Shown here: positions 1 to 64,000 of the stretch, piece by piece | Numbering within the stretch: the stretch's first letter is position 1 | Layout: each line of letters opens with the position of its first letter | DNA from: Magnetococcales bacterium WMHbin3 | Lineage (GTDB): Bacteria > Pseudomonadota > Magnetococcia > Magnetococcales > Magnetaquicoccaceae | DNA: 64,000 nt | Assembly: GCA_002753185.1 (NCBI GenBank) | Contig: PDZX01000010.1 | Coordinates: 1-64,000, forward strand | Direction of reading: 5' to 3' | The notes under the pieces: model-generated | The model's database searches: none | Told to the model about the DNA's origin: nothing | Seen by the model: the letters and a program-made list of their open reading frames with translations, nothing else | Translations under genes and position numbers: made by a program

Positions 1-3000
1 ATGCGCATGCTGCCCCGGCTCCTGCCCCACGAACCCTATCGGCCCTTGCGCCGCTTTCTGGAACAGGACGCCGATTCGCGCAAACGCTGGCAACTGGCCG
101 AGCGGCTGAGCGATCTTTTCGACCAGTACCAGGTCTACCGCGCCGACTGGCTGGATGCCTGGGCCAGGGGCGATGATGCGCTGATCGACGCCCGCAGGGG
201 AGGGGAACCCCTGCCCGAGGAGCAGCGCTGGCAGGCCGCGCTCTGGCGCGCGCTCCTCGAGGACGTGGAGCGCACCACCATGGGCCATCACGCCGGACGC
301 GCCGAGGTCCACGCCGCCTTTCTGCGCCATGCCGCCAGGCAAGACGACGCACGCCGCCCCCCCGGCCTGCCGCGCCGGGTGACGGTGTTCGGCATCACCT
401 CCCTCCCCCGGCAGTCCCTGGAGGTGCTGATGGTGTTGAGCCGCTGGACCCGGGTCGTGATGTACATCCACAATCCCTGCCAGTACTACTGGGCCGACAT
501 CGTGCCGGAACGGGAGCTGCTGCGCGTCGGACGCGCGGGCGCCAGGGCGCGTCCCGGCTTCCCGGACACCATCGACGAGGAACTCCTGCACCTGCACGCC
601 CATCCGCTGCTGGCGACCTGGGGCAGACAGGGCCGGGACTTCATCGGCCTGCTGGACGAACTGGCCAGCGACGGCAGCGACCTGGTGGAACGGGAGGAGC
701 GTTTCGAGCTGGCCGGGGAGGGGGCCGATACGCTGTTGCGGCAGTTGCAGGACGACATCCACGAGCTGCGCCCCCTGCGCGAAACCCGTGAGACCTGGCC
801 GGCGGTGGACCCGGACCGCGACCGCTCGGTGCGCTTTCACGTCGCCCACGGTGCGCTGCGCGAGGTGGAGATCCTGCACGACCAGCTCCTGGCGGCCCTG
901 AACGCCGACGCCACCCTGATCCCTGGGGAGATCCTGGTCATGGTGCCGGACATCGAGGCTTACGCCGCCCACGTCCAGGCGGTGTTCGGGCTGCATCACC
1001 CCACGGACGGACGCCGCATCCCGTTCGTGATCGCCAATCGGGCGCGGCGCGGGGCCGATCCCCTGCTGCGCGCGGTGGAGCGGCTGCTGGCCCTGCCCGG
1101 CTCGCGGCTGACGGCCGGCGACCTGATCGACTGGCTGGAGCTGCCGGCCCTGCGCCGGAAATTCGCCATCGGCAGCGAGGATCTGCCGCTCCTGCACCGC
1201 TGGATTCGCGGTTCCGGAATCCGCTGGGGATTGCACGCAGAGCATCGCGCCGCCCTGGGCCTGCCGGGGGGGATCGACGGCGAGGAGGCGCGCAACACCT
1301 GGCGCTTCGGGTTGCGGCGCATGCTGCTGGGGTATGCGGTGGGCGACCGGGGCACTCCCTGGCGAGGGATCGATCCCTACGACGAGATCGACGCCAACGC
1401 CGCCCGTCCTCTGGGGTCACTGATCCGGCTGATCGACGCCCTGGAGGAGACCTGGCGTCTCTTCGCCACCCCCGCCCCGGTCGAGGCGTGGTGCCAGCGT
1501 CTGCGCGCCCTGCTTGCGACCTTCTTTCTGCCGGACGACGGGGAGGAGGGGTATACCCTGTTGCAACTGGAGGCCAGCCTGGAACCGTGGCGGGAGGCGT
1601 GCGAGGAGGCGGGCCTGAACGAACCGCTGCCCCTCTCCGTGGTGGGCGACGCCTGGCTGGCGAGCATCGACGAGGGGGGGCTGTCCCAGGGATTTTTCGG
1701 CGGCGCGGTGACGTTTGCCACCTTGATGCCCATGCGCGCCATTCCGTTCCGGCATGTCTGCCTGCTGGGGATGAACGATGGCGCCTTTCCCCGTCCCACC
1801 ACCCCCATGGATTTCGACCTCATGGCCCGCCAGCGCCGTCCGGGGGACCGCTCGCGCCGGGAGGACGACCGCTATCTCTTTCTGGAGGCGGTGCTGTCGG
1901 CCCGCGAGGTCCTGTATGTCTCCTGGGTGGGCAGGAGCATCCACGACAACTCCGCAGCCCCCCCCTCGGTGCTGGTGGGGCGGTTGCGGGAGCACCTGGC
2001 GGCGGGGTGGCGGCTGGCCGGGGGCGGCGAACTCCTGGGGGCACTCACCGTCGAGCATCGCCTGCAACCCTTCAGCCGCGATTATTTTGCCAGTCATCCA
2101 GATGCGCCGTTCTTCACCTACGCCTGGGAGTGGCGGCCAGGCGGGCAGGCGAGCGTGATGACCTGCAACCGGCCCCTGCCGCCGGTGACGCGGGAGGAAC
2201 CGTTGACCCTGCTCGATCTGGCCCGGTTTCTCAAGGACCCGGCGCGCGCCTTTCATCAGGAGCGGCTGGGGGTGTTCTTCGAAAGTGGCGATACCCTGGC
2301 TGCGGACCAGGAACCCTTCGCCCCGGACGCCCTGGCGCGCTGGCAGCTCCGGGACGAGCTGATCCGTCATCAGGGCCGGGCGCTGGAACGGGGCGAGGCG
2401 GTCGAGGAGGCGCGGGCCGCCGCCCTGGAACGGATCCGGCTGCGCGGCGATCTGGCCGGGGGGGGGTGCGGGCGGGTCTTCGCCGACCATCTGGCCGCTC
2501 CCTTGGAGGAACTGGCCGCGCGTCAGGCCGAGGGGTTTTTGCAATGGCCGATCCCAGGCGCCGGGGAGGTGGAGGTCCTGCTGCAGGTGGAGGTGGCGCC
2601 CGGTGCCTGGATCGCCCTGGAGGACCGGGTGGCCCATCCGCGCACCGCCGCGTCGGGCGAGGCGGGCCGGGTGATCGCCCTGGCCGGGACGCTGGTGGAC
2701 AAAACCGGCTGCCATTACCATCGCGCCATCGTCCCCTGGGTGGAGCACCTGGCGCTGAATGGCACGGGTCTAGAAGTCACCACCCTGCTGCTGGGGGCAA
2801 AGGGCGGCATCGTGCTGCGCCCCATGCATCGGGATCTGGCCGAAAACCACTTGATTGTCATCTTGCGGGCCTGGTGGTCGGGCATGCAACGGCCCCTGCC
2901 CCTGGCCCTGGAGACCGGCCTGGCCTGGTTGACGGCAGGGGAGCAAAAGGCGCGTCCGACTTACGAGGGCACAGGCGAGGAGCCGGCCCAGGGCGGGGAG

Positions 3001-3129
3001 CGGAGGCGCGCCCCCTATCTGCCCCTGGTCTATCCGGATTTCGCGGCCCTGACCGCAAGCGGGGAGTTCGCCACCCTGGCCGAATCCCTGCTGCGACCGC
3101 TGCTGGAGGCCGGGGAGCCGCTGCCATGA
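1..3129 (+). CDS. recC: RecBCD subunit RecC, 5' end outside window
   Basis: RecC is the subunit of the RecBCD helicase-nuclease that recognises Chi and splits the duplex during double-strand break repair. The visible 1042 residues begin in the middle of the usual N-terminal helicase-like domain. The stretch DLFDQYQVYRADWLDAW near residue 39 normally lies over a hundred residues into RecC, so roughly the first 90-100 residues are missing because of the window edge. NPCQYYWADI (about 158-167) and PMDFDLMARQRRPGDRSRRE (about 602-621) are family hallmarks. The stop overlaps the recB start as ATGA, so recC and recB are translationally coupled. Family assignment is secure; the true start is not visible. 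Confidence 0.95.
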   Translation: MRMLPRLLPHEPYRPLRRFLEQDADSRKRWQLAERLSDLFDQYQVYRADWLDAWARGDDALIDARRGGEPLPEEQRWQAALWRALLEDVERTTMGHHAGRAEVHAAFLRHAARQDDARRPPGLPRRVTVFGITSLPRQSLEVLMVLSRWTRVVMYIHNPCQYYWADIVPERELLRVGRAGARARPGFPDTIDEELLHLHAHPLLATWGRQGRDFIGLLDELASDGSDLVEREERFELAGEGADTLLRQLQDDIHELRPLRETRETWPAVDPDRDRSVRFHVAHGALREVEILHDQLLAALNADATLIPGEILVMVPDIEAYAAHVQAVFGLHHPTDGRRIPFVIANRARRGADPLLRAVERLLALPGSRLTAGDLIDWLELPALRRKFAIGSEDLPLLHRWIRGSGIRWGLHAEHRAALGLPGGIDGEEARNTWRFGLRRMLLGYAVGDRGTPWRGIDPYDEIDANAARPLGSLIRLIDALEETWRLFATPAPVEAWCQRLRALLATFFLPDDGEEGYTLLQLEASLEPWREACEEAGLNEPLPLSVVGDAWLASIDEGGLSQGFFGGAVTFATLMPMRAIPFRHVCLLGMNDGAFPRPTTPMDFDLMARQRRPGDRSRREDDRYLFLEAVLSAREVLYVSWVGRSIHDNSAAPPSVLVGRLREHLAAGWRLAGGGELLGALTVEHRLQPFSRDYFASHPDAPFFTYAWEWRPGGQASVMTCNRPLPPVTREEPLTLLDLARFLKDPARAFHQERLGVFFESGDTLAADQEPFAPDALARWQLRDELIRHQGRALERGEAVEEARAAALERIRLRGDLAGGGCGRVFADHLAAPLEELAARQAEGFLQWPIPGAGEVEVLLQVEVAPGAWIALEDRVAHPRTAASGEAGRVIALAGTLVDKTGCHYHRAIVPWVEHLALNGTGLEVTTLLLGAKGGIVLRPMHRDLAENHLIVILRAWWSGMQRPLPLALETGLAWLTAGEQKARPTYEGTGEEPAQGGERRRAPYLPLVYPDFAALTASGEFATLAESLLRPLLEAGEPLP

Positions 3130-6100
3130 ACACCCCGGAAGTCAATTCCCTGGATTTTCCCCTGCATGGCCGGCAATTGATCGAGGCCAGTGCGGGCACG
3201 GGCAAGACCTATACCATCGCCATGCTCTACGTGCGGCTGGTCCTGGGCCACGGCGAAACACAGCCGCCCCGCGATCCGCCGGAGATCCTGGTGGTCACCT
3301 TCACCAAGGCCGCCACCCGTGAGCTGCGCGACCGCATTCGGCTGCGCCTGGCCGAGGCGGCTGCCTGCTTTCGGGAGGAAATCCTTCCTGATCCCTTGCT
3401 GATGGCCCTGCGCGACGCGTATCCCAACGATGCCTGGCCCGGCTGCGCCCGCCGGCTGCAACTGGCCGCCGAGTGGATGGACGAGGCGGCGGTGGACACC
3501 ATCCACGGCTGGTGCAACCGCATGCTGCGGGAACACGCCTTCGACAGCGGCAGCCTTTTTTCCCAGCAACTGGTCCCCACGCAGGAGGCCTTGCTGGAAG
3601 AGACGGCGCGGGATTACTGGCGGGTGTTCCTGGCCCCCCTGGATGCCGGATCGGCCCAAAACGCCTTGACGTGCTGGCCGGACGTGGCGACCCTGCTGGC
3701 CGGGGTGCGTCCCCTGCTCTCTCATGCGGAACTGGTCGAAGCCACCCTGGAGCCAGCGGAGGCCTTTGCGCCGGATCCGCACGCCCCGCCCATGGCACAG
3801 GTGAAAAAACAGTGGCAAAAATGGCTGCTGGAGTTGCGGGCCTGGTTCGAGGAGCAGGCGGCGACCGGAGCGCTCAACGGCACTCTGTTTCGCAACGACA
3901 ACTGGAAAAAATGGCTGGACGCCCTGGCCACCTGGGCAGGCAATTCCCGTCGCGCGCTCCCGGAACTGGACGATACCGCCTGGAACCGCCTGACCCCGGA
4001 GGGGATGGCTGTGGCCTTGAAGAAAAATCGTGGCCAGCCCTTGATCCACCCCGCGCTGGCGGCCTTGGCGGCCATGGCCGCGCAACGCGACGCAATGGCC
4101 AAGCGTCACCCCCTGGTGATCGGGCATGCCGTGCGCTGGATCGCGCAACGCTTCGCCAACGAAAAGGAACGCCTGGCCCTGATGGAGTTCGACGACGTGC
4201 TGGGACGCCTGGCCACGGTCCTGGGCGGTCCCAACGGCGAACGTCTGGCCACGGTCATCCGCACCCAGTTTCCCGTGGCCCTGATCGACGAGTTCCAGGA
4301 TACCGATCCGGTGCAGTACCGGATCTTTTCTCTGGTCTATCTGGAGGGGGCGCAAGGGGCATTGATCCTGATCGGGGATCCCAAGCAGGCGATCTACTCG
4401 TTTCGCGGGGCGGATATTCAGGTCTATTTGATGGCCCGGCGGGCCTGCGCGGGCCGGATTCATACCCTGGGGACCAATTACCGCGCCACCCACGCCATGG
4501 TCGAGGCGGTCAACACCCTGTTCGGCCTCACCGATGACCCGTTTCTGCATCGCGCAGGCGAGGAAAACCCGATCCCGTTCCTGCCCGCCACGGCGCGCGG
4601 CCGCCAGGAGCGCCTGCTGGTGGCAGGAGAAGAGCACAACGCCCTGACCCTCTGGCGCCTCCCCCCCGCGCCGGAACGACCCGACGGCAAGCCAGGGTCA
4701 TGGACCAGCGACGCGGCCTCGCGGGAGATGGCCGGACGGTGCGCCTGCGAAATCGCGCGCCTGCTGGAACTCGGACAGAGCGGCCAGGCGGCGTTCGTGA
4801 GCGATGACGGGGAGTCGCGGCCCCTGCGCCCGGCGGACCTGGCGGTGCTGGTGCATGGCCGGCGGCACTATCTGGCCATGGCGGAGGCGCTCATGGCCCA
4901 TGGGGTGCGGTCGGTCTATCTCTCCGACAAGGAGTCGGTGTTTCGCGCCCCGGAGGCCGCCGAGCTGCGTCACTGGCTGGCGGCCTGCGCCCTGCCGGAG
5001 GATCCCCGCCTGCTGCGAACCGCTCTGGCCACCGGGATCCTGGGCGCCAGTTGGGAGGAGATCGATGCCCTGAACCGGGACGAACAGGCCCTGGAGGCGG
5101 CCATGCGGCGGTTTCACGGCTATCGCGAGGCGTGGCGGGGTCGCGGGGTGTTGCCCATGCTGCGCGGTCTGCTGCGGGATTTCCGGGTGGCCGAGCGGCT
5201 GCTGAACGACACGGTCGCCAACGGAGAACGGATCCTGACCAACCTCCTGCACCTGGCCGAGTTGCTGCAAGCCAGCCATGCCGCGCGGGAAGGGGAGCAG
5301 GCCCTGATCCGCCATCTGGACGAACAGCGCCTGACCGATGCCACGGACGCGGAAGGGGAGGAGGCGCGCCTCATCCGGCTGGAAAGCGATGCCGATCTGG
5401 TGCGCATCGTCACGGTACACAAGTCCAAGGGGCTGGAATATCCGCTGGTCTTTTTTCCGATGGCCATCCGCGCGCGGCGCAATCCCACCTATCCCCTGAT
5501 CTGGCGGGACGAGCGGGAGGAGCGGCATGTGGCCTTCGACGCAGGTGACGGGGTCGCCGACCGGGTGGCCGAAGAGTGGCTGCGGGAAGAGACGCGCAAA
5601 CTCTACGTCGCCCTGACCCGCGCCCGCTTCGCCACCTGGGTGGGGCTGGCCCCGCCCGTTGCCATGGAGCACAGCGCCCTGGGCCGTCTTTTGGGGAGTG
5701 GCGGCCCGGCGGCATTGGAGATCGCCGAGGCCCCGGAGGAGGGTGACACGGTCTATCGGCCGCCGGAGCGGATGCAACCGGTCGGCCAGGCGCGCCGCTC
5801 GATGCGGGCAACGCGGGAGCCGTGGTCCATCGGCAGCTACTCCTCGCTGAACGCCCGATCCGGGACCAAGGAGGCGCCGGAGACCCCGGTGGAGGGGGTG
5901 TTTCATGAAATCGACGCGGTCGTCGAGGCGGAACCGTCCGGGCAAGGCCAGGGGCCGCACGCCTTTCCGCGCGGGGCCAGGGCCGGGACCTTTCTGCACG
6001 AGTTGCTGGGCTGGATGGCGTTGCGGGGGTTTCGCAACGTGGCCGGGGATCGCGCCGGGTTGCGGGAGATGGTGGAACGGCGCTGCCGGATGCGCGGCTG

Positions 6101-6692
6101 GGAGGCGTGGCAGGAGACCCTGACCGAATGGCTGGAACGGATCGTGACCACGCCCTGGGAGGTCTCCGGGGCCGGGCCGCTCTTCTTGCCCGCGCTGACC
6201 GCCTGGCAAACGGAGATGGAGTTCTGGCTCCCGGCGCGGCGGGTGCGCGCCGACCACCTGGATCGTGCGATTCGAGCCTGTTTCCTGCCCGGCCAGCCGC
6301 GTCCGCCGCTCGGTGGAAAAATGCTCAACGGCATGCTCAAGGGGTTCATGGATCTGGTCCTGGAGCACGAGGGACGCCATTACGTGGTGGACTACAAGAG
6401 CAACCGCCTGGGGGCCAACGATGCCGCCTATGGCCCGGCGGCGCTGGAGGCCGCCATGCTGCATGAACGCTATGATCTGCAATGCGTTCTTTACCAGTTC
6501 GCGCTGCATCGCCACCTGCGGGAGCGGCTGCCCGACTATCGGTACGCCACCCACATGGGCGGGGCGCTCTATCTGTTCATGCGGGGTTTCGACGCCCCCG
6601 GCCAGGGCCTGTTCATCGCAAGGCCGGACGAGGCGCTGTTCGAGGCGCTGGATGGCATGTTCCGGGACGGCTCCGGCGGGGGAGGGGGGTGA
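3126..6692 (+). CDS. recB: RecBCD helicase-nuclease subunit RecB
   Basis: RecB is the 3'-5' UvrD-type helicase and the nuclease of RecBCD. The 1188-residue product is close to the usual size. Walker A is EASAGTGKTYT near residue 20, the Walker B region is LIDEFQDTDPVQYR near 388, and a late helicase motif is VTVHKSKGLEYPLVFFP near 765. The C-terminal nuclease domain keeps the catalytic pattern in GFMDLVLEHEGRHYVVDYKS (about 1075-1094), where the Asp and the D-Y-K triad bind metal. The start is the ATG that overlaps the recC stop; the frame stays open far upstream inside recC, but that is a shadow. The stop overlaps the recD start by one base (TGATG). Confidence 0.96.
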   Translation: MNTPEVNSLDFPLHGRQLIEASAGTGKTYTIAMLYVRLVLGHGETQPPRDPPEILVVTFTKAATRELRDRIRLRLAEAAACFREEILPDPLLMALRDAYPNDAWPGCARRLQLAAEWMDEAAVDTIHGWCNRMLREHAFDSGSLFSQQLVPTQEALLEETARDYWRVFLAPLDAGSAQNALTCWPDVATLLAGVRPLLSHAELVEATLEPAEAFAPDPHAPPMAQVKKQWQKWLLELRAWFEEQAATGALNGTLFRNDNWKKWLDALATWAGNSRRALPELDDTAWNRLTPEGMAVALKKNRGQPLIHPALAALAAMAAQRDAMAKRHPLVIGHAVRWIAQRFANEKERLALMEFDDVLGRLATVLGGPNGERLATVIRTQFPVALIDEFQDTDPVQYRIFSLVYLEGAQGALILIGDPKQAIYSFRGADIQVYLMARRACAGRIHTLGTNYRATHAMVEAVNTLFGLTDDPFLHRAGEENPIPFLPATARGRQERLLVAGEEHNALTLWRLPPAPERPDGKPGSWTSDAASREMAGRCACEIARLLELGQSGQAAFVSDDGESRPLRPADLAVLVHGRRHYLAMAEALMAHGVRSVYLSDKESVFRAPEAAELRHWLAACALPEDPRLLRTALATGILGASWEEIDALNRDEQALEAAMRRFHGYREAWRGRGVLPMLRGLLRDFRVAERLLNDTVANGERILTNLLHLAELLQASHAAREGEQALIRHLDEQRLTDATDAEGEEARLIRLESDADLVRIVTVHKSKGLEYPLVFFPMAIRARRNPTYPLIWRDEREERHVAFDAGDGVADRVAEEWLREETRKLYVALTRARFATWVGLAPPVAMEHSALGRLLGSGGPAALEIAEAPEEGDTVYRPPERMQPVGQARRSMRATREPWSIGSYSSLNARSGTKEAPETPVEGVFHEIDAVVEAEPSGQGQGPHAFPRGARAGTFLHELLGWMALRGFRNVAGDRAGLREMVERRCRMRGWEAWQETLTEWLERIVTTPWEVSGAGPLFLPALTAWQTEMEFWLPARRVRADHLDRAIRACFLPGQPRPPLGGKMLNGMLKGFMDLVLEHEGRHYVVDYKSNRLGANDAAYGPAALEAAMLHERYDLQCVLYQFALHRHLRERLPDYRYATHMGGALYLFMRGFDAPGQGLFIARPDEALFEALDGMFRDGSGGGGG

Positions 6693-8659
6693 TGGCCGTG
6701 GACGTGGATCTGCCGAGCCGGTGGCTGGAACGGGGCTGGTTGCGTCCGGTGGACGTGGCGCTGGCGGCCCTGCTGCGGGAGGAGGTGCCGGAGGCCGATC
6801 CCCGGCTGTTGCTCGCTGCGGCCCTGGTCAGCCATCTCGCCGGGCAAGGTGCGACCCATCTGGACCTGGCGCTGGTGACGCGGGATCCCGCGTGGAACCT
6901 GGGGATTCCGCCGCCAGGCGCCCTTGACCCGGACCCCGACGACCCGGATCTGCCGGCAACGCGCCTTGCCGGATTGGATGCCGCCTCCTGGCGGGAGATC
7001 CTGAAAGAAAATCCGCTGCTGGTGGCCGCAATCCCCGGCCAGGAGGCCTCCTGCGCGCCGCTGGTGCTGGCGGGAACGCGGCTTTATCTGCGCCGTTTCT
7101 GGCAGTGCGAGCAGGAGGTGCGCGCCAGCATAGCTGCGCGTCTTGCGCGGCCAACGGAATGGGATGCCTCTCCCGGCGAGATTCAGGAGGCATTGAAACA
7201 AATCTGGCCCGACGCCGGGCGGTCCGGGGTGGATTGGCAAAAGATGGCCTGCGCCCTGATGGCCCGGTCGCGCTTCGGCGTGATCACCGGCGGTCCCGGT
7301 ACCGGCAAGACCACCACGGTGGCGCGGCTGCTGGCCCTGTTGCAGAGCCTGGCCCTGGCGCGGGAGGGACGCCCCTTGCGCATCCGGCTGGCCGCGCCCA
7401 CCGGCAAGGCGGCGGCCCGTCTGGGGGAGTCCATCGCCACGGCCATCGGCAAACTGACCTGGCGGAATGAGGCATTGGGGGAGCGGGTGTCGGCGGCCAT
7501 CCCCCGCAAGGTGACGACCCTGCATCAGCTTTTGGGCCGCCGTCGCGAGAGCCGTCATTTCCGCCACGATGCCGATCATCTCTTGTGGATCGACGTGCTG
7601 GTGATCGACGAGGCCTCCATGGTGGGTCTGGAGTTGTTGGCCGCCGTGCTGGCCGCGTTGCCGGCAGATGCGCGGCTGATATTGCTGGGGGACAAGGACC
7701 AACTGGCGGCTGTCGATGCGGGATCGCCCCTGGGGGAGCTTTGCCGGCGGGCCTCCGGGGGGCATTACACCCCCGCCATCCGGGAGTGGCTGCGCGAGGC
7801 TTGCGGCCAGGAGTTGGACGAAACCTGGATCGATCCGCAGGGGAGTGCGCTGGATCAGGCGGTGGTGATGTTGCGGGATACCTATCGTTTCGCGGCGGGC
7901 AGTGGCATCGGGCGTCTGGCCATGGCGGTCAACGCCGGGGATCCGGCGGCCATCGCGGCGCTTTGGGGAGAGGGTTTTCCAGACTTGCACTGGGTGTCGT
8001 TGGCCGATGGCGAGGCCATGTTGCGGGATCTGACGGTGGCTGGTTATCGGGTCTATCTGGAGGCCATGGCGCGGGGGCGTCCCGCCGGGGAGGGGGATCA
8101 GGCGGCCCTGGATCGCTGGGGGGCTGCGGTGTTGCGCGTTCACGGCGGATTTCAGGTGTTGTGTGCCATGCGGCAGGGTCCCTGGGGCGTGGAGGGGCTG
8201 AACCGGCGCATTGCCCGCCATTTGCGCGCCGCCGGACTGATTCCCGCCGATGTGGGCTGGTACGCGGGCCGTCCGGTGATGATCACCCGCAACGATTATG
8301 ATCTTGGCCTGATGAACGGCGACATCGGCGTCACCCTGGAGGTCCCCGTTGCCGGGGGTTGGGTGACGCGTGTGGTATTTCCCGCTGCCACTGGGGTACG
8401 CTGGTTCGCCCCGGCCCGTCTTGCCGATGTGGAGACGGTGTATGCCCTGACCGTACACAAGTCGCAAGGCTCGGAGTTTTCCCAGGTGGTATTGGTGCTG
8501 CCGGATCGTTTCAATCCCGTCCTGACCCGCGAACTGATCTACACCGGCATCACCCGCGCCCGCGACGTTTTCACCCTGGCGAGCGCTGCGGACGCCCGCC
8601 TGCTGGAACAGGCCGTCACCCGGCGGGTGGTGGGCCGGAGGGTGGATGCGTGGTTGTGA
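6692..8659 (+). CDS. recD: RecBCD 5'-3' helicase subunit RecD
   Basis: RecD is the SF1B helicase that drives RecBCD along the 5'-ended strand. The product is 655 residues. Walker A is GGPGTGKTTTVARLL near residue 198, Walker B is LVIDEASMVGLELL near 302, and the UvrD-like C-terminal motif is ALTVHKSQGSEFSQVVLVLP near 584, followed by YTGITRAR. The ATG shares one base with the recB stop, which fixes the start. The order recC-recB-recD without ptrA is seen in several proteobacteria. The gene ends the high-GC segment: base composition changes sharply a few bases after its stop. Confidence 0.95.
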   Translation: MAVDVDLPSRWLERGWLRPVDVALAALLREEVPEADPRLLLAAALVSHLAGQGATHLDLALVTRDPAWNLGIPPPGALDPDPDDPDLPATRLAGLDAASWREILKENPLLVAAIPGQEASCAPLVLAGTRLYLRRFWQCEQEVRASIAARLARPTEWDASPGEIQEALKQIWPDAGRSGVDWQKMACALMARSRFGVITGGPGTGKTTTVARLLALLQSLALAREGRPLRIRLAAPTGKAAARLGESIATAIGKLTWRNEALGERVSAAIPRKVTTLHQLLGRRRESRHFRHDADHLLWIDVLVIDEASMVGLELLAAVLAALPADARLILLGDKDQLAAVDAGSPLGELCRRASGGHYTPAIREWLREACGQELDETWIDPQGSALDQAVVMLRDTYRFAAGSGIGRLAMAVNAGDPAAIAALWGEGFPDLHWVSLADGEAMLRDLTVAGYRVYLEAMARGRPAGEGDQAALDRWGAAVLRVHGGFQVLCAMRQGPWGVEGLNRRIARHLRAAGLIPADVGWYAGRPVMITRNDYDLGLMNGDIGVTLEVPVAGGWVTRVVFPAATGVRWFAPARLADVETVYALTVHKSQGSEFSQVVLVLPDRFNPVLTRELIYTGITRARDVFTLASAADARLLEQAVTRRVVGRRVDAWL

Positions 8660-8694
8660 TTGACAATTTGGTGAGGTTTGTGGTATGGTAATAT
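8660..8694 (+). promoter_or_regulatory. Putative sigma-70 promoter of the AT-rich ATPase operon
   Basis: TTGACA at 8660-8665 is followed after 18 bases by TATGGT at 8684-8689, with TAATAT just beyond. It starts at the first base after the recD stop and points at the ATPase gene. AAAGGA lies 9 bases before that gene's ATG. Promoter prediction by eye only. Confidence 0.5.
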
Positions 8695-8734
8695 ATGTCA
8701 TCGATAATATTTTTTTGCGTAAAGGATTCAAAAA

Positions 8735-10129
8735 ATGAAATTTAGCATCAAAAATATGGGACTGATAAAAAATTCTACGTTAGAATTGGGTGATTTGACT
8801 GTTTTTGTGGGGTACAATAATGCTGGAAAAACTTATATCGTATATTCTCTGTATGGTTTTCTAGAAACTTTTATAAAAAATTTTTCGATTGATAATATCC
8901 AAGAAATTGTTTCGGAATTGCATAATACCGGCCAAGTGAAAATAAATTTGGGTGAATTAGATTACAAGAAAATATTCGATTCCGTGGCGGAGAAATTCTC
9001 CAAGGAGCTTTTTGAAATTTTCAGCGCTAAAGAGGAAGAATTCAGAGGTGCGCAATTTTTGGTGGAGCTTGAGGATCCCTTTACTGTATTAAAGAATGCC
9101 CAAGATCGCTTGTCGGGACAATATGCTGACGGTGTGATTGGAAAATTTTATTCCGACAAATCGATTGCAACGCTAAAAATTGATTATGCGGAGCAATTTC
9201 CGTGTTTGATATTTGAGATCGTGTCTGGCAACAGGGTAAAATTGTCGAAAGATGCAATTATGCATTCCATTGGATCATTTATATTAAAACTATTTTTTGA
9301 TGTTCCTTTTCTTCTTGCATCAGAACGTTTAGGGATTCCTCTTTTTTATAGGGAGTTGGATTATCGAAAAATTGCTTTGTTCGATCAATTTCAAGCTTTA
9401 TCTAACAAATCTGGACATGTCAATCCGATTGAATTTTTCGATTTGTTTGACAAAGCTTATGCAAAATATACATTGCCCATAGCAGATAATATTGGTTTTA
9501 TCAGATCTGTACCTGATGTCGTAAAAAAATCAGGATCTGCGGAGGTTGCGGTGCTTAATGATTATATACTGTCCATGGTAGGCGGTGTGTATACCAATCA
9601 TCCAGTCGAGGGGTTGATGTTTACTTCCAAACCGCGCAGTAAACACAAATTCGCGTTGACGGCGAATTTGTGGTCCTCTTCGGTCAAGTCATTGGCTGGT
9701 CTGTATTTTTATATCAAGCATGTTGCCCGTCCTGGACATCTGTTGATCATTGATGAACCAGAAATTCATCTGACAGCCAAAAATCAGCTCATTTTAGCAA
9801 GGATGTTGGCAGCTTGTGTCAGTAATAAAATTAAAGTGATTATTACAACGCATAGCGATTTTCTTGTCAAGGAGTTCAATAATTTAATAATGTTGCATAA
9901 TTTATCCGACGAAAGGCGTCAGCAATTTTATGCCAGCAAGAGGGGTTCCCAATATTCGGATCGTGAACGGCTTGATCCGAATCGGGTCAAGATGTATTTT
10001 TGCGAGAAAGGTAATGTCTCCCCTTGCCCCATGGATGCCTATGGCTTCTCCGTGCCGTCCATGGATGAGACGATTCGATTTTTGAATTCCGTGTCAGATG
10101 ATTTGATGCTAAACATGGATAGGAGATAA
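8735..10129 (+). CDS. ABC-type AAA ATPase (AAA_15/OLD-like), probable defence ATPase
   Basis: This 464-residue protein belongs to the SMC/ABC-like ATPases found in OLD, PARIS, Septu and retron-linked defence systems. Walker A is GYNNAGKT at residues 26-33. An ABC-signature-like SSSVKSLAG lies about 20 residues before Walker B, LLIIDEPEIHL (near 335-345), and the switch motif ITTHSD is near 370. No TOPRIM domain is visible after the ATPase core, only about 90 residues, so it is not a classical OLD nuclease. Codons are strongly AT-rich, unlike recBCD before it and hemerythrin after it, which suggests transfer. The next gene starts 7 bases downstream, so the two are surely co-transcribed. The defence role is inferred from family and context. 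Confidence 0.8.
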   Translation: MKFSIKNMGLIKNSTLELGDLTVFVGYNNAGKTYIVYSLYGFLETFIKNFSIDNIQEIVSELHNTGQVKINLGELDYKKIFDSVAEKFSKELFEIFSAKEEEFRGAQFLVELEDPFTVLKNAQDRLSGQYADGVIGKFYSDKSIATLKIDYAEQFPCLIFEIVSGNRVKLSKDAIMHSIGSFILKLFFDVPFLLASERLGIPLFYRELDYRKIALFDQFQALSNKSGHVNPIEFFDLFDKAYAKYTLPIADNIGFIRSVPDVVKKSGSAEVAVLNDYILSMVGGVYTNHPVEGLMFTSKPRSKHKFALTANLWSSSVKSLAGLYFYIKHVARPGHLLIIDEPEIHLTAKNQLILARMLAACVSNKIKVIITTHSDFLVKEFNNLIMLHNLSDERRQQFYASKRGSQYSDRERLDPNRVKMYFCEKGNVSPCPMDAYGFSVPSMDETIRFLNSVSDDLMLNMDRR

Positions 10130-10136
10130 TAGTCAA

Positions 10137-10760
10137 ATGTTGCCATTGGAAATTCTGAAGCGCATTTTGCACCCTAATATAATTGTCACACAGGATACAT
10201 CTAATCCTGAAATTAGTAAAGTGACGTTAAAGGAGAATGATGGTTCATCAAAAATCAAGCCAATTTGTCTGAGTCTTCCTGTTGAGTCAATCGTTTTTAA
10301 ATTTGATGAGCCATATACTTTAAATGCACCAATTTCAATAAATGAAAATAGTAAAAAATGTTTCCAATGGAAATCGGCTTTTTTGAATCCATCAGAGGAT
10401 AATATTCACAAGGGGTGCGATTATGTTATATATTGTCGTTACAAAATGAAAGACTGGTTTGTGTTGGTTGAGTTGAAATCGCATGATCTCTCCGGTGCGC
10501 GGAGTCAACTCCGTTCATCCGCGATATGGATCCGTTATTTGCGAGAATGGATATATTTTTATAATGGTAATACAGAAAAATTTAATATGGCTTTTGTCTG
10601 TTTTCATGCCCGTGAGGGAAAGAGAGCGAAAGAGCCAGGAGCTGATACATATTCTCAATATCGTCAACCAATTCCTAATATTGTATATTATCAGATTCCT
10701 CAGCGAGAAGATTTTTTCATTGAAAGGTTTTTTGGATTATTATCCAAATCGGCACAATAA
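10137..10760 (+). CDS. Putative PD-(D/E)XK-type nuclease partner of the ATPase
   Basis: I do not recognise this 207-residue protein by family. The centre reads GCDYVIYC (about 93-100), then a short linker, then WFVLVELKSHDLSGARSQL (about 107-125). An Asp on a strand, followed about 16 residues later by E-x-K on a hydrophobic strand and then a helix with Gln, is the layout of a PD-(D/E)XK endonuclease core. The C-terminal part is beta-rich with no other motif. It follows the ATPase stop by 7 bases and shares its AT-rich codon use. By analogy with ATPase-nuclease pairs it would be the effector. The nuclease call rests on the motif alone. Confidence 0.6.
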   Translation: MLPLEILKRILHPNIIVTQDTSNPEISKVTLKENDGSSKIKPICLSLPVESIVFKFDEPYTLNAPISINENSKKCFQWKSAFLNPSEDNIHKGCDYVIYCRYKMKDWFVLVELKSHDLSGARSQLRSSAIWIRYLREWIYFYNGNTEKFNMAFVCFHAREGKRAKEPGADTYSQYRQPIPNIVYYQIPQREDFFIERFFGLLSKSAQ

Positions 10761-10841
10761 TATTAATATTGATTTGTTTAATGCCGCCAGGTGGGGAGAA
10801 AGTTAATAATTAAAATAACTTAAATAGATTTCATTACCCGC

Positions 10842-10870
10842 TTGAACGACGGCTGCGGCGGTGCTACTCT
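10842..10870 (+). promoter_or_regulatory. Putative promoter of the hemerythrin-rhodanese gene
   Basis: TTGAAC at 10842-10847 and TACTCT at 10865-10870 are 17 bases apart, about 60 bases upstream of the hemerythrin start, at the point where base composition returns to high GC. No strong terminator for the preceding operon was seen. Visual call. Confidence 0.35.
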
Positions 10871-10931
10871 TGCTTTCGCAACGCGCGCGTCCTCGTGGTG
10901 GGGCCGTTTCGGATAAACGCTATTTTTCGGC

Positions 10932-11786
10932 ATGTTACGGTTAGTCATGATCACACGGGAGCTGTTCATCGAGGATGTCGGGGTCGAGCGGTTCAACAAC
11001 GATCACCAACGGCTGCTTTTTTACGTGATCGAGTTCGAACGCCTCGCCGGGCGATTCCAGGAACGGGCGCCGTTCGAGGACGAATGGGATCAGGTCGATT
11101 CGCTCTTCCCGCGCCTGGACAAATACACCAGGGAACACTTCGCAGCCGAGGAAAACCTGATGCGCCAACACGGTTATGCGTGCCTGGCAGAGCATGTCGG
11201 CCAACACCAGGAATTGATCCGCCACCTGCGCCAACTGGAAATCGATGTCGCCGCGCGCCGCGCCGAAGCGATCATCCATCTGGAATCCTTCCTGCTCAAC
11301 TGGCTGCAAAACCACATCAATCAGGAAGACCGCAAATACCGGGGCTGCTTCGCCTGGGCCGAAACCCGCGCCATCACCGAAAAGGCCCTCTTCAACGAAA
11401 TGATCGCGGCCCAACACCTCCACCGCGCCCTCGAACTGGGCGGCTGCGGCATGGTGCTGTTGGACCTGCGCACCGATATCGAACAAAACGACGGGATCAT
11501 TCGCGGCTCCCGGCTGCTTCGTTGCGATCATAACCTGGCCGATCGTCAGGATACCGAGCCGTTCCGGCGCTCCTTCCTCGCCCGCTTCGATCCCGGCCAA
11601 TTCGACGCGGAGGCCCTGCATGTCCTCATCTGCCGCTCCGGCCCGCGCGCGGCCATCGCCCTGGAGTATTTTCAGGAGAACGACCTCAAGGCCTGCGAAC
11701 TGATCGGCGGCATCCAGGAGTGGACCCGGCAGGGCCATCCCCTGGTCGCGCCAGAGGAGCTTGGCGAATCATTTTTATGGGATTGA
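10932..11786 (+). CDS. Bacteriohemerythrin fused to a rhodanese-like domain
   Basis: The first ~135 residues form a bacteriohemerythrin domain, a di-iron four-helix bundle that binds oxygen. The ligand pattern is complete: NNDHQRLL, then HFAAEENLM, then HVGQHQELI, then WLQNHINQEDRKYRG. From about residue 150 the sequence becomes a rhodanese-like domain: MVLLDLRTD at its start, HVLICRSGPRAAIALEYF with the active-site loop Cys (about 234) followed by RSGPR, and IGGIQEWTRQGHPL at its end. A sulfur-transfer or persulfide role is therefore possible for the second half. An in-frame ATG at 10947 is an equally possible start. It precedes flagellin by 75 bases; hemerythrins often serve chemotactic bacteria as oxygen stores or sensors. 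Confidence 0.85.
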   Translation: MLRLVMITRELFIEDVGVERFNNDHQRLLFYVIEFERLAGRFQERAPFEDEWDQVDSLFPRLDKYTREHFAAEENLMRQHGYACLAEHVGQHQELIRHLRQLEIDVAARRAEAIIHLESFLLNWLQNHINQEDRKYRGCFAWAETRAITEKALFNEMIAAQHLHRALELGGCGMVLLDLRTDIEQNDGIIRGSRLLRCDHNLADRQDTEPFRRSFLARFDPGQFDAEALHVLICRSGPRAAIALEYFQENDLKACELIGGIQEWTRQGHPLVAPEELGESFLWD

Positions 11787-11861
11787 TGGTATTGGTGTAA
11801 AAATTGCATTTTCCTCGACGTTGACCCCAGTCACCACGACCACAACGACGAGGTTCCCGGC

Positions 11862-13604
11862 ATGCCCCTCTCCATGAATTCCAATATCGCTTCCCTGACC
11901 GTGCAACGCAATCTGCTGGACTCCACCGGCAACCTGAACAAGGTCTTCGCGAAACTCTCCACCGGGTCCCGCATCAATACCGCCAGCGACGACGCCGCCG
12001 GCCTCGCCATCGCCGAACGCATGACCGCCCAGGTCCGCGGCCTCGGTCGCGCGGTCCACAACGCCAACGACGGCATCTCCGTCGCCCAGGTCGCCGAAGG
12101 GGCGCTCGCCGAACAGGAAAATATCCTGCAACGCATGCACGAACTCACGGTCCAGGCCGCCAACGAAACCTACACCACCGGCGATCGCCAGGATATCCAG
12201 GCCGAAATCGCCCAAATGCTCGACGAACTCGACCGCATCGCCAACGATACCGAATTCAACGGCTGGCGCATGCTCAACGGCGCCACCCTGCCACTCGTCT
12301 TCCAGGTGGGCGCCAAGGTGGATCAAACCGTCACGGTCCAGCTCGCCGACGCCCGCGCCGCCACCCTGCTGGCCCAGCCGGCCCTCGCCGACCCCAACTC
12401 GAAGGAAAGCCTGAAAAACCCCAAAATCAAGGGCCTCCTCATCCCGGCCCCGGCCACGCCACTGACCAACTCCAAACTCTTCAGCTCCACCGTGGCCATC
12501 GGCATCAACGCCGTCGCCAGCGCCGCCAGCTCCGGATCCTCGCCCTGGACCACCGATCCGGCCAAGGTCGCCGAAAGCATGATCACCGCATTCGGGGGCA
12601 ATGCGGCGGCAATTACCGCCGCCACGGCAAACATTGCCGCATCCTCCACCACTGCGGATATCCAGACCGCCGCCGCCTTCATCACCGCCGCCGATGCCAA
12701 CCTCTCCACCAACCAGGCCGCCGTGATCGCCGCCGCCGTCTACCAGGCCAATCAGGCCAACGCCACCACCAGCACCGCCGCCATCGTCACCGCCATCGGC
12801 GCCAGCTCGGAAACCTCCCGCGTCATTTTCGACGCCGTCAGCGCCAGCTCCGCCCTCACCTACGGCGTGCGCGACACCCCGACCGGCAACCTCAACCAGG
12901 TCGTCAACGCCATCCACTCCGCCATCGTCCAGGGCAAGGACGTCGAGGCCATCGCCCAGGCCGCCCGCGACGCCGATGCCGGCAAGACCCTCTCCAGCGA
13001 CATCGCCAAGGTGATCGCCGCCGGGGCCAAGGCCGCCGCCGTCTTCGGCGTCACCGTCGCCTATGCCTCCACGGCCGCCGACAACATGGCCCGCGTCCTC
13101 AATGCCCGCGACGCCGCCGTCACCTATGCATCGCAAAACATCCAGCCCACCGCCAACGAGACCCTCATGGTCCCGGAATGGCTCCTCGATCCCACCTCCA
13201 CCCTCAACCGCTTCCCCTCCTCGCCCCTGGTGGACCTCACCGGTGCCACCATCGCCACCGACCCCACCATCCCCTTCGACCCGCCGGCCACCGACAATGC
13301 CAATCCCAAATTGACAGGCCCCAAGGCCGCCTCCCGCATGTTGGCCATCATCGCCAAGGCCATCGACCGCGTTTCTGCCATCCGCTCCGAACTCGGCGCC
13401 GTGGAAAACCGCTTCAACGTCAATATCCAAAACCTCTCCAACGTGGTGGAAAACATCTCCGCCGCACGCGGTCGGATCCAGGATACCGACATCGCCGCCG
13501 AATCCGCCAACCAGGCCCGACTCTCCATCATCCAGCAGGCCGGCGTCGCCATCCTCGCCCAGGCCAATCAACAGCCGCAATTGATCCTCCAGCTCCTCAA
13601 ATGA
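11862..13604 (+). CDS. fliC: Flagellin
   Basis: This is the filament subunit of the flagellum, exported through the flagellar type III system. The N-terminal D0/D1 region is typical (NSNIASLTVQRNL, LSTGSRINTASDDAAGLAIA), as is the C-terminal D1/D0 region (NRFNVNIQNLSNVVENISAA, RGRIQDTDIAAESANQ, ending in LLK). About 330 Ala/Thr-rich residues between them (about 160-490) form the surface-exposed variable region. Length is 580 residues. GAGG lies 8 bases before the ATG at 11862; MNSN at 11874 is an alternative start. It stands alone, with no fliD or fliS nearby, so this is probably one of several flagellin loci. Confidence 0.95.
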   Translation: MPLSMNSNIASLTVQRNLLDSTGNLNKVFAKLSTGSRINTASDDAAGLAIAERMTAQVRGLGRAVHNANDGISVAQVAEGALAEQENILQRMHELTVQAANETYTTGDRQDIQAEIAQMLDELDRIANDTEFNGWRMLNGATLPLVFQVGAKVDQTVTVQLADARAATLLAQPALADPNSKESLKNPKIKGLLIPAPATPLTNSKLFSSTVAIGINAVASAASSGSSPWTTDPAKVAESMITAFGGNAAAITAATANIAASSTTADIQTAAAFITAADANLSTNQAAVIAAAVYQANQANATTSTAAIVTAIGASSETSRVIFDAVSASSALTYGVRDTPTGNLNQVVNAIHSAIVQGKDVEAIAQAARDADAGKTLSSDIAKVIAAGAKAAAVFGVTVAYASTAADNMARVLNARDAAVTYASQNIQPTANETLMVPEWLLDPTSTLNRFPSSPLVDLTGATIATDPTIPFDPPATDNANPKLTGPKAASRMLAIIAKAIDRVSAIRSELGAVENRFNVNIQNLSNVVENISAARGRIQDTDIAAESANQARLSIIQQAGVAILAQANQQPQLILQLLK

Positions 13605-13732
13605 TTTTTTCCGGGAGGCGCCTGCCTGGCGTTCGCGGCGGGCATGCGCATTTGCCGTTGACTTTTCGCCGTAAGACGGCATGATGTTCGACTACTCGGA
13701 ATTTTCGTCAATCGTCGCTCGAGGTCGGACGC

Positions 13733-14353
13733 ATGGCCAAGCAAAAGTGGCTCATCTATCTCATCACCTGGTGGTCGGGCTATTTCGTCATGGCCCTGGA
13801 ACTGCTGGGCGGACGCGCGCTGTCTCCCTTTTTCGGCACCGGCATTTACGTCTGGGGGGCCATCATCACCCTCTTCATGCTCTCCTTGTCCCTGGGCTAT
13901 CTGCTGGGGGGACACTTCTCCGCCCGGCAGCCGAGCCTGCGCAAACTCAGCGTCATCCTCCTGGCGGCGACCGTGGCCGCCACCCCTTGCGCCTCCTGGG
14001 CCACCCCGATCCTGGAACGGGTCTTCGATACCCTGCCCGATCCCCGCTACGGTGCCCTGGCCTCTTCCATCCTTCTGTTCTTCCTGCCCATCACCATCTC
14101 CGGGGCCATCTCCCCGTATGCCATCCGGCTGCTGGTGGACGGCCAGGGAACCTCCGGCAAGGTGGCGGGCATGGTCTTTTTCATCTCCACCTTCGGCAGC
14201 ACCGCCGGTACCCTGCTCACCTCGTTCTATCTGGTGTTGATCTTCGAACTGGATCAGCTCTTCTACGGCATGATGAGCATCTCCATCCTGGTCACCGTCG
14301 CGGCCCTGCTGATCGGGTCCGTCTCGCGCGAAGCGGTTCCCCATGCGGCCTGA
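13733..14353 (+). CDS. Membrane protein like the N-terminal half of fused spermidine-synthase transporters
   Basis: This 206-residue protein has about six hydrophobic segments and the motif ALELLGGRALSPFFG near residue 20. That motif is typical of the membrane part of 'fused MFS/spermidine synthase' proteins. GAGG lies 8 bases before the ATG. It overlaps the next gene by 11 bases, and that gene supplies the enzyme-like half, so the pair looks like a natural split of the fused form. A role in polyamine or small-molecule export or synthesis at the membrane is inferred. No catalytic residue is visible in this half. Confidence 0.7.
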   Translation: MAKQKWLIYLITWWSGYFVMALELLGGRALSPFFGTGIYVWGAIITLFMLSLSLGYLLGGHFSARQPSLRKLSVILLAATVAATPCASWATPILERVFDTLPDPRYGALASSILLFFLPITISGAISPYAIRLLVDGQGTSGKVAGMVFFISTFGSTAGTLLTSFYLVLIFELDQLFYGMMSISILVTVAALLIGSVSREAVPHAA

Positions 14354-15227
14354 CCGGGTCGCCGTGTTGGCCTTTGCGGTTTGGCTGACCGCCAGCCTCG
14401 CCCATGCCACGCCCACCATCATCAGCCAGGAGAAATCCCTCTATCGAGTCATCATCATCTATGAGGAAAACGGCCTGCGCTGCATGAAGTTCGGCACCCA
14501 CGACAACGGTCGTCAAAGCTGCATGACCATCGCCGATCCCGATCGACTGGTCTTCAATCTGCCCAAGATGATCATGGGCGCGCTCTATCTGAAACCCAAC
14601 CCCGGCAGGATCCTCGTGATCGGCCTGGGAGGGGGAACGGTCGTCGATGTCTTGCAGAAGCTCCTGCCCGGCAGCCAGGTTGACGCGGTCGAGCTGGATC
14701 CGGCGGTCATCCGGGTCGCCAAAAAATATTTTGCCTTCATTCCCGCGCCGGGGACCAACCTGTACGCGGAGGATGGCCGGGTCTTCGTCAAGCATCTTTT
14801 GAAAAAGAAAATCAAATACGATCTGATCATCCTGGACGCCTTCGATCACATCTCCGTCCCGGAGCACATGACCACCCGGGAGTACCTGAAGGAGCTTGCC
14901 AACCTCCTGGAACACGACGGGGTATTGGCCGCCAATACCTTCTCCTCCGGCATGTTGCACGCTGCCGAATCCGCGACTTATTTTGCCACGTTCGGCGCCT
15001 ATTACAATCTGAAGATCCACAATCGGGTGATCCTGGCCAAAATGGACGGCATCCCCGACCAGGTGACCATCCAGCGCAACGCCGACCGACTGGAATCCGC
15101 GTTTCAGCGGTTCGGCACTGGCAAGGAGTGGCTGTTGCCCCTGTTCGACACCAACCCGACCTGGCCGGCCGGCACCCGCCTGCTCACCGACCAGTACTCT
15201 CCCGCCAACCTGCTCAACGGCAGATAG
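14343..15227 (+). CDS. Spermidine synthase-like (aminopropyltransferase-fold) protein with signal sequence
   Basis: The 294-residue product has a spermidine synthase/SAM-methyltransferase fold: VIGLGGGTVVDVLQKLLPG with the GxGGG loop near residues 93-111, VDAVELDPAVIRVAKKYF with the acidic residue that binds the ribose, and YDLIILDAFDHISVPEHM near residues 160-177. The first ~22 residues are hydrophobic and end in LAHAT, so they look like a cleavable signal peptide or an anchor. An exported enzyme of this fold would be unusual. The start overlaps the end of the preceding membrane gene by 11 bases. The substrate cannot be told: the Asp of the usual D-S-S-D-P motif is present as DAFD, but the Pro is absent. 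Confidence 0.75.
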   Translation: MRPDRVAVLAFAVWLTASLAHATPTIISQEKSLYRVIIIYEENGLRCMKFGTHDNGRQSCMTIADPDRLVFNLPKMIMGALYLKPNPGRILVIGLGGGTVVDVLQKLLPGSQVDAVELDPAVIRVAKKYFAFIPAPGTNLYAEDGRVFVKHLLKKKIKYDLIILDAFDHISVPEHMTTREYLKELANLLEHDGVLAANTFSSGMLHAAESATYFATFGAYYNLKIHNRVILAKMDGIPDQVTIQRNADRLESAFQRFGTGKEWLLPLFDTNPTWPAGTRLLTDQYSPANLLNGR

Positions 15228-15245
15228 TTTTCCAATATCGTCCCC

Positions 15246-17510
15246 ATGGCCACGCTGACCTTCGTGACCTATCTGACCCGCGACATGGAGATGATGCCAG
15301 TCGGTCCCCTGACCCTGGCCAGCATGGCGCGGGAACGGGGGTGGGAGGTATCCGTCGTGGATCTGCCCGCTCCCGGTGAGGAGGAGAGCCTGGCCAACCG
15401 CCTGGCCGGGCGGGACGTGGTGGGTTTCAGCACCCTTTGCTCCACCTTTCACCGCTCCCTGCGGCTGGCTGAGAGGGTCAAGGCGCTCCATCCGGGGGGC
15501 ATCGTGGTGATGGGGGGGCCTCAGGCCTCGGCGGTGGCCGCGCCTCTTGTGCAGCGGCGCGCTTGTGTCGATCTGGTGTTGCGCGGCGAGGCGGAAGCCG
15601 GCTGGTCCGCTTTTCTGGACGGTCTGCCCTGGTGGGAGATTCCGGGCGTGACCTGCCGCCGGGACGGTGGCATCGTGGAGACCCCGACCGCCCCCCTGCT
15701 CATGGACCTGGACCATTTGCCCATGCCGGCCTTCGACCTCTACCCCCCCACCGGCATGACCGTTCCCCTGGAGACCGGTCGGGGTTGTCCGTTCGCATGC
15801 GCCTACTGCTCCACCAACCGTTACTTCTCCCGCCGCTACCGGGTCAAGAGTCCGCGCCGGATCCTTGCGGAGATGGATCGTTTGCATGAACTCCACGGGG
15901 TGCGCGCCTTCGATCTCATCGACGACTCTTTCACCGCCAACCGGCGTGGGATCGGGGCGTTTCGGGACACCATGGCCGGCCATCATCGCGCCTATTTCTG
16001 GAACATCAGCGCCCGTCCCGATCAGGTGGATGCCGAACTGGCGAAATCCTTGCGCGCCGCCGGTTGCCGGGGGATCTTTCTTGGTGTCGAGACCGGTTCC
16101 GAGCGCATGCAGAAGCTGGTGCGCAAGCATTTGCGCCTCGATCGGGCGGTGCGCAACATCACCGCCGTCAGACAGGCGGGGCTTTCGACCACGGTATCGT
16201 TCATCATCGGCTTTCCCGGCGAGACCAGGGAGGACCTGATCGCCACCTTGCGTTTGTTTTGCCAGTTGGCCGCCATGCGGGAGGTGGTGTTGCAGTTGCA
16301 TCTGCTTTCGCCTCTGGCCGGTTCGGCGCTGATCGCTGGTGGGGCCGCGCTGGCCCATGACGGCATGCCGACCGATTTCAACGAGTTCATGGATCCCGTT
16401 GCGCGCGGGGAGCGGTCGCGACTGGACAAGGAACTCTTTCCGCACATGTACTATTTTGCGGATACGCAACTGCCCCGTGCCCGCTATCTGTTCCTGGCCT
16501 ATGTGATCCGGTTGTGCGAGTGGTATTTTTGCAATTTCTTCCACCTGGCCTGCCGCCGGAGTCTGGAGGCGTGGATCGATTATCTGTTGACCGTGCCGGT
16601 CCCGGAGGAGATGGTTGGCGATGCCTCCTTTCCGGAGCCAATGGCCTTGTGGAGCGAACGGGGGCACGAGGTTTGTCTCGGTTTTGCGCGGGAGGCGGGG
16701 TTGCCCGGTTTGCGCGCGGTGTTGGCATACGATCGGGCTTACAGCCGGGTGAGTCATCTCCCGGAGGAGCCGCCTTGCGAGCTGGAGTTGCCGCGTGCCT
16801 TGATCGGGCGCAATCCGGGTCGTTTGTTGCCGGAGCTGAGCCAGGAGGATTTTGTCGATTCGGTTGGGTTTCTGGTATGCCGGGACGGCCATGGCATGGT
16901 GGAGCTGGCGCCGCAGCTGGATCATGCCGGTTTGGAGGCGCTTGTGCAAGAGATTTGCGCGTCGTGTGGCGAGTGTTGTCTGGACGAGGACGGGGTGATG
17001 TGCGGTCTGGAGGAGTGGGAGCGGATTGCCCGTTTTCTGGGGAGCCATCATCAGCGGGTGCCCGGCACCACGCCCACGGCGTGGCGCGGGTTGGTGCTGG
17101 AGGAGGGGACCCGTTATCTGGCCAGGCCCTTCGAGGGGGCATCGACTCTGCATGAGACGCGCGAGGCGGCGCAGGCGGCGGCTGGCGAGCACGGCCTGGT
17201 GCGGCATGCCTGTATTCATCTGGCGTTGACTCCGGAGGGGTTCGGATGTGGCATTCATGCGGTCAAGCCATTGGAATGTCAGGCTTATCCCTTGCGGCCG
17301 ATGGGGGATGGCGGGCAGGAGTGGCATCTGGAGCCGGTGGAGGCGCGACCTGGCGAGCGGTGTCCGTTGGCGCGGCGGTTGCGGGAGAAACCGATGTTCG
17401 GCAGGCAGTATGTCGCGTGGCTGCAGGGTCGTTTGGAAGGGCGTTCCGGGATGGTGGCCCTGGGTCGGATGCATGCCGAGGCGGAGGGAGACCAGGAGCG
17501 TCGCGCCTGA
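15246..17510 (+). CDS. B12-binding radical SAM protein with C-terminal YkgJ-type cysteine cluster
   Basis: This 754-residue fusion has three parts. Residues 1-150 look like a cobalamin-binding Rossmann domain (GPLTLASMARERGWEVSVVD, VVGFSTLCSTF, VVMGGPQAS). Residues 170-400 are a radical SAM core with the CX3CX2C loop CPFACAYC (about 181-188), which holds the 4Fe-4S cluster and SAM. From about 565 there is a Cys-rich YkgJ/UPF0153-like module (CASCGECC, then GCGIHAVKPLECQAYPLR, then GERCPL), which probably binds zinc or an iron-sulfur cluster. Substrate is unknown; such proteins methylate or rearrange lipids, cofactors or peptides. It starts 18 bases after the spermidine-synthase-like gene and is probably in its operon. 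Confidence 0.85.
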   Translation: MATLTFVTYLTRDMEMMPVGPLTLASMARERGWEVSVVDLPAPGEEESLANRLAGRDVVGFSTLCSTFHRSLRLAERVKALHPGGIVVMGGPQASAVAAPLVQRRACVDLVLRGEAEAGWSAFLDGLPWWEIPGVTCRRDGGIVETPTAPLLMDLDHLPMPAFDLYPPTGMTVPLETGRGCPFACAYCSTNRYFSRRYRVKSPRRILAEMDRLHELHGVRAFDLIDDSFTANRRGIGAFRDTMAGHHRAYFWNISARPDQVDAELAKSLRAAGCRGIFLGVETGSERMQKLVRKHLRLDRAVRNITAVRQAGLSTTVSFIIGFPGETREDLIATLRLFCQLAAMREVVLQLHLLSPLAGSALIAGGAALAHDGMPTDFNEFMDPVARGERSRLDKELFPHMYYFADTQLPRARYLFLAYVIRLCEWYFCNFFHLACRRSLEAWIDYLLTVPVPEEMVGDASFPEPMALWSERGHEVCLGFAREAGLPGLRAVLAYDRAYSRVSHLPEEPPCELELPRALIGRNPGRLLPELSQEDFVDSVGFLVCRDGHGMVELAPQLDHAGLEALVQEICASCGECCLDEDGVMCGLEEWERIARFLGSHHQRVPGTTPTAWRGLVLEEGTRYLARPFEGASTLHETREAAQAAAGEHGLVRHACIHLALTPEGFGCGIHAVKPLECQAYPLRPMGDGGQEWHLEPVEARPGERCPLARRLREKPMFGRQYVAWLQGRLEGRSGMVALGRMHAEAEGDQERRA

Positions 17511-17745
17511 GGGCCGGTGTGGGCATTTCTTGCCTCGTGAATTTTCGCATGTTTCTTGCATGAGATCTCTCAAGCACGAGGAGTGTGGTGGAAAACGGCT
17601 TTGCCCTTGCCCGCTGCATCAGTCCGGACGACCGGTTCCTTGGTGTGACGATTGGACCATGGGTCCAGTGTGGCGCGGCCCGCCGGGGTGACCCGGCGGA
17701 GCCGCCCCCGATCCGTCCCCCTGATGGCTTGCGAGGAGTGTTGCG

Positions 17746-18015
17746 ATGTCCCATCCCTCTGACAGTTGGTTTTGCGGTCCTGGTAATTATTTTTGGACTT
17801 CGGATGTGCGTTTGGCGGATTTGGAGTTGGGATTTTGTGCCACGCGCGATGAGTTGGTCGTTGCAATACACAATCTGGCGCATTCCGGAGCGGACGAATA
17901 CGAGATAGGTGGTAGCGCCTATCGCACGCACGCGTTGGTGGCGCCCTTGTCGGGTCGGTTCTCCTCCTCCGTGCGCAAGATCGCGCGTCGGGAGCCGGCG
18001 CGGCTTTCGGCCTGA
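17746..18015 (+). CDS. Small protein of unknown function
   Basis: An 89-residue protein that I do not recognise. It is soluble-looking, with Trp/Phe/Tyr-rich N-terminal residues (SWFCGPGNYFWTSD) and a basic C-terminus (SSVRKIARREPARL). GAGGAG stands 7 bases before the ATG, which supports translation. The gene is isolated: 235 bases after the radical SAM gene and converging on the Sel1 gene with only 4 bases between the two stop codons. The 17511-17745 interval before it shows no other gene. Confidence 0.5.
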   Translation: MSHPSDSWFCGPGNYFWTSDVRLADLELGFCATRDELVVAIHNLAHSGADEYEIGGSAYRTHALVAPLSGRFSSSVRKIARREPARLSA

Positions 18016-18019
18016 TCGT

Positions 18020-18553
18020 TCAGTGTGGAGTCGGTTGCCAGTTTCTGGCCAGTTCCTTTGCCTTGGTGATTTGTTCTGGTGTCATCTGGCGGGCCACGCC
18101 GTCGCACAGGCGGCAGGGCGGGTCCGCTGACCGGGTTCTGGCCATTTCCGCCAGCAGGAACCACTGGTGGGCCAGGACCGGATCTTTCGGGAAGCCTTGT
18201 CCTTTTTCGTGCATCCAGCCCAGATTGCGGCGGGCCATGACGTGTCCCTGGTTGGCGGCCAGCAGGAACCATTTCGCTGCTTCCCGGAAATCCCTGGTGA
18301 CCCCTTTGCCGTTGTCGTAGAGGGTCCCAACGCCGTTTTGTGCTGTGGGGTCGCCTTGATTGGCCGCCTGGCGGAACCAGTGCATGGCCGACTGGTAATC
18401 GTGCCGGTCGAAGCCGAGCTGGCCGAGTTTGACTTGCGCTTTGACCTCGCCTGCCTTGGCGCGGCGGAGCAGGTCTTCCGTCTGGCCATCCGCCAGGAGT
18501 GGCGATATGGCGAGAAAACAGGTCAGGATGGCGAGCATTATTAGTTTTTTCAT
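18020..18553 (-). CDS. Secreted Sel1-repeat (TPR-like) protein
   Basis: The 177-residue product begins with a signal peptide (MKKLIMLAILTCFLAISPLLA). It continues with two to three Sel1-like repeats of about 36 residues, each with the A-x-W/H-F-x-x-A-A-x-Q-G pattern (MHWFRQAANQGDPTAQNGVG, AAKWFLLAANQGHVMARRNL). Sel1 repeats are periplasmic or secreted protein-interaction scaffolds. The C-terminus has a CRLC pair. The ATG overlaps the stop of the upstream glycosyltransferase (ATGA), so the two are coupled. Confidence 0.8.
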   Translation of the reverse strand: MKKLIMLAILTCFLAISPLLADGQTEDLLRRAKAGEVKAQVKLGQLGFDRHDYQSAMHWFRQAANQGDPTAQNGVGTLYDNGKGVTRDFREAAKWFLLAANQGHVMARRNLGWMHEKGQGFPKDPVLAHQWFLLAEMARTRSADPPCRLCDGVARQMTPEQITKAKELARNWQPTPH

Positions 18554-19749
18554 GTTGCGTTTTCTCTTTTTTGTAGCAGGATCGCGAGAAACAGATCCAA
18601 CTGTTCGCGTGTGGTTTTTTCCCAGGAGAATCGTTCGGCGTAACGGCGGGTGGCGTCGGGGTTCGGGGGGAGGGTTTGCATGGTTTTCACGGCGGCGGCG
18701 ATCGCTTCCGGGGTGCGTGTTTCGATCAGGATGCCGGCTTCCGGGGTGGTGACTGCTTCGGGCGCGCCCCAGACTCTGGTGGCGGCCACGCGTGTGCCGC
18801 AGGCCATGGCTTCCAGCAGGACATTAGCCAGTCCTTCGCGGTCGGAGGCCAGCACCAGCAGATCGGCGGCTCCATAGTAGTCGCGTAGTTGTGTTTGTGC
18901 CACTTCCCCCACCAGACGCACCCGGTCGGCGACTCCCAGTGTGGTGGCCAGGTTTTGCAGCATGTGGCGTCGTTCGCCTTCTCCGACGATCAGCAGGTCT
19001 GTTTCCGGCAGGTTCGGCAGGGCGCGAATGATCTGATCGTGTCCTTTGCGGTCGATCAGGTAGCCCACCGACAGGAGTGTGAAGCGTGTCATGCCCAGTC
19101 GTGCGCGTGTGGTTGCGCGTGGGACCGGGGCGAATTTTTCCAGATCCACGCCATTGCGTATCACTTTGATCCGGTGTTCCGGGATGCCCATCTCCGTCAG
19201 CACTTCCCGCAGGGCGGCGCTCACCGTGATCAGGCCGGCGGCGTGTTGTGCGGCTTTTGTGATCATGTGTCGTGGCCAATAGTGGCGGGGAATCAGATTG
19301 AGGTCTGTGCCGCGTGCCGTGATGACGACTGGTTTTTGCAGTTGTTGGCCCAGCCAAGTGGCGGCGACGCCGTCCGGGTAGAAATAGTGTGCATCGATCA
19401 GGTCGAAATCGAATTTTTCCCTTATCATGGTTTTCAGAACCGGCAGTGCGGCTTTGGCCAGAAACCATGGGGCGGTGCTCATGCCCAGTTTTGGAATCAG
19501 GAAGTAGCGGGGGTGCAGGACCTCGACGCCGGCGAACGTATTGCGATCCGCAACGCGCAACCCTTGTTCGACATACGGATTGAGAATGGGATGGGCGATG
19601 GGAAACCAGGGTACTGGTGCTACTACGCGTGCTTCCACTGTTCCGGAGCGCAGCAGGTGACGCAGGCGTTCGCCCACGAAGATGCCGTGGGTGGGGCGTG
19701 TCGGATCGGGAAACAGTGTGGTGAAGGTCAGGATGCGGATGGGTTTCAT
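18550..19749 (-). CDS. GT4-family glycosyltransferase
   Basis: A GT-B glycosyltransferase of 399 residues. The N-terminal Rossmann half contains HGIFVGERLRHLLRSG near residue 21. The C-terminal half has GYLIDRKGHDQIIRALPNLP, LLIVGEGERRHMLQNLA and the nucleotide-sugar binding EX7E motif in SDREGLANVLLEAMACG. It likely transfers a sugar in polysaccharide or LPS synthesis. The start is the ATG of MKPIRILTFTTLFPD at 19749. The frame is open for 56 more codons upstream, but those lie in the palindromic element and are not homologous to the family. The gene is preceded by that 458-bp element, which separates it from the next upstream gene. Confidence 0.88.
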   Translation of the reverse strand: MKPIRILTFTTLFPDPTRPTHGIFVGERLRHLLRSGTVEARVVAPVPWFPIAHPILNPYVEQGLRVADRNTFAGVEVLHPRYFLIPKLGMSTAPWFLAKAALPVLKTMIREKFDFDLIDAHYFYPDGVAATWLGQQLQKPVVITARGTDLNLIPRHYWPRHMITKAAQHAAGLITVSAALREVLTEMGIPEHRIKVIRNGVDLEKFAPVPRATTRARLGMTRFTLLSVGYLIDRKGHDQIIRALPNLPETDLLIVGEGERRHMLQNLATTLGVADRVRLVGEVAQTQLRDYYGAADLLVLASDREGLANVLLEAMACGTRVAATRVWGAPEAVTTPEAGILIETRTPEAIAAAVKTMQTLPPNPDATRRYAERFSWEKTTREQLDLFLAILLQKRENAT

Positions 19750-19761
19750 GAACGATTTCAC

Positions 19762-20219
19762 TATTAGGGGTCCAGGGGGATTATCCCCCTGGTGGGATCC
19801 AAGGGCGAAGCCCTTGGTGGGGTCCAGGGGCGAAGCCCCTGGTATCTTGCGCGCTTTATCAAAAGCTTTTTTTCGCGCGCCTTTTGCGCGAAAAAAAGCG
19901 CAGCGCGCCCGAATCACTCGGTTTTTACGAGTGCGCCTTGGCAGGCTCGATTCCTGGTTTTTCGCGCCTTTTGCGAAAAACCAGGAATCGAGCCTGCGTA
20001 TTGCTCAACGGGCTTGAGTACCTTGCATTATGCCGGTTCTCCTTTCGTTTCCAAAAAGCGGAAACGAAAGGAGAACCGGCGAAGGCGGCGCGCGGCGCTT
20101 TTTTTCGCGCAAAAGGCGCGCGAAAAAAAGCTTCTTGAGAAGAGCGCGCTGAAAGTCAAAGTCCCAAGGGCTTTGCCCTTGGATCCCACCAGGGGGATAA
20201 TCCCCCTGGACCCCTAATA
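19762..20219. repeat. 458-bp nested palindromic element with five hairpins
   Basis: The ends are a 56-base inverted repeat, 19762-19817 against 20164-20219, with one mismatch. Inside are a second pair of arms, 19863-19909 against 20087-20133 (47 bases, one mismatch); a perfect 25-bp hairpin with a 7-base loop (19941-19965 / 19973-19997); and a perfect 21-bp hairpin with a 7-base loop (20032-20052 / 20060-20080). The outer arms are themselves short palindromes (19772-19792, 19799-19817, with a third at 19824-19842). No transposase is encoded. The right end covers the stop codon of the deoxyhypusine-synthase-like gene, and the left end lies 13 bases before the glycosyltransferase start. It is probably a non-autonomous mobile or REP-like unit. 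Confidence 0.9.
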
Positions 20220-21173
20220 ATTCGACGGATTGCGGTTCAAGGCACTCCACAACTGCGGAATGGTCTCGTCATGACGACCACGCACGTAAAATCCCTCGCC
20301 ACCATCCGCCACCGTGCGCGCCAACATGGTCTTCCATGGCCGGAAGTAATAGTCCGGCTCGCTCCTGGCAGGCTCCGCGCTCACCGTGGCAGGCAACGGC
20401 TTGAGGTCACATACCAGACTGGTGAAACGCGCAATCGAACGACCCTCGCCTGCGGCCACATTGCGCACCATGGACAACGCCTTCAAATAAACCTCTGGAG
20501 CCATGACCGCACTGCCGAAATTCATCACCACCCCACCCTCCAAGGATTCCAACACCGCCGCAAAACGCAGGAAATCCCGCTGACTGGCCAAACCGTAAGC
20601 CGCACCATCGAAATTGGCGTGCGGGTGAATGATGTCATAACCAATCCCGACATGCACCGTCATCGGCACCCGGTGACGCCAGGCCGCAGCCAATACACTC
20701 AAATCGGCATGCGGATACGCGCCAGTGGCAATCTCCCGCCCAACCGCCTCCCCAAGACCCATGCCGGCATCGGCCCCGGCCTTCACCACATCGTTGATGC
20801 GCCCGGTCTCCCGCCACATGCCGAAACGACCCTCCCGAATGTAACGGGCCACGCTCTCGGTCGTGGCCCCGATCAGAGCCAACTCGAAATCGTGAATCAC
20901 CCAGGCGCCGTTGACCGCCAGACAGGAGAGCCAACCCCGCTCGATCCAGTCGATCAGATAACGCTGCACCCCGGAACGCAACACATGCGCGCCCATCATC
21001 AACACGATCGCCGCGCCCCGCTCCCGCGCCGCCATCATGCGCGCACCAATCTCCCGCAAGGAAACATGGGTCACCTCCCGCGCCGCCAGCGGCAACACCA
21101 CGGTCAGATCCATGTCGTGTTCCCGCTCGGCGAGCGGCTCCAGTTTCAGCCGACTGCGGTCGAATTCGCGCAT
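20214..21173 (-). CDS. Deoxyhypusine synthase-like protein of unknown function
   Basis: A 319-residue NAD-type Rossmann protein whose pattern matches the bacterial branch of the deoxyhypusine-synthase-like family: IVLMMGAHVLRSGVQRYLID, AVNGAWVIHDFELALIGATT, MTVHVGIGYDIIHPH and GGVVMNFGSAVMAPEVYLKA. Bacteria lack eIF5A, so true deoxyhypusine synthesis is unlikely; members near heptose or sugar-nucleotide genes are uncharacterised. It starts 13 bases after the stop of the heptose kinase/nucleotidyltransferase gene, so the pair is an operon and a shared role in envelope carbohydrate metabolism is inferred. The stop codon (TAG, 20214-20216) lies inside the palindromic element, so the insertion may have trimmed or replaced the original C-terminal codons. 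Confidence 0.65.
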   Translation of the reverse strand: MREFDRSRLKLEPLAEREHDMDLTVVLPLAAREVTHVSLREIGARMMAARERGAAIVLMMGAHVLRSGVQRYLIDWIERGWLSCLAVNGAWVIHDFELALIGATTESVARYIREGRFGMWRETGRINDVVKAGADAGMGLGEAVGREIATGAYPHADLSVLAAAWRHRVPMTVHVGIGYDIIHPHANFDGAAYGLASQRDFLRFAAVLESLEGGVVMNFGSAVMAPEVYLKALSMVRNVAAGEGRSIARFTSLVCDLKPLPATVSAEPARSEPDYYFRPWKTMLARTVADGGEGFYVRGRHDETIPQLWSALNRNPSNY

Positions 21174-21186
21174 GAATCGTTTCCCG

Positions 21187-22704
21187 TCACTTCATGATCG
21201 ACGTGATGTGCTTTTTGAGAGTCAATTTCTTCACCACATGCTTGTTGCCGATGATCTCCACGGCCAGGGAACCCAACACATTGCCGACGAAACCGATCAA
21301 CTCCTCCGGGGCATTCAGGCAGGCGGCTGGGGCGGTCACCGACAGAAAGGCATCCCCGGCACCCACCCGGTCCACGGCATTGAACACGAAGGCCGGCACC
21401 TCCACGGTATCGCCTTCGGCATCGCGCATGATGGAACCACGCTTGCCGCGCGTCACGGCCATCTTGCCGCAACTCAACTTGCGGGCCACCTGATCCAGCA
21501 ACGGATGGATCTCGTCATGCAGCGAACGACACTCCAGACGTACCTCCGGCTCGGCCAGGCAGACATAATCGGCCCGCCGGTAGCGGGAGACGGTGTGGTA
21601 ACCACGGTTGCCGGCATTGGCCTGGGTGTTGACCGCCAGAAAGGCGTCGGAATCCACCAGCGTCTTCACCAGGCCGTCCGTGATGGCGCCATGTCCGTAA
21701 TCGGCCACGATCACCAGATCGAAACGACTCAGATGCTCCGTCAGCCAGCCGCGCATTTCCTGTTCGACGCTCCTGGGCAAAGGCGTGTCGCCCTCGATAT
21801 AAACCTCGAACAGCTTGGTCAGGGCATATCCTTCCAGATAACGCCGCTTGATCAACGTGGGGGCGTCGGGATGAATATAAAAGCGTGGCGTTACGTTTTC
21901 GGACAGTGATTCGCGCAGAAAGGTTTCGTGATGATCCTTGGCCCCCAGCACCGTCAACAACTCCACCCGGCCGGCGAATTGCGCAACCTGATTGGCGATG
22001 GCCACCGCGCCGCCGGCGAACATGTCGCTGGAGAGATGCTTCAGCGCCAGGATCGGATCCTTCGAGGATTTGCCGATGGCGTTGACATAATGATAATCAT
22101 CGAGGATCGCATCTCCCACCACCAGCACCGACAAGGACTCCATGCGGTCCAACACCGCGAACAGGTCGTCGATTTGGTAGCGGCCCCGGAACAGGCGCAG
22201 ATATTTGGTCACCTCGTCGGAGAATTTGGACAGATAGCGGTTGATCAGGTTGGTGGAGCTGAAGACGATGTCTCCGGTGAATTGCAACTGGGCGCCGACT
22301 TCCTTCACCACGGCGGCCTCGATGCCGATTTTGCCGGTGTAGTCCTCGCCGGTTTGTCGGAACTCCACGCCCTTGACGTAGAAATCGGGTTTGAGCAGAC
22401 GGAGCGTCTCCACGGCGGTGGGCCACTGATTGATGGCCACCAGATCGACGCAGGAGAGGGCGGAGAGGGCTTCGGCACGCAATCCCTCCGGGAAGGCGGG
22501 GTGGTTGGAGCCTTTGTCCACGAAGCGATCCGGGGTTACCGTCACCACCAGGACATCACCCAGTTGTCGTGCCTGTTGGAAATGCCGCAGGTGGCCGATG
22601 TGCAGCAGGTCGAAACAGCCGTGGCAATGGACGATTTTTTTGCCCATTGCCTTGTATTTTTCTACGGCTTTGGCCACTTCCTCGATGCTTTGGATTTTGT
22701 TCAT
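21187..22704 (-). CDS. HldE-like bifunctional nucleotidyltransferase/PfkB sugar kinase with swapped domain order
   Basis: A 505-residue fusion related to HldE, which makes ADP-heptose for LPS. Residues 1-150 are a cytidylyltransferase-like domain (HCHGCFDLLHIGHLRHFQQA with the HIGH motif). Residues 190-505 are a PfkB/ribokinase domain (VVGDAILDDYHYV, GGAVAIANQVAQFAG, and the catalytic AVDRVGAGDAFLSV near residue 455). E. coli HldE has the kinase first; here the transferase is first. ATG 22704 begins MNKIQSIEEV; an in-frame ATG at 22740 is less likely. It is followed by the deoxyhypusine-synthase-like gene. It could act on another sugar phosphate, so a strict hldE name is withheld. Confidence 0.82.
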   Translation of the reverse strand: MNKIQSIEEVAKAVEKYKAMGKKIVHCHGCFDLLHIGHLRHFQQARQLGDVLVVTVTPDRFVDKGSNHPAFPEGLRAEALSALSCVDLVAINQWPTAVETLRLLKPDFYVKGVEFRQTGEDYTGKIGIEAAVVKEVGAQLQFTGDIVFSSTNLINRYLSKFSDEVTKYLRLFRGRYQIDDLFAVLDRMESLSVLVVGDAILDDYHYVNAIGKSSKDPILALKHLSSDMFAGGAVAIANQVAQFAGRVELLTVLGAKDHHETFLRESLSENVTPRFYIHPDAPTLIKRRYLEGYALTKLFEVYIEGDTPLPRSVEQEMRGWLTEHLSRFDLVIVADYGHGAITDGLVKTLVDSDAFLAVNTQANAGNRGYHTVSRYRRADYVCLAEPEVRLECRSLHDEIHPLLDQVARKLSCGKMAVTRGKRGSIMRDAEGDTVEVPAFVFNAVDRVGAGDAFLSVTAPAACLNAPEELIGFVGNVLGSLAVEIIGNKHVVKKLTLKKHITSIMK

Positions 22705-22764
22705 GACATCTGTCCCATGATGGATGCTTGGCGGATCCATGAGACACGCAATTTTCTTGCCAAT

Positions 22765-23238
22765 CTATGAGAAGTCTTTGAGATAAAAACATTCCATCGT
22801 GAATTCCCCCCCGGCGATCCGAAAACGCTTGCCAATCACCGTGAAGATACTGGCGTTGCGCAACCGGAATCCCTGCCCGGTCACCGTGGTGGGAGGGGCC
22901 AGATGCAGCTCCCCGTGGCACGCCAGGCGCGCCCGGATTCCACCCGCGAGCAGATCGGCCAGCTCCCCTTGCAAATCCAGAAAGGGACCGCCAGACCCTT
23001 CCTCGTGCCAACCGGACAAGGCGCGCGCCAGGATCCTGGCCGTCTCCATGGAGGAACGCACGACCACCGCCCCGCGCAACGCCCCGCTGAAGCCGATCAG
23101 GGTGGCCACCTCGTCGGGATCCGCCGCTGGCGTCCCGGCGCGTGGCAAGGCCGCCTCCTCGGTCACCTCCAGATCCAGGAACCGGTGAAAGACCTCCTGC
23201 ACCGATTCCACCATGGCATCCGCAAGCTCTTGGTTCAT
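22765..23238 (-). CDS. CheX-like chemotaxis domain protein
   Basis: A 157-residue single-domain protein resembling CheX/CheC-type phosphatases of CheY-P: a helix (ELADAMVESVQEVFHRFLDL), a beta strand segment with GFSGALRGAVVVRSS, and the signature helix DLQGELADLLAGGIRARL. In active CheX the helix carries E-x-x-N; here the position after GELA is Asp, not Asn, so the phosphatase centre may be altered. The start MNQELADAM at 23238 is chosen because upstream codons are unlike the family. It lies just upstream of the HldE-like gene but need not share its role; the Hpt-like gene upstream suggests a signalling pair. Confidence 0.65.
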   Translation of the reverse strand: MNQELADAMVESVQEVFHRFLDLEVTEEAALPRAGTPAADPDEVATLIGFSGALRGAVVVRSSMETARILARALSGWHEEGSGGPFLDLQGELADLLAGGIRARLACHGELHLAPPTTVTGQGFRLRNASIFTVIGKRFRIAGGEFTMECFYLKDFS

Positions 23239-23339
23239 GTCGATCACAACCCGTGCAATCCCTCTCCCGAACCACCACGGGGCAGGATGGCGGTGCCGCC
23301 TGGCTGCCGCCGGGAGTTCCCTGGCCCATGGGGTGATGG

Positions 23340-23753
23340 CTACCATTTTGTCAACAGCCCGGTCAGGATTCGTCTGGCATTCTCTCCCGCCCCCTGCACC
23401 GAGGGGTCGAGCAGCCATTGAATCTGACTCACTGCGGCCAACGACAACGCAACCACCCGTCTGGCCGCGTCGTTCCTGCCCGGATCCACATGTTCCAGCG
23501 CCTTGGCCACCCGCATGGCGAGGTCGGCGATCTCCCGCAGCCCGCGCCGGCGCGCCACCTGATGGAACGTCTCCATGTCGCGGGAGATGGAATCGCTCAG
23601 TTGCGGATCATCGGGCCGTTCTTCCAGGCGATGCAACTGATCCGTCATGCTCGTCATCCAGTCGCTCGCCTCCCGCTTGAACTGCGCGGGGGGCACGAAT
23701 TTCACGATCCGGTCTTGCGGGTCGATCGTCAATGTCTGTGCGTGGAGTCCCAT
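23340..23753 (-). CDS. Helical protein of unknown function, possibly Hpt-like
   Basis: A 137-residue mainly helical protein. A four-helix layout with METFHQVARRRGLREIADLA near residue 64 is reminiscent of histidine phosphotransfer domains, where a His on helix 2 is followed by a Gly. The classical HxxKG is not present, so the resemblance is weak. AAAGGAA is 8 bases before the ATG at 23753. The CheX-like gene follows 101 bases downstream on the same strand, which favours a signalling role. Function unknown. Confidence 0.5.
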   Translation of the reverse strand: MGLHAQTLTIDPQDRIVKFVPPAQFKREASDWMTSMTDQLHRLEERPDDPQLSDSISRDMETFHQVARRRGLREIADLAMRVAKALEHVDPGRNDAARRVVALSLAAVSQIQWLLDPSVQGAGENARRILTGLLTKW

Positions 23754-23852
23754 GGCATCGATTCCTTTTGGCTGGCGGTTGCTGGTCCGTTGCATCCTTG
23801 TGGCTTAAGGTCTCCCTCTTTTCCGGTTTTTTCCGTGCTGTCCTTGTCATTT

Positions 23853-23880
23853 TTGTCGCAAAATGTATGCCAGTTAATAT
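23853..23880 (+). promoter_or_regulatory. Putative promoter of the SDR gene in an AT-rich divergent region
   Basis: The 282 bases between the Hpt-like gene and the SDR gene are AT-rich and hold no gene. TTGTCG (23853-23858) and TAATAT (23875-23880) are 16 bases apart and point at the SDR gene. Visual call. Confidence 0.3.
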
Positions 23881-24077
23881 TATTACGACATATTATAACG
23901 AAATCATCAAATTATCCTGCGTGTGGGTCATTGGAAAAATACAAAATTTTGCACGCATTGGTGGATCCGGGAACTCCGCGAAAAATTGGTATATTATGTT
24001 TTTCGAGCAATTATCGGGTAATGTCCAAACGATTGCAGGTGCAAGAAAAATTGCAGCCGCGCGAAGGGGGATCCGTC

Positions 24078-24824
24078 ATGCCGGAACACACGTTCAAACA
24101 CGCCACCGCCCTGATCACCGGCGCAGGCCGGCGCATCGGGGCCTCCTGCGCCCTCGCCCTGGCACGACTCGGCAGCGCCGTGGTCATCCATTGCCACGGC
24201 TCCCGCGTCGAGGCGTTGGCCCTGCGGCATTTCATCGAGGCCGAGGGCGGAACGGCGGGCATTCTGCAGGCGGACCTCGCCGACAGCAGCGAGGTGGCCG
24301 CCCTGATCCCACGCGCCGAAGAGGTGCATGGCCGCGGGCCGCTGGATATCCTGGTCAACAATGCCGCCGTTTATCAGCCCGGCGGAATGCGCGATGGCTC
24401 ACTGGACACCTGGAACCTCCATCTGGCCGTCAACCTCACCGCCCCCTACCTGCTGATGCAATCCTTCGCCCGCCGCCTGCCCCGTGGACGAACGGGAAAC
24501 ATCATCCAAATCATCGATCAGCATGGCCATCGCCCCAGACCAGGCTTCGCCGCCTACTCCGCCGCCAAGTCGGCCCTCTGGACCCTGACCCGTCAGGCGG
24601 CCCTGGAGTTGGCCCCCGCCATCCGGGTCAACGCCATCGGGCCGGGACCGATCCTGCCCGCGCCCAACGCCAGCCATGCCGATTTCGATCGCATCGCCGC
24701 CGCCACCCCCCTCGCGCGCGCCGGATCGGTGGACGATATCGCCGCTGCATTGCGCTTTTTGTTGGAAAATGATTTCATCACCGGGGAGATGATCCGCGTG
24801 GATGGCGGGGAGCATCTGCGCTAA
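24078..24824 (+). CDS. Short-chain dehydrogenase, pteridine reductase-like
   Basis: A 248-residue SDR oxidoreductase. The nucleotide-binding motif is TGAGRRIG (residues 14-21); the Arg pattern TGxxxRxG is characteristic of the pteridine reductase/FolM group, which prefers NADPH. NNAAVY is near 95, the catalytic Tyr and Lys are in YSAAKSAL near 155, and the C-terminal GEMIRVDGGEHLR is typical. It probably reduces dihydropteridines or a related substrate. The start at 24078 has GAAGGGGG 7 bases upstream. The substrate-binding-protein gene follows 18 bases later and may be co-transcribed, with no obvious shared pathway. Confidence 0.82.
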   Translation: MPEHTFKHATALITGAGRRIGASCALALARLGSAVVIHCHGSRVEALALRHFIEAEGGTAGILQADLADSSEVAALIPRAEEVHGRGPLDILVNNAAVYQPGGMRDGSLDTWNLHLAVNLTAPYLLMQSFARRLPRGRTGNIIQIIDQHGHRPRPGFAAYSAAKSALWTLTRQAALELAPAIRVNAIGPGPILPAPNASHADFDRIAAATPLARAGSVDDIAAALRFLLENDFITGEMIRVDGGEHLR

Positions 24825-24842
24825 CGCGTTGCGGAAGGGGAA

Positions 24843-25859
24843 ATGAATATGCGCATCTTTTGCGGTTTGTGGATGGTCCTGTGGTTGCTGACGGGTCCGG
24901 CCTGGAGCGCGCCGGATGAAACGCCCATGCGTACCGTCGTCAGCGTGGTGGGACCACGCAACCTCTCCTATCTGCCCATCGACCTGGTGCCGATCCTCCA
25001 GGCGGATCGGGCGGAAGGGATCGAGGTCCGCTTGAAACATGTCGAGGGAGGGGGATTGGCCATCAAGGAGCTGCTCGCCCGCAACAGCGAGTTCACGGTG
25101 GTGGGATTTCCGGCCCTGATGTCCCTGAAAGCCAACGGCGGCGAACTGGTGGGCGTGGCCGCCCTCTCCGACCGCCCGCAATTCGTCCTGATGGTGCGCG
25201 CCGCCCTGCGCGACCAGGTGCATCGCATCGCCGACCTCAAGGGCCGCATCATCGGGGTGCATACCAGCGCGGTCAACGCCAAAACCGTGGCCCAGCAACT
25301 CCTGGAACTCCTGCTGCGCTCCGACGGCCTGACGCCTCAGGAGGTGCGGGTGATCTCCTCCGGTCAGGAGTGGGCCAAGCGCACCGCCATGCTCGACTCC
25401 GGACAGGTGGACGCCATCGTCTCCGAGGAGCCGTTCGCCTCCACCCTGTTGAGCGCCGGCAAGGTCTTCTTCCTGGTCAATCTGGCGGAACCCGAAAGCA
25501 CCAACAACATCGCCGGGGCCAATGTCCTGCACGCCGTCCTGGCCACCCGCCCGGACGTGGCCGCCCACGAACCGGAAAAGGTTAAACGCCTCGTCGCCGC
25601 CTTGCGGCGCGCCTTGCAATGGATCGCCTCCCACCCCCCGGAGGCCGTGGTGGACCAATTGCAGGTCGCCGATGAACAGGAAAAACGTCACCTCCTGCAT
25701 TGCCTGCGCAAATATCCACGCCTCTTCAGCAAGGATGGCGGCTTCTCCAACCGGCAGATCGCCGAAACCAACACCTTTTTCCATACCAGCACCCCGGAAG
25801 CCAAGGGGGTGCGCATGGAAGACCTCATCAACGACCAGTGGGCCGGACGCAAAGAGTGA
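24843..25859 (+). CDS. Periplasmic substrate-binding protein (NMT1/THI5-like)
   Basis: A 338-residue protein with an N-terminal signal peptide (hydrophobic stretch ending PAWSAPDE) and the type-2 periplasmic binding fold: NLSYLPIDLVPILQADRAEG, VVGFPALMSLKANGGELVGV, DLKGRIIGVHTSAVNAKT, DSGQVDAIVSEEPFAS. These match NMT1/SsuA-like receptors for small organic molecules. No ABC permease or ATPase is nearby. Instead the stop overlaps the GTG start of a histidine kinase by four bases (GTGA), so it more likely delivers a ligand signal to that kinase. Confidence 0.82.
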   Translation: MNMRIFCGLWMVLWLLTGPAWSAPDETPMRTVVSVVGPRNLSYLPIDLVPILQADRAEGIEVRLKHVEGGGLAIKELLARNSEFTVVGFPALMSLKANGGELVGVAALSDRPQFVLMVRAALRDQVHRIADLKGRIIGVHTSAVNAKTVAQQLLELLLRSDGLTPQEVRVISSGQEWAKRTAMLDSGQVDAIVSEEPFASTLLSAGKVFFLVNLAEPESTNNIAGANVLHAVLATRPDVAAHEPEKVKRLVAALRRALQWIASHPPEAVVDQLQVADEQEKRHLLHCLRKYPRLFSKDGGFSNRQIAETNTFFHTSTPEAKGVRMEDLINDQWAGRKE

Positions 25860-28294
25860 CCCCTCCCGCCGGCAAGGCCGAAAAAGGCGTCCTGCTGCGC
25901 CAGGCAACCATCCGCGTGGCGACCGTCACCCTGGTGATGATTGCCGCCATCGCCCTGGCCACCCTGGGCTTCCAGCATACCGCCATGGAGAAGGAGTCCC
26001 GCAAGGTCATGGCCTCGCTGGAACGGTTCTACGCGGAAAAAATCGTCCTGCTGGAACAGGAATGGCAAGAGATGGCCATCTCACTGCACAATCTGCTCGA
26101 ACTGCACGACCTGTTCGACGACCCGGCGCGCGGTTGGGAGCGCCTGCGCGATACCCTGGCCATGGAAAACCATCCCCTCTTTCCCCTGATCCTGGTCGTC
26201 GATCCCGATCACCGCGTCCTGTTTCATTACGTCACCTCCCCCGTCACCCTGCCGGAGCGTTTCGCCACCTCCGGTTCCACCGGCTGGCACGCGGATCCCA
26301 AATCGAAACTCCTCTACCGCTGGATCGCCCAACCCTTCTGGCTGGGCGCCCAGGGACAGGGCAAGCTGCTCTTCTTCGTCCCCATCGAAAACGGCCTGCT
26401 CTTCCGCAATACCCTGCCCGCCACCGACCTGTTCTTCCTCCTCGACGACCGCGTCGTGGCCAGCTCACTGGGCAATCTCGCCATCGACCCGCAGCAATTG
26501 CAACCAGGCAGCATGGCGGACGGCAAGAGCCGCCTGGATCAAGTCGCCATCCCCTGGGGCGAGACAACCACCCATCACCCCCGGCTGGTGATCCGCCATC
26601 ACAGCACCCCGATCTTCTCGCCCATGGAGATCCTCCTGGCGGGCATCGCCCTGTTCCTCCTGCTGGCCCTGCTCTTCTGGCTGACGCTGGGGGTGTGGCT
26701 GGTCCGCCTGACCCGCCGCATCGCCACCCTGGGATGGGCCGCGCGCGGCTTCTCCAGAAAATATCACCTCTCCAACGCCATGCGGCATCAGTTGAACACC
26801 GTCTCCGGCGCGGGACACGACGAGGTGACCTCCGTGGTCACCGCCCTGCTCCTGGCCACCGACTCGGTGGAAAAGGAACTCCAGGAACGCCAGCGCGTTC
26901 AGGCCGAACTGCAAAAGATCGGCAACGACAACCGCCAGCTTCTCGAACAGGCCGAGCACTACCTGACCTACCAGCGGGTCATCAACGGCCTCTACGCCAT
27001 CTCCTACCTCAAGATCCCCCTCAAGGAACAGCTCGAACAGGCGCTGCAATTCATCCATTCGGTCCCCTGGCTGGCGGTCCAGGCCAAGGGGGCGGTCTTC
27101 CTGGCCGATCCCCAACACCGCACCCTCCACCTGATCGCCCACCAGGGACTCAATCCGGAACTGGTCTACCTCTGCCAACAGGTGGCCTACGGCCACTGCC
27201 TGTGCGGTCGCGCCGCCCTCGCCGGGACCATCGTCCACGCCGACTGCGTTGACGACCGCCACGACATCCGTTTCGACGGCATGCTCCCCCATGGCCACTA
27301 CTCGGTGCCCATCCTCTCCGGCTCCGACCTGCTCGGGGTGCTGACTTTCTACCTGGAGGCCGGCCAGATCCGCAACCCGGACGAGGAGAACCTCCTGCAG
27401 GCCATCGGCGGCACCCTGGGCAACATGATCGAGCGCAAGAAACTGGAAGAGGCCCTGCTCAGCCAGAACCTCCTCCTGGAAGAGAAGGTCGCGGAACGCA
27501 CGCGCGAGTTGCAGGCCCATCTCACCTCCCTGCGCGCGGCCCAGGACCAGTTGATCCAGTCCGAACGGCTGGCGGCCCTGGGCGGACTGGTGGCGGGCAT
27601 CTCCCACGAGATCAAGACCCCGGTGGGCATCAGTTTCACCGCCGTCACCTACCAGGAGTCGGAGTTGACGAAATTCCTGGCCATCCAGGAGCAGGGACAA
27701 CTGCGTCGCGAGGACCTCGCCAACTTCCTCGACAACCTCCGGGAGGCCACCCACCTCATCAAGGCCAACCTGAAACGGGCCTCGGACCTGATCCTGAGCT
27801 TCAAGCAGGTGGCGGTGGACCAGACCAGCCAGGAAAAACGGCGCTTCAACATGCAAGTCTATCTCGAGGAGACCCTCTTCACCCTGCGACCGAAATTGAA
27901 GAAGACACACCATCAGGTCACCATCGACTGCCCGGAGACCATCGAACTCGACAGCTATCCAGGCGCCATCTCGCAGATCATCGCCAATTTCGTCATCAAT
28001 TCGCTCCATTATGCCTTCGACGATCAGGATGAGGGAAAAATCGCTATCACGGTTGCCCGGCAACGTGATATGCTGCATCTGATTTACAAGGACAATGGCA
28101 GGGGCATGGACCGGGAGACATTGAAGCAGATCTACGAACCGTTTTTCACCACCAACCGCAATCATGGGGGGAGCGGTCTGGGCATGCATATCGTCTACAA
28201 CCTGGTGACACAACGGCTCAAGGGGTCCATCGACTGTGTCAGCGCCCCTGGCGAAGGGACGGAGTTTCACATTCAATTTCCCATGGATGGGTGA
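25856..28294 (+). CDS. Membrane histidine kinase with GAF domain
   Basis: An 812-residue sensor kinase. A transmembrane segment at about 17-40 and another near 262-285 bound a periplasmic region of ~220 residues. A linker with an L-x-E-R-Q-R-V-Q coiled coil, a GAF domain (about 380-520; FIHSVPWLAVQAKGAVFLAD, HGHYSVPILSGSDLLGVLTF) and a second coiled coil follow. The H-box is LGGLVAGISHEIKTPVG near 576-592, and the ATP-binding domain has IIANFVINSLHYAF, DNGRGM and GGSGLGMHIV. The start is GTG, overlapping the binding-protein stop. The response regulator begins 3 bases after its stop, so ligand, kinase and HD-GYP output form one pathway. Confidence 0.87.
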   Translation: MTPPAGKAEKGVLLRQATIRVATVTLVMIAAIALATLGFQHTAMEKESRKVMASLERFYAEKIVLLEQEWQEMAISLHNLLELHDLFDDPARGWERLRDTLAMENHPLFPLILVVDPDHRVLFHYVTSPVTLPERFATSGSTGWHADPKSKLLYRWIAQPFWLGAQGQGKLLFFVPIENGLLFRNTLPATDLFFLLDDRVVASSLGNLAIDPQQLQPGSMADGKSRLDQVAIPWGETTTHHPRLVIRHHSTPIFSPMEILLAGIALFLLLALLFWLTLGVWLVRLTRRIATLGWAARGFSRKYHLSNAMRHQLNTVSGAGHDEVTSVVTALLLATDSVEKELQERQRVQAELQKIGNDNRQLLEQAEHYLTYQRVINGLYAISYLKIPLKEQLEQALQFIHSVPWLAVQAKGAVFLADPQHRTLHLIAHQGLNPELVYLCQQVAYGHCLCGRAALAGTIVHADCVDDRHDIRFDGMLPHGHYSVPILSGSDLLGVLTFYLEAGQIRNPDEENLLQAIGGTLGNMIERKKLEEALLSQNLLLEEKVAERTRELQAHLTSLRAAQDQLIQSERLAALGGLVAGISHEIKTPVGISFTAVTYQESELTKFLAIQEQGQLRREDLANFLDNLREATHLIKANLKRASDLILSFKQVAVDQTSQEKRRFNMQVYLEETLFTLRPKLKKTHHQVTIDCPETIELDSYPGAISQIIANFVINSLHYAFDDQDEGKIAITVARQRDMLHLIYKDNGRGMDRETLKQIYEPFFTTNRNHGGSGLGMHIVYNLVTQRLKGSIDCVSAPGEGTEFHIQFPMDG

Positions 28295-28297
28295 CCC

Positions 28298-29869
28298 ATG
28301 ACCACCTCGGCTCCAGACGATTTCGTTTTCAACGATTCCGCCGATTCTCCACGCAGGGACGATGGACCGGCGCATCCGGATGGCGCGTTCGAAGCCCCCT
28401 GGAAGATCATGGTGATCGACGACGACCCCGATCTCCATCCCCTGACCCGGCTGGTGCTCAAGGAGATGACCTTCGAGGGACGCTCGCTGGCGTTCGTCAA
28501 CGGCTATTCCGGAGCCGACGCCCGCCGCCTCATTCGCCAGCATCCGGACACGGCCGTGCTCCTGCTCGACGTGGTGATGGAAACCGACAAGGAGGGGCTG
28601 GATGTGGTGCGCTACATCCGCGACGAGTTGAAAAACCCCTTCGTGCGCATCATCCTGCGCACCGGCCAGCCCGGCCAGGCCCCGGAAGCCGAAGTGATCG
28701 CCAATTACGACATCAACGACTACAAGGACAAGGTCAACCTGAGCAATCAGGCGCTCATCACCTCGGTGACCGCCAGCCTGCGGGCCTTCAATCTGCTCAA
28801 CACCATCGAAAGCACCCGCCGCGGCCTGCGCAAGATCATCGACGCCACCGGCCATCTGTACGAATTCCACTCTCTGGGGCAACTGGCCACCGGCATCCTC
28901 ACCCAACTGGTCGCGCTGGTCAACAACAACACCGAGGGCCTCTCCGAAGAGAACACCGAATGTTTCGCCGCCACGGAAAAACGGGGCACGATCAACATCT
29001 ACGCCGCCTTTGGCCGCTACGAGGCTTCCATCGGCAGGCCCCTCCTGGAGGTGGCCTCCCCCAGGGTGGCTCAGATCGTCCGCGAGGCCGTGCAGACCCG
29101 GCAGAGCCGGTTTGGCGAATACGATTTTCTCGGTTATTTCCAGACCCGCAACAGCATGGAAAACCTGATCTATCTCAAGAGCAACCGCCGTCTCAAGGAG
29201 GTGGACCGGGACCTGATCGCCCTGTTTTCCTCCAACATCGCCCAGGCCTTCGAACAGCTTCTGCTCAACCGGGAGATGATCAAGACCCAGAAGGATGTCA
29301 CCTTCACCCTGGGCGACATCATCGAGACCCGCTCCGGCGAGGCGGGACAGCACGTCCGGCGGGTGGCGGAGAATTCCCGTCTGCTGGCGCAACTGGCCGG
29401 TCTTTCTGCAGAGGAGTGCGAACTGTTGCGCATGGCCTCCCCCATGCACGACCTGGGCAAGATCGGCATTCCGGACGCCATTCTCAACAAGCCCGGCAAG
29501 CTGACCCCGGAGGAGTGGGAGATCATGCGCTCCCACACCGAGATCGGCTGTCAGGTGCTTTCCGGCACGGATCAGACCATCATCCGCACCGGCGCGATCA
29601 TCTGCGCCCAGCACCACGAAAAGTGGGACGGCACCGGCTATCCCAAGGGTCTATCGGGCGAGGAGATCCACATCTTCGCCCGCATCACCTCCCTGATCGA
29701 CGTGTTCGACGCCCTGACCCACAAACGGATCTACAAGGAGGCCTGGAGCGTGGAGCAGGCCCTGGATCTGATCCGCCGCGACCGGGGCACCCACTTCGAT
29801 CCCACGCTGGTGGATCTGTTCCTCGACAATATCGACGCCTTCCTGGAGATCCAGAGCGCCTTTCACTGA
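28298..29869 (+). CDS. Response regulator with DUF3369 and HD-GYP phosphodiesterase domains
   Basis: A 523-residue cyclic-di-GMP phosphodiesterase-type regulator. After ~30 disordered residues comes a receiver domain (IMVIDDDPDLHPL; phospho-acceptor Asp in LLLDVVMETDKEG). A DUF3369-like sensory region occupies about 175-320. The HD-GYP domain has the metal site HDLGKIGIPDAILNKPGKL near 384 and HHEKWDGTGYPKGLSGEEI near 440, with the GYP triad intact, so it should hydrolyse c-di-GMP. The gene starts 3 bases after the histidine kinase and is its likely partner. Confidence 0.9.
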   Translation: MTTSAPDDFVFNDSADSPRRDDGPAHPDGAFEAPWKIMVIDDDPDLHPLTRLVLKEMTFEGRSLAFVNGYSGADARRLIRQHPDTAVLLLDVVMETDKEGLDVVRYIRDELKNPFVRIILRTGQPGQAPEAEVIANYDINDYKDKVNLSNQALITSVTASLRAFNLLNTIESTRRGLRKIIDATGHLYEFHSLGQLATGILTQLVALVNNNTEGLSEENTECFAATEKRGTINIYAAFGRYEASIGRPLLEVASPRVAQIVREAVQTRQSRFGEYDFLGYFQTRNSMENLIYLKSNRRLKEVDRDLIALFSSNIAQAFEQLLLNREMIKTQKDVTFTLGDIIETRSGEAGQHVRRVAENSRLLAQLAGLSAEECELLRMASPMHDLGKIGIPDAILNKPGKLTPEEWEIMRSHTEIGCQVLSGTDQTIIRTGAIICAQHHEKWDGTGYPKGLSGEEIHIFARITSLIDVFDALTHKRIYKEAWSVEQALDLIRRDRGTHFDPTLVDLFLDNIDAFLEIQSAFH

Positions 29870-29887
29870 AGCGCAAGGAGACGAGGG

Positions 29888-30877
29888 ATGGCAACGGGAA
29901 TCGACAAGAAAAAAAAGCGCCAACACGATGAGTTCGATGTCCCCTGGAAGGAGATCGTCGAGGGTTATTTTGCCGATTTTATTGCTTTTTTTCTGCCAGA
30001 GGCGCATCATGACATCGACTGGGCGCGGGGGTACGCGTTCCTGGACACGGAGCTGGCCCGCATCACCCGTGCCTCCGTGATCGGCGACCGGCGCATGGAC
30101 AAACTGGTGAAAGTCTGGCGGCGCGGTGGCAACGAGTGCTGGGTGCTGATTCACATCGAGATTCAAGGCGACCGCAAATCGGAGTTCGCCACCGGCATGT
30201 ATGTTTATCACTACCGGGCCTTCGACCTTTACCGGAAACCGGTGGTGGGATTGGCCATCCTGGCGGACGAAAGCACACAATGGCGGCCAACGGAATACCA
30301 CTACGAACTGTGGGGAACACGCCAGAGCTACCAGTTCACGGCCATCAAGCTGATGGACTTCGCCGAGGCCGATTTGATAAACTCCACCAATCCGTTCGCG
30401 GTCGTGACACGAGCGTACCTGAACGCCAAGAAAACCCGTCAGCGGATGCAAGAGCGCCTCGATGTCAAATGGCTCCTGATCCGCAATCTCTACGAGAGCG
30501 GTTTCGATCGTCAACAGGTGATCGACCTGTTTCGTTTCATGGACTGGGTGCTGCATTTGCCCGAGGATCTGGATGCCCGGTTGCGGGAAAAGATCGTTGC
30601 CTACGAGGAGAGCCAAAAAATGCCATACATGTCGAGCATCGAGCGCATCGGGATGAAGATCGGGGAACAGATCGGGGAACAGATCGGGGAAAAAAGAGGA
30701 GAAAAAAGAGGAGAACAGAAGGGCAAGGCGGATGCGCTCCTCCAACTGCTGCACGAGCGTTTCGGCTCCGTCCCGAAATCCGTCCGGAAAAAGGTGACCG
30801 CCGCCAGCCTGGACGACTTGACCGTCTGGATCGGCAAGATCTTCAAGGCCGACTCGTTGCAGGCGGTTTTCCGATAG
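29888..30877 (+). CDS. Rpn/PD-(D/E)XK family protein with C-terminal DUF4351
   Basis: A 329-residue member of the Rpn-like (transposase_31/DUF4351) group, which promote recombination as PD-(D/E)XK nucleases. The core has TRASVIGDRRMDKLVKVW, then VLIHIEIQGDRKSEFATGMY with the E-x-Q form of the catalytic pair, then a helix starting YVYHYRAFDLYRK. A short tandem repeat follows near residue 258 (GEQIGEQIGEKRGEKRGE). It is purine-rich in DNA and leads into a DUF4351 tail (LLQLLHERFGSVP, LQAVF). It begins 18 bases after the HD-GYP regulator but is a typical mobile-type gene, probably unrelated to it. Confidence 0.8.
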   Translation: MATGIDKKKKRQHDEFDVPWKEIVEGYFADFIAFFLPEAHHDIDWARGYAFLDTELARITRASVIGDRRMDKLVKVWRRGGNECWVLIHIEIQGDRKSEFATGMYVYHYRAFDLYRKPVVGLAILADESTQWRPTEYHYELWGTRQSYQFTAIKLMDFAEADLINSTNPFAVVTRAYLNAKKTRQRMQERLDVKWLLIRNLYESGFDRQQVIDLFRFMDWVLHLPEDLDARLREKIVAYEESQKMPYMSSIERIGMKIGEQIGEQIGEKRGEKRGEQKGKADALLQLLHERFGSVPKSVRKKVTAASLDDLTVWIGKIFKADSLQAVFR

Positions 30878-31019
30878 CCGGAAGCGCCAAATTCACCCAT
30901 GATTGTCCCGAACGGGGACACACGCGGACTTGACCGGAAAAAATTTTTCGGATATCCTTGGCTTTGGGTGGAAATGGCCATATATTGGCCTGCGACTGAT
31001 TCGTGCAGTTCGTTAGGAA

Positions 31020-31043
31020 AAGTCGGCTTGGCCGGCTTTTTTT
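31020..31043 (+). terminator. Intrinsic terminator or attenuator upstream of nusA
   Basis: A 7-bp stem (AGTCGGC paired with GCCGGCT, one G-T pair) with a short loop is followed by a run of T. It lies in the 239-base gap between the Rpn gene and nusA, about 74 bases before the nusA ATG. It could end the Rpn transcript or act as a leader attenuator for the nusA operon. Confidence 0.6.
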
Positions 31044-31116
31044 GGTTGAATGGGGAGAGCATTCCGCGCATGACATTCGCCAAATGTGAATTTCAGCCAA
31101 CACCGGGTATCCTTTC

Positions 31117-32619
31117 ATGAGTGTGGAAATTTTACAGATCGCCGAACAATTGGCCAGGGAAAAGGGCATTCCCCGCGAGATCGTCATCGAGGCCATGGAA
31201 GATGCCATCCGTACGGCCTCCAAGCGGAAATACGGTGCTCACAAGAACATTCAGGTGGTGTTCGATCCCAAGACCGGGGCGTTCAAGCTCAATCAACTGC
31301 GCGAAGTGGTGGAATCCGAGGAGACCGAAGGCTACGAGGGTCCGGATACCCACATGCTGATCGCCGATGCCCGGAAACTCAATCCGTCGGTCAAGATCGG
31401 GGATTTTCTCGCCGAGTCGCTGCCCCCCATGGAGTTCGGTCGCATCGCCGCCCAGACCGCCAAGCAGGTGATCGTGCAAAAGGTGCGCGAGGCGGAACGG
31501 ACCAGTGTCTACAAGGAATACATCGACCGCCAGGGCCAGTTGGTCAACGGACTGGTCAAGCGGGTGGAACGGAACAACATCTACGTGGACCTGGGACGCG
31601 CCGCCGCCTTCCTGCCCCACGAACATCAGCTCTTCCGCGAACACTACCGTCCCGGCGACCGCATCCGCGCCTACATCCACGAGGTGCGGGACGTGCAACG
31701 GGGACCGCAGATCATCCTGTCGCGCACCGTGCCGGAAATGGTGCCCAAGCTCTTCGAAATGGAAGTGCCGGAGATCTACGACGGCATCGTGGAGATCAAG
31801 GCCGTGGCCCGCGATCCCGGCTTCCGCAGCAAGATCGCGGTGCGCTCCAACGACGCCCACGTGGATCCGGTGGGGGCCTGCGTGGGAATCCGCGGCTCCC
31901 GCGTCCAGGGGGTGGTGACCGAACTCCAGGGCGAGCGGATCGACATCATCGAGTGGTCGGCGGATCCGGCGGTCTTCATCTGCAACGCCCTGGCCCCCGC
32001 CGAGGTGGTCAAAGTGGTGATGGACGAGGAGGAGTCCCGCATCAAGGTGGTGGTGGACGAGGATCAACTCTCTTTAGCCATCGGCAGGCGCGGCCAGAAC
32101 GTGCGCCTGGCCTCGGAACTGACCGGCTGGAAGATCGACATCATCACCGAGCGGGAAGAAGCGGAAAGCCGCGTGGAGGAGTTCGACGCCATCGCCAGGG
32201 AGTTCATGGCGCGTCTGGACCTCGACGAGGAGGTGGCCACCTCGCTGGTGCAGGAGGGGTTCACCACCCTGGAGGAGGTGGCCTACGTCCCGCTGGAGGA
32301 GTTGGCCGGCATCGACGGCTTCGACGAGGAGATCGCCCGCGAACTGCGCACCCGTGCACGGGATCAACTGCTGCATACCGCCCTGGAGACCGAGGAGCGC
32401 AAGGCGGCGCTCTCCATCGATCCGCGCATCTCCCAGTTGCGCGGGCTGAACGACACGATGGTGATCGCCATTGCGGAAAAAGGGATCACTACCCTGGATG
32501 ATCTGGCGGATCTGGCCACCGACGAGCTGATGGAAATCCTGGGCAACGGCCTGGGCCGCAAGGAGGTGGAAAGGTTGATTCTCGATGCGCGCAAGGTCGC
32601 CGGCTGGTTCGAGTCCTGA
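31117..32619 (+). CDS. nusA: Transcription elongation/antitermination factor NusA
   Basis: NusA binds RNA polymerase and modulates pausing, termination and antitermination. The 500-residue protein has the N-terminal polymerase-binding domain (LAREKGIPREIVIEAMEDAI), an S1 domain (about 135-200, GLVKRVERNNIYVDLGRAAA), two KH domains (DPVGACVGIRGSRVQGVVTE; LSLAIGRRGQNVRLASELTG) and two C-terminal acidic helix-hairpin-helix repeats (FTTLEEVAYVPLEELAGIDG; ITTLDDLADLATDELMEILG), as in E. coli. rimP, which normally precedes nusA, is not present upstream; the neighbour there is an Rpn gene. Confidence 0.97.
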   Translation: MSVEILQIAEQLAREKGIPREIVIEAMEDAIRTASKRKYGAHKNIQVVFDPKTGAFKLNQLREVVESEETEGYEGPDTHMLIADARKLNPSVKIGDFLAESLPPMEFGRIAAQTAKQVIVQKVREAERTSVYKEYIDRQGQLVNGLVKRVERNNIYVDLGRAAAFLPHEHQLFREHYRPGDRIRAYIHEVRDVQRGPQIILSRTVPEMVPKLFEMEVPEIYDGIVEIKAVARDPGFRSKIAVRSNDAHVDPVGACVGIRGSRVQGVVTELQGERIDIIEWSADPAVFICNALAPAEVVKVVMDEEESRIKVVVDEDQLSLAIGRRGQNVRLASELTGWKIDIITEREEAESRVEEFDAIAREFMARLDLDEEVATSLVQEGFTTLEEVAYVPLEELAGIDGFDEEIARELRTRARDQLLHTALETEERKAALSIDPRISQLRGLNDTMVIAIAEKGITTLDDLADLATDELMEILGNGLGRKEVERLILDARKVAGWFES

Positions 32620-32623
32620 GGCC

Positions 32624-33271
32624 GTGACCGGTGCCCCCCAGAGGGAGCGGCCGGAGGAGGATCGCGCCAATCCGTTGCGGCGGTGCGCCATCACCCGCAA
32701 TCGCCGGCCCCGCGAGGCCCTGCTGCGGTTCGTGGCCGATGGCGCGGGCCTGTTGGTCGAGGATCTGGCGGGGCGGCTGCCGGGACGGGGGATTTACGTC
32801 CTGCCCGAAGCGGTACGGGTGACAGCGCTGCTGGCCAAGCATAAAATGGTCGGCGAGGCGCGGGACGCGGTGTTGGGGCGTCTGGCCGCCGGACTGACGC
32901 GGCGCCTGCTGGACGCGCTGGGACTGGCCAAACGCGCCGGAGGCTGCGTCACGGGGCAGCGCGAGGTGGAGGAACTCCTGAAGCATGGCCGGAAACCGCT
33001 GCTGCTGTTGGCCACGGACGCGGGAGCCGGCGCGCGGGAGCGCCTGGAACACCTGATGCATGGCAACGAAAGGGTGGAGGTCCTGGAAGTTTTGAACCAG
33101 GAACAGTTAGGGACGATCCGGGGAGGCCGCCTGGTAACGGTGGCGGCCGTAACCAACCCGGGATTGGGAGAACGAATTCGCATCGACGCTGCCCGTTGGC
33201 GGTCGTTCATGCAGGTTGCGGAACCCAGAGGAGAAGGTTCTGTTGAGCGAGTTAAGAGACAGAGACGGTGA
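32624..33271 (+). CDS. YlxR (DUF448) domain fused to an L7Ae-like RNA-binding domain
   Basis: The N-terminal ~90 residues are YlxR/DUF448 (LRRCAITRNRRPREALLRFV, LPGRGIYVLPEAVRV). The C-terminal ~110 residues are L7Ae/YlxQ-like (LLDALGLAKRAGGCVTGQRE, GRKPLLLLATDAGAGARERL). In Bacillus these are two genes, ylxR and ylxQ; in many alpha-like proteobacteria they are fused as here. YlxR proteins bind RNase P RNA and affect ribosome or tRNA maturation. The GTG at 32624, five bases after the nusA stop and preceded by GAGG, is the likely start; an ATG inside nusA at 32585 is possible. The 3' end overlaps the proposed infB start by 29 bases. Confidence 0.88.
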   Translation: MTGAPQRERPEEDRANPLRRCAITRNRRPREALLRFVADGAGLLVEDLAGRLPGRGIYVLPEAVRVTALLAKHKMVGEARDAVLGRLAAGLTRRLLDALGLAKRAGGCVTGQREVEELLKHGRKPLLLLATDAGAGARERLEHLMHGNERVEVLEVLNQEQLGTIRGGRLVTVAAVTNPGLGERIRIDAARWRSFMQVAEPRGEGSVERVKRQRR

Positions 33272-36113
33272 CGAGAACGACGGCGGAGACGGTCGGCTGA
33301 AGCTGAAAGCGCCGCGCCGCATCGTATTGCGCAAGACGGTGGAGGGAGGATCCATCAAGCAGAATTTCTCCCATGGCCGTTCCAAGAGCGTGGTGGTGGA
33401 GGTGCGCAAGAAGAAGACCTTCGTCAAGAGCGGAGCCGACGAGACCGAGGCTATCGATCCCCAGCGGACGAAGTCCCTGCCGGTCGAGGAGGCCGGGTCC
33501 CGTGACCGTCCCAAGCCCTCCCTCGCGGGGGATGCCTCGGTCAAGGACCGGAGACAGCACATCCTGACGCCGATGACCCCGGCCGAGCGCCGCTCCTTCG
33601 AGGAGAACCAGGAACGCGAAGAGGTGCAGCGACAGGAGCGGGACGAGCAGGTCAGGATCGAACAGGAGGCGCTCCATCGCCAGGAGGAGGAGAGACGCCA
33701 GCGTCAGGAGGCGGAACGCCAAGAGACCGAGCGACGCGAGGCCGAGCGACGCGAGCGCGAACGCATGGAGGCCGCACGCCAGGCCGAGGAACAGGCCAGA
33801 CGCGAGGCCGAGGCGGTCAAGGCATCGCCGCCACCGCCTGTCCGGGAACACCCGGAGGCCCCCGCCCCCAAGGCGGCGGCAGCCCCTCCGGCTCCCCCCA
33901 GGCCCAAGGCCGTGGTGGCCGAACAGCCGGAATACCGGATCGAGCCGTCGGCCACGCCCGCGACGGAGCGTTCGTCCAAGCCCGAGGCCGCTGGCATCCA
34001 GCCCGGCGTGGGCGTGCTCAAGGAAGAGATTCCCAAGAACCTCACCCGCGCCCAGCGGGAGGATCTGGCGCGCAAGAAGACCGAAATCCTGGTGGCCAAG
34101 CGCCTGACCCAGCTCAACGAGCTGCGGGAGCAGAAACGGCGCCTGGACGAGCGGCGCGCCACTCCGGAGACCCCCCCTGGCGAGACGCCGCAGCGCGAGA
34201 CCCTCAAATCCAAGACCAAGCGCGGCAAGGGCAAGAAGGGCGCGGCGGCGCCGGTCATGCCACAGGAAAAACAGTTGCCGGTGCGCAAGGTACTCCGCCC
34301 GGCGGCGCGGCGCGGCGGACGTTTCGAAGCCGTCCAGCAGCCGGTGCTGCGGGATGTGATCATCCCGGAGGTGATCACCGTGGGCGAGCTGGCCAGCCGC
34401 ATGGCGATCAAATCCTCGGAGGTGATCAAGCGGCTGATGGCGCAAGGGATGATGGTGACCATCAACCAGGTGCTGGACCAGGATACGGCGGTGCTGGTGG
34501 TGGAGGAGCTGGGACACCGGCCCAAGACCATCTCGGAGGGGGCGGCCATCGAGGCGGAACTGGCCGACAGCAACGATCTGGACAAGGATCTGACCATCCG
34601 TTCGCCGGTCGTGACGATCATGGGGCATGTGGACCACGGCAAGACCTCGCTGCTGGACGCGATCCGCAAGACCGACGTGGCGGCGCGGGAGTACGGCGGG
34701 ATCACCCAGCACATCGGGGCCTATCAGGTGGCCCTGGAGAACGGCGCCTCCATCACCTTCCTGGACACCCCCGGCCATGCCGCCTTCACGGCGATGCGGG
34801 CGCGCGGCGCCAAGGTGACGGATATCGTGGTGCTGGTGGTGGCCGCAGACGACGGGGTGATGCCCCAGACCATCGAGGCCCTCAATCATGCCAAGGCGGC
34901 CGGGGTGCCGATCGTGGTGGCCCTCAACAAGATTGATCGCCCGCACGCCAATCCGGATCGGGTGATGCAGCAGTTGTCGGATCAGGGGCTGGTGCCGGAG
35001 GCCTGGGGTGGCGAGACCATCTTCATGAAAGTCTCCGCCAAGGCCGGGATCGGCATCGAGGAACTCAAGGAGATGATCCTGTTGCAGGCGGAAATCCTCA
35101 ATCTGCGCGCCAATTTCGGCAAGAAGGCGCGCGGCTACATCATCGAGGCCAAGCTGGACAAGGGCAGGGGGGCGGTCGCCACCTGTCTGGTGGTCAACGG
35201 CGTGTTGCGGGTGGGGGACTACTTTGTGGTGGGGGCCGAGTGGGGCAAGATCCGCGGGCTGCTCAACGACAAGGGGCACTCTATCCTGGAGGCGCTGCCC
35301 TCCATGCCCGTGGAGGTGATCGGCCTCTCCGGGGTGCCCACCGCCGGCGACGACCTGATCACCATCCCCGACGAACGGCGTGCCAAGGAGATCGCCGCCT
35401 TCCGCATGCGCAAGAACAAGGAACAGGAACTGGCCAAGCAGTTGCAAATGCCCACCAAGGCCGACGACCTGTTCGACCAGATCAAGCAGGGCGAGATGGA
35501 CGAGGTGAAGGTGGTGGTCAAGGGCGACGTGCAGGGATCGGTGGAGGCGGTGGTGGATGCGCTTCTCAAGATCACCCACGACAAGATCCGGGTCAACATC
35601 ATTCACTCGGCGGTGGGCGGCATCACGGAATCGGACGTCATGCTGGCCATGGCCTCGCGGGCACTGGTGGTCGGGTTCAACGTGCGTGCCGACGCCAAGG
35701 CGCGGGAACTGGTCAAGCGGGAACGGGTGGACATGCGGTTCTACACCGTGATCTACGACCTGGTGGACGACGTGACCAGCGCCATGGAGGGCAGACTGTC
35801 GCCGATCATGAAGGAGACCATCCAGGGCCGCGCCGAGGTGCGGGATCTGTTCCGCATCTCCAAGGTGGGTCTGGTGGCCGGTTGCATGGTCCTGGACGGC
35901 GTGATCCACAAGCCGGACACCATCCGCTTGCTGCGCGACGAGGTGGTGTTGCACGTCGGGGGGATTCACGCCCTGAAGCGCTTCAAGGACGACGTGCGGG
36001 AGGTCCGCGACGGCGTGGAGTGCGGCATCAGCCTGGAGAAGTATTCCGATCTGCGGGTGGGCGACGTGCTGGAGGCCTTCACGCGCGAAGAGGTGCGGGC
36101 CACCATCGGCTAG
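33243..36113 (+). CDS. infB: Translation initiation factor IF-2
   Basis: IF-2 is the GTPase that places initiator tRNA on the 30S subunit. About 956 residues: an N-terminal IF2_assoc-like basic part ([20 protein letters not shown]), a long charged E/R/Q coiled coil near 115-195, an IF2_N domain ([20 protein letters not shown]) near 380, and then the G domain: G1 [11 protein letters not shown]3 DTPGHAAF, G4 NKID, and G5 near VSAKAG. Beta-barrel and IF2-C domains follow. The best start is TTG 33243, with GGAGAAGG 4-11 bases upstream, inside the ylxR end. A second TTG at 33216 is also in frame. Confidence 0.96.
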
Positions 36114-36123
36114 GGGCGTCGCG

Positions 36124-36411
36124 ATGATGCGGGTCGCGGTGCTGGAAGCGCGCCTGGAATTGCCCGGAGTGCGCTCGCTCAAGGAGAAGCGCGGAGTGGT
36201 CAAGGGGTTGCTGGAACGGATCCGTCATCGTTTCGACGTGGCGGCCGCAGAGGTGGAAGGGATGGACCGGCCGGATTGGGCCGGGTTGGGGTTCGCCGCC
36301 GTGGGTAACGAGGTGGCGGTGTTGCAGAGTCGCCTGCAAAAGGTGGTGGCGTTCATCGACGTCAGCGGGGAGGGGGTGCTGTCGGATTATCGGGTGGAGA
36401 TCGTGGCATGA
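36124..36411 (+). CDS. DUF503 (YlxP-like) protein
   Basis: A 95-residue protein of the DUF503 family, which is usually found between infB and rbfA. The hallmark LPGVRSLKEKRGVVKGLLER is at residues 14-33, and VAAAEVEGMDRPDWAGLGFA is the conserved middle. The family may act in ribosome maturation but is poorly understood. The stop overlaps the rbfA start as ATGA. ATG 36124 and ATG 36127 are both possible starts. Confidence 0.88.
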   Translation: MMRVAVLEARLELPGVRSLKEKRGVVKGLLERIRHRFDVAAAEVEGMDRPDWAGLGFAAVGNEVAVLQSRLQKVVAFIDVSGEGVLSDYRVEIVA

Positions 36412-36812
36412 CCATTCGCGTGGAGCGCGTCCGGGGCCGGATTCGCGAGGAGATCGCCGACATGTTGCAGAGGGGCGAGGTCCATGATCCACGTCTGGCC
36501 CTGAGCATGATCTCCATTACCGACGTCACCCTGAGCCGGGACCTGCAATACGCCGTGGTCCATTTCTCGGTCATGGGCCAGGATGTGGAAAGTGTGTTGT
36601 CCGGGTTGCAACGGGCCGCCGGATTCATGCGTGCCCGTGTGGGACGCAGCCTGAGCCTGCGGCATGCGCCGGAGTTGAAGTTCGTGCCGGATCTCTCCTT
36701 TGCACAGGGGGATCGGATCGAAAAATTGCTGAAAACCATTCAGATCCCGCCCGACTCGACCGGCGAAGACGCCGTGCCGGAGCGGACGGAGGAAGACGAA
36801 CGGGAACCATGA
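36408..36812 (+). CDS. rbfA: 30S ribosome-binding factor RbfA
   Basis: RbfA helps the late maturation of 16S rRNA. The 134-residue product starts with RVERVRGRIREEIADMLQRG and has DPRLALSMISITDVTLSRDL and LRHAPELKFVPDLSFAQGDR, the KH-like fold of the family. A short acidic tail follows. It overlaps both the DUF503 gene and truB by four bases, so the three genes are translationally linked. Confidence 0.95.
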   Translation: MTIRVERVRGRIREEIADMLQRGEVHDPRLALSMISITDVTLSRDLQYAVVHFSVMGQDVESVLSGLQRAAGFMRARVGRSLSLRHAPELKFVPDLSFAQGDRIEKLLKTIQIPPDSTGEDAVPERTEEDEREP

Positions 36813-37744
36813 GACAGGGACGCGGCAGGCGGTCACGAGTCGAGCTTCACGGCTGGCTGGCCATTCACAAGGAGGCGGGGTGGAGTTCGACCCGCGTGGT
36901 GGAGCGGGTGCGGTATCTCACGGGCGGGGCCAAGGCGGGCCATGGCGGCACCCTGGATCCCTTTTCCGAGGGGGTGCTGCCCGTGGCTCTGGGCGAGGCC
37001 ACCAAGACCCTCTCCATGGTGCTGGAAGGGAACAAGGGCTACCGCTGCTGGATCCGCCTGGGCGCGGAGTCGGATACCGGGGATCCCACCGGGGTGCTCA
37101 CGCCGTGCGATGCGCCCCTGCCGAACCGGGAGACCCTGCAAGCCGCCCTGGCCGCCTATGTGGGCGAACGGGACCAGGTCCCCCCCGCCTATTCGGCCAT
37201 CCATGTGGATGGGGAACGGGCCTACGAGCGGGCGCGACGCGGGGAAAAGGTGGAACTCCCCCCCAGACGGGTGGTGTTTCATCGCGTGGAATTGCTGCAT
37301 TACGCCGACGGCCTGGCCGAGGTGGAGGTGGAGTGCGGCAAGGGAACCTACATGCGCGCCCTGGCCAGGGATGTGGGACGGGATCTCGGCTGCATGGCCT
37401 ACCTGGAGCGTCTGCTGCGCACCAAAACCCTGGGCTTCGCCCTGACGGAGTGCATCACCCTGGAGCGACTGGCGCAAGCCGTCGAGCAGGGCTTGCTGAA
37501 TGAAGTGCTCATGCCCGTGGATCGGGCGCTGGACGACATCCCGGCGCTGCGATTGCGGTTGGAGGCCTGGAGCCGTCTCATGAACGGCCAGGCGACCTGG
37601 ATCGATGCCGGAAGCGTGGAGCCTGGAACGGTTCGACTGCTCTCCCCGGAAGGCCGATTCGGGGCCACCGCCACGCTTTCGGAGGGCCTGGATGCCTCCG
37701 GACGCCGGCTGTGTACCCCGAAACGTCTGTTCCATGTCGCCTGA
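36809..37744 (+). CDS. truB: tRNA pseudouridine-55 synthase TruB
   Basis: TruB makes pseudouridine 55 in the tRNA T-arm. The 311-residue protein begins with a short basic extension, then GWLAIHKEAGWSSTRVVERV. The catalytic Asp lies in GHGGTLDPFSEGVLPVALG near residue 50, and QVPPAYSAIHVDGERAYERA and GTYMRALARDVGRDLG are conserved further on. The C-terminal ~60 residues form a PUA-like domain. The ATG overlaps the rbfA stop. Confidence 0.96.
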   Translation: MRQGRGRRSRVELHGWLAIHKEAGWSSTRVVERVRYLTGGAKAGHGGTLDPFSEGVLPVALGEATKTLSMVLEGNKGYRCWIRLGAESDTGDPTGVLTPCDAPLPNRETLQAALAAYVGERDQVPPAYSAIHVDGERAYERARRGEKVELPPRRVVFHRVELLHYADGLAEVEVECGKGTYMRALARDVGRDLGCMAYLERLLRTKTLGFALTECITLERLAQAVEQGLLNEVLMPVDRALDDIPALRLRLEAWSRLMNGQATWIDAGSVEPGTVRLLSPEGRFGATATLSEGLDASGRRLCTPKRLFHVA

Positions 37745-37795
37745 TGCACCGGGCCAATCGGATCAACCCGTTTTTTTGATAAAGGAGAATCACCG

Positions 37796-38065
37796 ATGTC
37801 GATTACCCAGGAACGCAAACAGGCCCTGATCGCCGAATATGCCCTCAAGGCTGGCGATACCGGCTCCCCGGAGGTGCAGGTCGCCCTGCTCACCGAGCGG
37901 ATCAACAATCTGACCGAGCATCTGCGCACCAACATCAAGGATCACCACTCCCGGCGGGGATTGCTGAAGATGGTCGGTCTGCGGCGGCGTCTGCTCACAT
38001 ACGTCAAGGATCAGAGCCAGGAGCGGTATCAGACGCTGATCAAACGGCTGAACCTGCGCAAATAA
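37796..38065 (+). CDS. rpsO: 30S ribosomal protein S15
   Basis: S15 binds 16S rRNA early in 30S assembly. The 89-residue length is the usual one. [20 protein letters not shown] and [20 protein letters not shown] are the canonical motifs. AAAGGAG is 7 bases before the ATG. It follows truB by 51 bases and precedes pnp with a strong hairpin in the gap, as in many proteobacteria. Confidence 0.97.
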
Positions 38066-38076
38066 AAGAACGTCGC

Positions 38077-38118
38077 GTTTCCCGCCCGCCTGCGGGGTTC
38101 TTCTTCGCGGGCGGGTAA
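38077..38118 (+). promoter_or_regulatory. Hairpin in the rpsO-pnp gap (RNase III site or attenuator)
   Basis: A perfect 9-bp stem, CCCGCCCGC (38081-38089) with GCGGGCGGG (38107-38115), encloses a 17-base pyrimidine-rich loop. It can be lengthened by GTT/AAC pairs past a small bulge. No T-run follows, so it is a poor terminator. In E. coli a hairpin in the same position is cut by RNase III and lets PNPase repress its own mRNA; the same role is inferred here. Confidence 0.55.
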
Positions 38119-38153
38119 CAACTCCTAGTCAAGAATGGATATCAGTAGAGAAT

Positions 38154-40229
38154 ATGTTTAACATACATAAAAAGAGCGTACAATTCGGTTCGCAGGTGCT
38201 GACCATTGAGACGGGCCGCATGGCCCGGCAGGCGGATGGCGCGGTAGTGGTCACCTATGGGGAGACCATGGTGCTGGTCGCGGTCACCGCCGAGAAGGAG
38301 GTCCGCCCTGGCGTGGATTTTCTGCCGCTGGGTGTGCATTACCAGGAGAAGTTCTGGGCCGCAGGCCGGATCCCTGGCGGCTTCATCAAGCGCGAGACCC
38401 GCGCGTCGGACAAGGAGACCCTGACCTCGCGCCTGATCGACCGGCCGTTGCGTCCGCTGTTTCCGAAGCATTTCACGCAAGACACCCAGGTGGTGGCGAC
38501 GGTGCTGTCGTTCGACGGGATCAACAACGCCGACATTCCGGCGATGGTGGGGGCCTCGGCGGCGCTGGCCATCTCCGGCTTGCCCATCGAGGCTCCGATG
38601 TGCGGGGCGCGTGTGGCCTTCATCGACGGCGGCTATGTTCTGAACCCCACGATCCAGGAGATGGTGAACAGCCGTCTGGATCTGGTGGTGGCCGGGACCG
38701 CCGATGCGGTGAACATGGTGGAATCGGAGGCCGATTTTCTCACCGAGGAGGAGATGCTGGGCGCGGTGATGTTCGGTTTCGAGGGGTATCAGCCGGTGAT
38801 TCAGGCGATCCGTGAGCTGGCGGCGGAGTGCGGCAAGCCGGCCTGGAACGTGGCGGCGCCGCGGGAGAACGTCGATCTGGTGAAGGCCGTGCGCGCCGGC
38901 TACCTGGAGCGCATGCGCGCGGTATACGAAATCGCCGACAAGATGGATCGGCAAAAGGCGGCGGCGGACCTCAAGCAGGAGGCGACCGATGCCCTGAGTG
39001 GCGACGAGAAGCAGTTGGCCGGCGAGGTCAAGACGGTGTGCAAGCATCTGGAATCCGAGGTGATCCGGGAGCGGATTCTTTCCGGCGGGTTGCGCATCGA
39101 TGGCCGGAGTCTGACGCAGGTGCGTCCCATTGTCAGCGAGGTGTCGGTATTGCCGCGCGTGCATGGTTCGGCGTTGTTCACGCGGGGCGAGACGCAGGCC
39201 CTGGCCACGGTGACGCTGGGTTCCAAGCGGGACGAGCAGATCGTCGAGGGGCTGACGGGGGAAGCCCGCGAGCGGTTTTACCTCAATTACACCTTTCCTC
39301 CCTATTCCGTGGGCGAGACCGGGCGGCTCGGCGCCCCTGGCCGGCGCGAGATCGGTCATGGCAAGTTGGCCACGCGTGCCATGATGGCGGTTCTGCCGGA
39401 ACCGGAGGACTTTCCCTACACGTTGCGGGTCACCTCGGAGATCACGGAGTCCAATGGATCCTCCTCGATGGCCACGGTGTGTGGTTCGGTCCTGGCCATG
39501 ATGGATGCCGGGGTGCCGTTGAAGAGCATGGTGGCCGGGATTGCCATGGGGTTGGTCAAGGATGGGGATCGTTTTGCGGTGTTGACCGACATTCTGGGCG
39601 ACGAGGATCATTTCGGCGACATGGACTTCAAGGTGACCGGCAATTCCGACGGGATCACCGCGTTGCAGATGGACATCAAGATCCTGGGGATCAATCGTGA
39701 GATCATGTCGGTGGCGTTGCGTCAGGCCCGCGAGGGTCGTTTGCACATTCTGGGAGAGATGAGGAAGGCGCTGTCCGAGCCGCGTGCCGAGATGTCGCCG
39801 TATGCGCCGCGGATTTTCACCATGAAGATTCATCCGGACAAGATCCGGGATGTGATCGGCACCGGTGGCAAGGTGATTCGCGGGATCACCGAGGAGACCG
39901 GCTGTCAGATCGACATCTCGGACGACGGGACCATCTCCATTGCGTCGTCCAATGGCGAGAGCGCCAAGGCGGCGGAGCGGATCATCAGGGGGATCGTTTC
40001 GGACGTGGAGAAGGATGCCGTTTACGAGGGCAAGGTGGTGCGGATCACCGATTTCGGCGCCTTCGTCAACATTCTTCCCAACAAGGACGGCCTGGTGCAC
40101 ATTTCCCAGCTCTCCAATCAGCGGGTGGCCAAGGTTTCCGATGTCATCAAGGAGGGGGACATGGTCAAGGTCAAGGTGTTGGAGATCGATCGTCAGGGTC
40201 GTGTCAAGCTGACCATGAAGGATTGCTGA
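38154..40229 (+). CDS. pnp: Polyribonucleotide nucleotidyltransferase (PNPase)
   Basis: PNPase is the 3'-5' phosphorolytic exonuclease of the RNA degradosome. The 691 residues carry RNase PH domain 1 ([20 protein letters not shown]), a helical linker, catalytic RNase PH domain 2 ([37 protein letters not shown]), KH ([20 protein letters not shown]) and S1 ([20 protein letters not shown]). The C-terminus stops right after S1. It follows rpsO by 88 bases. Confidence 0.97.
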
Positions 40230-40326
40230 TTTTTTCACCACGCTCCTCTCCGGGCCGGTGCGCGGGTATGCAAGAGCGCGCATCGGTTGCGGGGGAGGGG
40301 GTGCCAATGCGTTTTCTCTCCATTTC

Positions 40327-40372
40327 AATGCTAACATTTTTGTTGCGTTTACGCATCAGAAATGTTAGCATT
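40327..40372. promoter_or_regulatory. Inverted-repeat operator upstream of hicAB
   Basis: AATGCTAACATT (40327-40338) and AATGTTAGCATT (40361-40372) are perfect inverted copies separated by 22 bases. The second arm ends 6 bases before the hicA start. HicB-type antitoxins with a C-terminal helix-turn-helix repress their own promoter through such repeats. Confidence 0.75.
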
Positions 40373-40378
40373 TTCCCC

Positions 40379-40483
40379 ATGAACAGTCACGAATTCAAAC
40401 GGTGGTTGGCCCAGCAAGGCGCGACCTTTGAACAGGGGAAAGGCACCGTTGAAGCCATCAAAAAGCAACTCCGATTGAAATAA
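40379..40483 (+). pseudogene. hicA: HicA toxin with internal deletion
   Basis: This codes for only 34 residues, whereas HicA usually has about 60. The start MNSHEFKRWLAQQGATFEQG and the end VEAIKKQLRLK match HicA ends. The middle, which normally carries the GSH motif with the catalytic His of the mRNA interferase, is missing without a frame change. The product cannot be an active HicA. Its stop overlaps an ATG in the hicB frame, so the operon structure is preserved. Confidence 0.8.
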
Positions 40484-40497
40484 TGGAGGGTCAGATG

Positions 40498-40920
40498 ATG
40501 CAATATCCGGTCGAGCTGACCGTTGCTGAGGAAGGGGGTTTCGTGGTGACGTTCCCCGATGTGCCGGAAGCCATCACGCAAGGGGAGGACGAGCATGAGG
40601 CATTGATGCATGCGGTCAATGCTTTGGAAACGGCGCTGGAGATCTATATGGACCGCTACCGGATGCTGCCGTCACCTTCCATGGCGCATAGCCGTCATAC
40701 GGTTTCGCCGCAGCCGTTGTCATGCGCGAAGCTGGCGGTCTACCAAGCCATGTTGACACAGGGCATGCGCAAGGCCGATCTGGCGCGCCGGCTCAACTGG
40801 CACCTTCCCCAGGTGGATCGTCTGCTCGACCTTTCCCATGCGTCGAAATTCGACCAGATCGAAACGGCGCTGGCAGCACTTGGCAAGTGCATCACGATCA
40901 CGGTTCTGGATGCGGCGTGA
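40498..40920 (+). CDS. hicB: HicB-family antitoxin
   Basis: A 140-residue antitoxin with an N-terminal partial RNase H-like HicB fold (YPVELTVAEEGGFVVTFPDV, ITQGEDEHEALMHAVNALE) and a C-terminal helix-turn-helix (MRKADLARRLNWHLPQVDRL) for operator binding. GGAGGG lies 8-12 bases before the ATG at 40498; upstream in-frame ATGs at 40483 and 40495 are alternatives. Since the toxin is broken, it may survive as a stand-alone repressor or as protection against related HicA toxins. Confidence 0.88.
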   Translation: MQYPVELTVAEEGGFVVTFPDVPEAITQGEDEHEALMHAVNALETALEIYMDRYRMLPSPSMAHSRHTVSPQPLSCAKLAVYQAMLTQGMRKADLARRLNWHLPQVDRLLDLSHASKFDQIETALAALGKCITITVLDAA

Positions 40921-40976
40921 CCAAGGGCACACCACCACGGAAGGCGTTGCGGTGACCCGGCGCGGGAGTTGCCAGC

Positions 40977-41009
40977 CGGATCGCCAGGGCAGTTGAATCG
41001 TCTTCAATT
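40977..41009. repeat. 33-bp direct repeat, left copy
   Basis: It matches 42796-42828 with two mismatches. It contains the palindromic core TTGAA-CGTCT/AGACG-TTCAA type (TTGAAxxxxxTTCAA). The two copies flank the AT-rich membrane glycosyltransferase gene. The right copy lies in the 3' end of the metallopeptidase gene. Confidence 0.75.
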
Positions 41010-41085
41010 GTTTTTGGCAGTGAGCGTCCATTCTTCCGGACGTGGCAGGAGTGCCAGGTTCGATCAAAAAATACGGAAAATATCA

Positions 41086-42795
41086 GTGGATAGATACTTG
41101 GCAAGAAATATTTTTCATGCATTACTGGTGATTGTGATTCTGTGTGCATTTTCACAGCGTCTGTTTCATGTAACCAAGATTGGTATTTCCGACGGTGATC
41201 CGTCTGTGTACTGGCACTTTGCTACTGCATGGAGTGATGATCAATTTTTGATCGGCATGCCAGAATTATCTATAGAAGTATTATTGAGACCAGTTGCGTT
41301 TTATTTGTATTCGTTGGCATTACAATTATTTGATTATCGTGATTATGCAATAAAAATAATTAATTTATTTGCCGATTCAATTAATTTAATATTGATTTTT
41401 GCGATTTGTCGGAAGATTACCAGTGGATGGCTGGCATTATGCGCCGCTCTCCTGTATGCGACTACTCCAATTATAATAGTGTTTGCACGCGGAGAAATGC
41501 TGCACACTTTGTCTATACTTTTTTTATTAATTGCATTTTATTTTCTGCTCTGTTCCCTGGAAACGGATGCATGGCGCAAACAACTTTTTCAGGTGTTGGC
41601 GGGTGTTGCGCTTGGCCATGGTGGGTTGGTGCATCCCAGTGTCGTGATGAACGCACCGGGCTTTCTGGTTGTCCTGCTTCTGGATGGCCTGCTTTATGGC
41701 ACGGGATGGCAGGAAAAGATCAAAAAAATTATGGCGGGATGCGGCCTTATGCTCCTTGCCATGCTGAGCGTGTACGTCATTGTTCTTGTCGCATTCGGGC
41801 TGCATAATTTGACGGCGCATAGCGTGCCACGGATGGATTTAATAAGCAAATACACCCAAATAGAAGCCATCGAACCTCCTGCCAAAGCGCGGGAAATGGT
41901 CAACCGGATGCGTTTGTTCAAGGTGCCATTCTCCTTCATCAAAAAGCAGATGTATCTGCCTGAATCCCTCATTAAGACCGCTTTTGGAATATTTTTTTTC
42001 GCTTTTTTGCTTCTGGGCATGCAATTGGTCGGCATCCGTTGGTTTCAAGATTGGGGTAGGGATTTGAAAACGCATGCCGGGTGGATCGTCTTGGTGACTA
42101 GCATGCTGGGCTTTGCGATACTGCTGCCCACCAGCATCCAGCAAGTCCGGAATTATCTGCAATTGCTTCCCCTATTCGTGATCGCCATTTTGGCATGCAT
42201 GGAGATGCTTGAAATATTTTTATTATCACGAATTTGGACAATAATAATTGTTGGTTTATTAATAATTATTTTTTTTATGCAAGTCTTTCCTAAAAATCTC
42301 AAAGAGATCATCGCGCCCACCATCTCATCCTATCGTCTTCTGCATGACGCGATTGGAAAAAAGGTCGATAATAATAATAAAATCATATTTATCGATGATC
42401 CTGAGAACAGGTCGCGTACGGAAAGCCTGCGTGCATATTTTGGTAAGAATGCTGTCTATTATAATATATGCGAACAATCATTTTACGAATTGGTCCGTCA
42501 CTTGCGCATTCGTTTTGTCGCCATTCCACGACAACCGCTCCATTATACTCTCGATGATAATTTTTACGACACATTCAAAGGAAAGGTAAGATCTGTTCCG
42601 GAATGGACAAAATCATGCTATGACCGGGAATTGGATTTCGAAAATATGAAAAGACCACAAGTCGCGGAAAGTGGTTGGTGGCATCACCGCATCTTGAATC
42701 AGAATTTAAAACAAGAAATCCTCAACACAGGCGCCGGGAAAATTATTTTTCAATCCACGGCAATTGACGTGTTGATGCTCAACGATCCGTATTGA
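41086..42795 (+). CDS. Multi-pass membrane protein, probable GT39/ArnT-like glycosyltransferase
   Basis: About 569 residues with roughly ten hydrophobic segments. After the first membrane helix comes ISDGDPSVYWHFATAW, and then a segment like the first loop of lipid-linked sugar transferases of the PMT/ArnT type (GT-C fold), where Asp residues are catalytic. The C-terminal ~130 residues are soluble. Codon use is AT-rich, unlike its neighbours. No good ATG exists; GTG 41086, before DRYLARNIF, is proposed, with GGAAAA a few bases upstream. It converges on the metallopeptidase gene with a 17-base overlap. The gene was probably acquired; exact activity is not known. Confidence 0.65.
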   Translation: MDRYLARNIFHALLVIVILCAFSQRLFHVTKIGISDGDPSVYWHFATAWSDDQFLIGMPELSIEVLLRPVAFYLYSLALQLFDYRDYAIKIINLFADSINLILIFAICRKITSGWLALCAALLYATTPIIIVFARGEMLHTLSILFLLIAFYFLLCSLETDAWRKQLFQVLAGVALGHGGLVHPSVVMNAPGFLVVLLLDGLLYGTGWQEKIKKIMAGCGLMLLAMLSVYVIVLVAFGLHNLTAHSVPRMDLISKYTQIEAIEPPAKAREMVNRMRLFKVPFSFIKKQMYLPESLIKTAFGIFFFAFLLLGMQLVGIRWFQDWGRDLKTHAGWIVLVTSMLGFAILLPTSIQQVRNYLQLLPLFVIAILACMEMLEIFLLSRIWTIIIVGLLIIIFFMQVFPKNLKEIIAPTISSYRLLHDAIGKKVDNNNKIIFIDDPENRSRTESLRAYFGKNAVYYNICEQSFYELVRHLRIRFVAIPRQPLHYTLDDNFYDTFKGKVRSVPEWTKSCYDRELDFENMKRPQVAESGWWHHRILNQNLKQEILNTGAGKIIFQSTAIDVLMLNDPY

Positions 42796-43495
42796 CGGAT
42801 CGCCACGGCAGTTGAATCGTCTTCAACTGGTTTTTCAATAGCGGATAATCCGGCAGAATGGTACCCACCAGTGCCCAGAACGCCGGGGAGTGATTCATAT
42901 GCACGCGGTGGCACAGCTCGTGGACGATCACATAATCCACCACCCGCGACGGATGCAACATCAGCTGCCAGTTGAGATGGATCCCGCCACGGGACGAACA
43001 GCTCCCCCAGCGGCTTTTCTGTGCGCGAATCGATACCCCGCTCACGCTCACCCCCATCTCCCGCGCCCGTGCGCGAACCCGTTCGGGCAGATGGCGCAAC
43101 GCCTCCCGGCGATACCAACTCTCCACCATGACCTCCAATCCCCCGCCGGTCAACGGCGCCGGAACCTGCAACGCGTCACCGAGCCGCCGGGGCCGGGCGA
43201 TCTCCTCGCCAACCACCCGCAACGTCAAGACCTCATCCAGAAACGGCAACACGAAACCATCCGCCAGATACGGCATCCTGCGAGCCTCCCGGCGGGCCAA
43301 CAACCATGCCCCGTGCTCCCGCAGGAACGCCTCCACGCGCTTCATGCCCACCAGCCAGGGAACCCCCACCTCGACCGCCCCGTCCGCCGCCACGCGCAGA
43401 GTCAGCCGCCTGCGCAACATGGAGCGCGTCAACCGGTAGACCACTTCCTCTCCCTGAATCACCAATGCGCCGGTGGTGGCGAACATGCGTTTCAT
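42779..43495 (-). CDS. YgjP-like metallopeptidase (DUF45/WLM type)
   Basis: A 238-residue zinc-dependent protein. After an N-terminal beta-rich part (LTRSMLRRRLTLRVAADGAV), the signature KSRWGSCSSRGGIHLNWQLM leads to the zinc site HELCHRVHMNHSPAFW, an H-E-x-x-H with a further His. The substrate of YgjP proteins is unclear. The last ~12 codons lie in the 33-bp repeat that also occurs at 40977, so the C-terminus QLKTIQLPWRS may be acquired. Start choice between ATG 43495 and ATG 43504 is open. Confidence 0.85.
   Translation of the reverse strand: MKRMFATTGALVIQGEEVVYRLTRSMLRRRLTLRVAADGAVEVGVPWLVGMKRVEAFLREHGAWLLARREARRMPYLADGFVLPFLDEVLTLRVVGEEIARPRRLGDALQVPAPLTGGGLEVMVESWYRREALRHLPERVRARAREMGVSVSGVSIRAQKSRWGSCSSRGGIHLNWQLMLHPSRVVDYVIVHELCHRVHMNHSPAFWALVGTILPDYPLLKNQLKTIQLPWRSVNTDR
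42796..42828. repeat. 33-bp direct repeat, right copy
   Basis: Partner of 40977-41009 with two differences. It overlaps the 3' end of both convergent genes, the glycosyltransferase just before it and the metallopeptidase in which it lies. Confidence 0.75.
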
Positions 43496-43623
43496 GACCA
43501 CCATCCTAACGGGAAAAAAATGACCCCGCAACCGCCACGCCCTTCTCGCCACGCCACGAAAGCGCTATAGTTACGCCCGTCACGCAGCCGCATCCCAATC
43601 CAAACTCCAAGGAACAACCGCGC

Positions 43624-44856
43624 ATGCAAACCGGCTATTTTGGCGAATTCGGCGGGGCCTTCATCCCGGAGATCCTCCACGAAACCTTCCGCCGCCTGAC
43701 CGAGGCCTACGAAGCCGCCCGCGCGGATCCGGCGTTCTGGAACGAATACCTCCGGCTCATGGAAAACTACTCCGGCCGCCCAACCCCCCTGACCTTCGCC
43801 GGGAATCTCTCCCGCCAGTTCGGCCGCCGCGTTTACATCAAACGCGAGGACCTCAACCAGACCGGCGCGCACAAGGCCAATAACGTCATGGGGCAGGGGC
43901 TGCTCATGCGGCGCATGGGCAAAACCCGCGCCATCGCCGAAACCGGCGCCGGCCAGCACGGCATGGCCTGCGCCACCATGGCCGCCCGCATGGGCTTCGA
44001 ATGCGTGATCTACATGGGCGCCGAGGACGTGGAACGGCAACGCTCCAATGTCTTCTGGATGGAACGCCTGGGCGCCACCGTGGTCCCGGTCACCTCCGGC
44101 TCGCGCACCCTCAAGGACGCCGTCAACGAGGCCATGCGCGACTGGGTCGGCAGCATGGACCATACCCATTACGTCCTCGGCACCGCCTGCGGCGCCCACC
44201 CCTTTCCCGAAATGGTCTCCTGGTTCCAGTCCATCATCGGCCTCGAAGCCCGCAAACAGATCCTCGAGGCCGAGGGCCGCCTCCCCACCCACGTCTACGC
44301 CTGTGTCGGCGGCGGCTCCAACGCCATGGGGATCTTCCAGGGGTTTCTCGACGACCCGGACGTCACCCTGGTGGGCGTGGAGGCCGGGGGCAAGGGGCTG
44401 GCAAGCGGTCACCACGCCTCCCGCCTGGCCTCCGGTAGCGGGGCCATCGGCGTGGCGCAGGGCTACAAGACCTTCTTTTTGCAAAACGACGACGGCCAGA
44501 TGCTGGATACCCACTCGGTGGCCGCCGGCCTGGACTACGTGGGGGTATCGCCCATTCTCGCCCACCTGCACGCCAGCGGCCGCATCCGCTGCGAGGCGGC
44601 CACCGACCGCGAGGTGCTGGATGCCCTGCAACGCCTCATGCGCCAGGAAGGGTTGATCCCGGCCCTGGAGTCCAGCCACGCCGTGGCGCAGGCCTTCAAG
44701 GAACTCCCCACCCTCCCGCCCGAGGCCGTGGTGATCATCAACCTTTCCGGACGCGGCGACAAGGATATCTTCACCATTGCCGACGCCCTGGAAGATCCGG
44801 GCTGGCGCCGTTACATCCGCAAGAAGGCCGCCGACTACTCCGTCAACGAGGCATGA
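43624..44856 (+). CDS. trpB: Tryptophan synthase beta subunit
   Basis: TrpB joins indole and serine with PLP. The 410-residue length is normal. FGGAFIPEIL is the N-terminal motif. The PLP Lys is in REDLNQTGAHKANNVMGQ, and CVGGGSNAMG binds the phosphate of the cofactor. It follows the divergent metallopeptidase gene and starts an operon with trpA. trpF, often upstream, is absent here. Confidence 0.97.
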   Translation: MQTGYFGEFGGAFIPEILHETFRRLTEAYEAARADPAFWNEYLRLMENYSGRPTPLTFAGNLSRQFGRRVYIKREDLNQTGAHKANNVMGQGLLMRRMGKTRAIAETGAGQHGMACATMAARMGFECVIYMGAEDVERQRSNVFWMERLGATVVPVTSGSRTLKDAVNEAMRDWVGSMDHTHYVLGTACGAHPFPEMVSWFQSIIGLEARKQILEAEGRLPTHVYACVGGGSNAMGIFQGFLDDPDVTLVGVEAGGKGLASGHHASRLASGSGAIGVAQGYKTFFLQNDDGQMLDTHSVAAGLDYVGVSPILAHLHASGRIRCEAATDREVLDALQRLMRQEGLIPALESSHAVAQAFKELPTLPPEAVVIINLSGRGDKDIFTIADALEDPGWRRYIRKKAADYSVNEA

Positions 44857-44857
44857 C

Positions 44858-45682
44858 ATGACGCCCACTCCCCTGGAAACCCATATCCGTGCCCGACTGG
44901 CCGCACAGAAAACGGCTTCTCCCATCCTGCTCATGTCCCACCTCGTGTTGGGACACCCCTCCCTGGAGGAGAACCGCCGGGTGATCGATGCCATGGCCGC
45001 CAACGGCGTGGACCTGATGGAACTGCAAATCCCCTTTTCCGAACCCATCGCCGACGGACCGGTCATCGCCTTGGCCAATCAGGCGGCCCTCGATCACGGC
45101 TTCCGCGTGGAGGAGGGGTTGCGCTTCATCGGCGAGACCGTGCGGCGTCACCCGGAGATCCCGTTCCTGATCATGACGTATTTCAATATATTGCTGGCGC
45201 GCGGGGTGGAACGGTTCATTCGCGAAGCGGCGGAGCTGGGGGCGCGGGGATTGATCATCCCGGACCTGCCACCCCAGGAGGCCGATGCCGCCATGGCCGC
45301 CTGCCGGGAATTCGGCAACGGGAATCTGGATTGGATTCAACTGCTGACCCCCACCAGCACCGACGAACGGCTGCGCTTCATCGGGGAGCGGGCGGCGGGA
45401 TTCTGCTACTGCGTGGCCCGCAAGGGGGTGACAGGAAAACGAACCGATTTCGACGCGCAAGTGCGCCAGTTCATCGACCGCTGTCGCGCCGCTGCCTCCA
45501 CCCCCCTGGCCGTGGGCTTTGGCGTCAAATGGCCCGAGGACGTGGACGCCCTGCGCGGCGTGGCCGACATCGCGGTGGTGGGCACCGCCGCCATGGAACA
45601 CCACGCCTCTGGCGGGGCGATAGCGGTCGGGGCGTTCTTCGGGGAGCTGTCGCGCGGTCGTCGCGCGGACTCTACTGCTTGA
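44858..45682 (+). CDS. trpA: Tryptophan synthase alpha subunit
   Basis: TrpA cleaves indole-3-glycerol phosphate and channels indole to TrpB. The 274-residue TIM barrel holds both catalytic acids in LMELQIPFSEPIADGPVIAL. The phosphate site is in GFGVKWPEDVDALRGVADI, followed by AVVGTAAMEHH. The ATG is one base after the trpB stop. The 3' end overlaps the convergent helical-repeat gene by 11 bases, so no separate terminator exists between them. Confidence 0.97.
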   Translation: MTPTPLETHIRARLAAQKTASPILLMSHLVLGHPSLEENRRVIDAMAANGVDLMELQIPFSEPIADGPVIALANQAALDHGFRVEEGLRFIGETVRRHPEIPFLIMTYFNILLARGVERFIREAAELGARGLIIPDLPPQEADAAMAACREFGNGNLDWIQLLTPTSTDERLRFIGERAAGFCYCVARKGVTGKRTDFDAQVRQFIDRCRAAASTPLAVGFGVKWPEDVDALRGVADIAVVGTAAMEHHASGGAIAVGAFFGELSRGRRADSTA

Positions 45683-46940
45683 ATCCCTGGGCCAATGCCT
45701 CCCTGGCCGAGACGTTTTTTTTCGGTTCCAGGCTCTCGCCGAGGACGTTTTGCAGGATCCAGTTGTAGCGTTGCCGGGCCTCCCTGGTGGCGGTGTCCGC
45801 CACCGCCTGCATCTTGGAGAGCTTGAAATAGTCCCCGCCCAGCAACTGCAGGGCTTTCAATGCCGACAGCTTTTTGGAGATGCCCACCGCCAGCATCTGT
45901 TTGCCGACGGGATGTCCGATGCGTTGGTAGGCCATCTCCAACTGCTGCGGATCGCCCTGGTCCACGATCCCCATGCAGAGGATCTTGCCGGCCATGGAGT
46001 TGCCATGCACCACCTTGGCGGCCTTGGCCATCTGCTTGGGCCGTCCCTTCTCTTCCAGGCTGCGTTGCACCAGCTTGACGCTCAGGATTTCCCCGCCTTC
46101 CGTGTCGTCGGAGATGTATTTTTCCAGCAGGGTGATCAGTGCGCCGGTATCGGCCAGTTTGGTCAGGGCCACGGCCAGAATGGTGGTGGCCTTGGCGTTG
46201 CCCTTGGTGGCCGACAGGGCGCGCACCAGCGGTTCGATGGCCACATCCTTGCGATTGACGATCCCCGTGGCCAGGATGATCGCGCCGGGCGAGGTGTTGG
46301 ACAACAGCTTGATGGCTTCCAGCATCTGCTCCGTGGAGCCGCGGCCCATCACCTCCATGGCCCAGATGATCTCCGCTTCCGGCTGGGCCGGCGGCGCGGT
46401 GGCGATGGCGCGGATGATGTGATTGACCGTTCCCTGGTCCGCGATGCCCATGGCCAGGGATTTCATCGCCTCCGGGCTGATGGTGGCATGCCGCAGACCG
46501 TCGATCAGCGGATTGACCCCCTTGTGGGAGACGATGCCATGGGCCAGGGCGTTGACCAGTTCCACGTCGTTGCTGACCTTGGACATGGCGTCCACCATGT
46601 GAAAGGCCTTGACCTCCCGGTGGCGCAGGATTTCGGCGACCATGGTGCGCATCTGTTCCGGGTCGTCCTGGATCTTGCCGAGGGCCTCCAGCATTTTTTT
46701 GAGGCGTCCTTCCTGGATGACGCTCTCCACATCCACGCTGCTTTTCTTTTCGTCTTCGATCGCCGGGGCGCTCCCGCGGCGGCCCGACCCCGCTCCGCCC
46801 TCCTCGGCCTCCTCGGCGGCGGCGATGAATCGGTGATCCAGATTGTCCAGAGCCTGTGACGCGTCATTGCCGAGCGCTTCCTCCAGGGTGGCGCGGATCT
46901 TGGCCAACTGCTCGCTTGTGTATTGATCCCGGTCCGGCAT
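45672..46940 (-). CDS. Helical-repeat protein of unknown function
   Basis: I do not recognise this 422-residue protein. It has an acidic, Ala/Glu-rich N-terminus with a coiled-coil-like stretch. From about residue 90 to 370 it carries loosely repeated 33-37-residue units, with elements such as LVNALAHGIVSHKGVNPLID, AMKSLAMGIADQGTVNHIIR and GAIILATGIVNRKDVAIEPL. The pattern G-I-x-x-(K/Q)-(G/D) recurs. This suggests an alpha-solenoid related to HEAT or PBS-type repeats, so a scaffold role is likely. No signal peptide is present. It is divergent from the exonuclease gene at 47056. Confidence 0.6.
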   Translation of the reverse strand: MPDRDQYTSEQLAKIRATLEEALGNDASQALDNLDHRFIAAAEEAEEGGAGSGRRGSAPAIEDEKKSSVDVESVIQEGRLKKMLEALGKIQDDPEQMRTMVAEILRHREVKAFHMVDAMSKVSNDVELVNALAHGIVSHKGVNPLIDGLRHATISPEAMKSLAMGIADQGTVNHIIRAIATAPPAQPEAEIIWAMEVMGRGSTEQMLEAIKLLSNTSPGAIILATGIVNRKDVAIEPLVRALSATKGNAKATTILAVALTKLADTGALITLLEKYISDDTEGGEILSVKLVQRSLEEKGRPKQMAKAAKVVHGNSMAGKILCMGIVDQGDPQQLEMAYQRIGHPVGKQMLAVGISKKLSALKALQLLGGDYFKLSKMQAVADTATREARQRYNWILQNVLGESLEPKKNVSAREALAQGFKQ

Positions 46941-46981
46941 GGTCCCCTATCCCTCGCGTTCGAAAAATGCAAAATCGATCC

Positions 46982-47011
46982 TTGGATCTTGTCAACAAAC
47001 CATCATACAAT
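46982..47011 (+). promoter_or_regulatory. Putative promoter of the RNase D-like gene
   Basis: TTGGAT (46982-46987) and TACAAT (47006-47011) are 18 bases apart in the 115-base divergent gap, 44 bases before the exonuclease ATG. Visual call. Confidence 0.35.
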
Positions 47012-47055
47012 GAATCCCCATATAGGATACCATCTCCATTCGGGGAAAAAAAGCC

Positions 47056-47685
47056 ATGAACAGCACGCAGACCGTCGTTTTGTTGGACGACCTGGACGAG
47101 GAGCGCCAGCGTCTTTATCTGGCGAGCCGTTATCTGGCCGTGGATACCGAGGCCATGGGTCTGAAAACCCAGCGCGACCGTCTTTGCCTGGTGCAAATGT
47201 GCAATGAGGATGGGGTGATCACCCTGGTGCAAACGCGCCGTTACCAGGCGCCCCGCCTGCGTGCCGTTCTCGAGGCCCCGTCGGTGCAGAAGATCTTCCA
47301 TTTCGCCCGCTTTGACATGGCGGCCCTCAAACGGTGGCTCGGCATCGAGGTCGCGCCGGTTTTTTGCACCAAGATCGCCTCCCGTTTGACCCGCACCTAC
47401 ACGGATCGTCACGGTCTCAAGGATCTGGTGGCGGAACTGTTGGCCATCGAACTCGACAAGGAGCAGCAATCCTCGGACTGGGCCGCCGAGACCCTCTCGC
47501 CCCGGCAGGTCGCCTATGCCAGTTCGGATGTCATCCACCTCATCCCGATTTACCGGAAACTGCTCGAGCGGCTGGAGCGGGAGCAGCGCCTCGACCTGGC
47601 CCTCGCCTGCATGAATGTCCTGCCCACGCGCGTCGCCCTCGACCTGGCGGGCTGGGAGGAGGAGGACATTTTTTCACATCACTGA
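47056..47685 (+). CDS. RNase D-like 3'-5' exonuclease
   Basis: A 209-residue DEDD exonuclease domain without the HRDC domains of full RNase D (rnd is about 370 residues). The motifs are ExoI LAVDTEAMGLKTQRDRLCLV, ExoII FHFARFDMAAL and ExoIII YASSDVIHLIPIYRKL with the DEDD-y Tyr. It is probably a short RNase D paralogue for RNA 3' trimming, as found in many alpha-like bacteria. It converges on hsdR with a 29-base gap. Confidence 0.9.
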   Translation: MNSTQTVVLLDDLDEERQRLYLASRYLAVDTEAMGLKTQRDRLCLVQMCNEDGVITLVQTRRYQAPRLRAVLEAPSVQKIFHFARFDMAALKRWLGIEVAPVFCTKIASRLTRTYTDRHGLKDLVAELLAIELDKEQQSSDWAAETLSPRQVAYASSDVIHLIPIYRKLLERLEREQRLDLALACMNVLPTRVALDLAGWEEEDIFSHH

Positions 47686-47714
47686 GCGGGCGTTTTCGGT
47701 TCTCTTCCTGGCGA

Positions 47715-50654
47715 TCAGGATGCTTCGGCATAGGTCCTGGCAAAATTCGTCTCTGACAGCCATTTCTTGAAGGATGGGTTGTCCATGAACTGCTTGAACA
47801 GTTCGGTATGATCCGAAAATAATTCAAGAATTGCCTTTTCCAACGCTTTGTTGTGCTCAATGCGGGCGTTTTGTTTGTCGGAATTGCGTATCGCATTCTG
47901 ATAGGCCTTGTTGGCCGATACCCTGGCGGGCAGTTCTTCCGCGATAACTTTGCCGATTTTGTCCACATCCTTCCAATCGATATTGCCGAACAGATCGTTG
48001 AAGGATTTGAGAATATTGCTCAGATAATCCAGTTCCGGCTCCGGTCTTCCGCCACCCTCGCCGATGGGCACGGGATCGATTTCGGCATCCGCGTCCGGCA
48101 GGATGATGGCCATGGATGCCTGGGCTTCGACCCGATAGCTGTCCATGTCGATGGCTTCCAGAATCCCCTTGGACAAATCTTCCTCCTTGGGCGCGGGGAG
48201 TTTCGGTATCAGGAAATTGAGGAAAATGGAGAATTTTTCCCAGTCGGCGTTGGAGAATGGCAGGATGGAGGCCAGAAAGCCGTAGGTGCGGGTGAACGAC
48301 TTGGCCTTGCTTTTGAAGTCCACCTGGCCATCTTCGTCCAGTTCCTCGGTATAGATGGCCACGCAGGCATCCAGAATCGGGTCCAACCTGTCCCGCTCCG
48401 CCCCGCCCAGGTAGAGCGCCACCAGTTCCTCCACCTGAAGCCAGGCATACACCCGATAACCATCGAGCGCTGATTTCAGGTCGTGCAGTTTATTGGGGTC
48501 CGTTTCGTCGCCGAGGATCGTGGTGCGGTAATAGGGTTCGAACGACTGGCGGATGCCATCGGCATCGTTCATGAAGTCGAGGATGAAGGTGTCGTGCTTT
48601 TGCGGGTGGGCGCGATTGAGCCGCGACAGGGTCTGTACCGCCTTGATTCCGGAGAGGGTTTTGTCCACGTACATCGTGTGGAGCAGGGGTTCGTCGTAGC
48701 CGGTCTGGAACTTGTCCGCGACGATCAGGAACCGGTAGGGATCCTGTTTGAATTTTTCCTCGATGGCGTTGCTGGGGAAACCGTTGAGCGAGGTTTCGGT
48801 CACCTTTTCCCCGCCGTATTCATGTTCCCCGGAGAAGGCGACGATGGCCTTGTATTGGCTTTTGGTTTCCCTCAAATAGGCATCGAATGCGCTGAAGTAC
48901 CGAATGGCGCGCTGGATACCATTGGTCACCACCATGGCGCGGGCGGAACCGCCGATCTTGCGTGGCGCGGCAACCTGGGCATGAAAGTGGTCGATCATGA
49001 TCTCCGCTTTCTGGCGGATGGCATGCTCGTGGGATTCCACGTATTGGCGGAGCTTCTTTTGCGCGCGCCTGGCGTCGAATCTGGGGTCGTTCTCCACGGT
49101 CTTCATGAGGCGGTAGTAGCTGTCCACTGGCGTATAGTGATTCAGCACATCCAGGATGAATCCCTCCTGGATGGCCTGTTTCATGGTGTAGCCGTGGAAA
49201 GGGACGTGGCGGACCTTGTCCCCTTCGGGAATCGGCACGCCAAAAACCTCCAGGGTCTTGTTCTTGGGGGTGGCGGTGAAGGCGAAGTAGCTGGCGTTGG
49301 GCAGCACCTTGCGGGTTTCCATCAGCCGGTTGATGGCATCTTCGACCGACTCTTCCTCCTCTTCCGATCCATTGGCGGCCAGGGCGATGTGCATTTGGGC
49401 GGAGGTGCGGCCACCCTGGCTGGAGTGGGCCTCGTCGATGATGATGGCGAAGGTCCGGTCGCGATGCTCGTCGCCGATCTCATCCAGAATGAAGGGGAAT
49501 TTCTGCACCGTGGTGATGATGATCCGCACACCAGACCTGATGAACGCCCGCAGATTTTCGGATCGTTCGGCGTGGCCTACCAGGGAGGAGACCTGGGTGA
49601 ACTGCCGGATGGTGTCGCGAATCTGTCTGTCGAGCACCCGCCGGTCGGTCACCACGATGACCGAATCGAAGATGGGCTTGCCGGAGCGTTCCAGTTCCAC
49701 CAGTTGGTGGCCGAGCCAGGCAATGGAGTTGCTCTTGCCGGAGCCTGCCGAATGTTGGATCACGTAGCGACGGCCCGCGCCATGGTTTCTGGCGTCGGAC
49801 AGGAGTCTGCGCACCACGTCCAGCTGATGAAAGCGCGGAAAGATTTGTTTTGATGATTTTTTGCGTCCCGTGTTGTCTTTTTCCGTCACCACCTGGGCAT
49901 AGTTTTCGAGGATGTCGGTGAGCATCGGCTTGGCGAGGATCTCCCGCCACAGGTAGTCTGTCTTGAGTCCATCGGGATTGGGGGGATTGCCCGCGCCGTC
50001 GTTCCAGCCGCGATTGAAGGGCAGAAACCAGGAGGCCTTGCCTTTCAGGTGGGTACACATGCGCACCTCGTGATCGTCCACCGCGAAGTGGACCATGCAG
50101 CGGGCGAACCGGAACAGCGGCTCCCTGGGGTCGCGGTCGAGTTTGTATTGCTGGATGGCGTCCGCGACCGTCTGTTTGGTCAGGCTGTTTTTCAGCTCGA
50201 AGGTGGCGATGGGCAGGCCATTGAGGAACAGCGCCAGATCCAGGGCGAGCCTGGTGGCGTCCTTGGAGTAATGGAGTTGGCGGGTGACGCTGAACAGATT
50301 GGCGGCAAAAAGCGCAATCGCCTTGGCGTTGCCCGGAGAGGGGGTGCCGTAGAACAGTTCCACCGAAGCCGGCCCGTGCTTGATGCCCCGGCGCAGCACA
50401 TCGATGATCCCGCGTTTGTCGATCTCCTTCTGGAGGCGGGTGAGGAACTGAAACCTCTTGGGACCCTCATCCGCCAATCCCAGCATGTCGAAGGCGTCGG
50501 GTTGGGTGGCTTGCAGAAAGGCCAGCAGCTTGGCCAGATCCACCGCATGGTCTTTGTCGAAATCCTTGGAGTCGCCGGGAACATAGCCCGCTTCGTCGAT
50601 CAAGGATCGGGTGATGAGGGCTTCCAGCCCTTTTTCGCTGGTGTCGGTACTCAT
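47715..50654 (-). CDS. hsdR: Type I restriction enzyme R subunit
   Basis: HsdR is the translocase and nuclease of type I restriction. The 979-residue protein has an N-terminal nuclease region with the PD-(D/E)XK core (GLPIATFELKNSLT near 153-166), then the SF2 motor: Walker A IQHSAGSGKSNSIAWLGHQL near 305, DEAH IIIDEAHSSQGGRTS near 408, motif III FTATPKNKTLEVFG, and helicase motifs near LIVADKFQTGYDEPLLHTMY. A C-terminal HsdM-binding region follows. The start is ATG 50654, which overlaps the macro-domain gene stop (ATGA). Confidence 0.95.
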   Translation of the reverse strand: MSTDTSEKGLEALITRSLIDEAGYVPGDSKDFDKDHAVDLAKLLAFLQATQPDAFDMLGLADEGPKRFQFLTRLQKEIDKRGIIDVLRRGIKHGPASVELFYGTPSPGNAKAIALFAANLFSVTRQLHYSKDATRLALDLALFLNGLPIATFELKNSLTKQTVADAIQQYKLDRDPREPLFRFARCMVHFAVDDHEVRMCTHLKGKASWFLPFNRGWNDGAGNPPNPDGLKTDYLWREILAKPMLTDILENYAQVVTEKDNTGRKKSSKQIFPRFHQLDVVRRLLSDARNHGAGRRYVIQHSAGSGKSNSIAWLGHQLVELERSGKPIFDSVIVVTDRRVLDRQIRDTIRQFTQVSSLVGHAERSENLRAFIRSGVRIIITTVQKFPFILDEIGDEHRDRTFAIIIDEAHSSQGGRTSAQMHIALAANGSEEEEESVEDAINRLMETRKVLPNASYFAFTATPKNKTLEVFGVPIPEGDKVRHVPFHGYTMKQAIQEGFILDVLNHYTPVDSYYRLMKTVENDPRFDARRAQKKLRQYVESHEHAIRQKAEIMIDHFHAQVAAPRKIGGSARAMVVTNGIQRAIRYFSAFDAYLRETKSQYKAIVAFSGEHEYGGEKVTETSLNGFPSNAIEEKFKQDPYRFLIVADKFQTGYDEPLLHTMYVDKTLSGIKAVQTLSRLNRAHPQKHDTFILDFMNDADGIRQSFEPYYRTTILGDETDPNKLHDLKSALDGYRVYAWLQVEELVALYLGGAERDRLDPILDACVAIYTEELDEDGQVDFKSKAKSFTRTYGFLASILPFSNADWEKFSIFLNFLIPKLPAPKEEDLSKGILEAIDMDSYRVEAQASMAIILPDADAEIDPVPIGEGGGRPEPELDYLSNILKSFNDLFGNIDWKDVDKIGKVIAEELPARVSANKAYQNAIRNSDKQNARIEHNKALEKAILELFSDHTELFKQFMDNPSFKKWLSETNFARTYAEAS

Positions 50655-51175
50655 GTCAGCCCCGACGGGATGGGGGTTGGCAACCACCCCTTGCGGTTGA
50701 CGACTGCTCTAGGGGCTGGGTCTACGGTAGGTTCGTACAGCGTGACGTCGATATCCGGCAATTCTCTGAACGCCAGTTCAATGCGCGAGCGTACTTCAGG
50801 CCAGGACAGACCACCCAGACCGCACCCCAGAGGGGGAATGGCAATGGAGCGGATGCCACGGTCGTGAATCTCTTTCACGAGGGATTGCAAACCGGATTCG
50901 ATATCCTCCATGCGGCTGTTGTCACGCCAGTGACGTTTGGTGGGGAAGTTGACGATGAAGCGCTGCCTGGTCGGTTGATGGGTATCAAAGACGAACATGC
51001 GCCCTGGCGCCACCTCATGGCGTTTGCAGGCCGCCTCGTAGGCCTTGAAATTGTCCGGATAGGCATTCTTGAACTGCAAGGCGATGCCCCGGCCCATGAC
51101 TCCCACGCAATTGACGGTATTGACGATGGCCTCGGCGTCATCGGTGAGTATGTTTCCTTTGGTGAACTCGATCAT
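50651..51175 (-). CDS. DarG-type macro domain protein (ADP-ribose hydrolase-like)
   Basis: A 174-residue macro domain closest to the DarG antitoxin N-terminal domain. DarG removes ADP-ribose that DarT places on thymidine in DNA. The signature residues are present: GNILTDDAEAIVNTVNCVGV, MGRGIALQFK, FIVNFPTKRHWRDNS and IPPLGCGLGGLSWPEV with the ribose-binding loop. The C-terminal DarT-inhibiting domain of full-length DarG is lacking and no darT gene is in the window. GGAGGAG is 6 bases before the ATG. It is coupled to hsdR by a four-base overlap. Confidence 0.85.
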   Translation of the reverse strand: MIEFTKGNILTDDAEAIVNTVNCVGVMGRGIALQFKNAYPDNFKAYEAACKRHEVAPGRMFVFDTHQPTRQRFIVNFPTKRHWRDNSRMEDIESGLQSLVKEIHDRGIRSIAIPPLGCGLGGLSWPEVRSRIELAFRELPDIDVTLYEPTVDPAPRAVVNRKGWLPTPIPSGLT

Positions 51176-51191
51176 GGTGTCTCCTCCCTGA

Positions 51192-51220
51192 CCGATAATA
51201 CCAATTCTGCCTCACTTCCG
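51192..51220 (-). promoter_or_regulatory. Putative internal promoter for macro-hsdR
   Basis: On the minus strand TTGCGG (51215-51220) and TATTAT (51192-51197) are 17 bases apart, 17 bases before the macro-gene start. The 100-base hsdS-macro gap would let the macro gene and hsdR be expressed apart from hsdM/hsdS. Visual call. Confidence 0.4.
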
Positions 51221-51275
51221 CAACAAGCATGGGTGATGTTTTGGATTGACGGCGGAGCAGGGGGCGGGATGATGG

Positions 51276-52646
51276 TCACTCCTCCACTGCATCCGGTTCC
51301 GGGTCATCTTCCAGGAGGTCGCCTTCGTTTTCCTCGCCCAGATCCTCCATCGCGTCATCAACTGCTGGCAAGTCAACCGGAATGTTCCTTACATCGAGCT
51401 TGCCAGTAACAACATCTATAAGTAATCGTTCACTAAATTCACGGACAAGCTGCATTTCGTGCTCAGTACGCGCAACTTTATTGTTCATAATGAATTCAAT
51501 ATTTTCTAGATATTCTGATATATATTTTTGTTCATTCAAACATGGAACCGGCAAAAATGAAACTCCAAGTTTTTGAAAATCAATACTTTGCCCTTCGCGT
51601 ATACCAACAACAAACAATGATAGCGTATTAACGAAACTGTAAGATTTTAAGAGAAATCTGAAATATCCGCAGAAGACGTTATTCTGCGGAGTTAGTATAG
51701 TGTACGCAGGAGAGATAATACCTTCAGCTCGTGATATCTCTATACCTCCCTGAAATGATCTGAGGCTGATAACAAAATCTCCCACGTTTACAGATTTCAA
51801 CAAGTGCAAATCTTTCATAGCGATAACAGTTCTTTTTTGATAATCGTCTTTCTCAATCACTCCTTTCTCCTGAGTGGCAGCCAATAGTGGAAGTTCTGGA
51901 TTGCCCTTTTGAATTCTTTCATTAAATAGATGCTTAACTTTAATTAGCTCCCAATGCGCCGGAATCTCCGGCATCCAGTCGATGCCGGTGGGCTTCATGG
52001 GGGCGTTGGGATCCAGGCCACGGGTGACCGCCTGGTTGATTATGGTCTGCTTCTGCTCGTTCAACAGCGCAATCAGCCGTCGTTTTTTGCTAATGAAATG
52101 GACAGTGCGACGGACATGGGCGTCCAGGAAATTTGCGATGGCCGTCTGCTCCTCAAGCGGCGGATAGGCCGATGGCATTTGTTTGAATTCATCCCAGTAC
52201 AGGCGATTGCGGTCAGCGACGATACCATGGGAGAACTTGTTGACTTCCCGCATGTAATCGGCTGTGCGAAACAGATAGTTGTAATAGCGCGGTTCCACTT
52301 CAGGCATAGGCCGAGCCACCACATAAGCCGGGCTGATCAGGCCATCCACAGGAACAACACCGACAGCTCCCTGCCACATGCGCATCATGTTGTAGGCGAT
52401 GTCTCCCTTGGCGGCACGTTTGTATTTGCCTCGGTCGGTCATTTGCTGTTTGCGTGTACCGTTCCCCATATCGCGCACCCTGACCCCGGTACGGAGTGAG
52501 ACCTCCAAAATAGGCAACTGCTCATGCCCGGTCTCGTTTCTTTGCGCAAAAAGCCGCCCATTCCGCCGCACATCCCAATGTTCCGGCACCTGCCCCAGCC
52601 AGGGGAGGCCTGAGTCCTTGTACGTTGGATAAGGTTGGGGGGTCAT
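51276..52646 (-). CDS. hsdS: Type I restriction specificity subunit S
   Basis: HsdS supplies the two target recognition domains. The 456-residue protein shows two half-repeats. The first is [20 protein letters not shown] ... [20 protein letters not shown]; the second is [20 protein letters not shown] ... [20 protein letters not shown]. The second recognition domain is AT-rich relative to the first and to hsdM, as expected when domains are exchanged. The ATG overlaps the stop of the Abi_2 gene, so translation of hsdS depends on the toxin cistron. The C-terminal 40 residues are unusually acidic. Confidence 0.93.
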
Positions 52647-53554
52647 GGCTTGGCTCCTGACGCCATTCGCCAAATGGAGCGCGTGGCGAAATCGTTTGGG
52701 AAACCCATCGCCCTCGTGTCGATGCTGTGCCGCTGGAGAAGGTCCAGTAAACGCCTTCTCCAGCGATGAATCGGACAGATCCTGTCCATCATCCAGGCCA
52801 GCATCACCAGGGTATTGTAGATCTTCCGATTTGCTTCGGGATGAAAGTCGGCGATCAGGGGCGCCGGTTTGGTGCGGGGTAAGGTCATGGTCACGGTAAA
52901 ACGGCGATTCCACAAGCGGCTGTGATGCGCGCAAAGATTGCGGATGTATACCAGATGGCGCAGAAACGATTGCAAAACGCGATCATCCAACCCATAGGTC
53001 GCGGCAATGTTCCGACGCAAGGGCATGGGTTTCAGATTGGTGAACCAGCGCGACAACAGCCCCAGGGACATCACCTCGCATACGGCCCAGATAGGCGGCA
53101 ACTCCGGGTCATCATATTTGTTGCGGTAGTGCTGAATGAAAACCTCGTCTGATCTTGAGATTTCTTCGCGCAGGCTATCCAGGTCACGTTGCCATCTGTC
53201 CTTTTTTTCGCTTAGAGAGGATTCCATGAAGGCATGAGCGCCATGGCCATGGGCCATGTGGTAGGCCCACTGGGTGCGCAGGGAGACCTCCACCCGCTCA
53301 ATGGCGTCCATCAGCAACAGGCGCAACTCCCGGTCAAAGATGTACAGATTCAGAATCGCGTCGAATCGTGTGCCGGGTTTGAAGGCATGAGCGCCATGGT
53401 CGGCCTCGAAAGGCAACCAGTAGGCTGTCAGGCGATAATAATTCAGATGGGCAAGGTAATGGATTGCTGAGGATTGGTCATCAATTACCATCCCCCGTGA
53501 TTGCAACAGGGAGACCTGTTCTTCGAACGTTTTTGGGGGTTTGTCAAACCGCAT
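52643..53554 (-). CDS. Abi_2 family (AbiD/AbiF-like) abortive infection protein
   Basis: A 303-residue protein of the Abi_2 family (AbiD/AbiF). Hallmarks are [53 protein letters not shown] and, at the active-site-like position, [20 protein letters not shown]. The R-N-x-x-x-H pattern is that of HEPN ribonucleases. Such proteins stop growth on phage infection. The start at ATG 53554 has a GGGGGG ribosome site 5-10 bases upstream. An in-frame ATG at 53710, touching the hsdM stop, would add 52 unrelated residues spanning an RNA hairpin, so it is rejected. The gene ends overlapping hsdS. Confidence 0.9.
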
Positions 53555-53565
53555 GGGAACCCCCC

Positions 53566-53628
53566 AAAAAAAAGGAACCCGCCGGTTTGAGGGTGCTCCG
53601 AGGAGCATAGCCTTGGCGGGTATTGTTG
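53566..53628 (-). ncRNA. Structured small RNA/terminator upstream of the Abi_2 gene (abiF-RNA-like)
   Basis: On the minus strand an outer stem ACCCGCC...GGCGGGT (53615-53621 with 53577-53583) encloses an inner hairpin TGCTCC-TC-GGAGCA (53594-53607). It ends in eight T (53566-53573), a strong intrinsic terminator. TTGCAA (53657-53662) and TATCCT (53635-53640), 16 bases apart, could start a ~60-nt transcript. It ends 12 bases before the toxin start. Conserved 'abiF' RNAs are known next to genes of this family; membership here is inferred from place and shape, not from a model search. Confidence 0.65.
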
Positions 53629-53710
53629 AGAAACAGGATATCCATTTTGCGCATAATTGCAAATTGAATTTTTTTATAGACTGCTTGGACGGCCAATCCA
53701 TCGAAAACAT

Positions 53711-55843
53711 TCATGGCTCCCCTCCCACCAGGCGCAGGAGCAACCCTTCGGTTTCACGCTCCAGGGTCAGGATGTCGGCCCGGATTTCCTCCAGCGTGCG
53801 CAATGGCTTGGGCTTGTAAAAATGCCGCGTGAAGGAGATTTCATAGCCAATGACCGTCTTGCCGGCATCGATCCAGGCGTCCGGGGCATGGGGCAGCACC
53901 TCCCGCCGGACGAAAGCCTCGATCCCGCCCTCCTCCAGAAAGGAGACCTGCTCGGTATCGCGCAACTCCACGTCCGGTTCGTACTCCACCACCATCCTTG
54001 CTCCATGCTTCACCCGATGATAGGCGCCATGCAGGGCGTCATGATCTCGGTTCGCGCCAGACTTGCCCTTGGTGATTTTTCCGATGACCGGCTCCGCTGC
54101 CGGATCCTTCACCCCAAGGGCCGTCATGAGCAGCTTCCTCCGCTTGGCCGTCATGCGCACTCCCTTGGCCAGCGCAACCTTTGTCACGTCATCCACGAAA
54201 CAGTTGAAATCCAGGTGGGGGCCAGGGCCGATTTTTTCGGCAACGGCTTCCATAAGCTCGAACAGATCCTCCTCCTTGGCCTCGATGCACTGCTGCCGGA
54301 AGCGTCGCGGCACTCCCGCCGCGAAATCCACCTTCAAACGCAAGGGACGGTCCAGCGTGACCTTCCAATAGCCGAATGCCTCATTTGGAAAAAATTTGGA
54401 TTGCTCGCTCTCCTCTCGGTCGAGGAACGCATCGAGGATCCGGCGGATGTCGTCCGGCCCGAGTTCGCAGTTCTTTTTGCCCAGGTTCTTGCGCAGCGGC
54501 TTGAACCACCCGGTGGCGTCGATCAACTGGACCCTGCCGCGTCGTTCCGGCACCTTGCGATTGCCGAGAACCCAAATGTAGGTGGCGATGCCGGTGTTGT
54601 AAAAAATATTGAGCGGCAGGGCGATGATGGCTTCCAGCCAGTCGTTCTCGATGATCCAGCGCCGGATGTTGCTCTCGCCCGATCCCGCATCCCCGGTGAA
54701 CAGGGAGGAACCGTTGTGAACTTCGGCGACGCGGCTGCCAAGCGCGGAATCTTGCTTCATCTTGCCGAGCATGTTGGCCAGAAACACCATTTGGCCATCG
54801 CTGGAACGGGTGACCAGGCTGTATTGCGGGCTGCCGCCATGCGCGATGATGAAACGTGGATCGGCAAACTCCTTCTTGCCCCCCATGCGCTCATAATCCA
54901 TCGTCCACGACTTGCCATAAGGCGGATTGGAAAGCAGGAAATCGAATTCCCGAAAGGGAAAGGCATCGGCGGAAAGGGTCGAGCCGAATTTCATGTTCTC
55001 CGCCTCACCCCCCTCGCCCTTGAGGATCAAATCGGCCTTGCTGATGGCAAAGGTCTCCGGGTTGACCTCCTGGCCATAAAGATGCACCGAAACCTCTTTG
55101 CCATGCTCCATCGCCAGCCTGTTCAACGTCTCCTCCGCGACGGTCAGCATGCCGCCGGTGCCGCAGGCCCCGTCATAAACGAGGTACGTGCCGGACGGAA
55201 TGACCGCCGCCACGGGCAGGAAGATCAAACTGGCCATCAACTCCACCACGTCGCGCGGGGTGAAGTGCTCTCCAGCCTCTTCGTTGTTATCTTCGTTGAA
55301 ACGCCGGATCAACTCCTCGAAGATCGTCCCCATGGTGTGATTGTCCAAACCGGCAAGCCGTATGGATCCATCCTGGTGCAACACGGGTCTGGGACTGAGA
55401 TTGATGGAAGGATCCAGAAATTTCTTTATCAGGGATCCAAGCGCGTCGGCCTCGGCCAACGTCGGGATCTGATGGCGAAACTTGAATTTTTCCAGTACTT
55501 CCTGAACGTTCGGGGAGAAGCCGTCCAGGTAGGCCTCAAAATCCGTCCTGAGCTGTTGTTGCTTGCCACGGTGTGTCAGATCACGCAAAAGAAAGGAGGA
55601 GGTGTTGTAGAACGCCTGACCCGACGAGTTGCGCAAGGCCGGATCCTGGTTGGCCACGCCAGCCGTGTCGAGCCGCGCCTTCATGCGCAGCACCTCCTCC
55701 TTGGTGGGTTCCAGGACGGCATCCAACCGCCGGATGACTGTCATGGGCAAAATGACATCGCGATATTTTCCCCGGACGTAGACATCCCTCAGCACGTCGT
55801 CGGCAATATTCCAGATGAAGTTGCTAATATTCAGACTGCTCAC
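53711..55843 (-). CDS. hsdM: Type I restriction-modification methyltransferase subunit M
   Basis: HsdM is the N6-adenine methyltransferase of the type I complex. The 710-residue protein has the HsdM N-terminal helical domain (NFIWNIADDVLRDVYVRGKY), the SAM-binding motif YDGACGTGGMLTVAEETLNR and the catalytic motif FLLSNPPYGKSW. It is longer than the usual ~500 residues, with an extra C-terminal half (about 480-710) that is typical of one HsdM subgroup. The start is GTG with AGGGG 9 bases upstream. Only 27 bases separate it from the HD-GYP gene upstream on the same strand. Confidence 0.95.
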   Translation of the reverse strand: MSSLNISNFIWNIADDVLRDVYVRGKYRDVILPMTVIRRLDAVLEPTKEEVLRMKARLDTAGVANQDPALRNSSGQAFYNTSSFLLRDLTHRGKQQQLRTDFEAYLDGFSPNVQEVLEKFKFRHQIPTLAEADALGSLIKKFLDPSINLSPRPVLHQDGSIRLAGLDNHTMGTIFEELIRRFNEDNNEEAGEHFTPRDVVELMASLIFLPVAAVIPSGTYLVYDGACGTGGMLTVAEETLNRLAMEHGKEVSVHLYGQEVNPETFAISKADLILKGEGGEAENMKFGSTLSADAFPFREFDFLLSNPPYGKSWTMDYERMGGKKEFADPRFIIAHGGSPQYSLVTRSSDGQMVFLANMLGKMKQDSALGSRVAEVHNGSSLFTGDAGSGESNIRRWIIENDWLEAIIALPLNIFYNTGIATYIWVLGNRKVPERRGRVQLIDATGWFKPLRKNLGKKNCELGPDDIRRILDAFLDREESEQSKFFPNEAFGYWKVTLDRPLRLKVDFAAGVPRRFRQQCIEAKEEDLFELMEAVAEKIGPGPHLDFNCFVDDVTKVALAKGVRMTAKRRKLLMTALGVKDPAAEPVIGKITKGKSGANRDHDALHGAYHRVKHGARMVVEYEPDVELRDTEQVSFLEEGGIEAFVRREVLPHAPDAWIDAGKTVIGYEISFTRHFYKPKPLRTLEEIRADILTLERETEGLLLRLVGGEP

Positions 55844-55870
55844 AACAGATCCCCTGTCGATGGATGCGGC

Positions 55871-57025
55871 TCAATGAATCATCTGCAACAAATGCGCGGC
55901 CTTCTCCTGCATGTCCCGATCCGAGTCGGCGTAACGGCCGGCAATCTGTAGGAATTGATCCTGAATGGCGACGAAGGCATCCAGAATGTCTGGATCGAAA
56001 TGGCTGCCACGCCCCTCGACCATGATCGCCAGCGCCTGCGCGTGCGGCATGCCGGGCTTGTACACCCGCCGGCTCACCAGCGCGTCGTAGACATCCGCCA
56101 CCGCCATCAAACGCGCCGACAGGGGAATCGCCTCCCCGGCCAAACCTTCGGGATAGCCGCTGCCGTCCCACTTTTCCTGATGGGAGCAGGCAATCTCCTT
56201 GGCCATGGCCAAAAAATCCACCCGCGTGCCCAACCGCTCCTCGGCCATGGCAATGGCATCCCGGCCCAGGGTGGTGTGGGTCTTCATCACCTCGAACTCC
56301 TCGGAGGTGAAACGGCCCGGCTTCAACAGGATCCGATCCGGAATCCCCACCTTGCCGATGTCATGCAACGGCGCGGACTTGAACAACATCTCGATCACGC
56401 CGTCATGCAACTGCCCGGCAAAGCGGGGATGCTCCCGCAAATGCCCGGCCAGCGCCTTCACGTAATACTGCGTGCGCCGGATGTGATTGCCGGTGTCCGA
56501 ATCCCGCGTCTCGGCCAACGACGCCATCGCCAGAATCGTCACATCCTGAATCGCCATCACCTCCTGCGTGCGCCGCGCCACCTCCAACGCCAGATAATCG
56601 TTCTTGTCCCGCAAGAAATCCGCCGTGGCCTTGAGCGTCAGATGGGTCTTCACCCGCGCCAGCACGATCGGCGGACTGATCGGCTTGGTGATGTAATCCA
56701 CCGCCCCGAGATCCAACCCACGCTTCTCGTCCTCCACCTCGGCCTTGGCGGTCAGAAAAATGACCGGAATGTCCCGCGTGCGCGCCTTGGCCTTGAGCTG
56801 ACGACACACCTCGTAACCGTCCATGCCAGGCATCATGATGTCCAACAGGATCAAATCCGGAGGCGGATCGCCGTTGGCGATCTTCAACGCCTTCTCCCCC
56901 TGATTCGCCACCTTGATCTTGTACCACTCCTTGAGCAGACCACTCATCAACAGCAAATTGTCCGGGGTGTCATCCACCACCAGCACCATTGGCCGACTCA
57001 ATATCTCATCAGTTGTCTCTTCCAT
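55871..57025 (-). CDS. Response regulator with HD-GYP domain (RpfG-like)
   Basis: A 384-residue c-di-GMP phosphodiesterase-type regulator. The receiver domain has VLVVDDTPDNLLLMSGLLKE and phospho-Asp in LILLDIMMPGMDGYEV, with KPISPP near 114. A coiled-coil linker follows, then HD-GYP with APLHDIGKVGIPDRILLKPG and HQEKWDGSGYPEGLAGEAIP, all metal and GYP residues kept. It is 22 bases downstream of the hybrid kinase and is its likely partner. Confidence 0.92.
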   Translation of the reverse strand: MEETTDEILSRPMVLVVDDTPDNLLLMSGLLKEWYKIKVANQGEKALKIANGDPPPDLILLDIMMPGMDGYEVCRQLKAKARTRDIPVIFLTAKAEVEDEKRGLDLGAVDYITKPISPPIVLARVKTHLTLKATADFLRDKNDYLALEVARRTQEVMAIQDVTILAMASLAETRDSDTGNHIRRTQYYVKALAGHLREHPRFAGQLHDGVIEMLFKSAPLHDIGKVGIPDRILLKPGRFTSEEFEVMKTHTTLGRDAIAMAEERLGTRVDFLAMAKEIACSHQEKWDGSGYPEGLAGEAIPLSARLMAVADVYDALVSRRVYKPGMPHAQALAIMVEGRGSHFDPDILDAFVAIQDQFLQIAGRYADSDRDMQEKAAHLLQMIH

Positions 57026-57047
57026 GCGCTCCCAGCCCCCTTCCGCG

Positions 57048-60000
57048 CTACAACGTCACCTGCGACCCCTCGGCCACCTCTGCGAGCAACCGCAACGCCG
57101 TCTCGTACTCGAACTGGCGAATCGCCCCGGCGAGCGGATGATATTGCTGACCAAAGCCACTCTGCAACAACTCCACGTGCTCATCCAGCACCTCCACGGC
57201 CTCCGGGTCGTCCTCGCCCAGCAACTCCCGCAACCGCAGACACACCCCCCGCAACCGCTCCACGTCCACCGCTGGCTTGGGCTTGACCTCCGCCAGATCG
57301 GCAAGCCGCGCCTCCAACTGGGCGATCAACTCCGCCACCGTGCCGGCCACCACCACCAGCCGATTCATCACCTCGCCCATGGCCATCTTTGCGCCGATGG
57401 CCTGCTCCAGTTCGGCCGCCTCGTCCTGCAAGACCGTCGCCCCGATGTTGCCGGCCACCCCCTTGAGGGTGTGCGCCAACCGCTCCGCGGTCCCCCAATC
57501 CCTGGCCTGCAAGGCCACCTTGATCTGCTCGGCGACCCGCTTCTGGCCCGCGACGAATTTTTTCAGAATGGAAAAATACAAGGGCCGCTTGCCCAGGGTG
57601 CGCTTCAAGCCCAACTCGCAGTCCAGGCCGGGAATCCGCATCAACGAAACCTCCTCCGGGGCGGCGGCCTCGCCTTCCGGCGGCGGCGCGGCGGGGGGTG
57701 CCGATGGCTCTTTGGGACGCGGCTTGAGCCAGTGGACCAATCGATCCCACAACTCCTCCGGATCGATGGGCTTGGCGATATGATCGTTCATCCCGGCGGC
57801 CAGGCAACGCTGCCGATCCGCCTGCATGGCGTTGGCGGTCATGGCCAGGATCGGCAGTTGCCCGCATTGCGGCAACTCGCGAATGTGGCCGGTGGCCGTC
57901 ACCCCGTCCATCACCGGCATCTGCATGTCCATCAGGACCAGATCGTAGACCCGCTCCCGGACCATCCGTACCGCCACCTCGCCGTTTTCCGCCAGGTCCA
58001 CCTGGAAACCGGCATCCGCCAGCAGCTCTAGCCCCACCTCCTGGTTGAGGTCGTTGTCCTCCACCAGCAGAATGCGCGCGCCCTTGACGAGGGACAGATC
58101 CTCCTTGCGCAACGACGGGGCATCGATCACCTGGCGCGTCTCCTCCCGCCGCGCCTTGCCCAACACCCGCATCGCGGTGTCGAACAGAATCGAGGTGCTC
58201 ACCGGCTTGATCAGCACATCCTCGATCCCCACCGATTCCGCCAGCTTGATGCCCTCTTCCCTGCCGAAACTGGTGATCATCACCAGGTGGGGTTGCGGCT
58301 CCAACTTGAGTGCGCGAATCCGGCGCGCCGTCTCGATGCCGTCCATGCCGGGCATCTGCCAGTCCAGGAAGACGATCTCGCACGGCTGGGTCCGTTCGGC
58401 GCGCTGCAACTCCCGCAACGCGGCGGCGCCCGAATCCACGCCGACCACCACGAAGGACATGCTGGTCAGCATCTCCTGGATCACCTCCAGGGCCTGCGGA
58501 TTGTCATCCACCACCATCACGCGCCGCCCCCGCAGGTCCGGCTCCGGCAGCAGGATGCGGTTGCTCTCCGCGCCCCGCTCCAGGCGCGCCGTGAACCAGA
58601 AGGTGGAGCCTTTGCCATGTTCGCTCTCCACCCCCACTTCCCCGCCCATGAGTTCGGCCAGTTTCTTGCTGATGGCCAATCCCAGTCCGGTCCCGCCGTA
58701 CTTGCGGGTGATCGAGGTGTCGGCCTGCTGGAAACTCCGAAACAGTTTTTGCAACTGCTCCCCGGTCATGCCGATCCCGGTGTCCCGCACCGCGAAATGG
58801 AGCACCACTTCCTGGCCGATCTCCTCCTTGACCTCGATCAGGATGTCGATCTCGCCGCGTTCCGTGAACTTGACCGCGTTGTAGGCGTAATTGATGAGAA
58901 TCTGCCCCAGCCGCAACGGGTCGCCCACCAGGAAATTGGGGACGTTCCGGTCCACCACGAACACCAGCTCCAGCCCCTTGGCGCTGGCCTTTTCCGCGAT
59001 CAGGCCGCTCAGATTGTCCAGCACCCGCTCCAGCTCGAACTCGGTTTTTTCCACGCCGAGCCGGCCCGCCTCGATCTTGGAAAAGTCGAGAATGTCGTTG
59101 ATGATCCCCAGCAGATGCATGCTGGAGGCCTGGATCTTCTTGAGTTGGGCTTTCTGGCGGGCGGTCAGTTCGGTCTTGAACAGCAGGTGGGCGATGCCGA
59201 TGATGGCGTTCATGGGGGTACGGATTTCGTGGCTCATGTTGGCCAGAAAATCGCTTTTGGCCTGGCTGGCCTCCTCGGCGACCTGCCTGGCGCCCTGCAA
59301 CTGCGCCTCGATCCGCTTGTACTCGGTCATGTCGTGCAGCAGAATGACGCAGCCGTCGAGGGCCTGATCCTCTCCGCGCAGGGGGGTGATCGAGGCCTGA
59401 AACCAGAACGATTCCTTCGTGTCGTCCCCGGTCTTGCGTTGCGACTGGCTCGTGCCGCGCCATTTCTCCCCCTTTTGCAGGGCGGCTCCCATCGCCTCCA
59501 CATAATCCGGCGAGGAGAAGGTCCCTTTGCACTCCCGGTAATGACGACCCGTCACCGTCGCCGTGGGCAGGCCGGTCAATTTCTGGAAGGAGGGATTGGC
59601 GTATTCCACCACGCCGTGGCGATCCAGAATCAGGATGGCGTCCTCGGTGCTTTGCACCGCCTCGGTCATGCGCCGGCGTTGCCGCATCTCCTGGCGGTTC
59701 TGGAACAGCAGATAACTGAACAGTCCCAGCAATACCATGGCCGCCAGATAGAGCAGATAGCGGATGCGAACCGCCCCCTGCCGTTCCTTTTCGTAATATT
59801 TTTCATAATGCACCCCGACCCAGCGCAGAATCTCCTCCGCGACGTCGCGCATGGCCCGGCTGTCGATACGGGTCAGGAGTTTCCGCGCCTCGCCATCGTT
59901 CTTGACGATGTCGCGGGCCAGGGGAAAGAGTTTCTCCAGACCGGCGGTCATCTCCAGTTCCACGGCCAGTTTCTTGATCACGGCCAGGCGTTCTTCCAGG

Positions 60001-60668
60001 GTGGCCTCCTCCAGGCGGACGTTATCGCCATCCTGGGGCGGGGAGGGGAGGGGCATCCGCTTGCTGGTGTCGATGGCGCGGCTGGCCTGCAGCCGCAGGC
60101 CCTCGTCCGGCTCCGCGCCGTCCTGGGGGGGGGCGCTCAAGCGGCTCGGATGCCAGGCGGGTTTGGGTTTGACGCCGCCGATGAGGTCGCGGGCGAGCAG
60201 TTCCAGGTGCCGTTTGAGTCGGGTCTCCTGCATGCGGGGATTGGCGAGGAGTTCTTCCAGGAGCGTGGAGAAGGAGCGTGCGGCTTTTTGAAAATCCTCC
60301 TGATGGATGAGGAACCGTTGCACCTCTTCCATGCGGGTGGCCAGCAGGCCGTCCAGTTTGCCGAGCGTGGCGCACAGGCCATTGTTGTTCAGGAAACTCA
60401 ACGCGGTGCAATCCGTGGCGAGGGTGCCCAGTCCCAGTTGCATGGCGCGCAGATGTTCCCTGGGATCGGAGTCGGGCTTGTCCCTGCCGTGATGCACTCT
60501 CACCAGATCCAGATCGAGGTCGGTCTCCCGCAGCGCGAACTGTCCCATCCGGTTGAGAAAACGGTCATACGGGGTGCGGTCCACGTTGGAGAGATTCAGC
60601 AACATGGACATGACGCCCGCGAACATCACAATGATGAGAAATTGCGATACTCCCACTGCCTTCAACAT
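57048..60668 (-). CDS. Hybrid histidine kinase with PAS, two receivers and Hpt
   Basis: A 1206-residue tripartite kinase. An N-terminal transmembrane helix ([15 protein letters not shown]), a ~290-residue periplasmic region and a second helix ([19 protein letters not shown]) are followed by a PAS domain ([18 protein letters not shown]), an H-box ([20 protein letters not shown]), an HATPase ([20 protein letters not shown]), receiver 1 (phospho-Asp in [19 protein letters not shown]), receiver 2 ([20 protein letters not shown]) and Hpt ([20 protein letters not shown]). The start ATG 60668 (MLKAVGVSQ) has GAGG 8 bases upstream; the frame is open for 39 codons more. The domain order fits a BarA-type phosphorelay ending on the HD-GYP regulator. 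Confidence 0.92.
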
Positions 60669-60862
60669 TTCGCAAGCCTCATATGCCTGGTTTGCAAGAG
60701 TCTCTTGCAAAAGTCGGATGCCGGTGGCAAGGCAGCCGTGAAGCTGGTATTTTGGCCTATAATACCATGCAACGTCAAGAATCACGCGCAGGGCGCATCA
60801 CAACTTCGGCAAATGAACAGGGAGGCGTGGGGGTGGGTGTGCTTCGCTACGGGTGGTGGGGG

Positions 60863-61123
60863 TCAGTGCGGGAAGAAGGTCTTGAGGATAAGGGCCAGTA
60901 CTCCGGCCATCAAAACGCCAAGCATCCATTTGAGCAGGTGGATTTCGGCCATGATTTCCAATTTGAGTTCCCGCAAATCGCCCTTGGTGGCCAACTCTTT
61001 CAACTGGCTGTCCTGGACTTCCCACATCGCCTCCGCATGCGCTTCGGCTTGCTTCTCATCCACTCCGGCCGCCTTGAGGGTCTTGACGAATTTCAGCGTG
61101 TCGAACGCAACGGCACAGGTCAT
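60863..61123 (-). CDS. Small coiled-coil/membrane protein, copy 1 (DUF1640-like)
   Basis: An 86-residue protein with FDTLKFVKTLKAAGVDEKQA at the start, a coiled coil (AEAMWEVQDSQLKELATKGD) and a C-terminal transmembrane helix (LLKWMLGVLMAGVLALILKTFF). This resembles the DUF1640/CCDC90-like family, anchored by a C-terminal helix. It is a paralogue of the gene at 61793, and its flanks are duplicated too. Its ribosome site is poorer than that of copy 2. Confidence 0.7.
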   Translation of the reverse strand: MTCAVAFDTLKFVKTLKAAGVDEKQAEAHAEAMWEVQDSQLKELATKGDLRELKLEIMAEIHLLKWMLGVLMAGVLALILKTFFPH

Positions 61124-61792
61124 GGTGGGTTGCTCTATCCTAAGGATTGATGACGCCATCAGCATACCACGCCCGCCACCAGCCTGGAGCAAAAAAAAGC
61201 GGGGGTGGTGAATTTTCCTCTTGCAATGCCAGGGCAGTTTTACGATTTCTGCTTGATTTTCTTGGTGTTGCGGAACTTCAGGGAACCTGCTGGAAGGATT
61301 TTTGGCTGACCCTGCTTCACATTGATCGATTAATTCATTGAATTTGCTTGATAAGTAGTCGAGCAATTTTTCCGCATACCGTAAAAAATACCGTAAAATT
61401 TTCTCGCTGCCCCCCTCGTCAATTCGCTGACTCCCGCGACCAGGGAGTGGGATTCCGCATGATTCAGGCAACCAATGCGCCAGCCTGTCAGGTGGTGGGC
61501 TTCTCCCTGGACGGCACCACCCGGAACCCGCAGGGCCTCCCCTCGCCCGCCGCATCGATTTGTCGGCACTGCCCGCCAGGGGGAAGAATCGTTACCCGGC
61601 CAGGTGGTGATCTCCCTGGCGGAAGGTCCGCCCTCTCCCCCTCAATCTGGAGCATGACGGCACTGGCGCGCACAGGAAGCACCCAGCCGCGTTTTTGACT
61701 CGCGGGCAAGGCTACGCCCCTTGCGGGTGGTGATCTCGTCTCCTGGCGATTCCTGGTGCGGGGGTGGGTGCGCTTGTCTGTTGGCGGTGGGG
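61124..61792. other. 669-base interval without a supported gene
   Basis: It contains the duplicated flank 61141-61233 and then AT-rich followed by GC-rich sequence. Reading frames on both strands are short, and none has a recognisable motif together with a ribosome site. It may be decayed coding sequence left by the duplication. Confidence 0.6.
61141..61233. repeat. 93-bp direct repeat upstream of the small membrane gene, copy 1
   Basis: It matches 62115-62207 at about 90 % by eye. With the paralogous genes, it marks a tandem duplication with a period of about 0.97 kb (roughly 60830-61233 and 61760-62207). Confidence 0.8.
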
Positions 61793-62101
61793 TCAGTGCG
61801 GGAAGAAGGTCTTGAGGATCAGTGCAACGATTCCACCGACGGTCACGGCCATGCCCCACCGCATGGTGGCAAGATCGCCATGGATTTTGGCCATGTCGGC
61901 GGCAATGCGCAATGCAAGCTCCTTGATGTCACGTTTGACTTCCTGGATGTCGCCCTTGGTGGCCAGCCCAGCCAGTTGGGCATCCTGGACTTCCTTGAAC
62001 GCCTCCGAGAATGCTTCGGCCTGCTTCTCTTCCACTCCGGCATCTCGCAGACGACGGACGAATTTCAAGGTGTCGAAGGTCATGGTCGCGGCTGTGCTCA
62101 T
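61793..62101 (-). CDS. Small coiled-coil/membrane protein, copy 2 (DUF1640-like)
   Basis: A 102-residue paralogue of the 60863 gene: MTFDTLKFVRRLRDAGVEEK, a coiled coil (DAQLAGLATKGDIQEVKRDI, about 30 residues longer than in copy 1) and a C-terminal helix (GMAVTVGGIVALILKTFF) ending in PH in both. GGGAGG lies 7 bases before ATG 62101, so it is likely expressed. Confidence 0.75.
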   Translation of the reverse strand: MSTAATMTFDTLKFVRRLRDAGVEEKQAEAFSEAFKEVQDAQLAGLATKGDIQEVKRDIKELALRIAADMAKIHGDLATMRWGMAVTVGGIVALILKTFFPH

Positions 62102-62114
62102 TTCGAATCCTCCC

Positions 62115-62207
62115 AAGGATTGATGACGCCATCAGCATACCACGCCCGCCACCAGCCCGGAGAAAAAAAATGCGGGGGTGGTGCATTTTCCGCTTGCCTT
62201 GCCAGGG
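62115..62207. repeat. 93-bp direct repeat upstream of the small membrane gene, copy 2
   Basis: Partner of 61141-61233. Both copies start immediately upstream of their gene and include an A-run of about eight. Confidence 0.8.
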
Positions 62208-62261
62208 GAGGACACGCTCACGCCATCGGAACAAGGCCGCCTTCCCTGGCAGCCTCGCCAA

Positions 62262-62801
62262 TCAACACCAGACTTTTGGAGTTCCCAGCCGCTGTTGAGC
62301 GAATCTGTTTTGCGCGTAGATCGCCGCAGATGCATGGGCAATACGGCTCCCTGCATGGACAAGCACGGCTCGAAGGTCATCCAAGAACGGTTCCAACTCA
62401 CCCGACGCGATCCCCCGGCCTTCTTCCCGTCTGGCGCGAGCAAGAGCGTGCAACTCGTTCAGCAGGGCATCGCCGTCGTCAAAGTCCCGCTTGTCGGAAA
62501 GCTGGTGTCGTCGCTGGTACGGTTCTGGGGTTTCGCCAGGGGGCAGCATGTCGGCGTCAAGCAGACGAAGCTTGCCTTTGTGGGTGACGCGAAGACGGCG
62601 CGCTTCTTCCCCCTTGCGGGGTGTTGTATCCACGCACACCCGGCCCGCATGACAGGCAGGCACAAGCCATGCCGGATCGCAGGCACAAAAATACCGCAAG
62701 GCTGACGGGTGCGGTATCCGCTTCAGTTTGTAGGGGTTTTCGGCCCCGTTGATGCAGATTGCCACCCTTCCTGGCCAACGGTCAAGGGAATGTGTGGGCA
62801 T
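62262..62801 (-). CDS. Protein of unknown function
   Basis: A 179-residue protein that I do not recognise. It has an N-terminal part with YFCACDPAWLVPACHAG (three Cys and a His) and a charged helical C-terminal half (DFDDGDALLNELHALARARR, LEPFLDDLRAVLVHAG). Codon choice is consistent with the genome. The start is uncertain (ATG 62801 or 62849) and there is no clear ribosome site. It stands alone after the duplicated pair. Confidence 0.45.
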   Translation of the reverse strand: MPTHSLDRWPGRVAICINGAENPYKLKRIPHPSALRYFCACDPAWLVPACHAGRVCVDTTPRKGEEARRLRVTHKGKLRLLDADMLPPGETPEPYQRRHQLSDKRDFDDGDALLNELHALARARREEGRGIASGELEPFLDDLRAVLVHAGSRIAHASAAIYAQNRFAQQRLGTPKVWC

Positions 62802-62849
62802 CTTGCCGGGTGTCCCCGTGGTGCGCCCGCGCCCGGCACCAGCTTTCAC

Positions 62850-63500
62850 CCCATCGGCCCACCATCGAGGAACCGCGTACAGATGGCCTTGCAGCCGTTC
62901 GAGACACCATCCCGCTACCCATGCCTTCCTCTATCCCAAAAACGCGTCCACGGCCTTTGTAGCGCAATGGCGGGCATATGAAACGGCAGGGTATCCCCAC
63001 GCCGCGCGCCATCGCGGCACCACCTCCCCCGGCCATCGGGTTGGGAGGAACGGCGCGGGCTGATGTACCCGACCCGGCCCGACTGCTGCCGGGATCGGGT
63101 GCAAGTGCGCGGTGATGCGCATCTGCCAGCCTCAACCCTTCCCTTGGCTGGCCATGGATTCTACACCAACCAAATCGACTCGATTAAAATACCACACTGA
63201 TTAATATTTAATTTCAATGACTTGATGATTAGTAGATTGTTTTGGTTTCGTGTCTACACGTCAAAGACAGGGTGCATGTGGTGCGGATCTATCCGCGATG
63301 ACATGCCTGCCCCGGCACACACCCCACGCACAAGCGGGAGTGCCTGCCACACCACCCGTTTGATTGCTCCCTGGTAGCCCCGCCGCGATGCCACGACCAC
63401 GACACCAGAACATGTTAGCATATCCTTCCAGGGTCCTTCCTGGAAAGCGGCTTGAGCGGGTTGTTTCACCCTCGGCATCGCAATACACACGCACACGTTT
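62850..63500. other. Interval without a supported gene
   Basis: It is GC-rich to about 63160 and then AT-rich. Frames are short and without motif on either strand. Confidence 0.5.
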
Positions 63501-63506
63501 TCACAA

Positions 63507-63801
63507 GGTTGACAAAATGGGGCTTTTTTGGCCAAAAACGCCATCTAACCATTTGAAATCATTGAATCACTTTGTTGACACGCTAAAGTCAACTAACATA
63601 TTTTCTTTTTTCTATATTATTGAAATCGTTCAATATCTTGGTTGACAAACGAGCGTTCAACTAACATATTTACATTTTGACAAAAATATTAATTATCTTA
63701 TTGAATTTAATTGATAATTCTTGTTACAAATTTTGTCAACCTGCCCGAATTTGTCAACCAAGTGAGAGGCAATTTTGTCAACCTACCCGGTTTTGTCAGC
63801 C
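63507..63801. repeat. Array of GGTTGACAA/TTGTCAACC motifs, iteron- or operator-like
   Basis: GGTTGACAA occurs at 63507-63515 and 63640-63648, with a GTTGACA relative at 63574. The reverse form TTGTCAACC occurs at 63733, 63751 and 63775, with TTGTCAGCC at 63793. The last four sit at spacings 18, 24 and 18, so 63731-63759 and 63773-63801 are near-identical copies 42 bases apart. A ~32-base near-repeat joins 63574 and 63641 (67 bases apart), each ending CAACTAACATATTT. The region between them is very AT-rich. Confidence 0.7.
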
Positions 63802-63883
63802 AAATTACCGGACAGCGGCGCGGCTCCGATGCCCCCGCCTGGAGGTATCCCCGGCCTGCCCCGGTCCACCCGGCCCCGCCCCC

Positions 63884-64000
63884 TCAACCGGGGGGTGCCG
63901 CTCTCTCTGCCGGGTGTTCGCTCCCGATCCCGGCCTCCTGACCATGGGGTTGACCATCGGTCAAAGCCTTCTCCAGCAGTTGCACCGCAGCACGAAATTT
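63884..64000 (-). CDS. Possible 3' end of a gene that starts beyond the window
   Basis: On the minus strand an open frame enters at the right edge (KFRAAVQLLEKALTDG...) and ends after 38 residues in a Pro/Gly-rich tail. Amphipathic Leu/Ala spacing is typical of a real helix. If genuine, it ends about 80 bases before the repeat array. Too short to identify. Confidence 0.3.
   Translation of the reverse strand, partial: KFRAAVQLLEKALTDGQPHGQEAGIGSEHPAERAAPPG

Follow-up and report, generated by a model that had tools for sequence, protein, structure and literature searches.

The repeat array at the right edge of the window (the whole 64,000-nucleotide stretch analysed, which stops within the 90,070 bp contig C94 of the draft genome of Magnetococcales bacterium WMHbin3) is very probably the cosB of a lambda-type cos site, ordered cosQ (63431), cosN (∼63458) and cosB (63507–63801), on a small phage satellite that encodes an integrase, AlpA and a primase. 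Read from the DNA itself, the case comprises the array, a match to cosQ, homology to phage cos regions, the integration of the element, an empty integration site in a sister genome, and the result that family searches (Pfam, PHROGs and NCBIfam) found no terminase or capsid genes in the element. The features of the cos region, in window positions, are:

63431–63443, plus strand: cosQ-like GGGTCCTTCCTGG, the sole exact match in the 64-kb window
63456–63471, plus strand: putative cosN GCGGGTTGTTTCACCC, a GGGT...ACCC dyad, assigned by position and weak similarity and on its own not above chance
63499–63515, plus strand: TTTCACAAGGTTGACAA, which combines the leading R-type site and the conserved sequence next to it; counted from the predicted end, the R core starts at bp 50
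63507 (plus), 63640 (plus), 63733 (minus), 63751 (minus), 63775 (minus): exact GGTTGACAA sites
63793 (minus): degenerate GGTTGACAA site, one mismatch
63573 (plus), 63675 (plus): degenerate GGTTGACAA sites, two mismatches each
63589–63602, plus strand: TCAACTAACATATT copy 1, containing a degenerate inverted R site
63657–63670, plus strand: TCAACTAACATATT copy 2

The array thus holds five exact R-type sites and degenerate ones in both orientations, the exact sites comprising two rightward-facing on the left side and three leftward-facing on the right, and a conserved TTTCACAA precedes the first of them. Its GC content is 33%, and 23% in the core (63580–63730). The sequence-only reading had described some seven motifs in both orientations in AT-rich DNA, which holds with five exact and three degenerate sites, as does its 42-base higher repeat, seen here as a 33-nt unit at 63729–63761 and 63771–63803 (88% identical); the 18–24-base steps it reported apply to the right-hand cluster (18/24/18 between 63733, 63751, 63775 and 63793), not to the rest of the array. 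That reading did not pick up the two TCAACTAACATATT copies, the TTTCACAA ahead of the first site or the cosQ-like GGGTCCTTCCTGG at 63431. Against these five exact sites, 5000 Markov-1 sequences of the same composition averaged 0.007 and never exceeded 1. Across the 4.6 Mb genome the exact 9-mer has 28 matches versus 57 for a reversed control pattern, and 12 of the 28 fall in two clusters, the window array (5) and contig C36 (7). By these counts it is the clustering of GGTTGACAA, not the motif itself, that is enriched genome-wide.

The array lies inside an insertion at tRNA-Asn whose right part runs on beyond the window. In contig positions, which are also window positions up to 64000, the element comprises:

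61292–64000: left part of the element, the remainder lying beyond the window, to 67961
61282–61307: attL, whose 26 nt are also found unchanged at the empty tRNA-Asn site of sister genome G001
61292–61307 and 67962–67977 (attR): 16-nt att core GGAAGGATTTTTGGCT
61793–62116, minus strand: CCDC90-like coiled-coil ORF, 107 aa, scoring under the Pfam cut-off; these genomes have several copies
62262–62849, minus strand: candidate ORF, 195 aa, with no family match, uncertain whether a real gene
63884–64093 (63884–64000 in the window), minus strand: small ORF, 69 aa, between array and primase
64232–65347, minus strand: primase, 371 aa (PriCT_2, DUF7146, Toprim_3)
65362–65625, minus strand: AlpA
65769–66503 (L009:5769–6503), minus strand: 244-aa gene between AlpA and integrase
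66603–67739, minus strand: tyrosine integrase
67973–68048, minus strand: tRNA-Asn, beside attR

In Magnetococcales bacterium nNGHbin2 (G001) the corresponding locus matches at 91% identity as far as 60813 and from 67899 onwards; the 1.4 kb in between shows no apparent integrase, AlpA, primase or array, and ahead of the tRNA-Asn stand the 26 nt seen here at the left end of the element. Given the att repeats and this unoccupied site, the 6,670-bp stretch (contig 61292–67961) is therefore an integrated mobile element with the array inside it. The 244-aa gene is AT-rich (31–41% GC, compared to 57% for the element), has no confident family match and is a possible cargo or defence gene. CCDC90-like coiled-coil genes are multicopy, several of them beside mobile elements (60863–61150 and 61793–62116 in the window; C122, C86 and others in G001). 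Elsewhere in the window's genome, contig C102 (L100:8298–9112) has fragments that match parts of the element at 85–86% identity, the primase region among them, and is a degraded sister.

A search for paired GGTTGACAA in 61 related genomes gave matches in seven genomes, versus a handful for the reversed control. Arrays of this motif occur in at least 11 Magnetococcales prophages, spanning several genera, before the genes for a ParB-methyltransferase and the terminase small (TerS) and large (TerL) subunits. In all seven contexts that were read out (C36; G001 C12 and C20; G029 C10; G012 C89 and C158; G014 C44) the array is directly upstream of the ParB-methyltransferase gene, which in G014:C44 is deduced from an antisense ORF lying at the end of the contig; TerS and TerL follow where the contig continues. 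Further arrays lie upstream of other small terminases in G046, G024 and two prophages of G027, a closed genome in one contig. C36, a 35 kb phage contig that is not closed, belongs to the same draft genome as the window, a link that depends on the binning of 157 contigs; its TerL belongs to the lambda gpA family, and it also encodes a portal, head protease, major head protein, tail tape measure and major tail protein. Within this genome TCAACTAACATATT recurs only in the C36 cluster, as one exact and one one-mismatch copy, and it is absent (at ≤2 mismatches) from eight other cos-array loci tested. By sequence, then, the closest match to the window array is C36, the sole other carrier of TCAACTAACATATT in the genome and the loci tested. 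For the IHF consensus, the C36 array has three exact matches and the window array one-mismatch matches only.

Beyond these prophages, a scan of the genome collection with TTTCACAAGGTTGACAA gave 37 matches, two of them Magnetococcales phages, and a cluster scan found no array at the remainder. Viral contigs held no match to cosQ plus first R, nor to the element primase, and their two-copy GGTTGACAA matches were mostly chance or coding repeats, L166, L140 and L211 alone resembling cos regions. Two very short contigs of the window's genome, C153 and C10 (L354, L355), carry a broken or partial second gpA-type TerL, so that more than one related phage is represented there. A dense ACCTCAGG/AACCTGAGG repeat tract was also seen shortly before the phage cos array of G012:C158 (L041:7889–8641).

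Most array phages, like the window (63431–63443), have a conserved GGKTCCTTCCTGG box ∼75 bp ahead of the first repeat, and in these sequences it is positioned like the cosQ of lambda, which reads GGGTCCT. When the pre-repeat DNA of phages and window is aligned, the order is GGKTCCTTCCTGG, cohesive-end position, AGCG/CTAGCG-type spacer and array, with constant spacing. A search of 48 genomes for cosQ-N(30–60)-CAAGGTTGAC returned eight matches, seven phage loci and the window, against none for the control. The predicted left cohesive end starts near 63458 (GGGT) and the first repeat then begins at bp 50; in lambda, R3 occupies bp 50–65 (PMC9026076) and cosQ is the sub-site on which the termination of packaging depends (PMC4669245, PMC9026076). 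Compared with phage cosN, the sequence separating cosQ from the first R in the window scores 2.5, below the 95% level of 6.0 for random window segments; only the whole 76 bp stands out, at 19.0, where the highest of 2000 background values was 14.5. The cosQ-to-first-R spacing is 2–3 bp longer in the window than in the phages, and lambda is sensitive to the spacing of cosN and cosB. The weak cosN or the longer spacing could mean that cutting is relaxed, that the helper has changed or that the site has decayed.

In lambda, the wHTH of the small terminase binds the cosB repeats. The TerS of C36 has relatives in RcC-cluster Rhodobacter phages, among which RcKemmy and RcHotPocket have 11-nt 5' cohesive ends (PMC8601537). 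RcKemmy, 45% identical to C36 in TerL and 37% in the portal, has a ParB-like gene 1 at its end, then three small genes, TerS, TerL and portal, and its left end consists of the overhang, a spacer with CCCTAGCG and a GGTTTCCAC array from ∼46 bases in. GGTTGAC arrays occur in 10 phages with an FSRQYV-type recognition helix, including the viral contig L166 (FSRQYA); in RcKemmy the TerS helix is GVSHTAVGK and the repeat motif differs likewise. The match of helix and motif is imperfect, because G045 keeps the FSRQYV helix and an intact cosQ with a diverged array (CTTGACA), and G035 keeps the helix with no such array found in the 13 kb upstream of TerS. Across the sequences compared the correspondence appears good, not perfect, and spans few independent lineages. 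Upstream of the related terminase of G035, TTGGTCCA and GCAATC-type words alternate over a long array (L338, reverse strand, 2720–3079), with no cosQ box. The predicted TerS model is confident only over the N-terminal 47 residues (wHTH, pLDDT ∼89); its fold matches are weak, the best being a phage Xis (E 0.24), and a sequence comparison of TerS with solved structures gave no match.

The array could instead be a replication origin, with opposed iteron sets around an AT-rich core beside the primase and bound by an initiator, a reading we regard as unlikely. In E. coli PICIs the origin, located after pri-rep, does have an AT-rich region with an iteron set on either side (PMC6092414), the window core is similarly AT-rich and the array near the primase, and iteron-like arrays occur just behind the primase-helicase in related primase elements and prophages. 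These origin-type arrays, however, use other motifs, lie directly behind the primase-helicase and lack cosQ, whereas the phage GGTTGACAA arrays are far from the D5-type primase-helicase and beside the terminase genes; in G012:C89 the distance is more than 8 kb. The element holds neither a helicase nor an initiator gene, its 371-aa primase standing alone, and the adjoining cognate initiator of an iteron origin was not found; opposed orientations are also seen in phage arrays, for example in G029. Other primase-bearing loci in relatives had no cosQ and no GGTTGACAA arrays. Dense short-motif arrays do lie behind primase or primase-helicase genes at L093:10013–10246, L097:11034–11243 and L099:11107–11327 and, on the reverse strand, at about 2130–2366 in L342 and 1612–1843 in L343, with the motifs GTCCGGCAA, GGTGTCCT, CGTTGGCA, ATGGTCCGG and CGTTCCCGG and often a C-run/G-run hairpin following; these resemble replication origins with an iteron sequence that differs between elements. 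The sequence-only reading had proposed a plasmid-type origin, a partition site or an operator, with the gene entering from the right as initiator or repressor. What survives of it is a probable multi-site protein-binding array near a replication gene, the primase; its specific assignments do not, as the same array in prophages adjoins the terminase genes, not their primase-helicase, and its position corresponds to the cohesive end of a related phage with determined ends. To the right lie the 69-aa ORF and then the primase, and family searches recognised neither an iteron-binding initiator nor a repressor.

Decay of a prophage, leaving a cos with no satellite use, would fit the weakly conserved cosN and the relics in the same genome of a related terminase (C153, C10) and a related primase element (C102), yet nothing in the element was recognised as a pseudogene for a terminase, portal or capsid. 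Its integrase, AlpA and primase frames are open, and G001:C33 holds a collinear sister element with integrase, AlpA and primase, likewise with no structural genes recognised; no cos was found in this sister. With these open frames and the collinear sister, the element looks like a satellite lineage, and we consider a mere remnant quite improbable. An operator or partition site for the ParB-like methyltransferase or another regulator, suggested by the position of the phage arrays directly upstream of that gene, is very improbable: the window element has the array but not the gene, and such a role leaves the cosQ box, the fixed spacing and the cohesive end of RcKemmy unexplained. We give as little credence to a sponge, in which the array would soak up helper TerS and hinder helper packaging while itself staying uncut. 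The rich cosB array, the poorly conserved cosN and the lack of a recognised Rpp-like gene are in keeping with it, but the cosQ-like box is kept exactly and the first R site is spaced as expected from a plausible cosN.

A helper-type cos on a satellite, our preferred reading, can be set beside several known systems. Like the cos sites of lambda, 21, phi80 and N15, the array-bearing loci have the order cosQ-cosN-cosB (with cosN putative in the window), R-type repeats in both orientations and a first R at ∼bp 50, and the array phages share a gpA-family TerL and a wHTH TerS; they differ in having 5–12 R-type sites with the motif GGTTGACAA rather than one or three, and in the ParB-methyltransferase gene between cos and terS, while the window site sits in an element that lacks a terminase. 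RcKemmy and RcHotPocket show the same succession of cohesive end, repeat array, ParB-like gene, TerS, TerL and portal, but they are full phages, not satellites, with the motif GGTTTCCAC and another TerS recognition helix. The cos-type SaPIs are Gram-positive, and their terminase, cos family and genes differ from those of the window element. SaPIs that use helper cos sites are described (PMC5052747), and in this they resemble the window element, a probable satellite with a helper-type cos.

Among Gram-negative satellites, the phage-inducible chromosomal minimalist islands (PICMI) of Vibrionaceae are similar in size (∼6–7 kb), in the succession integrase, unknown gene, AlpA and primase, and in having no capsid or terminase genes (PMC10803314). 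PICMI lie beside fis, whereas the window element is at tRNA-Asn in Magnetococcales, and its primase (PriCT_2/DUF7146/Toprim) is unlike that of the PICMI model (DUF3987/DUF5906; PMC10803314). With the fis site and the primase type both lacking, we do not class it as a PICMI despite its gene content. Further, no cos or pac was found in PICMI115, for which headful packaging was suggested (PMC10803314), whereas the window element carries a helper-type cos. The Gram-negative cos PICIs such as EcCICFT073 (PMC6092414, PMC6739421, PMC9026076) share an integrase, AlpA, a primase, cosQ and cosN, and use of the helper terminase, the last two being putative in the window element, but these PICIs lack the phage R sequences and their Rpp retargets TerS (PMC9026076, PMC6739421). 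The window element instead has helper-type R sites, and no Rpp-like protein was matched in it (Pfam, PHROGs, NCBIfam), Rpp being diverse and some small ORFs lacking an assignment.

As the element has no virus-particle genes, it would ride in the particles of a C36-like phage. We infer TerS binding, the exact cut, and the mobilisation and multimer packaging of the element: induction of a helper related to C36 would be accompanied by excision from tRNA-Asn through AlpA and integrase, the primase would help the element replicate into concatemers, helper TerS (wHTH, recognition helix FSRQYV) would bind the GGTTGACAA sites, and the gpA-type TerL would nick cosN, so that satellite DNA is packaged into helper particles. 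Packaging may be as multimers, six copies of 6,670 bp giving 40.0 kb, a figure that is arithmetic only. It is quite possible, and we put this forward tentatively, that the satellite hijacks packaging purely in cis, through a helper-matched multi-site cosB that may also act as a TerS sponge and with no Rpp-type retargeting protein, phage specificity arising from an amplified array of TerS sites that coevolves with the recognition helix.

If this is correct, satellite biology would extend to magnetotactic cocci, and cos architecture would include sites with many TerS-binding repeats, not one or three. The shared packaging site links the satellite to its likely helper, and would offer a way of pairing satellites with helpers from sequence alone. 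The correspondence of cosB motif and TerS helix across these phages is directly testable, and the closed genome G027 carries two such prophages.
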